Source of the DNA: a virus
DNA length: 38,900 nt
Strand: one strand, 5' to 3'
IMG/VR virus record: IMGVR_UViG_3300036985_008099
Location: 1-38,900 of that record
The position numbers and the translations under genes were made by a program. Positions 1 to 38,900 of this stretch are shown in pieces. The notes under the pieces were generated by a model. The model searched no databases. It saw nothing but the letters and a program-made list of their open reading frames with translations, and was not told where the DNA came from. The number at the start of each line of letters is the position of its first letter. The first letter of the stretch is position 1.

Positions 1-57
1 GGTGGCGAGTCGACCCCTATCCGGGTTTATTGCCCGGTGTTTGTGGGGTTGTGGGTC
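1..57. other. Left end, possible packaging (cos) region
   Basis: These bases precede the first credible start of the small terminase gene. They hold an imperfect inverted repeat at 21-37 (CCGGG, seven-base loop, CCCGG). In lambda-type phages the cos cleavage and terminase-binding sites sit immediately upstream of the small terminase gene, so this stretch and the GC-rich right end of the window are the natural candidates. That assignment is inference from position; no cos site is recognised directly. Confidence 0.3.
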
Positions 58-591
58 GTGACAAAGCGCGTCGACGCGCTGTCACACGCCCAGATCGCCG
101 CTCGGTCCGGAATCTCGGCCAACACGTGGCTCAAACACCGGCTTGCCGGCGCGCCGCGGCCAAAGGGCCAGAGCGAGGCCGCGATCGCGCGCTGGCTGCG
201 CGAGTATCAGTCGTGGCGACTGGCCAACGGCAAGGTCTCGTCGGAGGAGCGGGCCGCGGCGCGCTCTCAAGACAGCGACGCCGAGAACGACCACTGGACG
301 ACCGAGCGCAAGAAGTGGCTCGCCCAGTTGGCCAAGATCGAGTTCGCCGAGCGAATGCGCCAGCTCGTGCGCCGCGAGGACGTGATCGAGTTTGCATCGA
401 AGGCTGCGCTGACGGTCACGCACCGACTCAACTCGCTCGTCACCAAGATGGCCCCGCTGCTGATTGCGTGTCGCACGGTCGACGAGGCCGAGGAAATGCT
501 ACAGGCCGAAGTCGACGACGTGCTGGCCACGTTCCGTCGCGGCCTCGAACCACCAATGGAGGGACCGCGCCATGACGAACCTGCTGCTTGA
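37..591 (+). CDS. Terminase small subunit
   Basis: Probable DNA-recognition subunit of the packaging motor; it would bind the packaging site and recruit the large subunit. The 184-residue product has an N-terminal helix-turn-helix-like stretch (about residues 16-36, with QIAARSG then ISANTW), a charged linker, and a helical C-terminal half (about 85-160) suited to oligomerisation. It precedes and overlaps the large terminase by 20 bases, the usual Nu1-A arrangement. The start is undecided: in-frame GTG codons lie at 37, 43 and 58 and a TTG at 49, and none has a strong ribosome-binding site. GTG at 58 (VTKRVDALS) would give 177 residues. A segment around residues 86-123 recurs in a short early gene at 34590. 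The assignment rests on position and fold pattern, not on a conserved catalytic motif. Confidence 0.8.
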   Translation: MFVGLWVVTKRVDALSHAQIAARSGISANTWLKHRLAGAPRPKGQSEAAIARWLREYQSWRLANGKVSSEERAAARSQDSDAENDHWTTERKKWLAQLAKIEFAERMRQLVRREDVIEFASKAALTVTHRLNSLVTKMAPLLIACRTVDEAEEMLQAEVDDVLATFRRGLEPPMEGPRHDEPAA

Positions 592-2449
592 CCCCAGGAT
601 CCTGGACGGCTTTCGGCAACCGGAGCGCCTGTCAGTCAGCGAGTGGGCCGACGAACACCGGGTGCTCGACAACAAGGTCGCGGCCGAGCCCGGGCGCTGG
701 CGCACGGACCGGGCCCCGTATGCGCGCGAGTGGATGGACTCGGCCAGCACCAAGTGGGTCAGGCGCGTCACGATCATGGCCTCGACGCAGGTCGGCAAGA
801 CCGAGGCGGCCAACAACGTCATCGGGTACTTCGTCAGCCAGCAGCCCGCCCCGATCATGATGGTGCTGCCGCGCGCCGACGACGCCAAGGTCGCGCAGGC
901 CCGCCGCATCGTCCCGATGATTGACGCGTCGACCGCGCTGCGCGCCGAGCTGACTCCTCGAGCTCACGACGTCAGCCAGCGCGAGATCGTGTTCCGCCGA
1001 TCGATTGTGTATTTCCGCGCGGCCCAGTCACCGGCAGACCTCGCGTCGGTCCCGGTTCGTGTCGTGCTCGGCGACGAAACAGACAAGTGGCCGAGCTGGT
1101 CGGGGCGCGAGGCCTCGCCGCTCGCGCTCGTTCGCTCGCGCACCAACACGTTCCCGCGCTCGTACCTCGTGTTCCTCACGAGCACGCCGACAACTCGCGG
1201 CGGCCTCATCACGAAGGAGTTCGAGGACGGCGACCAGCGCCGGTTCTACGTGCCCTGCCCGCATTGTGGCCGGCACCAGGTCCTGAGCTGGCCGAACCTG
1301 CATTGGGACTCGGAGCGCATCCAGACCGCGGCCGACATGCGACTGGCGCGCGAGGCCTGGTTCGATTGCGTTCATTGCGCCAAGCGCATCGAGCAGAAGG
1401 ACAAGGCCCGCCTGCTCGGCGGTGGCATCTGGGTTCCCCGTCGTTGCACGGTCGAAGACTGGGTGGGGGGCGACCGCGAGCGCGACCGGGTCGAGCACCG
1501 GTCCTACCACTTGTGGGCCGCCTACTCGCCGTGGCTCGACTGGTGGCGCCTGGCCGCCAGCTTCCTGAAGGCCAAGGCCGAGGGCCCGGCCGAGATGATG
1601 GACTTCACCAACAGCTGGCTGGCCGAGGTCTGGGAAGACCGCCTCGAGCACGTCGGCGACGAAGCGCTGCACGCGTGCGTCGAGCAGCGTGCCCAGGGCG
1701 ACGTGCCCGAGGACGTGCTGGTCGTGACCGCGGCGGTCGACGTGCAGCTCGACCGCCTGGAGTGGTCCGTGCAGGGGTGGGGCCGGGACGAGGAGACGTG
1801 GGTGCTGGCCACCGGCCGGGCCAAGACGTTCGACGAGCTGACCGACGTGCTGATCCGGACCAGGTGGGGCAAGGGCCAGCTCGCGCCGAGGGCCATCGTG
1901 ATCGACTCGCGCTACCGGCGCGACGAGGTCTTGGACTGGTCGCGGCGCCACCAGCCGGTGGTCCGGATGATCGCGGGCGTCGAGCGCGACGAGCCCATCC
2001 CGTTCTCGACCAAGAAGCTCGACCGGCACCCGCGCACCGGGCAGGTCCTGCCCAACAGCACGCTGGTCTGGTCCGTGAACGTCAGCCTGTTCAAGGACAT
2101 GGTCGCGGCGCGCCTCGAGCTCGCCAGGTCTCACCCGAACGAACGCGGCGGCCGCATCCACCTGCCCAACGATCTGCCCGCAGACTGGCTCACGCAGCTC
2201 GGCAGCGAGCACAAGGTCATGGAGCGGAGCGGCGGCAGGGAGCGAAGCCGGTGGGTCAAGAAGCCCGGCCACCAACGCAACGAGGCCTGGGACTTGACCG
2301 TCTACAACCTGGCCGCGGCCCGCATGGTCCGGGTCGACACGCTGCGCAGTGACGTGGCCGCGCCCACGCCTCGAGCACAGCCGCCGCAGCGGCAGCGCCG
2401 GCACAACTCCTCGGCTCGGTTCCCCCACTTCGGCGCGGGAGGTAGGTGA
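572..2449 (+). CDS. Terminase large subunit, GpA family
   Basis: ATPase-nuclease that pumps and cuts phage DNA at the portal. The 625-residue protein has the family landmarks in order: the Walker A variant STQVGKTE at residues 71-78; Walker B VVLGDETDKW with acidic residues at about 168-169; a four-cysteine zinc knuckle typical of GpA proteins (CPHC, then CVHC, about 230-270); and a C-terminal nuclease domain with acidic motifs in TAAVDVQLDRLEW (about 390) and VIDSRYRRDEV (about 445), ending in RNEAWDLTVYNLAAAR. The start is ATG 572, preceded by GGAGGG at 557-562, overlapping the small subunit gene by 20 bases. Length is close to lambda gpA (641). The downstream gene overlaps its stop codon by one base. 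Confidence 0.96.
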   Translation: MTNLLLDPRILDGFRQPERLSVSEWADEHRVLDNKVAAEPGRWRTDRAPYAREWMDSASTKWVRRVTIMASTQVGKTEAANNVIGYFVSQQPAPIMMVLPRADDAKVAQARRIVPMIDASTALRAELTPRAHDVSQREIVFRRSIVYFRAAQSPADLASVPVRVVLGDETDKWPSWSGREASPLALVRSRTNTFPRSYLVFLTSTPTTRGGLITKEFEDGDQRRFYVPCPHCGRHQVLSWPNLHWDSERIQTAADMRLAREAWFDCVHCAKRIEQKDKARLLGGGIWVPRRCTVEDWVGGDRERDRVEHRSYHLWAAYSPWLDWWRLAASFLKAKAEGPAEMMDFTNSWLAEVWEDRLEHVGDEALHACVEQRAQGDVPEDVLVVTAAVDVQLDRLEWSVQGWGRDEETWVLATGRAKTFDELTDVLIRTRWGKGQLAPRAIVIDSRYRRDEVLDWSRRHQPVVRMIAGVERDEPIPFSTKKLDRHPRTGQVLPNSTLVWSVNVSLFKDMVAARLELARSHPNERGGRIHLPNDLPADWLTQLGSEHKVMERSGGRERSRWVKKPGHQRNEAWDLTVYNLAAARMVRVDTLRSDVAAPTPRAQPPQRQRRHNSSARFPHFGAGGR

Positions 2450-2700
2450 TGGTTCGGCGCATCGACGAGAGCGACGACACACAGCCGATCGTGCCGTTCG
2501 TCCCGTTCCGCTGTCCGGTCTGCGGTCGGCACAAACCCATCACGCACGGCGTCCGCGGCCGCATTCGTTACCACCGCTGCGCGGCCTGCGGCTGCAAGTA
2601 TCGGTCGTACGAGATGGAGATCGCCAAGGCCTATGACCAGCTGGGCTACCCACGCGTCACGTCCAGTCCGCCTGACGGACTCGGTGACGCCGCAGAGTGA
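2449..2700 (+). CDS. Small zinc-ribbon protein
   Basis: An 83-residue protein of unknown function. It carries two CxxC knuckles, CPVCGRHK near residue 23 and CAACGCKY near residue 44, spaced like a zinc ribbon, with an acidic N-terminus. ATG 2449 overlaps the terminase TGA by one base (TGATG) and is preceded by GGAGGTAGG, so it is translationally coupled to packaging. A GTG at 2446 is an alternative. It could be a transcription factor-like or nucleic-acid-binding accessory of packaging; nothing in the sequence decides. A strong terminator-like hairpin follows it. Confidence 0.75.
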   Translation: MVRRIDESDDTQPIVPFVPFRCPVCGRHKPITHGVRGRIRYHRCAACGCKYRSYEMEIAKAYDQLGYPRVTSSPPDGLGDAAE

Positions 2701-2762
2701 GCCCGCGCGCATAGCGTCCTGGCGTGCAGTCACGCGCATGGTTCGATGATCGATGTGAGGGG

Positions 2763-2795
2763 GTCCCGCCGGTGGCGAGCCGGCGGGACTTTTAT
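2763..2795 (+). terminator. Rho-independent terminator-like hairpin
   Basis: A perfect ten-base-pair stem (GTCCCGCCGG pairing with CCGGCGGGAC), a seven-base loop, and then TTTTAT at 2790-2795. It lies in the only sizeable gap (118 bases) between the terminase block and the next gene, in the middle of what should be one late transcript. Read-through by antitermination, or a separate promoter for the downstream gene, would be needed. No convincing promoter was seen in 2701-2762. Confidence 0.75.
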
Positions 2796-2818
2796 CTCTC
2801 GATCCGAGGCTCGGCCTG

Positions 2819-4882
2819 ATGGCCGTCAAGCCTTTCATCCTGACGTTCGGCCAGTCGAACGGCGGCGCGCACGCGGACTACTCGAGCTGGGAAGTGGCCA
2901 ACCCTGGGCTCGCGGTCGGGTTCACGGCCCTGTCGAGCAACTCGCCGACTGGCGGATACGCCGACGTCCTGGACATGCCAGGAACGTGGCCCAGCCGCTA
3001 CCAGAAGGCCGCGCTGAAGGGTCGGGCTGTCGCGGCCATCAGGTACCTGACGTTCTACAACCCGGTCGCGACGGGCCTGATCTACACCCAGTTCCCGCAC
3101 CGTGCGCTCGTCGCGACCATCATCTCGCACGACTCGGCCGCGACTTCGCTGTCCGTGCCCACGATCTGGCAATACTCGCCGGTCGGCCGAACCATCGTGC
3201 GTTCGAGGACCCGGACGGTGCACACGATCGGGGCCTGGGGCGGCGTGATCTCGCCGGCCCTCGGTGGCCAGATCGCGGTCTCGCCCGCGTTCGACCCGCC
3301 GCCGGCCGTTGGCGAGCAGATCGAATACGCCGTGCACGCCGGCGCCAACTCGGTCGACGCGACCAAGGTGGCGTTCGACATGCGGTTCGGCGGCGACTTC
3401 GGCGACGGCGTCTGGAACGCGTCGCTCGCCGGCCTTCGCGCCAGGTGTGTGGCCGGTGCCAATGCGGGAGTCAGCCGGACCATCAACGATGTGACGTTGG
3501 ACGGGTCCGTGATCGTGCAGGTCTCGTTCACGGCCGCCTGGTCGTCGATGCCTCAGGCAGGGGACCAGTTCGTCATCGAGCCGCACCCGCTGCCCGACGG
3601 GACGGCTGTGCCGTACGAGAAGTTCGGGGTCTTCCTGCCGTGGGCGGGACTTGAAGGCCAAGCTCTCGGCACGGCCCTCAGCATCACGGGCGCGGTCAGC
3701 GCCGGTGCCGGCCTCACGCGCTTGCTCGTGGCCAACACCATGCTGGCCAACGACGTGGTCCAGGTGACGGGCACGACCTCGTACAACGGGGACCCGCTGC
3801 TAGTCATGGCGCTGGACGCCTCCGGCATCACGGTGGCCAAGACGTTCGTCGCGACCGAGACCGGCACGCTGCGCGTCTACGGCAAGTCGAACCCTTACCC
3901 GCCCGGGTTCTCCTACCCGAACCACCACACGCAGCCGCCGCTCTACCAGCCGTTCCGCAGCGGTTCGCTGATGTATGGGGTCGGGGCCAAGTTCGCGAGC
4001 GCCCGTGCCGCGTACCACACGACGCTGGCCAACCTGCTGCAGGAGCGCCTCGGCGACACGATCTACGTCGCGTCGCTCGCGGTTGACGGGACCACGATCG
4101 CTCACAACGAGCTGTTCGCTCCGGTCACGACCGACGCGATCGGCTGGTTCGATCCGAGGCAGCAGCTTTCGTGGGCGCCGGGCGAACCGAACGGCTGCGC
4201 CCAACGCCTGCTCGATACGCTCGACGCGGCCATCGCGGCCGCCGCGCTCGAAGGCCACACGCTCGAGGTCAAGCTCGTGGTCTCGCCGTTGGGCGAGGGC
4301 GACAGCGCGTTCGCTTGGAGTGCGCCGCGCTTCGCCGCCGGCCTTCGCATGTTGAAGGGCTGGGTCCGCGACGCGCTCAAGAGCCGCGACCTGTGGCCCG
4401 GCGACGCCGATGAGATCCCGTGGGTCTGGCCCAAGATCCGCGAGGCCGCGCCCTGGACCTACGCCACCACGATCAACACGGCCATCGAGGCCGAGGTCGA
4501 GGCCGACCGGTATCTCGCGACGTGCGAGGTCTCGGACCTGACGGTCCTGACCGAGGTCGGGGGCAACGTGCACTACGACGGCACGTCCGTCACGGCGCTG
4601 GCCAACCGGGTCATGGCCGCGTGGGAAGTGGCGCGCCTCGGCACGCCGGTCGCCGTCGCGTCGCCCGCGTCGGTCACGACCGCGCCGAGCGACACGCCCG
4701 AAGCCATCCTGGCCGCGATCGACGCGGCCATTCGAAGTGGTGGCGACGTGGCCGCCTACACGGTCAACGGTCGCACGGTCCAGCTCCGGTCACTGACCGA
4801 GCTGATCACGGCCCGCAAGTACTACGAGGCCCAGCAGGCGCGCTCGCGCGGACTGCGCAGGACCAAGGTCAGGTTCCGATGA
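2819..4882 (+). CDS. SASA/SGNH-type esterase fused to a gpW-like head-tail connector
   Basis: A two-part 687-residue protein. The N-terminal ~600 residues resemble the sialate O-acetylesterase (SASA) branch of SGNH hydrolases: nucleophile block FGQSN with Ser13, a GEGD block near residue 490 in place of the usual QGESD, and a C-terminal NVHYDG block with His near 585. The Asp normally three residues before that His appears to be Gly. A poorly conserved stretch of about 150-330 looks like an inserted beta domain. The last ~60 residues (from about 628) look like lambda gpW: a helix, a short beta hairpin (YTVNGRTVQL), a second helix, and a basic tail ending RRTKVRFR. Lambda W lies between A and B, exactly as here. 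The stop codon overlaps the portal start (ATGA). Start ATG 2819 follows GAGG near 2806. The gpW assignment is by pattern and position. Confidence 0.75.
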   Translation: MAVKPFILTFGQSNGGAHADYSSWEVANPGLAVGFTALSSNSPTGGYADVLDMPGTWPSRYQKAALKGRAVAAIRYLTFYNPVATGLIYTQFPHRALVATIISHDSAATSLSVPTIWQYSPVGRTIVRSRTRTVHTIGAWGGVISPALGGQIAVSPAFDPPPAVGEQIEYAVHAGANSVDATKVAFDMRFGGDFGDGVWNASLAGLRARCVAGANAGVSRTINDVTLDGSVIVQVSFTAAWSSMPQAGDQFVIEPHPLPDGTAVPYEKFGVFLPWAGLEGQALGTALSITGAVSAGAGLTRLLVANTMLANDVVQVTGTTSYNGDPLLVMALDASGITVAKTFVATETGTLRVYGKSNPYPPGFSYPNHHTQPPLYQPFRSGSLMYGVGAKFASARAAYHTTLANLLQERLGDTIYVASLAVDGTTIAHNELFAPVTTDAIGWFDPRQQLSWAPGEPNGCAQRLLDTLDAAIAAAALEGHTLEVKLVVSPLGEGDSAFAWSAPRFAAGLRMLKGWVRDALKSRDLWPGDADEIPWVWPKIREAAPWTYATTINTAIEAEVEADRYLATCEVSDLTVLTEVGGNVHYDGTSVTALANRVMAAWEVARLGTPVAVASPASVTTAPSDTPEAILAAIDAAIRSGGDVAAYTVNGRTVQLRSLTELITARKYYEAQQARSRGLRRTKVRFR

Positions 4883-6549
4883 AGCGCGCGACCAGCCAGC
4901 TGCCGCGCAAGGGCATCTACGACGGCGTCCGTGGCCGCCTCGCCAAGGCGGTCGACGCGGCCGTCGGCCTGGTCGCACCGCGCCTCGCGCACGAGTGGCG
5001 CCGCGCCCGCGTCCGGTCCGAGGCCTTGCTCGCGTTCGAAGCCGCGCGCATCTCGCGCCTGAACCCGTCGCAATCGAGCAGCAGCGCGGACGGCGAGATC
5101 CTGGCCGACCTGCCGCAGCTGCGCGCGCAGTGCCGCCAGCTCGTGCAGAACGACGGCCACGCCGCGTCGGCGATCGCGATCCTGTGCGAGGCAATCGTGG
5201 GCGACGGGATCCGGCCCCAGTCGGTCGCGACCGCGAAGGGCACGGGCCTGTCCGACGCCGAGCTGTTGGCCTGGCGCGAAGCGTGCAACGCCGAGTGGGC
5301 ACGCTGGGCCGAGCAGGCTGACGCCACCCAGTTCGGCACGTTCTACGACCTGCAGGACCTGGCCCTGCGCCACCTGATCGTCGATGGCGAGTGCTTCGGC
5401 CACACGGTCATGGACCGGGCCGGAGACGTCTGGGCTGAGCTGCTCGACCCGGACCGCATCGAGTCACCCGGTCGGTTCGACACCGCGACCATCCGGGGCG
5501 GCGTCGAGCTCGGCGAGCGCGGCGAGCGCGTCGCGTTCCACGTGCTCGATCACCACCCCGATGACATGCTGCTCTACGGTGCCAAGGGCTCGTGGAACCC
5601 GACCCGCATCGCGGCGAAGGACGGCCGGTTCTCCATGATGCAGCACGGCCTGCGCCGGCAACGCGCCGGCCAGACGCGCGGCGTGCCGTGGCTGGCGCCC
5701 GGCATCGAGTGCCTGCGCCACCTGCACCACTACCTCAGCAGCGAGCTGATCGCGGCCAGGGCCAGCAGCAACTACGCGCTCTTCATCAAGCGCAACGTCA
5801 GCGACCTCGACCAGGACATCCTGCCCGTGCAGGGCCAGGAGGATGCGGGGCGCAACCAGGACTTCCACGAGTTCCTCGAACCCGGCACGATCGAGTACCT
5901 GAACGAGGGCGAGGAGCCCGTGCCGTTCAGCCCCAATCGGCCCGGCAGCTCGTTCGGCCCGTTCGTCGAGAGGATGCTCCGCGCGATCGCGATCACGGTC
6001 GGGATCAGCTATGAGGTCCTGACCAAGGACCTGGGCAGGATGAACCTGTCGTCGGCTCGCGCCATGTTCCGCGAGCTGCACAAGAACTACGACCGCGGCC
6101 GCTCGCTGCTCAACCGCAGCTGGAACGGACCGTGGTGGCGCAACGTGATCCTGGCTGGAGTCGCGACGGGTCGTATCCAGGCGCCGCGCCGGTTCCTGGA
6201 CCGCATCGACGCGTTCCTCGCGGTCCGGTGGGTCGCGCCCGCATACGGCTTCGTCGACCCGGTCACGGACGTCGAGGGCAGCCGCGCCGCGGTCGAGGCC
6301 AACCTGTCGACGCCGCAAGAGGAGTCCGCGCGCTACGGCCAGGACTACGAGCACGTCCTGACCGAGCGAGCCCGCGCCTATCAGCGCGCTGCCGAGCTCG
6401 AGGCCGAGTACGGGCTGGAGCCCGGCACGCTCACGAAGGAATCACCGACGCGTTCCGAGAGCGCGTCCACAGCTCCGAGCGAACCGACCGGCGGCGACTC
6501 GGACCCGAACCAAGACCAGGAGGACAGCGATGGCCCCGATGACGAGTGA
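4879..6549 (+). CDS. Portal protein, lambda GpB family
   Basis: Forms the dodecameric ring at the capsid vertex through which DNA enters and leaves. The 556-residue product shows the lambda-type portal pattern: an N-terminal SADGEILADLPQLRAQCRQL segment, then NDGHAASAIAILCEAIVGDGI, DGECFGHTVMD, an LLDPDRIESP turn, and the C-terminal LGRMNLSSARAMFRELHKNY helix; it ends in an acidic, disordered tail. Length matches lambda gpB (533). ATG 4879 overlaps the upstream TGA by four bases, so translation is coupled to the gpW fusion. The 3' end overlaps the protease gene by 20 bases. Confidence 0.95.
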   Translation: MKRATSQLPRKGIYDGVRGRLAKAVDAAVGLVAPRLAHEWRRARVRSEALLAFEAARISRLNPSQSSSSADGEILADLPQLRAQCRQLVQNDGHAASAIAILCEAIVGDGIRPQSVATAKGTGLSDAELLAWREACNAEWARWAEQADATQFGTFYDLQDLALRHLIVDGECFGHTVMDRAGDVWAELLDPDRIESPGRFDTATIRGGVELGERGERVAFHVLDHHPDDMLLYGAKGSWNPTRIAAKDGRFSMMQHGLRRQRAGQTRGVPWLAPGIECLRHLHHYLSSELIAARASSNYALFIKRNVSDLDQDILPVQGQEDAGRNQDFHEFLEPGTIEYLNEGEEPVPFSPNRPGSSFGPFVERMLRAIAITVGISYEVLTKDLGRMNLSSARAMFRELHKNYDRGRSLLNRSWNGPWWRNVILAGVATGRIQAPRRFLDRIDAFLAVRWVAPAYGFVDPVTDVEGSRAAVEANLSTPQEESARYGQDYEHVLTERARAYQRAAELEAEYGLEPGTLTKESPTRSESASTAPSEPTGGDSDPNQDQEDSDGPDDE

Positions 6550-7618
6550 GTTGTTGCGCGAGTCCGACACGGGCCTTGTCCAGATCCCGAAGTCAGCGTT
6601 TCAGCTGAAGGACCAGGACAGCGGCGTCGAGATCGCGAAGGGCGACGAGAAGAAGTCGCGCAAGTTCAGCATGGTCGCGACGTCGGGCAAGCCGCTCGCG
6701 CACTGGTGGTTCGGCACGCTCGTGATCGACCTGGCCGGCATCGCGATGAAGCAGCAGCTGCCGGTCCTCAAGGACCACGACACCAACCAGCGCATCGGGT
6801 TCACCTCGTCGCTGAAGGTCGAGGAGCGCGGCCTGGTCGCCGAGGGCCAGCTGCTCAGCAACCAGTTCGCGCAAGAGGTCCTGGCTGACCACGCGGACGG
6901 GTTCCCCTGGCAAGCCTCGATCTACCTGCAGGCCTCGCGCATCCAGTATCTCGAGGAGGGCGAGTCGGCCACCGTGAACGGCCACCAGGTCGACGGGCCT
7001 GCCGCGATCTTCCGCGAGTCGACCCTGCGCGAAGTGACGTTCTGCGCGCTCGGCGTCGACGACGACACCTCTGCCACTCCGATGTCGGCCGCATTGGCCG
7101 ACACGGTGGCGGTCCACCTCAGCAAGAGGGATTCCAGCATGACGAAGCCCGAGGCCCCCGTGGCCAACAAGACGGCGCCGGCCCCGGCGCCGCAGGACAT
7201 CTCCGCACAGCTCGCCACCGCGCAGCACGAAGGCGCGACAGCCGAACGCCAGCGCGTCCTCGCGATCCTGGCCCAGACCGGTGAGGGGCAGCACGAGCTG
7301 GCCCTGAGCCTCATCGACACGGGCAAGTCGCTGCAAGAAGCACTGCTCGCGATCAACCAAGACCTGCGAGCCAAGCTCGCGGTCAAGCCCCAGGCGGGCG
7401 CCGAGCCCAGCGTGTCGCTGGCCCGTGGCAACACGGCCAACGTCGTGACCGACAGCAAGGCCTCGAGACTCGCGGCCATGCCCGAGGGCGAGACCAAGTG
7501 GCGCGCCGAGTTCGACGCGTCGGCCGAGCTGCAGCAAGAGTTCGGTGGCGATGTCGAGGTCTTCCTCGGGTTCAAGCGGAACGAGGTCAACCAGAAGGTC
7601 GCGAAGAGCAAGGACTGA
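6530..7618 (+). CDS. Prohead protease with C-terminal scaffold domain
   Basis: Capsid maturation serine protease of the S78-like type joined to a scaffold. A likely triad is His83 in LKDHD, Ser130 in WQASIY, and Glu168 in LREVTFCALG, the last matching the 'LxEVS' strand of the family; ERGLVAEGQL at 99-108 is also typical. From about residue 200 the protein turns into an Ala/Pro/Gln-rich linker and a helical segment (AERQRVLAIL and following) expected of a scaffold. Start ATG 6530 follows CAGGAGGA and overlaps the portal gene. An in-frame ATG at residue 204 with its own ribosome-binding site may yield the scaffold alone, as lambda C yields Nu3. A perfect hairpin covers the stop codon. Confidence 0.88.
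   Translation: MAPMTSELLRESDTGLVQIPKSAFQLKDQDSGVEIAKGDEKKSRKFSMVATSGKPLAHWWFGTLVIDLAGIAMKQQLPVLKDHDTNQRIGFTSSLKVEERGLVAEGQLLSNQFAQEVLADHADGFPWQASIYLQASRIQYLEEGESATVNGHQVDGPAAIFRESTLREVTFCALGVDDDTSATPMSAALADTVAVHLSKRDSSMTKPEAPVANKTAPAPAPQDISAQLATAQHEGATAERQRVLAILAQTGEGQHELALSLIDTGKSLQEALLAINQDLRAKLAVKPQAGAEPSVSLARGNTANVVTDSKASRLAAMPEGETKWRAEFDASAELQQEFGGDVEVFLGFKRNEVNQKVAKSKD
7139..7618 (+). CDS. Probable free scaffold protein from an internal start
   Basis: In the protease frame, ATG 7139 (MTKPEAPVANK) is preceded by AAGAGGG at 7124-7130 with an eight-base spacer, better than many true starts in this window. It falls exactly where the protease domain ends and would give a 159-residue Ala/Gln/Glu-rich helical protein. 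Lambda makes its scaffold Nu3 from an in-frame start inside gene C in the same map position. The evidence is the ribosome-binding site and the domain boundary; expression is inferred. Confidence 0.6.
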   Translation: MTKPEAPVANKTAPAPAPQDISAQLATAQHEGATAERQRVLAILAQTGEGQHELALSLIDTGKSLQEALLAINQDLRAKLAVKPQAGAEPSVSLARGNTANVVTDSKASRLAAMPEGETKWRAEFDASAELQQEFGGDVEVFLGFKRNEVNQKVAKSKD

Positions 7619-7638
7619 CCCGACCGGTTCGGGTCAGT
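7614..7638 (+). other. Perfect hairpin over the protease stop codon
   Basis: ACTGACCCGA at 7614-7623 pairs perfectly with TCGGGTCAGT at 7629-7638 around a five-base loop. The stem contains the protease stop codon. No T-run follows, so it is not an ordinary intrinsic terminator. It could be an mRNA processing or stability element separating low-level protease and scaffold from the abundant capsid message. Confidence 0.55.
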
Positions 7639-7682
7639 GAGCAGCGAGCAGAGCGAGAGAACACACAAACACGGAGATACAG

Positions 7683-8606
7683 ATGACGAGCAACCTCAAG
7701 GCCCTTGGATCGCGCGCGATCATCGGGGCATTCAACAAGCGACTCATGGAGGTCCAGGCCGCGAGCTGGGTTCCCCAGCTGGCCCTGCAGATCGACAGCA
7801 ACCAGGAGAGCGAGAGCTACAACTTCCTGGGCGACGCCCCGACCATGACGGAGCACGCCGGAGGCCCGCGGCCATTCCGGGCGCTCAAGCCGTTCGCGTT
7901 CAGCGTGGTCAACAAGCGCTTCTCGGCCGGCCTGCAGATCGACGAGGACGACCTCCGCCGCGACAAGACGGCCCAGATCATGATCCGGGCCAAGGAGCTC
8001 GGGGCCCGCGCCGCGATCCTGCCGCAGAAGCTGCTGAGCGCGCTGCTGGTGGCCAACACCAACGCGTACGACGGCGTCGCGTTCTACCACGCGACCAGCC
8101 ACGTCAACGCGAACGGCGACACGATCGCCAACGCGATCTCGGTCACGGCCGTGACGGGCACGACCCCGACGAACGGCGAGATGGAGACCGCGGTCCTGAC
8201 GGCCGTCGAGTCGATCCTGAGCTTCAAGGACGACGCGGGCGAGCCGCGCAACGAGGACGCGCAGAAGTTCATGGTGCACGTGCCGACGGCCATGTGGAAG
8301 CAGCTGAAGGGCGCGCTGAAGAACGACTACGTTTCTTCCGGCGTGTCCAACACGCTCAAGTCGACCGACTTCGAGATCGTGCCGGTCATGAACGGCCGGC
8401 TCGCCGCGCCGTACATCTACGTGTTCCGCACGGACTCGGACGTCAAGCCGTTGGTCTGGCAGGACGAGGTCCCGCCCGTGATCGACAACCTGGGCGAGGG
8501 CAGCGAGTACGCCAAGGTGAACCTGCAGCACCTCTACATGGCCAAGCGCGTGTGCAACGGTGGCTTCGGCAGGTTCGACCAGACGGTCCGCGTCGAGTTC
8601 ACGTGA
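7683..8606 (+). CDS. Major capsid protein, Mu gpT-like
   Basis: The 307-residue product forms the capsid shell. It resembles the Mu-like major head subunit (gpT) group: an N-terminal SRAIIGAFNKRLMEV, FSVVNKRFSAGLQIDEDDLRRDK, the LGARAAILPQKLLSALL helix, YDGVAFYHATSH, and a C-terminal YMAKRVCNGGFGRFDQTVRVEF. Start ATG 7683 follows CGGAGA. It stands at the lambda E position, but the protein type is that of Mu, so the head module appears mosaic. The gene has its own untranslated spacer on both sides, with hairpins at 7614 and 8625, consistent with separate control of the most abundant virion protein. Confidence 0.88.
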   Translation: MTSNLKALGSRAIIGAFNKRLMEVQAASWVPQLALQIDSNQESESYNFLGDAPTMTEHAGGPRPFRALKPFAFSVVNKRFSAGLQIDEDDLRRDKTAQIMIRAKELGARAAILPQKLLSALLVANTNAYDGVAFYHATSHVNANGDTIANAISVTAVTGTTPTNGEMETAVLTAVESILSFKDDAGEPRNEDAQKFMVHVPTAMWKQLKGALKNDYVSSGVSNTLKSTDFEIVPVMNGRLAAPYIYVFRTDSDVKPLVWQDEVPPVIDNLGEGSEYAKVNLQHLYMAKRVCNGGFGRFDQTVRVEFT

Positions 8607-8624
8607 TCGCCTGAGGTCACGCCA

Positions 8625-8654
8625 CGCCGCGAGGGTCTGACGGCCCTGGCGGCG
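8625..8654 (+). other. Hairpin downstream of the capsid gene
   Basis: CGCCGC, a G-G mismatch and AGGG pair with CCCT and GCGGCG around an eight-base loop, in the 88-base gap between the capsid and decoration genes. There is no T-run. It probably protects or separates the capsid message; this is inference. Confidence 0.4.
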
Positions 8655-8694
8655 ACCCAAACCAGATTCCGCATTCGCATTCCAGGAGACACAG

Positions 8695-9126
8695 ATGGCA
8701 CTCAGCAGCAGCAAGCAGCGGACCTACCGCGCGACCACGCACGACATGGTCCTGGTCCTTCCAATCAAGTCAGGCGCCACGATCTACGAGGGCGCGGCTC
8801 TCGAGAGCAACGGCGGCTACATCGAGCCCGCGTCGGGCGCCGGCACGTTCATGGGCTTCGCCATGCAGGACGGAGTCGGCGGCGCGACGGACGGGCTCAA
8901 CTCGATCCAGGTCCGGGTCGCGGGGCTTGTCGAGCTCCCGATCACGACCGACACGCCGGCCCAGAGCAACGTGGGCGTGACCGCCACGGTGGTCGAGGCG
9001 ACCGACGACGACACGTTCCGCATCGAGACCGGTGCGACGATCACGGGCACGTTGATCGGCAAGATCACGGGCCTGGTCAGCGCGACCGTCGTGCTCGTGT
9101 CGTTCAAGGCCGCGATGGTGGCCTGA
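8695..9126 (+). CDS. Probable capsid decoration (cement) protein
   Basis: A 143-residue, beta-rich protein with no transmembrane segment. It begins ALSSSKQRTYRATTHDMVLVLPIKSGATIYEGAAL, resembling the small beta-rich cement proteins placed next to phage capsid genes (a lambda gpD role, though in lambda D precedes E). ATG 8695 follows CAGGAGA at 8682-8688. It is separated from the capsid gene by a hairpin spacer and followed by a small gene three bases later. The assignment rests on position, size and glycine/valine/threonine-rich composition. Confidence 0.65.
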   Translation: MALSSSKQRTYRATTHDMVLVLPIKSGATIYEGAALESNGGYIEPASGAGTFMGFAMQDGVGGATDGLNSIQVRVAGLVELPITTDTPAQSNVGVTATVVEATDDDTFRIETGATITGTLIGKITGLVSATVVLVSFKAAMVA

Positions 9127-9129
9127 GCC

Positions 9130-9333
9130 ATGGAGACGTTTGAGCTGCGCGAGGCCGGCACGAGGCGACTGTTGGGGGTGGTCACGACCGCCGTCCCGAT
9201 GTCGCCCGGCGACCTCGTGGTCGCGTTCCGCCAGGACCAGATCCAGGTGGAGCGCGCGCTCGTCGATGCCCTGCCGCCGGCCACCGGCGAGCGCGAACCG
9301 GCGGCCAAGCCGTCAAGGAAGCGCGGCCGGTGA
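9130..9333 (+). CDS. Small protein between decoration and neck genes
   Basis: A 67-residue protein beginning METFELREAGTRRLLGVV and ending in a basic tail (KPSRKRGR). No family is recognised. Its place between the head proteins and the neck corresponds to lambda FI, a DNA-packaging accessory, but there is no visible similarity. The stop overlaps the next GTG start (GTGA), so it belongs to the late operon and is likely real. Confidence 0.6.
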   Translation: METFELREAGTRRLLGVVTTAVPMSPGDLVVAFRQDQIQVERALVDALPPATGEREPAAKPSRKRGR

Positions 9334-9677
9334 ACCTGCGCGAGATGGCAGCACGGCACGCGCGCGACACGCTCACGCGCCTCGACCACTTGGGCGAGGC
9401 CGTGACGTATCGCGCCGTCGGCAGCCCCGACCAGCGCGAGATCCGGGTCGGGGTCAACCGGCTCGACCTCGAATCAGCGGCTCCCGGCGTGCGCGCCGTT
9501 GCGCGTCTGCGTGCCGAGATCGACATCCCGCGCGACTCGGTCACGGGGTGCTTGTCGGTCTCGATCGGTGACCAGTTCACCCTGCCCATGCGGGTGGGTG
9601 AGGAGCCCAGGATCGCGCGCCTCAAGCGCATCATCTCGCAGGACGAAGGCATGTTCCTGGTCGAGGTGGAGGCCTGA
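9330..9677 (+). CDS. Probable head-tail joining protein (gpFII-like position)
   Basis: A 115-residue protein with an N-terminal helix (REMAARHARDTLTRLDHLGEAV), followed by beta-strands and a SIGDQFTLPMRVGEEPRIARLKRI stretch. Small head completion proteins that cap the portal and receive the tail have this length and alpha-then-beta character, and it sits where lambda has FII. Start GTG 9330 overlaps the previous TGA; its own stop overlaps the next ATG (TGATG). The function is inferred from position. Confidence 0.6.
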   Translation: MNLREMAARHARDTLTRLDHLGEAVTYRAVGSPDQREIRVGVNRLDLESAAPGVRAVARLRAEIDIPRDSVTGCLSVSIGDQFTLPMRVGEEPRIARLKRIISQDEGMFLVEVEA

Positions 9678-10453
9678 TGCCTCAGTTCAAGGTGGGGAAC
9701 ACGGCTACCGGGTTCCAGGTCACGGTCGACACGTCGCTGGTCGACCTGACGATCGCGTCCGTGCCCAAGCTCGCGTTCCGCCAGCTGCGATCGTTCTTCT
9801 TCCAGACCCTGCTCGATCACAAGAAGCAGTGGCTCCAGGTCAAGGGCAACAAGTTCGGACGGGGCGGGGGCGACACAGGGCAGGCGATTGGCGTGTCGTC
9901 CGTGCAGTCCGAACGCGCGGCCGCCAAGCCCAACGAAGTCCTGTATTCGATCCAGCCTGCCCAGCGGCGAGCCGAGACCCCACGCGAGGCCGAGATCATG
10001 CTGGACCGACTGGCCGGCGAGATCTTCACGGGCAACACGATCCTGCCCGTGCACGAGGAAGGCCGGGACATCAGGACCTCGCGCCTGATGGCGATCCCGT
10101 ACAAGACCCGGGGCAACAAGCTTAACAGGTTCAAGACCCCGACGCCGCGCGAATGGCGACAGATCAACCCGGGCAAACGCCTCGTGTTCATGCGGGCGCG
10201 CCGCGGCCCGGTGCACGGATTCCTGCTCGAGATCCCGCGCGCCAAGCGCAGCCGGCGACTCCGAGACGGGAGCATTCCTGACCGCGCCACCGCACGGCTC
10301 CGGTTCATCCTGACGCGCTTCGTCGAGATGGACCCGACGCTCCAGTTCTACGCGACGTGGGAGGGGACGAGTTCGTTGCGCGACAAGGCATGGGAAACGT
10401 CCATGGGCAAGATGCAGCGAGCCCTCGACCGCGCTGACCCGAGGGACTTCTGA
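9677..10453 (+). CDS. Probable tail completion / minor tail protein (gpZ-like position)
   Basis: A 258-residue basic protein with no transmembrane segment. It has an N-terminal beta stretch, a helical LAFRQLRSFFFQTLLDHKKQWLQ segment, the glycine-rich KFGRGGGDTG, and a C-terminal half rich in arginine ending at FVEMDPTLQFYATW and a final helix. Lambda Z has the same neighbours (FII and U) and shapes the tail end that enters the connector. ATG 9677 follows GGAGG. The identification is by synteny and general character. Confidence 0.6.
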   Translation: MPQFKVGNTATGFQVTVDTSLVDLTIASVPKLAFRQLRSFFFQTLLDHKKQWLQVKGNKFGRGGGDTGQAIGVSSVQSERAAAKPNEVLYSIQPAQRRAETPREAEIMLDRLAGEIFTGNTILPVHEEGRDIRTSRLMAIPYKTRGNKLNRFKTPTPREWRQINPGKRLVFMRARRGPVHGFLLEIPRAKRSRRLRDGSIPDRATARLRFILTRFVEMDPTLQFYATWEGTSSLRDKAWETSMGKMQRALDRADPRDF

Positions 10454-10454
10454 C

Positions 10455-10913
10455 ATGACGGTCGACCTGACCACACCCAGCATTCGCGCCGGCATCCAGC
10501 AGGCGCTGGTCGAACGACTGGCCGACGCGACCGGGTGGGACGTGCAGCTGCGCGGCTCCGAGAACACGGGCACGAGCTCGACGACCGCGGTCGTCTACCA
10601 GGTCGGCGAGAACAAGAGCATCGCGAACAACGAGCAGTACACCGCGATCCTCGAGCTCGGCGTCCTGATCAGCATCCGGCTGGAGGACCAGGCAACCGGC
10701 GACGCGGGCAACCCATACCTGCAGCTGGACCGCGCGATCGCGGCCGTCGAGCAGGTCATGCACTCGCCAGATGAGTGGGGTCTGGACCCCGACTACACCG
10801 ACCTGCGCGTGCTCGGACACGAGGTCTCGGACCCGACCGACGACGCCGAGCCTCTTGGTTGGGTGCGGCTGCAGTTCACCTACCGGCACAGCATCCTGAC
10901 GCCGCAGTCATGA
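10455..10913 (+). CDS. Probable tail terminator (gpU-like)
   Basis: A 152-residue protein with an initial helix (SIRAGIQQALVERLADATGWDV) followed by strands and a central helix (PYLQLDRAIAAVEQVMHSPDEWG), then strands ending WVRLQFTYRHSIL. This alpha/beta order and size fit tail terminators, which form the hexamer that stops tail tube growth. It lies between the gpZ-like gene and the tail tube, as U does in lambda. Its stop overlaps the next ATG by four bases. Confidence 0.65.
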   Translation: MTVDLTTPSIRAGIQQALVERLADATGWDVQLRGSENTGTSSTTAVVYQVGENKSIANNEQYTAILELGVLISIRLEDQATGDAGNPYLQLDRAIAAVEQVMHSPDEWGLDPDYTDLRVLGHEVSDPTDDAEPLGWVRLQFTYRHSILTPQS

Positions 10914-11257
10914 CCCTGATCCACAAGAACAACCTGCCTCGGCCAGGCCTCGTCACGATGCGCGGCGCGCCCGTGCGCAGGCGCACGGCCTCGCGCCCGC
11001 TGTTGTTCAGCGCGACGCCCGACCAGGACCTCGTGCCGCGGGTCTGGAACGTGATCTACCCCGACGCGATGGGCCCGGTCGTCGACGCGATCCGCGACCA
11101 CTACGAAGAGCACGTGTCCGCGATCTTCACGTTCACCCTGCCTCGCACGGCCGAGGTCGTGAACGTGCGCCACCTGTCCCCACCCGCAATCAGCTGGTCC
11201 AACGGGATCTCGGCCACCGTGTCGGTCGAGCTCGAGGAACAGCTTGCCTACCAGTAA
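10910..11257 (+). CDS. Small tail protein of unknown role
   Basis: A 115-residue protein between tail terminator and tail tube. It includes VVDAIRDHYEEHVSAIFTFT and ends with a strand pattern (ISATVSVELEEQLAYQ) seen in small beta-rich tail proteins. ATG 10910 overlaps the preceding stop (ATGA). No family is assigned; lambda has no counterpart between U and V. It is probably structural, judging from context alone. Confidence 0.55.
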   Translation: MTLIHKNNLPRPGLVTMRGAPVRRRTASRPLLFSATPDQDLVPRVWNVIYPDAMGPVVDAIRDHYEEHVSAIFTFTLPRTAEVVNVRHLSPPAISWSNGISATVSVELEEQLAYQ

Positions 11258-11265
11258 GGAGTCCT

Positions 11266-12687
11266 ATGCCCGTTACCCGCAAGCAGCAGATCCTGGCCAA
11301 GGTCGAGACCAGCGAGGGCGTCAGCTCGGCGCCCGGCGCGTCGGACGCCATCTTGGTGTTCGACCCATCGCTGAGTGACTCGGTCGAGACCATCGACCGG
11401 GTGCCGGCCGGCGCAAGCCTGTCGCGCGACTTCGTGCCGATCGGCCGCAAGACCCGCCAGATCCAGTTCAAGTCGGACTTCCGAGGGTCGGGCGACACGA
11501 GCATCCCGATCACCCTGCCCGACTGGGCCAACCTGCTGTTCGCGTGCGGCTTTGCCACGGGTTCGATGAAGGCCACGGTCCTGGGTGTGGTCACGGGCGT
11601 GGGCTTCATGGTGGGCGAGATCGTGACGCAGTCGGCGGGCGCGATCAGGGGCATCGTCGTCGGGATCATCAGCGTGGCCGGCGCGCCCGTGCACCGCACG
11701 ACCGAGACCGGCGCCGTGCTGGCCATCGCCGAGATCACGGGCACGATCACGGCGGCCGCGACCACCGGTTCCTCGAGCCTCTCGACCTCGACGGCCTCGG
11801 CCGCGGTCGCGTATCCCGGCGTCGTCATGCAGCCGACCTCGACCAAGTCCGTGACCGTCACGGTCCCGAGCTGGAGCGCGGGCGTGCCGGCGGTTGGCGA
11901 GCACTTGGCGGTCGAGTCCCCGGCCGGCATCACGGTCGGGGCCGCCCAGATCCTGGCGGACAACGGCTCCATGCTGTCGATGGAGCTGGGCCTGCTCTAC
12001 GGCAGCATGTTGGCGACCTACACGCTGCGCACCGCGTCCGGCACGTCGATCGCGACCATCTCGGTCGCGACCCAGAACAAGACCCCGTCGCTCAGCATCC
12101 GGCACAACCTGGACGGCCGGCGTCGCGAGCTGCTCGGCGCCCGCGGCGACTTCAGCCTCGAGGCCGAGGTCGGCCAGCCCATGCAGTTCAGCTGGGACTT
12201 CAGCGGCGACATCGGGACGGCCGTTGACACGCCGGCAGTCGCGACCACCGGGCTCAGCTCGATCCGGCCCCCGCGCTTCATCGGGGCCGTGGCCGTGTTC
12301 GGGTGGGGCTCGCTCCAGTCCCGCCTGCCCACCAAGCGCGTCGCACTGGCGCTCGGCGGGTCGGTCAACCCAAACCTCGACGCGAACCGCGACGGCGGTG
12401 CCACGGGATCGAACGTGACCGACCGCGACCCGACCATCACGTTCACGGTCGACGCCGTGCACGCCGCGTTCGACTGGGAGTCGCTGCGCGACAACTCCAC
12501 GACCGTCCGGTGCGGGTTCGTGCTGGGCACGACCCCCGGCAACATCGTCGCGGTGGTCGCGCCGGTCTGCCAGGTCACGGAAGTGCAGCTGAGCGACAGC
12601 GACGGGATCGCGACCCTCGACGTGACCTTGCGCCCGCGCCGCGTCAACGAGAGCGGCGACGACGAGCTGTTCTTCGTCCAGCTCTGA
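11266..12687 (+). CDS. Major tail tube protein with a large inserted domain
   Basis: Forms the tail tube (gpV role). The 473-residue product begins TRKQQILAKVETSEG, a common opening of phage tube proteins, and has an N-terminal tube half (1-95) and a C-terminal tube half (about 275-473, from SLSIRHNLDGRRRELLGARGDFSLEAEVG to LRPRRVNES). Between them lie about 180 residues rich in Gly, Thr, Val and Ser with repeated beta patterns, probably a surface-exposed decoration or unusually long insertion. Lambda gpV is 246 residues, so this protein is about twice as long. ATG 11266 follows AAGGAG at 11257-11262. Confidence 0.75.
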   Translation: MPVTRKQQILAKVETSEGVSSAPGASDAILVFDPSLSDSVETIDRVPAGASLSRDFVPIGRKTRQIQFKSDFRGSGDTSIPITLPDWANLLFACGFATGSMKATVLGVVTGVGFMVGEIVTQSAGAIRGIVVGIISVAGAPVHRTTETGAVLAIAEITGTITAAATTGSSSLSTSTASAAVAYPGVVMQPTSTKSVTVTVPSWSAGVPAVGEHLAVESPAGITVGAAQILADNGSMLSMELGLLYGSMLATYTLRTASGTSIATISVATQNKTPSLSIRHNLDGRRRELLGARGDFSLEAEVGQPMQFSWDFSGDIGTAVDTPAVATTGLSSIRPPRFIGAVAVFGWGSLQSRLPTKRVALALGGSVNPNLDANRDGGATGSNVTDRDPTITFTVDAVHAAFDWESLRDNSTTVRCGFVLGTTPGNIVAVVAPVCQVTEVQLSDSDGIATLDVTLRPRRVNESGDDELFFVQL

Positions 12688-12713
12688 CCCCCCAACCCCC
12701 AAGTCATCGAACC

Positions 12714-13112
12714 ATGCCCGTAGCCCGCAGCACGACCGAGACCTTCACCTACGTGACCCTCGCGGACCGGCAGTTGCCGGCCGAGCGCCAGACCACGTTT
12801 TCCCTGCGACGCCTCAGCACCAAGCTCATGCTGTCGCTCAACAACCTGCGCGAGGGGGACGCAGCTGCGATCGGCAGTTGGATGACGGTCGCGTTGCGCG
12901 CGGGTCTGGCCGGCTGGACCAACCTGTGTGATCCCGATGGCGCGCCGGTCGAGTTCAGCATGGACCCGAGACCCGCGGTCGTGTGCGGCATCGAGCTGAC
13001 GCGCAGCGCGAGCGAAGCCTCGGTCAACCGGCTGGCGGTCGAGGACGCGACCGAGATCTCGATCGCGATCATGCGGGGCAACAGCCTGACGGCCGACGAC
13101 GCAAAAAACTGA
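12714..13112 (+). CDS. Tail assembly chaperone, short form (gpG-like)
   Basis: A 132-residue protein made when ribosomes do not shift frame; it ends GCA AAA AAC TGA at 13101-13112. In lambda-like phages the G product and its frameshifted G-T form bind the tape measure during tail assembly. The protein has an early beta part (VTLADRQLPAERQTTFSLRRLS) and a later one (VVCGIELTRSASEASVNRLAV). It lies immediately between tail tube and tape measure, the invariant chaperone site. No strong ribosome-binding site is visible before ATG 12714. Confidence 0.85.
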   Translation: MPVARSTTETFTYVTLADRQLPAERQTTFSLRRLSTKLMLSLNNLREGDAAAIGSWMTVALRAGLAGWTNLCDPDGAPVEFSMDPRPAVVCGIELTRSASEASVNRLAVEDATEISIAIMRGNSLTADDAKN

Positions 13113-13540
13113 TACTGGCCGCCGCCGTCGCGTTCGCGCCGAGCGGCTCACGATTCGAGCAGACATGCACCGAGTGCCGAGTCAATCCGGAGTTGCGAGT
13201 CACGTGGGGCTGCGATGCCCCGCGCGACGAACCCGTGACCACCGTGACTCCATGTCCTGCGTGCGGCGGCCAGGATCCGGAATGCGAGCACTGTTCGGGG
13301 TCGGACGAGTGCCCGATCTACCGATGCCCCAACGCGCTCGTGCAGCCTCAGCACATCGAGCTGCTGCGCGATTGCGTGCGCGTCGAGCACGGGGTCCTGC
13401 CGGATGCAGGCGGTTGGACCGACCAGGCCGCCCTGTTTACGCAAGCGTGGCCGTTGGTCACGCGCGAGCTGCAGCACTGGCGACAGGTTGCGGCCGAGCA
13501 GGCCCAGCGCGAGGCACGAGACAAGGCCAAGCGGAGGTGA
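12714..13540 (+). CDS. Tail assembly chaperone, -1 frameshifted long form (gpGT-like)
   Basis: Slippage of one base back on A AAA AAC at 13103-13109 continues in the frame starting with CTG at 13109 and ends at 13540, giving about 275 residues. The extension begins LILAAAVAFAPSGSRFE and has at least nine cysteines in CxxC-type groups (TCTEC, CPAC, CEHC, CPIYRC), unusual for lambda gpT and probably metal-binding, then a helical end (LVTRELQHWRQVAAEQAQREARDKAKRR). The extension has no good start codon of its own at the junction, which supports frameshifting. The downstream tape measure gene has GGAGGTGA just inside the end of this frame. Confidence 0.82.
13103..13109 (+). promoter_or_regulatory. 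Programmed -1 ribosomal frameshift site A AAA AAC
   Basis: The heptamer fits X XXY YYZ in the frame of the upstream gene, with the stop codon TGA directly after it (13110-13112). GC-rich sequence follows, including GCCGC near 13119 complementary to GCGGC near 13142, which could form a stimulatory stem. No Shine-Dalgarno-like stimulator was sought in detail. Confidence 0.85.
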
Positions 13541-13546
13541 ACTGAG

Positions 13547-15604
13547 ATGGCGACCGCGACCAAGCGCACGTTGACGATCGAGGCCCGGCTCAAGAACTAC
13601 CTGAGCAAGGACCTGAACGCGCTGCAGCGCACGATGGGCGTGTTCGCGATCGGCGTCGCCAAGAGTTGGAACTCGATCTACCAGCTCGTGTTCAACCTCA
13701 AGACCGCGGTCGCTGGCCTCGCCGCGACCTTCGGCGCGGTCCGGATCGTCCAGTTCACCCGGGAGGCGGCCGAACAGGCTGATGAGCTGGGCAAGCTCGC
13801 GGCCTCGACCGGCGACCTGATCGAGAACCTGTCCGAGCTCCAGGCCGCGTTCAACCTGGCCGGCGTCAAGGACTTCACCAGCACGCTCCGGGCTCTGGCC
13901 AAGGCGCAGAGCGAGGCCCTGCAGGGCAACGACAAGTTCATCGGGGGGTTCGAGAACCTGAACGTGTCGCTCGACGACCTGCGCACTCTCGGTCCGTCGC
14001 AGTTGTTCGAAGAGATCGCGAAGGGCCTGGACCAGGTCAGCACGGAGCAAGAGCGCGCGGTCGCTTTGAGCCAGATCCTGCCGCGCCAGTTCCTCGAGCT
14101 GCTGCCGGTCGTGGGCCGCGGCATCGCGGTGTTCCGGCAGTCTGTCGTCGACGCGCGCGAGGTCGGGGCCACGATCACGCAGGAGCAGGCCAAGATCGCG
14201 GAGGAGCTGAACGACTCGTTCACCAAGGTCGAGATCGCGGCGAAGGCCGCGGGTCGCCAACTCGTCCTGGCCTTCGGTCCCGAGGCCACCAAGCTCCTGA
14301 CCGACATGGCCAAGTACCTGGCCGAGAACCGGGACGGGGTCGTGCAGGTCGCGCAGGCGGTGGCAGGTGGACTCGTCGCGGCGTTCAACCTGGCGATCGA
14401 GGCGATTGCCGGCCTGCTGCGCGCCGTCGACCAGATCCCGGGCGTCGAGCTGTTCGATGCCGAGATGGTCGCGAAGTTCCGCGCCCAGGTCGTGGCCCAG
14501 GAGAAGGTCGTGGACCAGTGGTCCAACAACCTGAAGAAGTGGCGCGAAGACGATAAGCGCAACGGCGTGACCACGAGCGAGCAGCTCGAGCAGCAGACCA
14601 CGGCCAGGATCCGCAAGGAGATCGACACGCTGGTCGCGTTGCGCAAGCAGCTGCGCGCGATCGAGCAGAACGACGCGGGGACGCGGCTGCTGGGGGTTCG
14701 CGACGAGATCGCGGCAAGTCTTCGGCAGGTCCGGGAACAGATCGCCGCGGGCTCGCAGCAACAGGCCGGAGCAGTCGCGCAGGAGGGCGTGCCCGTGCTC
14801 GGTCTCCCGTCGCTCGACGCCCTGCGGGACTACGCCGACAACGCCGTGTCGACCGTCCAGTCCGTGTTCCGCTCGACTGCAGGGCGCCCGCGACTGCCCG
14901 ATCCCGAACAGGACCCGGTGGTGGCCACGGACTCGGGGATCCCGAAGGTGACGGAGGAACTGCGCGCGGCCCAGATCGCGAGCGACGACTTCTTCGGCGG
15001 GTTCAAGCAGGGGATCGACGAGTCGATCGCGCGCTGGACCGACATGGCCGAGGCCGGCCGCGACGCGGCACGTGGCCTTGTCGATGGCGGGCTCAACGGC
15101 CTGACCGAGGCGTTTGGTTCGATCATCGACGGGACCAAGAGCGCGAAGGACGCGTTCAAGGACTTCGCCGTCTCGATGCTGCAGGACATCGCGCGCCTGA
15201 TCCCGCGCCTCCTGATCATGCGGACCCTGTCCTCGATCTTCGGCTCGCCCGCGACTGCCGCTCCCGCGTTTGCCGACGGAGGGATTGGCGGCGGCGTCAC
15301 GTCCACGGCACCGGCTCGCGCGTTCGCGCGCGGCGGCATCACGAACGGTCCGACCTGGGCCCTGATGGGCGAGGGATCGCGCCGCGAGGCGTTCGTTCCG
15401 CTCCCAGACAATCGGTCCATCCCGGTCACGCTGTCGGGCGGCGGTGGGGGTGGCGGCAACGTCACGATCAACATCACGGCCATGGACTCGAAGGACGTGC
15501 AGCGCGTCCTGATCGAACAGCAGGGCACGATCCAGCGCATCTGGACCAACCAGATGCAGGTCAGGACGGGGGCGCGCAACGCGGTCAAGAAGGCGGCGTC
15601 CTGA
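13547..15604 (+). CDS. Tail tape measure protein (gpH-like)
   Basis: Sets tail length and is threaded through the tube. The 685-residue protein is helical, with an N-terminal hydrophobic patch (YQLVFNLKTAVAGLAATFGAVRIV, about 45-70), a long coiled region, and a lambda-H-like C-terminus: FADGGIGGGVTSTAPARAF, then ARGGITNGPTWALMGEGSRR and EAFVPLPDNRSIPVTL, a glycine run and a final helix. At this length the tail would be about 100 nm by the usual 1.5 angstrom per residue rule. ATG 13547 follows GGAGGTGA. The stop overlaps the next ATG. Confidence 0.92.
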   Translation: MATATKRTLTIEARLKNYLSKDLNALQRTMGVFAIGVAKSWNSIYQLVFNLKTAVAGLAATFGAVRIVQFTREAAEQADELGKLAASTGDLIENLSELQAAFNLAGVKDFTSTLRALAKAQSEALQGNDKFIGGFENLNVSLDDLRTLGPSQLFEEIAKGLDQVSTEQERAVALSQILPRQFLELLPVVGRGIAVFRQSVVDAREVGATITQEQAKIAEELNDSFTKVEIAAKAAGRQLVLAFGPEATKLLTDMAKYLAENRDGVVQVAQAVAGGLVAAFNLAIEAIAGLLRAVDQIPGVELFDAEMVAKFRAQVVAQEKVVDQWSNNLKKWREDDKRNGVTTSEQLEQQTTARIRKEIDTLVALRKQLRAIEQNDAGTRLLGVRDEIAASLRQVREQIAAGSQQQAGAVAQEGVPVLGLPSLDALRDYADNAVSTVQSVFRSTAGRPRLPDPEQDPVVATDSGIPKVTEELRAAQIASDDFFGGFKQGIDESIARWTDMAEAGRDAARGLVDGGLNGLTEAFGSIIDGTKSAKDAFKDFAVSMLQDIARLIPRLLIMRTLSSIFGSPATAAPAFADGGIGGGVTSTAPARAFARGGITNGPTWALMGEGSRREAFVPLPDNRSIPVTLSGGGGGGGNVTINITAMDSKDVQRVLIEQQGTIQRIWTNQMQVRTGARNAVKKAAS

Positions 15605-17394
15605 TGCCGACGCGCTACGGCGACCTCTACGAGCTGCCGGGCAACATCACGTGCCAGGGACTGGGCGTGTCGCCAGGGCCTTCAGGCGGCGACGGCTGGC
15701 AGATCCTGGCGCGCCTGCCACAAGCGAACCTGCCGGCCGGCACGGGCCGTTACGTGATCGCGCTGGCCGGGCTGCTCAGCAACATCAGGCAGGTCGTGGC
15801 GACAGCCGGGCCCCAGCGTGGGGTCATCCAACTCTGCCTCGGCCTCGACACCGGTGCCAAGTCGCCCGTGCACCAGCACGTGGTCTCGCTGCGCGAGCAG
15901 GCCGGCGCGCTCGAGGGCTTGCCGTTCGGGTTCGTCGCGGCCATGACGTCGACGGTCTCCGATCCCTACTTCGGCGGCACGTTCAACAACGCGTCAGGCT
16001 CGCAGTGGTGCTTGTGGGGCCGGGTCTATACGAACGGCGACCCCCTCACCTACCAGTGCGAGTTCGACGTGGGCGACTTGACCTGGTTGTGGTGGGACAC
16101 GGACCGGATCGCGGTCGGCGACTTCCACGTCGAGGCCTACGACCCGACCTCGCCGCTCGCCCTGACCACCACCGAGACCATGCCGCACTACGTCGCGGCC
16201 GCGACCGGGACCGTGGGCCAGAAGTGGCTGCACTTCGGCAGCGTGGTCTACGAGCCACCGATCGGCGCGCCCGGTGTCCTGCCGGCCCCTATCGTGCAGT
16301 TCGGCTACACGACCACCGCGTCGCTCGCGGGCTTTGTCGCCAAGATCGGGAGCGACGGGCGCTGGGCCCAGAGCCGCGGCGACAGCCAGATCAACACGCT
16401 CGGCGCCGGGGCCATCCCGATCTCGTCTCACTGGGCTTGGTGGTATGGGGCACAACCTGCAGGCCCGTTCTCTCCGGCTGTTCGCGCGCTCGATCGCCAG
16501 ACTGCCGGTGCAGGCTCCGCGACCCGCTTGCGCCGTTACGTCTACGTCGGGATCCGACTGGACAACCTGCTCGACGTGCTGACGCGCGCCGACGTCCAGG
16601 TCCTGAACGCGACCGCCAACCGGTTCAGCACGCCGTCCGAGGGCGAGACGTGGATCGCGATGGAGCGCCCGGCGACCGGGCTGGTCTCGGATCCGTGCGT
16701 CATGGTCCACGGCATCGTCGGGACCACGGGGCGCCAGGACTACGCGGCCGAGATCTGGACGAACCGGGCCGCGCTGCACGGCGTCACGTCGTTCGCCCTG
16801 TCGAACCACGCGCAGCTTGAGGGCGCGAGCTACATGGCGTTCATTCGTCGCGGCCTCGGCGCATCGTTCCCCGCGATCCAATACCGGTTCCGGTTCACGG
16901 GCGGGCTCAACGCGGCGCCAGTCACGCTGCCCGTGCGCGACTTCTACGCGGCCCAGTTCCACTTCGTGCGCGACGCCCTGCCGGACCCGGCCTTGCCCGC
17001 GACCCCGAGCAACCCGATCGTCATCTCGCCAGGCCGCGAGGCCCCGGCGGTCGCGAGCCTGCCGGCTCTGCCGTTCCCGCCCGACACCAGCTACCAGGAG
17101 TCGTGGGAACCGTGGGAAGAGGGCTCGATCCAGGGCGCGACCGGCTACCGGCGCACGTGGCCGTTGTTCGCGCGCCCGCGCCGCACCATCCCGCTGCAGT
17201 GGTCGGGCATGGACGAGACCGACGCGCGAACGCTGCACGCGTTCCTCGTGGCCAGCGCCTACTTCCGCTGGACCCCGAACCGCGACGCCGAGATCGGGGT
17301 CTTCCAGATGGAGGACCCGGAGCTCGTCCAGATCAGTGGCCAGGCCTACGCGGTCCAGGTCGTGGTCGCCGAGTTGGTGTGGACCGGACCTTGA
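15604..17394 (+). CDS. Minor tail protein, gpM-like C-terminus with long N-terminal extension
   Basis: The last ~100 residues (from about 496: YQESWEPWEEGSIQGATGYRRTW and onwards) recall the small lambda gpM family: a Trp/Arg-rich strand (RRTIPLQWSGMDE), then an ARTLHAFLVASAYFRWTP segment, and terminal strands. The gene also lies between H and L, as M does. The first ~490 residues have no counterpart in gpM (109 residues in lambda); they look like beta-sandwich, exposed tail-surface domains rich in aromatic and Gly residues. A role in host surface contact is possible but unproven. ATG 15604 overlaps the tape measure stop. Confidence 0.65.
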   Translation: MPTRYGDLYELPGNITCQGLGVSPGPSGGDGWQILARLPQANLPAGTGRYVIALAGLLSNIRQVVATAGPQRGVIQLCLGLDTGAKSPVHQHVVSLREQAGALEGLPFGFVAAMTSTVSDPYFGGTFNNASGSQWCLWGRVYTNGDPLTYQCEFDVGDLTWLWWDTDRIAVGDFHVEAYDPTSPLALTTTETMPHYVAAATGTVGQKWLHFGSVVYEPPIGAPGVLPAPIVQFGYTTTASLAGFVAKIGSDGRWAQSRGDSQINTLGAGAIPISSHWAWWYGAQPAGPFSPAVRALDRQTAGAGSATRLRRYVYVGIRLDNLLDVLTRADVQVLNATANRFSTPSEGETWIAMERPATGLVSDPCVMVHGIVGTTGRQDYAAEIWTNRAALHGVTSFALSNHAQLEGASYMAFIRRGLGASFPAIQYRFRFTGGLNAAPVTLPVRDFYAAQFHFVRDALPDPALPATPSNPIVISPGREAPAVASLPALPFPPDTSYQESWEPWEEGSIQGATGYRRTWPLFARPRRTIPLQWSGMDETDARTLHAFLVASAYFRWTPNRDAEIGVFQMEDPELVQISGQAYAVQVVVAELVWTGP

Positions 17395-17395
17395 C

Positions 17396-18097
17396 ATGCC
17401 GATCATCCTGCCCACCTCGTTCCTCGACGCGATCGAGAAGCCCCACGCGACCTCGCAGCTGATCTGGCTTGCCGAGATCGAGCTGGCGCGCCCGTACGTG
17501 TCCGGGTTCACCACCGTGCCGTCGACCGTCTTGCGCGTGTGCAACTACCACCAGGCCATCACGTGGCCCGTGAGCAGCCCGCTGCACGAGTCGTGGGACC
17601 CCTACCCGTTCACGTTCTCGCCCATCGAACAGAACCAGGAGGGCGATCTGCCGCAGGTCGAGCTCAGCGTCGACAACACGGCCCGCCTGCTCATGCGCTA
17701 CTTGCACGCCGGCGACGGCCTCGAAGGCAACTACGCCAGGCTCTGGCTCGTGCCCGAGGGTGGGCTCGGCATCGCGTATCCGAACCACGAGTATCGACGC
17801 TGGGACCTGCAGGTCGCCGGCGCTTACGCGACCGACGAGGCCGTGAGCTTCCGCCTCGAGCGCGCCAACTTCTTCGAGCGCACGAGCCCCCAGGACCGGT
17901 TCGTCGCAAGGCAATGCCGGTGGGACTTCGGTTCCCCAGAGTGCGGCTACGTGATCAACGCGGTCGCGGCCTTCACCTCGTGCCCCCGCACCAAGTCGGC
18001 GTGCACGGCCCGTGGCCAGGACCACGCGACGCGAGGCCTGCCCGTGTTGCATCCGCGTCGTTTCGGCGGGTTCCCCGGGATCCCGCGCCAGCAGTGA
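17396..18097 (+). CDS. Minor tail protein L, iron-sulfur type
   Basis: A 233-residue tail tip protein. The C-terminal part carries the four family cysteines, C174 (QCRWDFG), C183 (ECGY), C196 (SCPRTK) and C203 (ACTARG), followed by RRFGGFPGIP, the characteristic end of lambda gpL. These cysteines bind a [4Fe-4S] cluster in lambda gpL. Start ATG 17396 is one base after the previous stop. It precedes the NlpC/P60 gene with a four-base overlap (GTGA), matching lambda L-K order. Confidence 0.92.
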   Translation: MPIILPTSFLDAIEKPHATSQLIWLAEIELARPYVSGFTTVPSTVLRVCNYHQAITWPVSSPLHESWDPYPFTFSPIEQNQEGDLPQVELSVDNTARLLMRYLHAGDGLEGNYARLWLVPEGGLGIAYPNHEYRRWDLQVAGAYATDEAVSFRLERANFFERTSPQDRFVARQCRWDFGSPECGYVINAVAAFTSCPRTKSACTARGQDHATRGLPVLHPRRFGGFPGIPRQQ

Positions 18098-18507
18098 TCC
18101 ACCGGGACATCCTGGCAAGCCGCTACCGGCTCGGGGGCCGGCAGGTCGGGCGCGGGCTCGACTGTTGGGGTGTGGCCCAGGAGGTCGTGAGGCGTCTCGG
18201 TTTGTGCGTCGAAGACTCGTGGGACTTGCTGCGTCGCGAGTGGATCGAGGGCCGAGTGGATGCGGCGTCCGGCTTGCCAAGTTGCTGGGTCCGTCAGGCG
18301 GACCTGCAAAGGTACGAACCCGGCGACCTTCTGTTGTTCTTCGGTCTGCACCCATGGGTCGCGGCCATTTCGCACGGACACGTTTGGAGCGCCGACGCAA
18401 TGCTCGGCTCGGCCTACTGCCTGCCGCTGACTCGTTGGAAGCGCCGACCTGCAGAGGTTTGGCGCCATGATCCAGGTCGCTGTTCGAAAGGGACTGCTCG
18501 GCACTGA
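18094..18507 (+). CDS. Tail tip NlpC/P60 peptidase (gpK-like)
   Basis: A 137-residue cysteine peptidase expected to cut host peptidoglycan during infection. The catalytic Cys24 lies in GLDCWGVAQEVVRRLG, the family's DCxGL-helix, and His94 in AISHGHVWSADAML fits the second motif after GDLLLFF. Lambda gpK has an additional N-terminal JAB domain; that domain is absent here, so this is the short form common in other siphophages. Start GTG 18094 overlaps the L stop; its 3' end overlaps the J gene by 41 bases. Confidence 0.85.
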   Translation: MIHRDILASRYRLGGRQVGRGLDCWGVAQEVVRRLGLCVEDSWDLLRREWIEGRVDAASGLPSCWVRQADLQRYEPGDLLLFFGLHPWVAAISHGHVWSADAMLGSAYCLPLTRWKRRPAEVWRHDPGRCSKGTARH

Positions 18508-21500
18508 CGGGATCGAGCGCGTCTCGGTCGACGCGAGACCAGGCCTGACGCCGCGCACGCTCGCGCACCAACTCGAGCGGTTCCTGCCCAAGAGCGTGCC
18601 GATCGAGTGCCTGGTCAACGGGTGCCAACTGCCCGACGAGGCACTGGACCTCGACCTGCAGGATCAGGACCAGGTCCTGCTCGTCCCGACCACGAGCAGC
18701 GGGATCGAGATCGGGGTCCTGTTGGTCCAGGCGCTGATCGCGGTCGCGGTCTCGTTCGCGGTCAATTACGTGCTGGCATTGCTGCTGCCTCGCCCCAAGC
18801 CGGACGCAGCTCGCCGAGGTGAAGACTCGTCCGCGACCTACGCGTGGGACGGGATCTCGACATCTTACGGCCAGGGTCTCGTGGTGCCGTGGGTCTACGG
18901 CCGCCACGCGGTCGGCGGCCAAGTCATCTACACGGACGTGTTCGCCAACACGTCGGTGAACCCGACGGGCACGACTGACGGGGCGCCCGACGACAAGCTG
19001 AGACTCGTGCTCGCGCTGGGCGAAGGACCGATCGCGGCTGTCGGCGACACACCTGCTGCAGAGATCGACGGCATCGGCATCCCGCCGGCCGCTGCGCTGC
19101 CGAGCGAGATCCGGGTCAACGGGACCCTGCTTGAGAACACGACGACCGCCAGGACCTTGCGCAACATTCTGGGGTCGCGCCCTTGGGTCGGGGCCAGGCC
19201 CATTGTCGGAGACATCCTGCTCGTGACCGACCCGACCGTGACGATCGTGAGGGGGACGGTCCAGCTCGTCGCGATCAACAACCCGCAGGGCACGGACGTC
19301 GATGTGATTGAGCTGTCGGTCATACCCCCTGCGGTCTCACCCCTCGGCTCCTTCAACGACTACCTGACCGCGTCGCCTGGGTATCCCACGGCGTTGCTGT
19401 CCATCCTGAGCTCGTCCGATGTAGTCAGGGTCACGAGGAACCCGGGCGCGCGGGCCTGGATCCGGCCCGGCGACCTCGACCAGACCCCGCTGCCGGCGAG
19501 CACGTTCCGCGGCAGCGCGACCACCTTCCTGGTCAACGCCCAGCTGAACAACGTGGAGGAAGGCGTCTACACATTCAGCACGGACGACGAGACATCGAGC
19601 GTCGGGTTCACGCTGGCGTTCCCTTCGGGGCTCTACGCGGTTGCGCCCACGGGGACGCAGCTTGAAGTCACGGTGCAGTTCGAGTCCTGGTGGCGACCAG
19701 TTGGCACGACCGCGTGGCGCCGCTTCTTCACGCCTGGCACCAACCAGAACCTGCCCATCCTGCAGGTGAAGGCCAACCGGCTCACGCCGATCGTCCAGTC
19801 TTTCGCCGCAAGCCTGGTGGGGACGTCCAGCCCCGCAGTCGTCGGGTCGATCGAGGTCCGGTTGCTACGCCTCACGCCGTCAGGCGGCACCGATACGTCA
19901 AGCGCGGCCTTCTGGCGCAACGTCACATTCGGCTCGCCCCAGCCGCTCGCTTACCCGCGGGTCGCGTTGCTAGGCCTCGAACTGACGGCCGGCGCCCGTT
20001 TCAGCGGGGGCCTGCCCAACGTCACGTGTCGGATCGACGGCCTGCTTGTCCGGGTCTGGGATGAGGTTCTGGGGTTCTCGCCGCGCACGTGGGACGTGCC
20101 GGCCGCACCTTTTGACTTTCAGACCTACCCGCCGGGTCGCAACCCAGCCTGGATCCTGCTCGACCTGCTGACCTCGCCCTGGGGTCTGGGCCACTACCTC
20201 GGAGATCCGGACCTGGACCTGCCCGCGTTCCGACGGTGGTCCGCCAAGTGCGACCAGGACCCGTGCCCGGCCGATCCGTGGGACGAGCCTTCGTTCACCT
20301 GCGACCTGGTCGGCGACGAGCCGCGGCCCGCGTGGGAGTGGGTGCTGGCCATCTGCGCGGCCGGCCGTGCAACCCCGATCTACCGGGACGGCAAGATCTC
20401 GATCACCTACCAGTACCGCGACGCGCACTCGGACGCCGGCATCAGCGTGCCGGCCAAGACCGCGACCCAGCTGATCACGGCCGGCAACTGCGAGGATGTG
20501 CAGATCACGTGGCTGCCCAAGGCCAACCGGTTCACGGTCACGCAGTTTCAGTTCGTCGACGAGGCTCAGAACTACGCCCAAGACGTCGAGACCGTGCCCG
20601 ACACCGAGAGCACGATGGACGATCCGTCGGCCCTGCGACGCGAGGAGTGGCGGCCCCAGACGATCCAGGCCTACGGCGTGACGCGACGCTCGCAGCTGTG
20701 GCGCGAAGGCATCTTCGGTCACCGCCTCACCCGTTTGGTTCGCCGCGAGATCGCGTTCAGCACGGGCCCGTGGGCGCTGGCCGCCGAGGTCGGCGAGGTC
20801 ATCGCGTTCGAGCACGAGATCTTGCGGCCGTTCGCGGCCGCCGTGCCGGTCAACATGCTGGTGGTCCAGGACGCGACCGCGGTCAACCAGATCACTGTTG
20901 ACCACGACGCAACGGGCGCGACCGAGATCGTGGTCAGGAGTCCGGACGGCTCACCGATCAAGCGCACAATCACCAGCATCGTGGTCAGTCACGGGATCAG
21001 CAGCCTGACCGTCTCGGGCGCGCCCGTCACGGTCAAGAAGGGCGCGACCTGCGTGGTCGGGCTGACCGACAAGCTCACGGAGGAGTACGAGCTCGTTGCG
21101 ATCTCGCTCCAGAAAGACCTGCGACGCCTCGTGCGCGCGATCCAATGGGTGCCCGAGGTCCACGAGCCCCTGACGTTCACCGAATACCAGGAATGGCTGG
21201 ATGGAGATGAGGCCAACCTGTTGCTGCGCCAGACCGACCCCGAGGTGGTGGTGCAGGCCGGCGACTTGCGCGTCTTTACCACTCGCCAAGGCCACTCGAT
21301 CACGTGGTCCAGGCCTCAATCGCGCGCGTCCGCGGCCGTGCGCGTGCTCGTCGAACAGCCCGAGAACAGGAGCTGGATCGTGGTCGGCGAGACCGCAGGC
21401 GACCAGATCGACTGGCAGGGCTTCGTGCCTGGCGTCAGCTACCGGATCGCGGTCGTGCTGCAGCAGCCGTCAGGTGAGTGGGACCTGCCCGAGTCCTCGC

Positions 21501-22372
21501 CCCAGCTCACGCTGGTGGGCCAGGAGTTCGCCCCGTTCTCGCCGCAGCAACTGAGCAACGTGCTCGTGCTCGACGCGGGAGATCACGTGCTCGTGAGCTG
21601 GGACCCGCAGGGTGCGCGCGACGTCGAGGGCTACGAGCTGCGAGTCGGCAGCGACTGGGCCAGCGCGCGCCAGATCTACAGCGGCCAGGCCTGCAGCGTG
21701 CGCCTCACTAGCCCGCCGCTCGGCGGGGTCGCGTTGCTCGCGGCGCGCGGCACGTCTGGTCTGTTCGGCGAACCCCAGATCCTGACCCTGCCTGACTGGA
21801 AGCCGCTCAACACGGTCCAGGCCTCATTCGTCAATGAGTTCGCCAGCACGCCTGGTGGTGTCCACAGCGGCACGGCCTTCGGCAGCAGCGTGATCGCGTT
21901 GTCGGGGTCCGGGCTCGAAGGCACGTACACGAGCGTCGAGCTCGACCTGACCTATCAGGCCACGGCCTGGTGGCAGGTGTCGGTGGATCAACTCGAGCTC
22001 GATCTCGTGACGGTCGACGAGATCGAGTTCGAGGTCGGTTCCGGCGAGGCCAAGTGGCGCACGGTCAACACGCGCCCGGCCTCGCCGGCCTCGGCTGGCA
22101 TCGACTGGGAAACGACGGTCGATGACCTGGCCGTCCTGGTCGAGGACCTGCCCAGCTCGCGGCTCGCCGGCGGGATCGCGGGCGAGCCCGGCTCGCACAC
22201 GCGCGTGCTCGTCGAGAGCCGGTTCTACGTTTCGGGTGCCTGGACCTCGTGGTCGCGGCACGGCGACCAATGGCGCGCGGCCAGCAAGATGCAGGCGCGA
22301 CTCACGCTCGGGCGCGAATCGACTCGCTACGAGACCTCCGTTTCCCGATTGCGCCTCGCGGCGAACCTGTGA
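18467..22372 (+). CDS. Central tail tip / host specificity protein J with gpI-like N-terminus
   Basis: A 1301-residue tail tip protein. Residues 1-80 resemble the beta-grasp part of tail assembly protein I, followed by a transmembrane-like segment (IGVLLVQALIAVAVSFAVNYVLALLL, about 84-110), as in gpI. The J part starts at about 130 (YAWDGISTSYGQGLVVPWVYGRHAVGGQVI) and includes the conserved RVALLGLELTAGARFSGGLPNV, DLLTSPWGLGHYLG, and a region of two fibronectin type III-like domains (about 925-1110). So I and J seem fused. Start ATG 18467 lies inside the peptidase gene. The C-terminal ~190 residues are likely the host-contact part. Confidence 0.92.
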   Translation: MIQVAVRKGLLGTDGIERVSVDARPGLTPRTLAHQLERFLPKSVPIECLVNGCQLPDEALDLDLQDQDQVLLVPTTSSGIEIGVLLVQALIAVAVSFAVNYVLALLLPRPKPDAARRGEDSSATYAWDGISTSYGQGLVVPWVYGRHAVGGQVIYTDVFANTSVNPTGTTDGAPDDKLRLVLALGEGPIAAVGDTPAAEIDGIGIPPAAALPSEIRVNGTLLENTTTARTLRNILGSRPWVGARPIVGDILLVTDPTVTIVRGTVQLVAINNPQGTDVDVIELSVIPPAVSPLGSFNDYLTASPGYPTALLSILSSSDVVRVTRNPGARAWIRPGDLDQTPLPASTFRGSATTFLVNAQLNNVEEGVYTFSTDDETSSVGFTLAFPSGLYAVAPTGTQLEVTVQFESWWRPVGTTAWRRFFTPGTNQNLPILQVKANRLTPIVQSFAASLVGTSSPAVVGSIEVRLLRLTPSGGTDTSSAAFWRNVTFGSPQPLAYPRVALLGLELTAGARFSGGLPNVTCRIDGLLVRVWDEVLGFSPRTWDVPAAPFDFQTYPPGRNPAWILLDLLTSPWGLGHYLGDPDLDLPAFRRWSAKCDQDPCPADPWDEPSFTCDLVGDEPRPAWEWVLAICAAGRATPIYRDGKISITYQYRDAHSDAGISVPAKTATQLITAGNCEDVQITWLPKANRFTVTQFQFVDEAQNYAQDVETVPDTESTMDDPSALRREEWRPQTIQAYGVTRRSQLWREGIFGHRLTRLVRREIAFSTGPWALAAEVGEVIAFEHEILRPFAAAVPVNMLVVQDATAVNQITVDHDATGATEIVVRSPDGSPIKRTITSIVVSHGISSLTVSGAPVTVKKGATCVVGLTDKLTEEYELVAISLQKDLRRLVRAIQWVPEVHEPLTFTEYQEWLDGDEANLLLRQTDPEVVVQAGDLRVFTTRQGHSITWSRPQSRASAAVRVLVEQPENRSWIVVGETAGDQIDWQGFVPGVSYRIAVVLQQPSGEWDLPESSPQLTLVGQEFAPFSPQQLSNVLVLDAGDHVLVSWDPQGARDVEGYELRVGSDWASARQIYSGQACSVRLTSPPLGGVALLAARGTSGLFGEPQILTLPDWKPLNTVQASFVNEFASTPGGVHSGTAFGSSVIALSGSGLEGTYTSVELDLTYQATAWWQVSVDQLELDLVTVDEIEFEVGSGEAKWRTVNTRPASPASAGIDWETTVDDLAVLVEDLPSSRLAGGIAGEPGSHTRVLVESRFYVSGAWTSWSRHGDQWRAASKMQARLTLGRESTRYETSVSRLRLAANL

Positions 22373-22373
22373 C

Positions 22374-22988
22374 ATGAGCCAGACCTGGAACCTCCCGATC
22401 CTCGGCACCGACTCGGCGCACGTCGCGCTCAAGACCAAGGTCAGTGACGCGTGCGAATCGCTCCGCACGAACTTTAGCGGCGCGACCGCCCCGAGTTTGA
22501 CCGTGCCCTACCAGTTCTGGATGGACACGACGACCGGCATCCTGAAGCAACGCAACGCGGGCAACACGGCCTGGGTCACGATCTGGCCCGGCGAGTTCGA
22601 ACTGCAGCGTGACATCGGGGCCAGCGTGAGCGCGACCACGACCAAGAAGCTCGGCATCGCGCGCCGGGCCGGCACGGTCTCGCAGCTGCTCCTCAGCTGC
22701 GACACGGCCAGCACGAGCTCGAGCGGCAACGAGTGGCGCTTCCAGGTCACCAAGTACCCGAACAGCGCGCCTGGCTCGCCCGTCTCGTGCATCTCGGCGA
22801 ACGTCGGGACCTTCACGGCGTTGGGCGGGGTCGGCGGCGGTGCCGAGTTCGTCGCGCACAAGGTCCTGGCCCTCACCCCGAACCAGAACCTGACCGTCGC
22901 TCTCAATGACGAGCTCGAGGTCACGTGCACCAAGGTCGGGACCGGCACGACCCTCGTGAACCTGCAGGCCCAGCTCGTCATCGTTTGA
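22374..22988 (+). CDS. Tail-associated protein of unknown function
   Basis: A 204-residue protein beginning MSQTWNLPILGTDSAHVALKTKVSDACESLRTNFSGATAP. The N-terminal half, with YQFWMDTTTGILKQRNAGNTAWVTI, matches the linker pattern of many fibre-associated proteins that start 'SxAPFxGxSxPPyp.Gq.WvDTTtg.lk.Rn.an..W', and the C-terminal half is a beta-rich domain. It lies between J and a fibre, so it probably forms part of the tail tip. ATG 22374 is one base after the J stop. Confidence 0.7.
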   Translation: MSQTWNLPILGTDSAHVALKTKVSDACESLRTNFSGATAPSLTVPYQFWMDTTTGILKQRNAGNTAWVTIWPGEFELQRDIGASVSATTTKKLGIARRAGTVSQLLLSCDTASTSSSGNEWRFQVTKYPNSAPGSPVSCISANVGTFTALGGVGGGAEFVAHKVLALTPNQNLTVALNDELEVTCTKVGTGTTLVNLQAQLVIV

Positions 22989-24232
22989 TGGCAACTGACC
23001 GGAACAGCGAGACCGTGGTGGCCGGCCAGATCTATCTGGTCGCGGGCCCCGTGCGTCGCATCGACGGCGACACGGTCGTGATCGTGCTGGACAGCGGCCA
23101 GGCCGTGCGGGTCGCGGCCGCCGACGTGTGCAAGGTCGACGCAACGTTGGGCGGCGGCGGGGGAGTCACGGCCCACGGCGCGCTCACCGGGCTGACCGTC
23201 GGCGACGATCACACGCAGTACTCCCTGGCATCAGGTGCGCGCGCGTTCACGGGACCTGTCGCTGGCGTGACTCCGGTCGGCATCTCCGACTTCACGACGA
23301 AGAACTACGTGGACTCGCAAGACCTCGTTGTCTTCCTTGCACTCGACGGAGCAAAGCAGCCCTTAGACGCGACGCTGACCGCGCTGGCGGCGCATGTCAC
23401 AGCCGCAAACAAGCTCACGAAATGGACTGGCGTTGACACTGCGACCACGATCACAGTCGCGTCCTTCGGCGAGACGTTGATCGCGACGGCCAGCGCAGCG
23501 GCAGCGATCTCCGCGCTGAGCCTCGCGGCCGTGGCGACGAGCGCGAGCGCGGCCGACCTGACCACTGGCACGCTGCTGGCGGCGCGTATGCCAGCCCTGA
23601 CGGGCGACATCACCACCAGTGCAGGCGCAGTCGCCACGACGTTGGCAACGACCGGCGTGGCCGCCGCCACCTACCAGAACCCGACCATCACGCTCGACGC
23701 GAAGGGCAGGGCAACGGCAGCGGCGAGCGGAGATGTCGTCTACTGCGACTCGCCGATGCTCGCAGTCACCATGAGCACCGCGCTGGAGACGCTGTGCACG
23801 AAGGACGTCCTGATGGCAGTCGGGGACACCATCGAGGTCGAGGTCACCGGCACGATCCGAAACGACTCAGCCGCGACGAGGACATACGACTTCGAGGTGA
23901 AGTTTGGCATCTTCACCATGACCTACACGGGGACGGCGACGGTCGCATTCAACGCGACGAACCGCGCGTCCTTCGTGCTGCGAGCCAAGTGCTCCATCTC
24001 CTCAACGTCAGTGGTCGGCGGTTGGATTAATACACAGCGGGCAACGCCTGGAGCGGCCAATGCCGCGCTCAACTCGGCAACCGCGCAATACCAGCAACTG
24101 TGGCACACGAGCAGCACCAACCTCGTAGGCACGCAGACAGTCGTGGTGAAAGCCAAAAGCAGTTCCAGCACAGCGACGCAGCAACTCACGGTGTTCAGTT
24201 GGAGAATCACCAAGAGCCCGCAACGCCTATGA
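22988..24232 (+). CDS. Tail fibre / receptor-binding protein candidate
   Basis: A 414-residue protein with phage fibre motifs: HGALTGLTVGDDHTQYSLAS followed by GARAFTGPVAG (about 63-95), an Ala/Thr/Leu-rich shaft including ALTGDITTSAGAVATTLATT and ITLDAKGRATAAASG, and a C-terminal beta domain of ~150 residues (from AVTMSTALETLCTKDVLMAVGDTIEV) that likely binds the receptor. Base composition drops slightly toward the 3' end (more A and T) compared with neighbours, as is common in exchanged fibre tips. Its ATG 22988 overlaps the preceding stop. Confidence 0.85.
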   Translation: MATDRNSETVVAGQIYLVAGPVRRIDGDTVVIVLDSGQAVRVAAADVCKVDATLGGGGGVTAHGALTGLTVGDDHTQYSLASGARAFTGPVAGVTPVGISDFTTKNYVDSQDLVVFLALDGAKQPLDATLTALAAHVTAANKLTKWTGVDTATTITVASFGETLIATASAAAAISALSLAAVATSASAADLTTGTLLAARMPALTGDITTSAGAVATTLATTGVAAATYQNPTITLDAKGRATAAASGDVVYCDSPMLAVTMSTALETLCTKDVLMAVGDTIEVEVTGTIRNDSAATRTYDFEVKFGIFTMTYTGTATVAFNATNRASFVLRAKCSISSTSVVGGWINTQRATPGAANAALNSATAQYQQLWHTSSTNLVGTQTVVVKAKSSSSTATQQLTVFSWRITKSPQRL

Positions 24233-24239
24233 GGCCAAC

Positions 24240-24542
24240 ATGATTGACGCAATCCCCACCGAACCCAGCCTGATCCAGTACGGCATTGTTGGGACCGTGT
24301 TCGCGGCCGTTTTCGCCGGCATGACGGTCCCGATGCTCCGGGCCTTGCTGGCCCAGAACACCGAGTCGCTGGGCCTGCTGCGCCGCGCGGTCGAAACCAA
24401 CACGGCCGCGGTCACGACGTTCGCTCGCCTCGAGGTCGAACACCGCGAGGCGCGGGCCGAGATCCGCCAGTCCACCGAACAGCTACGCGAACAGCTGGCC
24501 GAGCAGGCCGCGATCTTGCGGCGCCTCGTGCCAGGGAGTTGA
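24240..24542 (+). CDS. Membrane protein with coiled coil; holin or inner-membrane spanin candidate
   Basis: A 100-residue protein with a short N-terminus, one transmembrane segment at about 13-34 (YGIVGTVFAAVFAGMTVPML), and then a long charged helix (40-95) rich in Glu, Arg, Gln and Leu, predicted coiled coil. The layout fits an inner-membrane spanin or a one-TM holin-like protein. It is followed at once by a lipoprotein gene (TGATG overlap), which suggests an i-spanin/o-spanin pair in the lysis cassette. It directly follows the fibre genes. Function is inferred from topology and context. Confidence 0.55.
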   Translation: MIDAIPTEPSLIQYGIVGTVFAAVFAGMTVPMLRALLAQNTESLGLLRRAVETNTAAVTTFARLEVEHREARAEIRQSTEQLREQLAEQAAILRRLVPGS

Positions 24543-24802
24543 TGATGCGCCACTGCCTCTTTCCCCTTCTCGCCCTGGTCGTGCTGCTCTGCAGCTGCCA
24601 GGGCCCCGACGTGATCCGGTTGCGCGCCGATCGCGCGGGCCACGAGCTCGCGCAGCGATGCGCCGACGGTTGGTTCCGCGGCCTGCCGTTCACCGCGGAC
24701 GATGAACGCGTCGTGCGTCAGTCGCTGGTCGACTGGGACGCGTCGCTTGCCGCCGACGAACGCCTGCTGGCCTCGCCGCTCGGCACGGGAGGCCGCCAGT
24801 GA
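24542..24802 (+). CDS. Small lipoprotein; outer-membrane spanin candidate
   Basis: An 86-residue protein with a lipoprotein signal (MMRHCLFPLLALVVLLCSC), lipobox LCSC, cleaved before the second Cys, then a short mature part of ~65 residues. Phage o-spanins (Rz1) are short lipoproteins that pair with an inner-membrane coiled-coil protein, and the upstream gene is such a protein. The mature part is not proline-rich as in lambda Rz1, so the role stays tentative. ATG 24542 overlaps the previous stop by one base; ATG 24545 is an alternative. Confidence 0.6.
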   Translation: MMRHCLFPLLALVVLLCSCQGPDVIRLRADRAGHELAQRCADGWFRGLPFTADDERVVRQSLVDWDASLAADERLLASPLGTGGRQ

Positions 24803-25089
24803 GCGGCTCGCAGCGCGTGCTCGACGAGGTCCGGCGCCTCGCGGCCGAGCACGCCGGCCGGGTGTCGGGCCGGTTCAAGAACGAGACCAAGCCGCGCGTC
24901 GCACTCCTGCTGCTCGAGGCCTCGGCGCTCGCCGTGCGCGAGGCCGCCGGCGAGGACACGACCACCGCGTCGATCGCGTTGCGCAACAGCGCGGCGCAGC
25001 TCGCGCGCGAGGAGATGTCCGACCTGCAGTTCGAGGCCCGGGGGCTGGCATTGCGCGCCGCGCTCGCGGTCATTGGCGCGGCGCTCTGA
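24799..25089 (+). CDS. Small helical protein of unknown function
   Basis: A 96-residue, all-helical, alanine-rich protein (SQRVLDEVRRLAAEHAGRVS, LLLLEASALAVREAAGEDT, ARGLALRAALAVIGAAL). No transmembrane segment is certain, although the C-terminus is hydrophobic. Start GTG 24799 overlaps the lipoprotein stop (GTGA), so it belongs to the same cassette. It could be a lysis regulator or a virion accessory; there is no recognised motif. Confidence 0.5.
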   Translation: MSGSQRVLDEVRRLAAEHAGRVSGRFKNETKPRVALLLLEASALAVREAAGEDTTTASIALRNSAAQLAREEMSDLQFEARGLALRAALAVIGAAL

Positions 25090-25120
25090 CGCGAACCAGC
25101 CGTTGTGGTAGAACGGGTGA

Positions 25121-25447
25121 GTGAACACCAGGGATTGCGTCCAGCTAGGTTCTGATCTGCGCGGCGCCCGCGACGATCTCTACCTCGACTTGGTGCGCGA
25201 GAGCCCGACCTGCGCGATCGCGTGGCGGTTCGACAAGACCTCGGCCAGCTGGTTCTACCGCGAGGTCACGGTCACGCCCGAGCAGGACCTGCGCGAGATC
25301 GCGGGCCAGGTGGGGTGGGAGCCGCTGGATCAGGGCTGGGTCGCAGCTGGGCCGGAGGCCGAGCTTTTGGGGCACCGGTTGGTCGCGGCTCGCGCGCGTT
25401 CGCGACGCCTTGGCGGGCCTGGAAGTTGCCTCACAATCGTCACGTGA
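25121..25447 (+). CDS. Hypothetical protein at the end of the late operon
   Basis: A 108-residue product starting at GTG 25121 (MNTRDCVQLGSDLRGARDDLYLDL). The first ~75 residues look like a folded small domain (PTCAIAWRFDKTSASWFYREVTVTPEQDLREIAG); the C-terminus is basic. The family is not recognised. The ribosome-binding site is weak. Its stop codon falls inside the palindrome GTCACGTGAC at 25439-25448. It is probably the last gene of the rightward late transcript. Confidence 0.5.
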   Translation: MNTRDCVQLGSDLRGARDDLYLDLVRESPTCAIAWRFDKTSASWFYREVTVTPEQDLREIAGQVGWEPLDQGWVAAGPEAELLGHRLVAARARSRRLGGPGSCLTIVT

Positions 25448-25513
25448 CGCGTCCGGTTGGCGCGAGTCGGGCGAGTGCTGTCGATCACAAATAGGCCCGT
25501 AGCCACGGCTTCA

Positions 25514-25568
25514 GGTGAAACGTTTCACCGCGTGTTTCATGAAACGTTCCACGTTTGTTTCATGAAAC
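25514..25568. repeat. Cluster of GTTTCA-type palindromes (parS-like half-sites)
   Basis: Three perfect palindromes within 55 bases: GGTGAAACGTTTCACC (25514-25529), GTTTCATGAAAC (25534-25545) and again GTTTCATGAAAC (25557-25568). AAACGT and ACGTTT form a further inverted repeat across 25542-25556. The half-site GTTTCA(C) is that of chromosomal parS, TGTTTCACGTGAAACA, but the halves are spaced or ordered differently. A large ParB is encoded at 29548. Binding by ParB, or by another dimeric regulator, is inference. Confidence 0.7.
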
Positions 25569-25949
25569 GCTCTGCAGGGAAGGGAAGAGAAGAGAAGAAC
25601 CCCCTTTCCCCCTTAGGGCTGCAGCTGTGGAAAGCCCTCTCCCAGAGCCCTGAACCCAGACCCTGACCCCGAGACCAAGACAACCAGAAGGTCGCGGGCA
25701 AGGGCCGCTGCCCCGCCACGGCGCGATCGGGATCAGGGACGGGCAGTTGGGCCAGAATCCGACTCAGGGCCGCAAACGCGATCCTGGACCGCCGAGATCG
25801 GCGGAGCGCAAACGGGCCAGGAGGCGACCACGCGAGACCTCGAATCGGAACGCGCGGAAGGCCAGCGACGGGATCGAGCCAGACCCTGACCAGCGGGTTG
25901 CGCGGCCTCAATCGGGGTGCGATGGCGCGATGCTGGCCTATCAGGGGCT

Positions 25950-25978
25950 TTGACGGAGTGCCGGGAAGGTGCCAAGAT
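25950..25978 (+). promoter_or_regulatory. Possible promoter for the two genes at 26010 and 26339
   Basis: TTGACG at 25950-25955, a 17-base spacer, and CAAGAT at 25973-25978 (five and three of six matches to the sigma-70 consensus). The likely start of transcription is about 25 bases before ATG 26010. The -10 is weak, so the call is tentative. Confidence 0.35.
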
Positions 25979-26009
25979 CTTGGGCCGTCGGTGCAAGGAT
26001 CTCCACACG

Positions 26010-26342
26010 ATGAGGCTCGGCTCGGACCTGGTTGCAAGCGGCCGCCTGACCCAGAGGGTCCGAGCGTCCTGGATTGTGCCCCTGCTGATGCTTGGGTGTT
26101 GCAGCGCGTCCATTGCCGCGTTCGCCACCTGGAACGGATTGCAGGCTGTGGGCCTGTCAACCAGCGATGCCGGCCGCATTCTGGCCGATCCCAACTCTCA
26201 ACCGAACCGGTGTGGGCTGGCAGAAACTCAGCTGTTCAGAATCGCAGAGCAGGCCATGATCCTGCTCGAGCAGGCCGCCGAGCGTTCCGACGAAGTCGGG
26301 GCCGCGGCCCGGGCGCATTTGGAACGGCTGAGGACTCGATGA
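26010..26342 (+). CDS. Small membrane protein of unknown function
   Basis: A 110-residue protein with one strong hydrophobic segment (ASWIVPLLMLGCCSASIAAFATW, about 20-42) and a C-terminal helix (ETQLFRIAEQAMILLEQAAERSDEVGAAARAHLERL). No family is recognised. ATG 26010 follows AAGGAT. An upstream in-frame ATG at 25917 would add 31 unlikely residues. Its stop overlaps the next start (ATGA), forming a two-gene unit next to the repressor, where lysogeny-expressed accessory genes often sit. Confidence 0.5.
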   Translation: MRLGSDLVASGRLTQRVRASWIVPLLMLGCCSASIAAFATWNGLQAVGLSTSDAGRILADPNSQPNRCGLAETQLFRIAEQAMILLEQAAERSDEVGAAARAHLERLRTR

Positions 26343-26590
26343 CGGACTTCTTCACCACCGATCCCACCAAGGGGACCCCCGGCTCACCGCTCAAGGTGTG
26401 TTTCGACTTCGGCGGCGCCAACATCAGCGGCCCCATCGAGTGCAAGCTCGACTGGGGACCTGCATCGGTGCCCGACGAGACATTCGAGCTGACCGCGGCC
26501 CAGCCGTGCAAGACCGTGACGGTCCCGGCAGCCGCGACGTCGTGCATCATCTCGGACTCCAGCGAAGACCACGCGGTCTTCATCAGCTAG
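26339..26590 (+). CDS. Small beta-rich protein of unknown function
   Basis: An 83-residue protein (MTDFFTTDPTKGTPGSPLKV, then CFDFGGANISGPIECKLDWG) with alternating strand-like segments and three or four cysteines; it could be a small beta-sandwich. No signal peptide is seen. Start ATG 26339 overlaps the upstream stop by four bases. Its end is nine bases from the end of the convergent repressor gene. Co-expression with the membrane protein upstream is likely; function unknown. Confidence 0.5.
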   Translation: MTDFFTTDPTKGTPGSPLKVCFDFGGANISGPIECKLDWGPASVPDETFELTAAQPCKTVTVPAAATSCIISDSSEDHAVFIS

Positions 26591-26599
26591 GAACGGAGT

Positions 26600-27094
26600 T
26601 CAGCGGGCACTCGATCCGCGCCTCCTGAGCTTTGCCAGGACGCGCGCGATTGGCCCAACTGAACGCTGGCGATACATCTCGGAGGCCTCGCGCACAGCTG
26701 CGCGGAACTGCTGTTCCGTGACCTGCACGTCGCTTGGTTCGATGACCACGCCCACTTCAGGGGTCAACGACAGCAGCCCCAGCAGGTCGTCGCGCGTTTT
26801 GGCAAACCGCAACTTCTCGATGCGGTCCGGCGACAAGAAGTAGATCGAGCTGCTTCGCAGGATGCCGACGTCAGGACGTGGTTCGAGCAGCTCCTGCACG
26901 GACACGTCGAGGGCCTTGGCTAGTGCCAGGGCATCGCCGACCGCCATCTCCTGGGCACCAGTCTCCCAGCGCGACACACTGTTCGTGTGCTTGCCCAGGG
27001 TCTTGGCCAGGTCTGCTTGTGACCAGCCCTTGGCCTTTCGACGTGCCGCGATCCGGTCGCCGATGGCCTGCAAAAGGTTCTCTGGCTCGTCCAT
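26600..27094 (-). CDS. XRE-family repressor
   Basis: A 164-residue DNA-binding protein, the probable lysogeny repressor. The helix-turn-helix spans about 11-70: IGDRIAARRKAKGWSQADLAK, TLGKHTNSVSRWETGAQEM, then DALALAKALDVSVQELL. The C-terminal ~90 residues are not a LexA/CI-type peptidase: no Ser-Lys dyad is seen, so induction by RecA-stimulated self-cleavage is not indicated. ATG at 27094 was preferred over an in-frame TTG at 27112. A good -10 (TATGAT) lies just upstream. It points leftward, like the integrase and unlike everything else, which is typical of a lysogeny module. Confidence 0.85.
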   Translation of the reverse strand: MDEPENLLQAIGDRIAARRKAKGWSQADLAKTLGKHTNSVSRWETGAQEMAVGDALALAKALDVSVQELLEPRPDVGILRSSSIYFLSPDRIEKLRFAKTRDDLLGLLSLTPEVGVVIEPSDVQVTEQQFRAAVREASEMYRQRSVGPIARVLAKLRRRGSSAR

Positions 27095-27118
27095 TTGAGA
27101 GCTTTGTGGCAACTGCAG

Positions 27119-27147
27119 ATCATAGCGAGGCTCGGCGATTATGGCAC
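27119..27147 (-). promoter_or_regulatory. Probable repressor promoter
   Basis: On the minus strand, GTGCCA (27147-27142), 17 bases, then TATGAT (27124-27119). The predicted transcript start is near 27112, leaving a leader of only about 18 bases before ATG 27094, or none for the TTG at 27112. No Shine-Dalgarno is seen, so translation could be nearly leaderless, as with lambda cI from PRM. Confidence 0.5.
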
Positions 27148-27203
27148 AACGGAGACGAATCGGCAGAGATGTGACGATGCGTGCAGAATGTGCCGGTCGG
27201 CTG

Positions 27204-27232
27204 TTGACTCACCCGAACGGGTGTGCTTCGCT
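27204..27232 (+). promoter_or_regulatory. Rightward promoter with operator-like palindrome
   Basis: TTGACT at 27204-27209 could be a -35 box; the -10 (TTCGCT at 27227-27232) is poor. The spacer is occupied by the perfect inverted repeat CACCCG-AA-CGGGTG at 27210-27223, a 14-base palindrome of the size bound by XRE dimers. A repressor bound there would block the rightward early transcript. The palindrome is seen directly; its use is inferred. Confidence 0.5.
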
Positions 27233-27239
27233 TCTCCGC

Positions 27240-27377
27240 ATGACGACCAACGACGCTGGCGCTGATAGGTGTGAGTCGCGCACCGAGTTGTGGGGTGCAC
27301 CGATTGGCCTGCTGTTCTTCTTCGCGCTGGCGTCCGGGTGGATCGAGGCCTTGGTGTTCTGGGGGGTTCGGTCGTGA
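27240..27377 (+). CDS. Small membrane peptide downstream of the operator
   Basis: A 45-residue product from ATG 27240: MTTNDAGADRCESRTELWG followed by a hydrophobic stretch, APIGLLFFFALASGWIEALVFW, likely one membrane segment. It would be the first gene under the rightward operator-promoter. Its stop overlaps the next GTG (GTGA). No family known. An upstream in-frame ATG at 27141 would cross the operator and is less likely. Confidence 0.45.
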   Translation: MTTNDAGADRCESRTELWGAPIGLLFFFALASGWIEALVFWGVRS

Positions 27378-27664
27378 ACGCAGCCATCGCCATGACGGTG
27401 GTCGAGTCCGAGTTCATGCCGCTCGCTGCGGCAGCTGCGGACCTACACCTGACCCTCAAGCACCTGCGTCGCCTTGCCACCAAGGGACAGTTCCCGCAGC
27501 TGCTGAAGGTCACGGCCAAGCACTACCTCGTGCGTCGAGTCGACTTTGACCAGTGGAAGGCGAGCCGGTTCACCAAGTCGATCTCGACGGCTGCGGCCGT
27601 GCAGGCTGAGGCACCCAAGGCCGTGAACCGCCGCGCCGCGCCGCGCCGTCGAGGTGCCAAGTGA
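27374..27664 (+). CDS. Excisionase/AlpA-like small DNA-binding protein
   Basis: A 96-residue protein with a winged-helix opening typical of excisionases and MerR/AlpA-like regulators: FMPLAAAAADLHLTLKHLRRLATKGQFPQLLKVTAKHYLVRRVDFDQW (about 15-62). A basic tail follows (NRRAAPRRRGAK). It lies two genes from the integrase and right of the operator, the expected position for a directionality factor or a Cro-like protein. Start GTG 27374 overlaps the previous TGA. Confidence 0.65.
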   Translation: MNAAIAMTVVESEFMPLAAAAADLHLTLKHLRRLATKGQFPQLLKVTAKHYLVRRVDFDQWKASRFTKSISTAAAVQAEAPKAVNRRAAPRRRGAK

Positions 27665-27870
27665 TTGGCGTGCTGCTGGACCGGGTTCGCACCCCGATCG
27701 GCGAGGTCGATCTGTCAGGATTCACCGTGCCGCCGGGTGCGATCAAGTGGAAGGGCCGGACGTTCGCGACCGAGGTGTTGCTGAGCTCGTCGACCAAGCG
27801 GCTGTTCTACACCGAGCGCAGCCTGTGGATCGCGGCGGGTGAGGCCATCACGCCGAAGGAGCAGGCCTAG
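27661..27870 (+). CDS. Small protein of unknown function
   Basis: A 69-residue product (MIGVLLDRVRTPIGEVDLSGFTVPPGAIKWKGRTF) starting at GTG 27661, which overlaps the preceding stop and follows GAGGTGCC. Strand-rich pattern, no motif recognised. Its stop shares the bases CTAG with the stop codon of the convergent integrase gene (27867-27870). Confidence 0.5.
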   Translation: MIGVLLDRVRTPIGEVDLSGFTVPPGAIKWKGRTFATEVLLSSSTKRLFYTERSLWIAAGEAITPKEQA

Positions 27871-28934
27871 CCATGCTCGCGCTTCTCGCCTCGACCAACC
27901 ACGTATCGCAAGTGCGTGGCCGCATCGTGCAGGTCCTCGGCAACGAGGTGCACGTAGCGTTGGGTCGTGGTGTAGCTCGAGTGGCGCAGCTGGCGCTGCA
28001 CGGTCCCGGCCGGCACGCCGGCCCGGATCAGGTTGGTGGCGAGCGAGTGGCGCAGGGCGTGCGGGTGGAAGCGGGCGTCGTCGAACCGCGTAGCCCATCG
28101 GCGGAACAGCCGGTCGATCCACTGGACGCGACGGCGCTCCTCGGTGCCGGGCACGACGTGCCCGCCCTCAGCTCGCGCCACGAGTCGACCAGCGGCCTCG
28201 GCGATGTCGGCCACCAGCGGCAAGGCCTCGTCCTTGGTCTTGCCTCGCACCCAGACCAAGCGCCGCTGCAGGTCGAAGTCGATGGCCTGCAGGCGCGCGA
28301 ACTCGGCCCGGCGCAGCCCGGTGAACGCCAGGAACAGGACCACGTCGTAGTCCTCGGGCACGGCGCGCAGCTGGTCGAGCCACTTGACCATGGTCTCGGC
28401 GTCCATCACGTCGGGCTGGACGGTCTGGGCCTCGGGCCACGAGGCCAGCGGGACCGGGTTCTCGCCGCGGAACCACTGGCGCTGCGGCTTCATGGCCCAC
28501 GTGACCAGGCGGTGCAGCCAGCGCCGGTAGTGCTGGATCGTGCGGGCCGAGAACTTGCCCTGCTGCGCGATCGCGATCAGGGACTGGAGCACGGCGGGCG
28601 TGAGTCGTTCGAGCGGCAGGTCCGGGTTCAGGATGCGGAACACGGCCCTGGCCTTCTGCTCGTAGAACTCGACCGTGCCGGCGCGCCTAACGTGCCTGAT
28701 CTCGTCGTGCATGGCGTCGGCCGCTTCCTTCAGCGTGACCGTCACGGCCGGCCGGGCCTCCTCGTCGGCCCGCATCCTGGTCGCGTCTCGGTGCGCGTCC
28801 ATCGGGTCTTGGCGGGCCGGTCCGTAGGTCCGGCGCCCGTCGATCATGGCCCAGCCCCGGAAGCTCGCCCCGCGGACCTGAACCCATGGCGGAAGACGCC
28901 GTCGACTGCTGCGCGATTTGGCCCGTTTCGTCAC
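27867..28934 (-). CDS. Tyrosine-recombinase integrase
   Basis: A 355-residue site-specific recombinase. The catalytic residues are visible: Arg208 (TGLRRAE), a Lys at 232 or 234 (GKTKDEALPL), His292-x-x-Arg295 (HALRHS), His318 (LRHSSYTTT) and nucleophile Tyr327 (TQRYVHL). The N-terminus has a basic stretch and an arm-binding-type region, followed by a SAM-like core-binding domain (about 70-165). It starts at GTG 28934, next to short repeats at 28949 and 88 bases from a tRNA-Leu fragment, so its gene borders attP and Int may repress its own synthesis. Confidence 0.95.
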   Translation of the reverse strand: MTKRAKSRSSRRRLPPWVQVRGASFRGWAMIDGRRTYGPARQDPMDAHRDATRMRADEEARPAVTVTLKEAADAMHDEIRHVRRAGTVEFYEQKARAVFRILNPDLPLERLTPAVLQSLIAIAQQGKFSARTIQHYRRWLHRLVTWAMKPQRQWFRGENPVPLASWPEAQTVQPDVMDAETMVKWLDQLRAVPEDYDVVLFLAFTGLRRAEFARLQAIDFDLQRRLVWVRGKTKDEALPLVADIAEAAGRLVARAEGGHVVPGTEERRRVQWIDRLFRRWATRFDDARFHPHALRHSLATNLIRAGVPAGTVQRQLRHSSYTTTQRYVHLVAEDLHDAATHLRYVVGRGEKREHG

Positions 28935-28948
28935 ATTTGGAACGTTAC

Positions 28949-28971
28949 TTTGTGGCCACTATTGTGGCCAT
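28949..28971. repeat. Left arm-type repeats of attP
   Basis: Two 11-mers, TTTGTGGCCAC (28949-28959) and ATTGTGGCCAT (28961-28971), start 12 bases apart. They match four similar copies right of the tRNA fragment, as integrase arm-binding sites do on both sides of a core. The core of each, GTGGCCAC, is itself a palindrome. Confidence 0.65.
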
Positions 28972-29022
28972 CCCCCTCGCTCGATACCATCATGCACGAC
29001 GTAACTCGTTACCCGCACTCAC

Positions 29023-29068
29023 GCCGGAGTGGCGGAATCGGCAGACGCACAGGTTTCAAAAACCTGTG
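29023..29068 (+). other. 3'-truncated tRNA-Leu(CAA), probable attP core
   Basis: The sequence follows tRNA-Leu from the first base: acceptor strand GCCGGAG, TG, a D-arm (GCGGAATCGGCAGACGC), anticodon stem CAGGT/ACCTG with loop TTCAAAA, anticodon CAA at 29057-29059. After the anticodon stem the resemblance stops: no TPsiC arm (GGTTCRA) and no 3' acceptor strand follow. So it is not a working tRNA gene. A part-copy of a host tRNA beside the integrase is the signature of an attachment core; the crossover is probably in or near the anticodon loop. Confidence 0.75.
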
Positions 29069-29332
29069 GAGCAGAAGCGCCAGGGAAGAACGCCTCGCCC
29101 AGTCTGACCCGCGCGACGTTCGTAACTCGCGCCGCGACCAGAGCCTGAGTCGCGAGGTTGCCTCGGACCGGAAACACACCGGCAAGGCCCACCTGACCCG
29201 TTTGGGCGCGTCTTTTGTGGCCACGTTTGTGGCCACGCGTGTGGCCAAGGCTGTGGCCACGCCCGAGGGCCTGTTGCACCTGTCGCTCGGGCTCGTGTTG
29301 CTGTGCGCGATCTTCGCGCCCGGAGGTGCCCG
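29069..29332. other. Right side of attP, largely non-coding
   Basis: The stretch between the tRNA fragment and the early operon. It holds the four-copy repeat at 29214-29260. The last ~80 bases before 29336 can be read as a short hydrophobic peptide (about TPEGLLHLSLGLVLLCAIF) whose TGA would overlap the next GTG start; no reliable start was found, so no gene is called. Nothing else was recognised. Confidence 0.45.
29214..29260. repeat. Right arm-type repeats of attP, four copies on a 12-base pitch
   Basis: TTTGTGGCCAC at 29214 and 29226, CGTGTGGCCAA at 29238 and GCTGTGGCCAC at 29250, each exactly 12 bases after the last. Two more copies lie left of the tRNA fragment. The direct-repeat clusters flanking a core resemble the P and P' arm sites of lambda attP. 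Confidence 0.7.
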
Positions 29333-29551
29333 GTGAGCCCTCGTCCTCGGCCCTGTGCCACGCCCCAGAGCGTGCCGCCTCCGACCCATCGCGAGATGCT
29401 GGAGCTCGAGACGCGCGTGCGTGAACTGCAGGCGCGCAACGATCGCCTGCAGGCCTCGATCCATCACGTCGTCCGGTGCGCGCGCTCCGCGACCGGCGAG
29501 CTTGCCGAGGCCATCGCGGCCGCGGCTCGACTCTGCGTGGGTGCGTCTTGA
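29333..29551 (+). CDS. Small coiled-coil protein
   Basis: A 72-residue product from GTG 29333: a Pro/Arg-rich start, then a helix REMLELETRVRELQARNDRLQ with leucine spacing of a coiled coil, and an Ala-rich end. It precedes ParB with a four-base overlap (TTGA) and follows GGAGGTGCC. Function unknown. It may be the first gene of the large early operon. Confidence 0.5.
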   Translation: MSPRPRPCATPQSVPPPTHREMLELETRVRELQARNDRLQASIHHVVRCARSATGELAEAIAAAARLCVGAS

Positions 29552-31188
29552 ACGCCTTCGACATGCCTCCTGGCAAGATCGAGTTTCTCGAGGTCGCTCC
29601 GGTGGTCGAGGTCGCGACCATCCCGATCGCCAAGATCCGCGAGAGCACGACCAACCCGCGCAAGGCCTTCGACGAGGCCAAGCTCGCCGAGCTGACCGAC
29701 AGCGTGCGCGTGTTTGGCGTGCTGCAGCCCGTGTTGGTCAGGCCCACGTCTGACGGCCTCTACGAGCTCGTCGCTGGTGCTCGTCGCTTCCGCGCGGCAC
29801 AACGCGCCGGCCTCGAAGCCATCCCGGCGAACGTCAGAAGCCTCGACGACCAGCAGGTCCTCGAGGTCCAGGTGGTCGAGAACCTGCAGCGCGCCGACTT
29901 GTCTCCGATGGAGGAGGCCCGCGGCTATGGCCTGCTGGTGCGCCAACACGGCGTCGAAGTGGCCGCGCTGGCGGCGAGGCTTGGCAAGTCGGAGACCTAC
30001 GTCTACGGCCGCCTGCGCCTCTGTGACCTGCCGGCCGAAGTCCAGGACCTGGTCGACCAGGGGTTCCTGCAGGTGGCGGTCGCGCAGCTGCTGACGCGCG
30101 TGCCCGCGGCCATGCAGGTCGAGGCGGCCGAAGAACTGGCCGCCGGGGCCGAGGACTGGCAGCAGGCCGCGTCCGTGTCGGAGGCGCGCCGGATCATCTC
30201 GACGCGCTACTGGCTGAGCCTTGAGGGCGCGCCGTTCGACGCGACCGACGCGACGCTCGTGCCGGAAGCCGGCGCGTGCGGCACGTGCCCGAAGCGTTCT
30301 GGAGCCCAGGCCACGCTGTTCGGCGAGCCCTCGACCCAGGACCACTGCACGGACAGCCCGTGCTTCCAGCGCAAGGTCGCGGCGTCGTGGGCGCGTCGCC
30401 GCACGGCCGCTGCAGTCAGCGGCCAGGTCGTGATCGACACGAAGCGCGAGGCCGAGAAGGCCTTCGAGACCACGATCGCGCTCGACGACAAGTGCTACCA
30501 GGACCCGAAGAACCGGACCTACCGCAAGCTCCTGGGGAAGGACCTGAACGACATGCCGATCGCGCTCGTGCAGCACGCGGCCAAGGCACCGGCGGGCCAG
30601 GAGCGCGTCGACCGCAAGCTCGTGCACAAGGCGCTGCGCGACAAGATCCCGTCGCTCGGGGCCCAGGAGGCCAAGCGCGGCGCGGACCCGGAACGCGCGT
30701 CGGAGCTCGAGCGCGCGCGCATCCGGGCCCTGGCGGTCGAGGCCGCGCTGCCCGAGCTCGACGAGAAGGTCAGCACTCACCTCGACGAGGCCCACATGCT
30801 GGCCCTGGTCATCTGCACGCTGCTGCCCAGCGTGCAGGGGCGCGAGAGCGTGCTGGCCCGGTTGCAGGTCGACCTCGACCTGCTGATGTCCAAGCTCGAC
30901 CACGTCGTGCTGCACCACCACCTCATCAACGAGTTCAGCGTGGTGAAGCTCAGCCAGATCGTGGTCCACCTGCTGGCCCACCAGTCAGGCAACCCGGCGC
31001 CGCGCATCCACCACGACTACAGCTACTCGTGGCGGTTGGTCTGTGGGGTGCTCGGCATCGACATGGCCGCGCTCGAGAAGCGCGTCAAGACCAAGCGCCA
31101 GGCCCCGGCGAAGGTCGCGAAGGTCAAGGTTGCGGGCAAGGCCAAGAGCACGGGCAAGCGGGCCAAGGCCGCCGGGGGTGCGTCGTGA
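29548..31188 (+). CDS. Large ParB-family DNA-binding protein
   Basis: A 546-residue ParB/Spo0J/KorB-type protein. The CTP-binding ParB domain (about 20-125) has NPRKAFDEAKLAELTDSV, box GARRFRA (usually GERRFRA) and ENLQRADLSPMEEARGY; the DNA-reading helix-turn-helix follows (VAALAARLGKSETYVYGRLRL, about 140-165). About residue 248 on there is a four-cysteine knuckle (ACGTCPKRSG, then CTDSPCFQRK), as in the long plasmid/phage type, and a lysine-rich tail. No ParA gene is visible. Start TTG 29548 overlaps the previous stop; ATG 29563 is the alternative. Possible roles: partition of a plasmid prophage, replication control, or a transcription regulator acting at the palindromes near 25514. Confidence 0.85.
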   Translation: MNAFDMPPGKIEFLEVAPVVEVATIPIAKIRESTTNPRKAFDEAKLAELTDSVRVFGVLQPVLVRPTSDGLYELVAGARRFRAAQRAGLEAIPANVRSLDDQQVLEVQVVENLQRADLSPMEEARGYGLLVRQHGVEVAALAARLGKSETYVYGRLRLCDLPAEVQDLVDQGFLQVAVAQLLTRVPAAMQVEAAEELAAGAEDWQQAASVSEARRIISTRYWLSLEGAPFDATDATLVPEAGACGTCPKRSGAQATLFGEPSTQDHCTDSPCFQRKVAASWARRRTAAAVSGQVVIDTKREAEKAFETTIALDDKCYQDPKNRTYRKLLGKDLNDMPIALVQHAAKAPAGQERVDRKLVHKALRDKIPSLGAQEAKRGADPERASELERARIRALAVEAALPELDEKVSTHLDEAHMLALVICTLLPSVQGRESVLARLQVDLDLLMSKLDHVVLHHHLINEFSVVKLSQIVVHLLAHQSGNPAPRIHHDYSYSWRLVCGVLGIDMAALEKRVKTKRQAPAKVAKVKVAGKAKSTGKRAKAAGGAS

Positions 31189-31301
31189 AGATGCTCAACC
31201 GCCACAGCCTCTACCGAGTGGTCAGCCGAGGGCCGACGGGCCGCGCCGAGAAGGCCGAAGCCGAACTCGCTGCCGCCAAGCGTTCAGGGGGCCAAAAGTG
31301 A
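31185..31301 (+). CDS. Very small basic protein
   Basis: A 38-residue product (MKMLNRHSLYRVVSR, then GPTGRAEKAEAELAAAKR) starting at GTG 31185, overlapping the ParB stop and preceded by GGGGGTGCG. Its own stop overlaps the next GTG start. The tight coupling on both sides supports it, but it is too short to classify. Confidence 0.4.
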   Translation: MKMLNRHSLYRVVSRGPTGRAEKAEAELAAAKRSGGQK

Positions 31302-31603
31302 ACTGCTCCTCGCCGATCGAGTTCCCTCGCGTCTGCGGCCGCTGTGGCGATGCGTTCACCATGGGCATCAGGACTCAGTGCGAGGAATGCCTGCGCTGGG
31401 TCTGTGTGGGCTGCCAATCGCTCCACCGGCTGCCTGCTCATATCAACGTGTGCCGCGCGTGCGACGGCATGGACGCGATCGCGCCGCCCAACCCGCGCAG
31501 CTGGCGGTCGTCGATCCAGTTCCTCGGGCTGATCCTGCTGTGCGCGACCGTGGCCCAACTCATCGTGGCCGCGCTCTTCGTGCTGTTCGGGGGTGCCCAA
31601 TGA
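31298..31603 (+). CDS. Zinc-finger protein with C-terminal membrane segment
   Basis: A 101-residue protein. Eight cysteines form four CxxC pairs (CGRC, CEEC, CVGC, CRAC, about 13-52) in the cross-brace order of RING/FYVE- or LIM-like fingers, followed by a linker and a hydrophobic segment (IQFLGLILLCATVAQLIVAALFVLF, about 72-97), probably one membrane span or hairpin. Start GTG 31298 overlaps the preceding stop. No phage family recognised. It could be a host-takeover membrane factor; only the architecture is seen. Confidence 0.55.
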   Translation: MNCSSPIEFPRVCGRCGDAFTMGIRTQCEECLRWVCVGCQSLHRLPAHINVCRACDGMDAIAPPNPRSWRSSIQFLGLILLCATVAQLIVAALFVLFGGAQ

Positions 31604-32013
31604 CGTGGCACAAGATGGACACGAAGTGGCAGGGCAGCCCGAGGCTCGCGGCGATCGAGCGGGAGCATGGGCGACAGGCCGCCAAGGACGCGGCCCTGGC
31701 CTTCGCTGCTGTGCTTGGTGTCAACACCGAGCACGCCTGCCACGGCAAGCTCGAGCAGATCTACACGGACCCCGAGTGGATGCGGCTCGCAGGGCACGCC
31801 TCGCGCCTGACGGTCGAGGAGTTGGAAGTCGCGCTCCGCCACCTGATCACCGCCGGCCTGCTGCACCGCGACGGAGCGCTGCTCTGCGTGTCCGGGTGGG
31901 ACCCGAAGAAGTGGGACACGGTGTTGCCGTCGACCGAGAGAGTCAGGCTGCATCGTGAGATCAAGGCTCTGGGCGACGCCAAGAGGACCACGCGCCAGCG
32001 AGGTGCCGTATGA
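31600..32013 (+). CDS. Winged-helix protein, replication-initiation type N-domain
   Basis: A 137-residue protein beginning MTWHKMDTKWQGSPRLAAIE, with KLEQIYTDPEWMRLAGHASRLTVEELEVALRHLITAGLLHRDGALLCVSGWDPKKWD. This 'segment processed by small helices, then a W at the strand' pattern matches the N-terminal winged-helix domains of phage replication initiators, here without the usual C-terminal part. ATG 31600 overlaps the prior stop (ATGA) after GGGGTGCC. Role in phage DNA replication is probable, not proven. Confidence 0.55.
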   Translation: MTWHKMDTKWQGSPRLAAIEREHGRQAAKDAALAFAAVLGVNTEHACHGKLEQIYTDPEWMRLAGHASRLTVEELEVALRHLITAGLLHRDGALLCVSGWDPKKWDTVLPSTERVRLHREIKALGDAKRTTRQRGAV

Positions 32014-32513
32014 CGCGCTCACCCAAGAAGTGGCGCCGGCTGCTCGACCTGGCCACGCGCATCGCCGAGACCGGCGCCCAGCTGACCCTGGGCCGGCACG
32101 TCGAAGTGCAACTCGACCGCGCGTTGCTCACCGAGCTGCGCGCGACGGTCGCCGAATTGCACCTGCAGCCTGTTCATCGCCCGATGACCAGAGTCGGCGA
32201 TCCCTCGACCAGCGCGGCCGCGGCCGAGCAGATCAAGGCCAAGCTCGGCCAGCTGCAGCGCCGCGTGCTCCAGGCCTACCGGGAGCACCACCGTCTGTCC
32301 GCGCGCCAGGCCGAGAGGTTGCCCGAGTTCGCGCGCTACGGGTTCAGCACGATCAGGAAGCGCATCAGCGAGCTGGCGGCCGCCGGCCTCATCGTCGAGG
32401 ACGGGGTCGAGGACGAGCACGGCCCTTCGGCCTCCACGGTCTACGCGCTGTCCGAGGCCGGCGAGGCCACCAACATGATGGCCGCCCAGGTCAATGGAGG
32501 CGCGTCGTGGTGA
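32010..32513 (+). CDS. Winged-helix DNA-binding protein
   Basis: A 167-residue protein: an N-terminal helical, basic part and a C-terminal winged helix (about 80-150: KLGQLQRRVLQAYREHHRLSARQAERLPEFARYGFSTIRKRISELAAAGLIVEDG, then ASTVYALSEAG). The last section follows the MarR/replication-type fold where the wing ends with a Y-x-L strand. It sits directly after another winged-helix gene with a four-base overlap, so the two may act together at an origin or as regulators. Confidence 0.6.
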   Translation: MTRSPKKWRRLLDLATRIAETGAQLTLGRHVEVQLDRALLTELRATVAELHLQPVHRPMTRVGDPSTSAAAAEQIKAKLGQLQRRVLQAYREHHRLSARQAERLPEFARYGFSTIRKRISELAAAGLIVEDGVEDEHGPSASTVYALSEAGEATNMMAAQVNGGASW

Positions 32514-33088
32514 CGGACCGGGACCTGCGCAAGCTCGGGCTGTGCGAGCGCCAACCAGCGCGCCGCAAGATGCTCGCGCTCCTGCTCGAGGAGTGCTCGC
32601 TGGAGGCCGCCCAGTTCGTGCTCGACCGATCGATCAACGATGTGGGGGCCGAAGGTGGTCACGAGCTCGCGACCATGCGTCTGGTCGATGGCTCGTGGCG
32701 CGATATGTGGGAGGTCGAGACCCGACGCCGGGCGGTCGTCGAGGTCGAGGCCATGGAACCAGACCGGCTGCAGGCCGTGGTGGCTGCGCGAGTGATCGGC
32801 GACCGTCGCTCGATCGCGGCGGTCGCGTTCGAGCTGGGCCTGACCCTCGATCGAGTTCGCGCCCTGGTCATGGCCGAGGTTGCGGCCCGCGGCCTCGACG
32901 AGCAGCGCGTTGCCCAGATCGTGGACGTGCGCCTCGCCGCGTCTCGCAAGCCCAAGCGCCCGGCGCCGGCCGCCGCGGTCGTGGACAAGCGCACGAGCTC
33001 GCAGATCGTCGACTACTACGCCCGCGCCGGCCGCCGCGCGCCGGCTCATGTGTTCGAGGCCCTCGGCGCCGAGGTGCCCCATGGGTGA
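32510..33088 (+). CDS. Hypothetical protein with helix-turn-helix-like segments
   Basis: A 192-residue protein, no recognised family. It has helical segments (ARRKMLALLLEECSLEAAQFVLDRS; DRLQAVVAARVIGDRRSIAAVAFELGLTLDRVRALVMAEV), of which the second resembles a sigma-like or terminase-like helix-turn-helix, and a basic, alanine/proline-rich linker toward the end. Start GTG 32510 overlaps the upstream stop; TGGAGGCG lies before it. It overlaps the next gene by eight bases. A regulatory or replication role is guessed from position only. Confidence 0.5.
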   Translation: MTDRDLRKLGLCERQPARRKMLALLLEECSLEAAQFVLDRSINDVGAEGGHELATMRLVDGSWRDMWEVETRRRAVVEVEAMEPDRLQAVVAARVIGDRRSIAAVAFELGLTLDRVRALVMAEVAARGLDEQRVAQIVDVRLAASRKPKRPAPAAAVVDKRTSSQIVDYYARAGRRAPAHVFEALGAEVPHG

Positions 33089-33608
33089 CCGTCGCCGAAA
33101 CGTGAAGCAGCCGTTCCGCGGCCAGAAGGGCCCCAACGGCGAGCGACTGTGCTGCTGGTGCGGCACGGTCGCGCCACCGCGCGCGGTTCGGTGGTGTGGC
33201 AACGAGTGCGTGATGCGCTACCAGATCGCTCGCTGCGATCAGGGTGCAGGCCGCCGCTGGCTCGAGTGGGGCCCCAATGCCGAGCGGTCGCGCGACAAGC
33301 CCGAGGAGAAGCTCCCGCTGCCGTGCGAGCTTTGCGGACGGGATATGTCCGCCCACGCGATCGAGGGTCGCCTGAAAGCTGCACTGGACGCCGACCCAAC
33401 GGCGCACCGCGGAGCCATGAAATACATCTCCCGACGCGACGACCGGTGGGAGGCTGATCACCGGGTCCCGCTCGCAGAAGGTGGTGAGGCTACGCCCGAG
33501 AACCTGCGCGTGCTGTGCAGGACCTGTCACAACAGCGAGACCAAGGCGTTGCGCGGCAGGATCGCGGCACGTCGCCGGCAGCAACAGGAGGCCACCAGTG
33601 GCAGGTAA
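33081..33608 (+). CDS. HNH endonuclease with extra zinc knuckle
   Basis: A 175-residue nuclease-like protein. The HNH core is at 115-160: WEADHRVPLAEGGEATPENLRVLCRTCHNSETK, with the DH pair, Asn and His of the motif and structural cysteines CELCG and CRTC. The N-terminus has a further group (CCWCG, WCGNEC). It could nick DNA at cos, help packaging, or act in recombination. Unlike the HNH genes of many cos phages, it lies in the early operon, not beside the terminase. ATG 33081 follows GAGGTGCC. Confidence 0.82.
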   Translation: MGDRRRNVKQPFRGQKGPNGERLCCWCGTVAPPRAVRWCGNECVMRYQIARCDQGAGRRWLEWGPNAERSRDKPEEKLPLPCELCGRDMSAHAIEGRLKAALDADPTAHRGAMKYISRRDDRWEADHRVPLAEGGEATPENLRVLCRTCHNSETKALRGRIAARRRQQQEATSGR

Positions 33609-34587
33609 ACCCCGCAAGTGGTCGGGCACGCCTGCCCTGACCTCCATGCTCGTGCCGATCGCGAGCCTGCGCTACGACTCGCGCAACGCCCGTCGGCACG
33701 ACCAACGCAACATCGCGGCGATCAGCGCGGCCCTGTTCGAGTTCGGCCAGCAGAAGCCCGTGGTCGCGACCAAGGACATGGTCGTGATCGCCGGCAACGG
33801 CACGCTGCGCGCCGCGACCCAGCTGGGCTGGACCCACCTGGCCGTGTCGATCACGAACCTGAAGCCTGCCCAGGCGCGCGCGTTCGCGGTCGCGGACAAC
33901 CGGACCGCTGAGCTCGCCGCGTGGGACCCGGAGCGCCTCGCCGAGGCCCTCGAGGCTCCCGATCTCGACGAGCTGCGCGGCTCCATGGGGTTCAGCGAAG
34001 CCGAGATCGCCGAGCTGCTGCGCCAGGCCGATGTCTCGGTCGATTCACCGCGCGTCGAACGAGAGCCTGCAGGCGCGCCGGCAAAACCAGACCGTCCCGA
34101 GACCGAGCCCCAGTCGGTCGCGCAGCTGTTCGGCGAAGGCGCGGAGCAGCAAGACGAACCAGCGGCCGAACCGGTCGCCAAGGTCGGGGACATCTGGACG
34201 CTCGGGCGTCACGAGATCCTGGTGGCGGACCGCAGGAGCCGCGGCGGCGCCGCCTACGTCAAGGACTCGATCGCCGAGGCCGTCGTGGTGCAGGCCAGCG
34301 AGCAAGGGCAGGTCGAGCACTACCAGCAGCTGGTGAAGCGCCTGACCTCCGAAAGCGCCGTCGTGCTCGACCTGATTGGGGGCGACGGATCACTGCTGAT
34401 GGCGTGTGAGCTGACAGGTCGCAGCTGCCGCGCGCTGATTGCTGGACCTCTGGACGCTGACGTCGTGGTGACGCGATGGGAGCGACAGACGGGCCAGAAG
34501 GCCGAGAGGAAACGCGTGACACAGCGGCGGGCCGTGTCACAGAGCGACTTCGTCTACCCGCCCGACATGATCTATTGCGGAGACTGA
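33598..34587 (+). CDS. ParB-domain protein fused to a degenerate N6-adenine methyltransferase
   Basis: A 329-residue protein. Residues 15-110 are the ParB-like domain that precedes many phage methyltransferases: QQKPVVATKDMVVIAGNGTLRAA, AFAVADNRTAELAAWDPERL. A linker (about 150-195) leads to GDIWTLGRHEILVADRRS (198-214), where such enzymes have 'GDIWxLGxHRLxCGDS'. The catalytic DPPY motif is gone (AEAVVVQASEQG at ~226-237), the target domain is missing, and the AdoMet motif reads DLIGGDGSLLMACELTGR (258-275) instead of DPFxGSGTT. So methylation activity is unlikely; it may survive as a DNA-binding or protective protein. Start GTG 33598 follows CAGGAGG. Confidence 0.75.
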   Translation: MAGKPRKWSGTPALTSMLVPIASLRYDSRNARRHDQRNIAAISAALFEFGQQKPVVATKDMVVIAGNGTLRAATQLGWTHLAVSITNLKPAQARAFAVADNRTAELAAWDPERLAEALEAPDLDELRGSMGFSEAEIAELLRQADVSVDSPRVEREPAGAPAKPDRPETEPQSVAQLFGEGAEQQDEPAAEPVAKVGDIWTLGRHEILVADRRSRGGAAYVKDSIAEAVVVQASEQGQVEHYQQLVKRLTSESAVVLDLIGGDGSLLMACELTGRSCRALIAGPLDADVVVTRWERQTGQKAERKRVTQRRAVSQSDFVYPPDMIYCGD

Positions 34588-34589
34588 AG

Positions 34590-34784
34590 ATGGCGACGCA
34601 ACCAACTCCTGATCCTGACCCCAGCTCGTTCCAGCCGTGCAAGTGCGTCTGTCACTGGGAGGCCGAGACTGCAAAGTGGAAGGCTCAACTCGCCAAGATC
34701 CAGTTTGCGGAGCTTGCCCGCGAGCTAGTGCGCCGAGACGAGATCCCCGAGCTGGTCCGCGAAGCCGGGAACCAGCTCAACTGA
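34590..34784 (+). CDS. Short paralogue of the terminase small subunit C-terminal segment
   Basis: A 64-residue protein. Residues 22-59 (HWEAETAKW, KAQLAKIQFAELARELVRRD, EIPELVREA) align without gaps to residues 86-123 of the terminase small subunit (HWTTERKKW, LAQLAKIEFAERMRQLVRRE), 21 of 38 identical by eye. The helix-turn-helix of the terminase is absent; instead there is a short Pro/Cys-rich start (QPCKCVC). ATG 34590 follows the upstream stop closely; its stop overlaps the next ATG. It may join terminase oligomers as a regulator, or be a remnant; only the similarity is observed. Confidence 0.7.
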   Translation: MATQPTPDPDPSSFQPCKCVCHWEAETAKWKAQLAKIQFAELARELVRRDEIPELVREAGNQLN

Positions 34785-35287
34785 TGGCTATCCTTCTCGG
34801 CATCGACCCAGGTGCGACCACCGGCTGGTGCGCCTATGACACGGCTGCGCGCGCGGTCATTGCTTGCGGCACGTTCCCCGAGCACCACGTAAACGTCCCG
34901 CTCGCTGACTGGAGCCTTTGCATCCTGGAGCGCCCGAAGGGCTACGGCCCAACCCGCCCCCAGATGGTCGACTGTGGATACGTCGCGGGGCGCCTCGCCG
35001 AGAAGCTCTCGCTGTCCGACGACTACGGCGAGCTGACCCGTCACGAGGTGTGCCGCATCCTGACCGACGCGACCCACGGCGAGGTCAGAGTGAGGAACGA
35101 CGCGACCGCCTGGGCCGCCTTGGTTCTGCTGCACGGCCCCGATTGCGACCGCCGACCCAAGACCAAGAAGGGCCAGATCGTCGCGACGGGCGGCCCGTTG
35201 GGCTCAATCACGTCACACGCGCGCGCTGCGCTCGCCGTGGCGGTTGCGTGGTCGCTGCGACCAAAGGAGATCTCCAATGCGAAGTGA
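34784..35287 (+). CDS. RuvC-like (RNase H-fold) protein, last catalytic Asp missing
   Basis: A 167-residue protein of the Holliday-junction-resolvase type. Motif one is GIDPGATTGW (Asp8), motif two is CILERPKG (Glu49), then TRHEVCRILT and the basic middle. The final motif should read H..DA; here SHARAALAVA has His145 but Ala148 in place of Asp. So the metal site may be altered, or the protein may be a degraded resolvase. In packaging or recombination such enzymes clear DNA branches. ATG 34784 overlaps the previous stop. Confidence 0.7.
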   Translation: MAILLGIDPGATTGWCAYDTAARAVIACGTFPEHHVNVPLADWSLCILERPKGYGPTRPQMVDCGYVAGRLAEKLSLSDDYGELTRHEVCRILTDATHGEVRVRNDATAWAALVLLHGPDCDRRPKTKKGQIVATGGPLGSITSHARAALAVAVAWSLRPKEISNAK

Positions 35288-35495
35288 TGAACTGAGAGCG
35301 GTCCGGTCTCGATTGGTCGACCTGCAGGCGATCCACAACGAGAGCCTGCTGACGGCCCATGCCATCGAAGAGCTGCTGCACGTCGCCCGTGTCCTCAGTG
35401 ACGCGGTCGTGCCCGAGGATCAGCCGACGCCAGCACCAAGCTGCTGGGCCGCGTTCCGCCGCGTGCTTGGTGCACGTTGCCGGAGATCGTCATGA
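35277..35495 (+). CDS. Small protein of unknown function
   Basis: A 72-residue product from ATG 35277 with AAAGGAGA ahead: MRSDELRAVRSRLVDLQAIHNES followed by a helix HAIEELLHVARVLSDAV, and a basic C-terminus. No recognised family. It overlaps the RuvC-like gene by 11 bases and the next gene by four (ATGA). Confidence 0.5.
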   Translation: MRSDELRAVRSRLVDLQAIHNESLLTAHAIEELLHVARVLSDAVVPEDQPTPAPSCWAAFRRVLGARCRRSS

Positions 35496-35833
35496 CGGTC
35501 CCGAAGCTCCCGACCCCCGCACAGGAGCGCCGTGTCAAGTGGATCACGATCCCGGGCGAATACCTGCTCTGCATCGCCAACCTGGCGCTGCGGCGCCCGG
35601 ACGCCGACTGCATCGCGATCCCTCACCCCGGCGCAGACCTGCCAGACGACGCCGAGTTCGTCGACTGCCGCTACCTGATGGAGACCGCGGCCCACGCGCT
35701 CCTGGTCGCGTCCAAGCACTTCGATCGGGTGCCGCCAGGGCACCGAGTACCGATCCAGCCCGTCGAGCTCATGGAGATGCGCGCCGTGCGCCTCCGGATC
35801 TACCCAGACACTTCAATCAAGGCCACCACGTGA
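35492..35833 (+). CDS. Small protein of unknown function
   Basis: A 113-residue product from ATG 35492: VKWITIPGEYLLCIANLALRRPDADCIAIPHPGADLPDD, then DCRYLMETAAHALLVASKHFDRVP and a strand-rich end. No membrane segment and no recognised motif. It is tightly coupled on both sides within the early operon, so it is likely expressed. Confidence 0.55.
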   Translation: MTVPKLPTPAQERRVKWITIPGEYLLCIANLALRRPDADCIAIPHPGADLPDDAEFVDCRYLMETAAHALLVASKHFDRVPPGHRVPIQPVELMEMRAVRLRIYPDTSIKATT

Positions 35834-36231
35834 TCGAACGCCACGACCGCCAAAACTTCCTCCGGGAGCTCCAGGCCCGCCTGCGAGACACGGCTAGCCA
35901 GCACCGGAAACACAAGTTCCTCGAAGCTCTGGGCGAGCGCCTGGAAAAGGGCTCGCTCGAGTATGGGGACGCGTCGTTCGCCAAGCCCTGCGTCGAGTTG
36001 TTCCGCGAACTGCAGCAGGAGGCTCTCGACCGCGCCGGCTGGGCCTACGTTCTGTGGCGAAAGGTGGGCGAGAGCATCCGCGAAGGGTGCACCTACAGCG
36101 AACGCACCCCCGAGGTTGTGGTCCAGGTTCAGTGCATGGCACTCGCTGCGGCGGCGTTCGAAAGCTACGTGGCCGACTACGAGGGTCTGGCCGCCGCGTG
36201 CCAGCAGATCGACACGCGGGGTGCGCGTTGA
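35830..36231 (+). CDS. Helical protein, possibly MazG-like pyrophosphohydrolase
   Basis: A 133-residue helical protein. The segment LEKGSLEYGDASFAKPCVELFRELQQEALDRAGWAYVLW (about 39-77) recalls MazG/dUTPase-like all-alpha nucleotide pyrophosphohydrolases with their ExxE ... ExxD pattern, here E-L-F-R-E-L-Q-Q-E-A-L-D. Such enzymes adjust nucleotide pools in phage infection. Only one acidic helix is clear, so the family call is tentative. Start GTG 35830 overlaps the previous stop. Confidence 0.5.
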   Translation: MIERHDRQNFLRELQARLRDTASQHRKHKFLEALGERLEKGSLEYGDASFAKPCVELFRELQQEALDRAGWAYVLWRKVGESIREGCTYSERTPEVVVQVQCMALAAAAFESYVADYEGLAAACQQIDTRGAR

Positions 36232-36731
36232 AGGCCGCGTTCTGGCAGCGCGTTGCGGCGGCCAAGGTGGTCGACGGCGACACGATCGACGTGCAGGTCG
36301 ACTATGGGTGGGGCCTACCGCTGTGGCCTCGCAGGCTGCGTCTGGCGGGCATTGACGCGCCCGAGACCCAGGGCCCGTCTGCTCCTGCTGGTCTTGCCGT
36401 GAGTCAGCACGTCGAGTCCTGGCTCGCCTGGGCCCGGCAGGTCTCGGCCGTGCCAGGGTTCGAGTGGCTCGTGTGCAGCCTGGACCTGGACAAATACGGG
36501 CGCAGCATCGGAGACCTGGTCGTGACGCGCGGGACCTATCGCGAGCCAGTGCAGCAGCTGACCACGTGGCTCTGCGAATCAGGGCTGGTGCGCGCGACTT
36601 CGAGCAGCGGCCGGCGCCCTGACTGGAGCGCGGCCGAGCTGCTCGCCGTGATCGGCACCACCCCAACTCTGCTTCCAGTTCCCCAACACGTCTTGTCGCC
36701 GCGTCCCTCCGCGGCGTCTAGACCAACCTGA
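36228..36731 (+). CDS. Staphylococcal nuclease-like protein (SNase fold)
   Basis: A 167-residue protein with a complete SNase active-site pattern: VVDGDTIDV (Asp18 as the first metal ligand), RLRLAGIDAPE (Arg38, Asp43, Glu46), and KYGR (Arg92). No secretion signal is visible, unlike secreted SNases, and the start is TTG 36228 overlapping the previous stop (TTGA). The family cuts DNA or RNA with calcium. A role in host DNA breakdown or in processing phage DNA is possible. It is the last gene of the tightly coupled early operon. Confidence 0.8.
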   Translation: MKAAFWQRVAAAKVVDGDTIDVQVDYGWGLPLWPRRLRLAGIDAPETQGPSAPAGLAVSQHVESWLAWARQVSAVPGFEWLVCSLDLDKYGRSIGDLVVTRGTYREPVQQLTTWLCESGLVRATSSSGRRPDWSAAELLAVIGTTPTLLPVPQHVLSPRPSAASRPT

Positions 36732-36792
36732 CCGAGCACGGTGAATGCACGCGCGCCTGGCGCACCCAGGTGACTCAAAACAAGGAGTGCCG

Positions 36793-38724
36793 ATGCACTT
36801 GCTGTGCTTGCTGTTTTTGTTGATTGCGTCGCTCGCGGCGCAGGACCCGATTGTCATCGCCAACTATGCGAGCGAGACCCAGCGTGGCTGGACGTTCGTT
36901 GGCCTAACAGCCGCGCCTGAGCACCAGACGGGCTGGCTGAAGGCGGATGACGGGATGTTCGCACCCTACGTGCGTGACACGGGAGGCGTTCGCGTCTGGG
37001 CTGCGGTGCCCGCTGGGGGCGTCGCCAAGCTCTTCTGGGTGGACAAGCCTCGCGAGTCGCCGGGGTTCACCTGGCACCCCGTGGTCGAGGTCAATGCGAT
37101 GCGGCTGCTGCCGTATTGGACGCTGGGCGATGAACGCTCGGAGCCCGCGGCCATGCGCGTCGTGCACGCCACGGACGCGGTGCTGCGCGTGCACCTCCGC
37201 ACGGTCTTCGCCTCGCGTCGAGTCACGATCGACTGCTGGCTGACCGCCACGAGTGGCGAGCCCACGATCGAGATGGTGCAGAGCGCGGTCTATGGCGACA
37301 CGCGCAACGACGGACAACCCCAGTCCGTCGTGCTGCCCGAGCTGCGCATGTGGTGCGACGGTGGCAGGATCGTGGACGACGAGTGGCGCCGGCACGGCCT
37401 CGGCCTCGCGACCTGGACGCCAGGTGCCATTTGGTATCAGCCCGCCGTGCCTGCCGGCACGCGTTGGCATCGAGCCAGCAGGTTCATCCTGAGAGGCGCG
37501 ATCATGGCGGCCAACGAGCCCGTGCGCCTCGAGGGTCGACCGCTGGTCGGTCTGAGCCTCGGCTGGGCCGGCAAGTGGGGCCCGATCGGGGTCGTGCCGA
37601 CGCCGAACGCCGACATGCAGCAGGCTGTCGCACGGCAAAAGTCGGCGTGGTTCGGTCGCACCTTCGGCACCTACGCGCAGCAGCGGCCTGAGTGCCAGGG
37701 GTTCGCGTCATCGACGGGCGAGAACCAAGGCTTTGGCTGGGCCTCGCACCACGCCGTCAGCACGGGCGACCCGTGGCCCATTCTCGATCTGCTCTGGCAG
37801 GTCGAGGCATACGGGATCCGCCCGACGGCGAACAAGGAGCCCGACGGTTCGCCCATGCAGGCGATTCTGCACCCGCAGGCGCGCACGATGAACCAGCGCC
37901 CGGACTTGAACCTGGGCCTGCCTGATCGTCTTGGCTGGCCCGGAATCAACGGCATCGCCTGGATTCCGGCACCGACGTCTGTGGCGTATGCGACCGAGGA
38001 CGACGAGCACCGAGCCCCCGTCGAACTAGCGGCCGCCGCGGCGTTGACGCGGGACCCGTTGGTCGAGTCAATCATCGACGACCTGATCCAGCTGGACGGC
38101 ACCGACGTGTATGTGCGCGAGCACCGCGTGCCCAGTGCTCGATCAATCGGCCGCACCGCGCTGGCTGGCGCTTGGTGGGCATGGCTTGGCCACCGTGAGG
38201 CCGAGCCGATCCTGCGCCAAAGGCTCGACGACGCGCTGACACTGCGCGCCGCGTCCTGGCCAGGTCGACCCGTCGCGACGATCGGTCCCAACGACCAGGC
38301 CAAATACGGCTGGTTCATCGGCGGCACGACCAAGCCGGTCTACGGCTGGCAGCCTTGGCAGCAGGTGATCGCGGCAGGCGGGCTACGAGCTGCAGGCTTC
38401 GCGCTCGGGGAGCAGCGATACCTCCTTGCTGGTGAGCAGCTCGCCACGATGGTGCTGGACGAGGCCTACCGGGTGCAGGCGGGCAGTCTGAAGCACGCGT
38501 ATGCAGTGACCTACAACGACGGCCAACCGCTCGCTGACGAACGCTGGCCCATCGCCGGCAACCTGCGCGAGATCTACAACGACCACGTCTATGTGATCCC
38601 GGACACGGACACGTGGACTGTTGGCGCCGCGCTGATTGCGCGGAAGCATCCGCGTGCCGAGTTGGTCAGGACCGCTACCCCGATCCGCACCGGCATGAAC
38701 GCGCGATGGCGCGCGTTGCGTTGA
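36793..38724 (+). CDS. Large secreted protein of unknown function, next to the genome end
   Basis: A 643-residue protein with a Sec signal (MHLLCLLFLLIASLAAQ, cut probably before DPIVIA). The N-terminal ~260 residues are beta-rich (RGWTFVGL, GGVRVWAAVPAGG, ATDAVLRVHLRTVF, RVTIDCWL); from ~270 on the protein is helical with repeated W/G patterns (GQHHAV... GDPWPILDLLWQVEAYG; ALAGAWWAWLGHREAEPIL), as in an alpha/alpha toroid. A beta domain followed by a toroid recalls polysaccharide lyases and similar carbohydrate enzymes, but no catalytic motif is recognised. ATG 36793 follows AAGGAG. A 61-base gap separates it from the early operon. It may be a depolymerase, an exported lysis-related or a lysogeny-conversion protein. 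Confidence 0.65.
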   Translation: MHLLCLLFLLIASLAAQDPIVIANYASETQRGWTFVGLTAAPEHQTGWLKADDGMFAPYVRDTGGVRVWAAVPAGGVAKLFWVDKPRESPGFTWHPVVEVNAMRLLPYWTLGDERSEPAAMRVVHATDAVLRVHLRTVFASRRVTIDCWLTATSGEPTIEMVQSAVYGDTRNDGQPQSVVLPELRMWCDGGRIVDDEWRRHGLGLATWTPGAIWYQPAVPAGTRWHRASRFILRGAIMAANEPVRLEGRPLVGLSLGWAGKWGPIGVVPTPNADMQQAVARQKSAWFGRTFGTYAQQRPECQGFASSTGENQGFGWASHHAVSTGDPWPILDLLWQVEAYGIRPTANKEPDGSPMQAILHPQARTMNQRPDLNLGLPDRLGWPGINGIAWIPAPTSVAYATEDDEHRAPVELAAAAALTRDPLVESIIDDLIQLDGTDVYVREHRVPSARSIGRTALAGAWWAWLGHREAEPILRQRLDDALTLRAASWPGRPVATIGPNDQAKYGWFIGGTTKPVYGWQPWQQVIAAGGLRAAGFALGEQRYLLAGEQLATMVLDEAYRVQAGSLKHAYAVTYNDGQPLADERWPIAGNLREIYNDHVYVIPDTDTWTVGAALIARKHPRAELVRTATPIRTGMNARWRALR

Positions 38725-38900
38725 AGGCCTGATGATGCGCGCGCCTCACCAATGGAGAACCAGACCGGCCACACGGCTGCAGGCTGTCACATTGGTCGCG
38801 CGTCATCTGACAGGTCGAGGTCGACGAGGGGGCAACCTGAAGGGCCCTGAGGGCCTGGGGGGCACCCCCCCCGGGCCTTGGGTCCCTCCTGGGGGGTGGG
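38725..38900. other. Right end, GC-rich non-coding region with strong hairpin
   Basis: No gene. There is an eight-base palindrome AGGGCCCT at 38841-38848, then a long G/C hairpin at 38850-38879 (AGGGCCT plus six G, a CA loop, eight C and GGGCCTT, one two-base bulge), followed by GGGTCCCTCC and a G-rich end. It lacks a T-run. The placement directly before the left end (if the genome is circular) makes it a candidate for terminase recognition or a transcription stop before the packaging genes. Sequencing trouble in the homopolymers is possible. Confidence 0.4.

Follow-up and report, generated by a model that had tools for sequence, protein, structure and literature searches.

The gene at positions 2819..4882 (+ strand) of the window, by which we mean the whole 38,900-nucleotide stretch of viral DNA that was analyzed, is a fusion of a SASA-type SGNH hydrolase module, a linker, and a gpW-like head-tail adaptor, 687 aa in all, with full-length relatives in nine other contigs. 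Judged by comparison of the sequences, this fusion is conserved and under purifying selection, its module occurs on adaptors of three types, and the module is swapped between phages. We consider it probable that the product is an exchangeable esterase or lectin of the SASA type mounted on the phage neck, where about 12 outward-facing copies would act on glycans of the host or of the extracellular surroundings.

Positions 2819-4882 hold one uninterrupted reading frame of 687 residues (ORF translation). Upstream lies the large terminase subunit of the gpA type (464..2449, +; Pfam GpA_ATPase 2e-68 and GpA_nuclease 3e-63), which is counted here from the first ORF start and is conserved from about residue 38. 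Downstream is a lambda-family portal protein (4879..6549, +; Pfam Phage_portal_2 7e-87), whose start overlaps the stop of the fusion as ATGA. The gene therefore occupies the slot of gpW, between large terminase and lambda-type portal. The preliminary description had placed it in exactly the A-W-B position; terminase and portal bear this out, but a small zinc-ribbon protein (2446..2700, +; CPxC..CxxC motif) with counterparts in L003, L029, L030, and L032 intervenes between A and the fusion. A GC-rich stem-loop followed by TTTT (2763..2793, +; RNAfold -26.7 kcal/mol) lies 26 nt upstream of the fusion start. Its stem is perfect, and a similar structure of different sequence precedes 8 other gpW-type fusions as well as L060 and L069; it is possibly an attenuator or a cassette boundary. 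This element was found by script, and a simple terminator scan of 2300-5000, which applies a stricter T-run rule, returned none. Elsewhere in the window, two large ORFs at 27873-29336 (487 aa) and 36745-38724 (659 aa) had no PHROG match.

The gpW-like adaptor domain spans residues 624-687 (4688..4879, +). The last 65 amino acids matched gpW-type PHROG families, namely phrog_2545 (head-tail adaptor Ad1, 4e-6), phrog_118 (2.5e-5), and phrog_5774 (head-tail joining, 3e-5). The match to phrog_5774 covers the W part only (profile positions 106-157 of 177) and does not extend to an Ig-like N-terminal attachment domain. When a profile of nine gpW-like ends was compared with PDB sequences, the best match was the adaptor chain of roseophage R4C, 8gtd_M (E 0.0012). 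AlphaFold2 (AF2) predicted the end as a helix-hairpin-helix with a pLDDT of 79.7, in which helices at 5-17 and 37-54 enclose strands at 23-27 and 30-34. The top three Foldseek matches of this model were 8gtd (the R4C adaptor) and 2l6q and 1hyw (lambda gpW); the E-values are weak (0.04-0.19), and despite this the ranking obtained with the predicted model is unambiguous. Taken together, three independent approaches agree on the W identity of the C-terminal end, with modest E-values, and the gpW-type fold that had been suspected for the last 60 or so residues was recovered. Gene and fold are those of gpW; the size is not, since gpW is free and has about 68 residues, whereas here W is the C-terminal domain of a 687-aa ORF. 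A profile search of the window in six frames detected no second W gene. An internal start for W was also considered and rejected: none of the possible start codons in the window has a good ribosome site or is conserved, and L030, L040, and L041 do not have them at all. These three relatives have no in-frame ATG, GTG, or TTG from which a free W could begin (60 relevant codons), and on this reading of their codons an internally initiated W is excluded in them.

The SGNH/SASA module takes up approximately residues 1-608 (2819..4642, +), with a large insert separating block I from the C-terminal catalytic half, and is followed by a variable linker rich in Pro, Ala, and Thr that was delimited by alignment (residues 608-623; 4640..4687, +). 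The window protein itself had no match in the Pfam profile search, neither to SASA (PF03629) nor to gpW (PF02831). Of these two profiles, which the preliminary description had named as checks, SASA matched 6 of 8 aligned close relatives (best 8e-8), with others reaching 5e-13 and 5e-10, while gpW gave way to the PHROG families above. At a pLDDT of 58.9, the AF2 model of the whole protein is weak and unfit for active-site geometry. Even so, its best Foldseek match, for what a low-confidence model can tell, was the SASA structure 1zmb (E 8e-5), and 2apj and 3pt5 (NanS) also had a probability of 1.00. These three are the SASA structures named in a review of the family (PMC9487903). SASA and PHROG profiles and folds thus agree with the original proposal of a SASA/SGNH-type hydrolase fused to a gpW-like end.

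The motif positions given in the preliminary description were likewise correct. Block I is GQSN at residues 11-14 (2849..2860, +), which contains the GQS of SASA enzymes with Ser13 as nucleophile and Gln12 as oxyanion residue. Block III is GEGD at residues 492-495 (4292..4303, +) and block V is VHYDG at 584-588 (4568..4582, +; NVHYDG at 583-588), with His585. In an alignment of 49 modules, Gly11, Gln12, Gly492, and Glu493 are invariant. The Gln of block III (QGE) is present in 47 of 49, the exceptions being the window protein and L003, both of which have LGE (residue 491 is Leu), so that the window protein lacks the (H)QGE of SASA/CE6 enzymes. The DxxH of block V occurs in 28 of 49 modules and is also missing from the window protein, in which Gly stands at His-3 in place of Asp, as had been noticed. 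The block V Asp is absent from NanS as well, which is nevertheless an active SASA enzyme (PMC9487903), and the missing Asp alone is therefore no argument against activity. The missing block III Gln, as the alignment reads, is a further deviation from SASA. Eight TTPA-type modules (L044, L046, L047, L048, L051, L052, L053, and L081) have GQN in place of GQS and have lost the nucleophile; in L046 and L048 the block V His is absent too. This GQN clade is, from its motifs, probably not catalytic.

With Asp and Gln missing from the window protein and Ser from one TTPA clade, activity may be absent or beside the point, and the window module is best called a putative hydrolase or binder. The same losses are what would be expected of a pure lectin, a degenerate SGNH domain providing weak, reversible attachment to glycans without hydrolysis, as has been suggested for Ig domains and the carbohydrate-binding modules (CBMs) of phage necks, the latter known from the lactococcal neck passage structure (PMC6669499). 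Most of the family, however, keep Ser, Gln, QGE, and His, and the activity of NanS and the DxxH of more than half of the modules argue in the same direction. We regard a pure lectin as possible, if doubtful; it is a sub-case of the neck-mounted module and differs from it only in catalysis.

The module plus W fusion was found at full length in nine other contigs at 33-62% identity, making ten with the window. The closest, in L003, is 62% identical over its whole length; those in L005, L006, L007, L008, L010, and L023 are 52-62% identical, and the combination of module and W is also present in L041 and in L073, which is more distantly related. All of these fusions lie directly upstream of the portal. 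dN/dS is well below 1, dN being much smaller than dS both in the module and in the adaptor, and these substitution rates show the fusion to be under purifying selection. A search for related genomes with separate genes, which the preliminary description had put forward as a way to refute the fusion, showed that the close relatives all keep it. A free W of 71 residues occupies the same slot in L016, a distant relative (terminases of such relatives are 25-34% identical). L009 (8199-11354) and L012 (2119-5550) have a W fusion of 1052-1144 aa in total in this slot, but there the N-terminal part is longer and of another kind, resembling two SGNH-type domains with SGNH-like motifs; a SASA profile match was obtained in L009 only. 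All relatives with the module are uncultured contigs. Two scans of genome contigs found no relative of the module in bacterial genomes, by which a bacterial source or prophage was rejected, and tblastn found none in plasmids or cultured phages.

The module is also carried by adaptors unrelated to gpW in other phages, which the preliminary description could not see. IMG/VR was scanned with module peptides only, and loci with incomplete 3' ends were left out, giving 64 loci. Sixty-two of these 64 complete loci end in a recognized head-tail adaptor, of the gpW type in 10, the HK97/SPP1-type Ad1 in 14, and the podophage TTPA type in 38; the counts include near-duplicate contigs and are not numbers of independent events, and the classes rest on scans of representatives against public libraries and, for the remainder, on profiles built from those representatives. 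The Ad1-type tails match phrog_477 (head-tail adaptor Ad1) and Pfam DnaT_2, and the TTPA-type tails match phrog_394 and phrog_9239 (tail tubular) and PDB 8ck1 (Connector Protein). In the Ad1-type loci that were checked, the fusion follows terminase, portal, and head morphogenesis genes and precedes head-closure or Neck1 genes; in the TTPA-type locus that was checked, a phrog_376 tail protein lies downstream. The same adaptors are free proteins in cultured phages, of approximately 180-223 aa in BPP-1 (bbp14) and R7M (gp29), with a further example in the TTPA of Podoviridae ctQRb9. gpW and Ad1 resemble each other neither in sequence nor in structure (PMC4362835). The Ad1 and podophage TTPA adaptors probably share a helical fold, and the safe claim is therefore that the module, by these sequence matches, has been joined to anchors of two or more unrelated folds, the clear case being only gpW versus the rest.

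Three further observations concern adaptor loci. In L035 (9786-10328) and L107 (7870-8388) the module is joined to a common tail of about 160-180 aa that had no Pfam or PHROG match and is perhaps a fourth adaptor type. In Alteromonas phage R7M, the free Ad1 gene is immediately preceded, with an overlap, by gp28 (L093:2929-6393), whose 1154-aa product has PKD and Ig-like domains and is perhaps an unfused counterpart. Limnohabitans phage DC33 (L088; PQ492659.1) is filed as Inoviridae, yet its genome is 39 kb long and includes an adaptor gene of the podophage type, and that assignment looks wrong.

In the module tree, a single clade of gpW-fused modules was rejected (AU p 2e-5), and the Ad1-fused module of L031 was placed among the gpW-fused modules of L008, L023, and L005 with support of 98/97. 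Two pairs of phages that are approximately 90% identical, L031/L034 and L030/L040, differ almost only in the module. The flanks of L031 and L034 are mostly 92-99% identical per 300 bases, with one window of 85% and with 59-72% just upstream of the gene, compared with 49-70% within the module; as protein, the module of L031 is 66% identical to the gpW-fused module of L008. L030 and L040, both of the gpW type, are 80-98% identical outside the module and mostly 26-63% inside it. As these alignments read, the module differences in both pairs are natural exchange on a nearly constant virion. The specificity domains of tailspikes are likewise exchanged on an otherwise constant virion, and this likeness suggests that the target is not the same in all hosts or habitats; by analogy, it would most simply be an acetylated polysaccharide of the surface or matrix. 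The swapping shows diversifying exchange and does not itself give the cause.

We propose that the gpW part assembles, like lambda gpW, into a 12-mer ring under the portal and that the linker allows the module, in about 12 copies, to project outward all around the neck. There, in the manner of esterase tailspikes, the modules could attach to a glycan on the host surface or in the surrounding matrix, or remove its acetyl groups. The module would be a cassette that phages attach in different variants to gpW, Ad1-type, and TTPA-type adaptors and swap among themselves. Position and copy number are drawn by analogy from two known structures: lambda gpW forms a 12-fold ring under the portal with its C-arm bound to the portal (PMC10721106), and in R4C the N-terminal Ig domain of the gpW-type adaptor, present in 12 copies, lies at the ring periphery and outside the capsid (PMC10276861). 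Of the three placements considered at first, namely outside the connector, cut off, or inside the virion, the two structures favor the first.

R4C also supplies the argument for another role. Its authors found that the N-terminal Ig attachment domain contacts the capsid and suggested that it stabilizes the neck rather than aiding adsorption (PMC10276861), and a module that has lost Ser or His in some members might similarly be a non-enzymatic structural or assembly part bracing the portal vertex against the capsid. Cassette swaps inside near-identical virions would be unexpected for a part fitted to one capsid, and the GQ and GE motifs that never vary, with the nearly universal QGE, also speak for something other than a brace. 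We consider this role unlikely.

Processing of the fusion, in which a protease frees W to work alone and leaves the enzyme soluble or related to lysis, appears improbable. The variable, Pro/Ala/Thr-rich linker would suit it, as would a maturation protease-like ORF among the head genes (6530-7618), but no conserved cleavage-like motif was seen in the linker by eye, and there would be no point in joining the module to three adaptor types only to cut it off again. A prohead protease would also hardly reach gpW, which in lambda joins the particle once packaging is over. A frameshift, assembly, or sequencing artefact joining two genes is ruled out for practical purposes by nine conserved relatives with different linkers and a low dN/dS, although the closest records are metagenomic assemblies.

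The enzymes that phages direct at the host surface are usually sought on tail fibres and tailspikes. If the neck-mounted module is real, the neck would be a second, modular site of contact with the host or matrix, besides the tail tip. In addition, with adaptors hidden at the end of ORFs of 650-1500 residues, adaptor genes in metagenomes may be missed or misnamed. We found no literature on a neck esterase-adaptor fusion among open-licence papers, and an earlier description is possible.

Among known systems, lambda gpW resembles the window adaptor in gene position before the portal, fold, and domain size; it is, in contrast, a free protein of 68 residues without an enzyme. The R4C adaptor (vBDshSR4C_004; PDB 8gtd; phrog_5774) is alike in joining a gpW-like two-helix/hairpin adaptor, with a C-terminal hook, to an extra N-terminal domain on a flexible loop, but that domain is an Ig-like fold of about 106 residues, whereas here it is an SGNH hydrolase of about 600. 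The SASA/CE6 esterases (NanS, 3PT5; At4g34215, 2APJ; CAC0529, 1ZMB) share the GQS of block I, the GE of block III, the His of block V, and the fold; they have no phage adaptor attached, and the window protein has LGE in place of their (H)QGE and contains a large insert. Host contact at the level of the adaptor has precedents, since sugar-directed activity has been reported for TTPA proteins of Klebsiella phages (PMC5440376) and in a Vibrio phage both TTPA and TTPB bind a host receptor (PMC7241545). The TTPA of Klebsiella phage KP32 (gp31) is, like the present protein, a component of the adaptor ring, but its activity is ascribed to the adaptor itself, which has a small lectin-like part and no fused SGNH module. 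The neck passage structure of lactococcal 936 phages likewise places carbohydrate-binding modules at the collar and varies them between related phages (PMC6669499), but it is a separate, fibre-forming protein that is not fused to an adaptor. Finally, the esterase tailspikes of G7C, Moo19, and B2 are virion-borne esterases that act on host LPS (PMC11654681); they are trimeric and anchored to the tail through their N-terminus, whereas in the window fusion the enzyme is N-terminal and the adaptor is the anchor.
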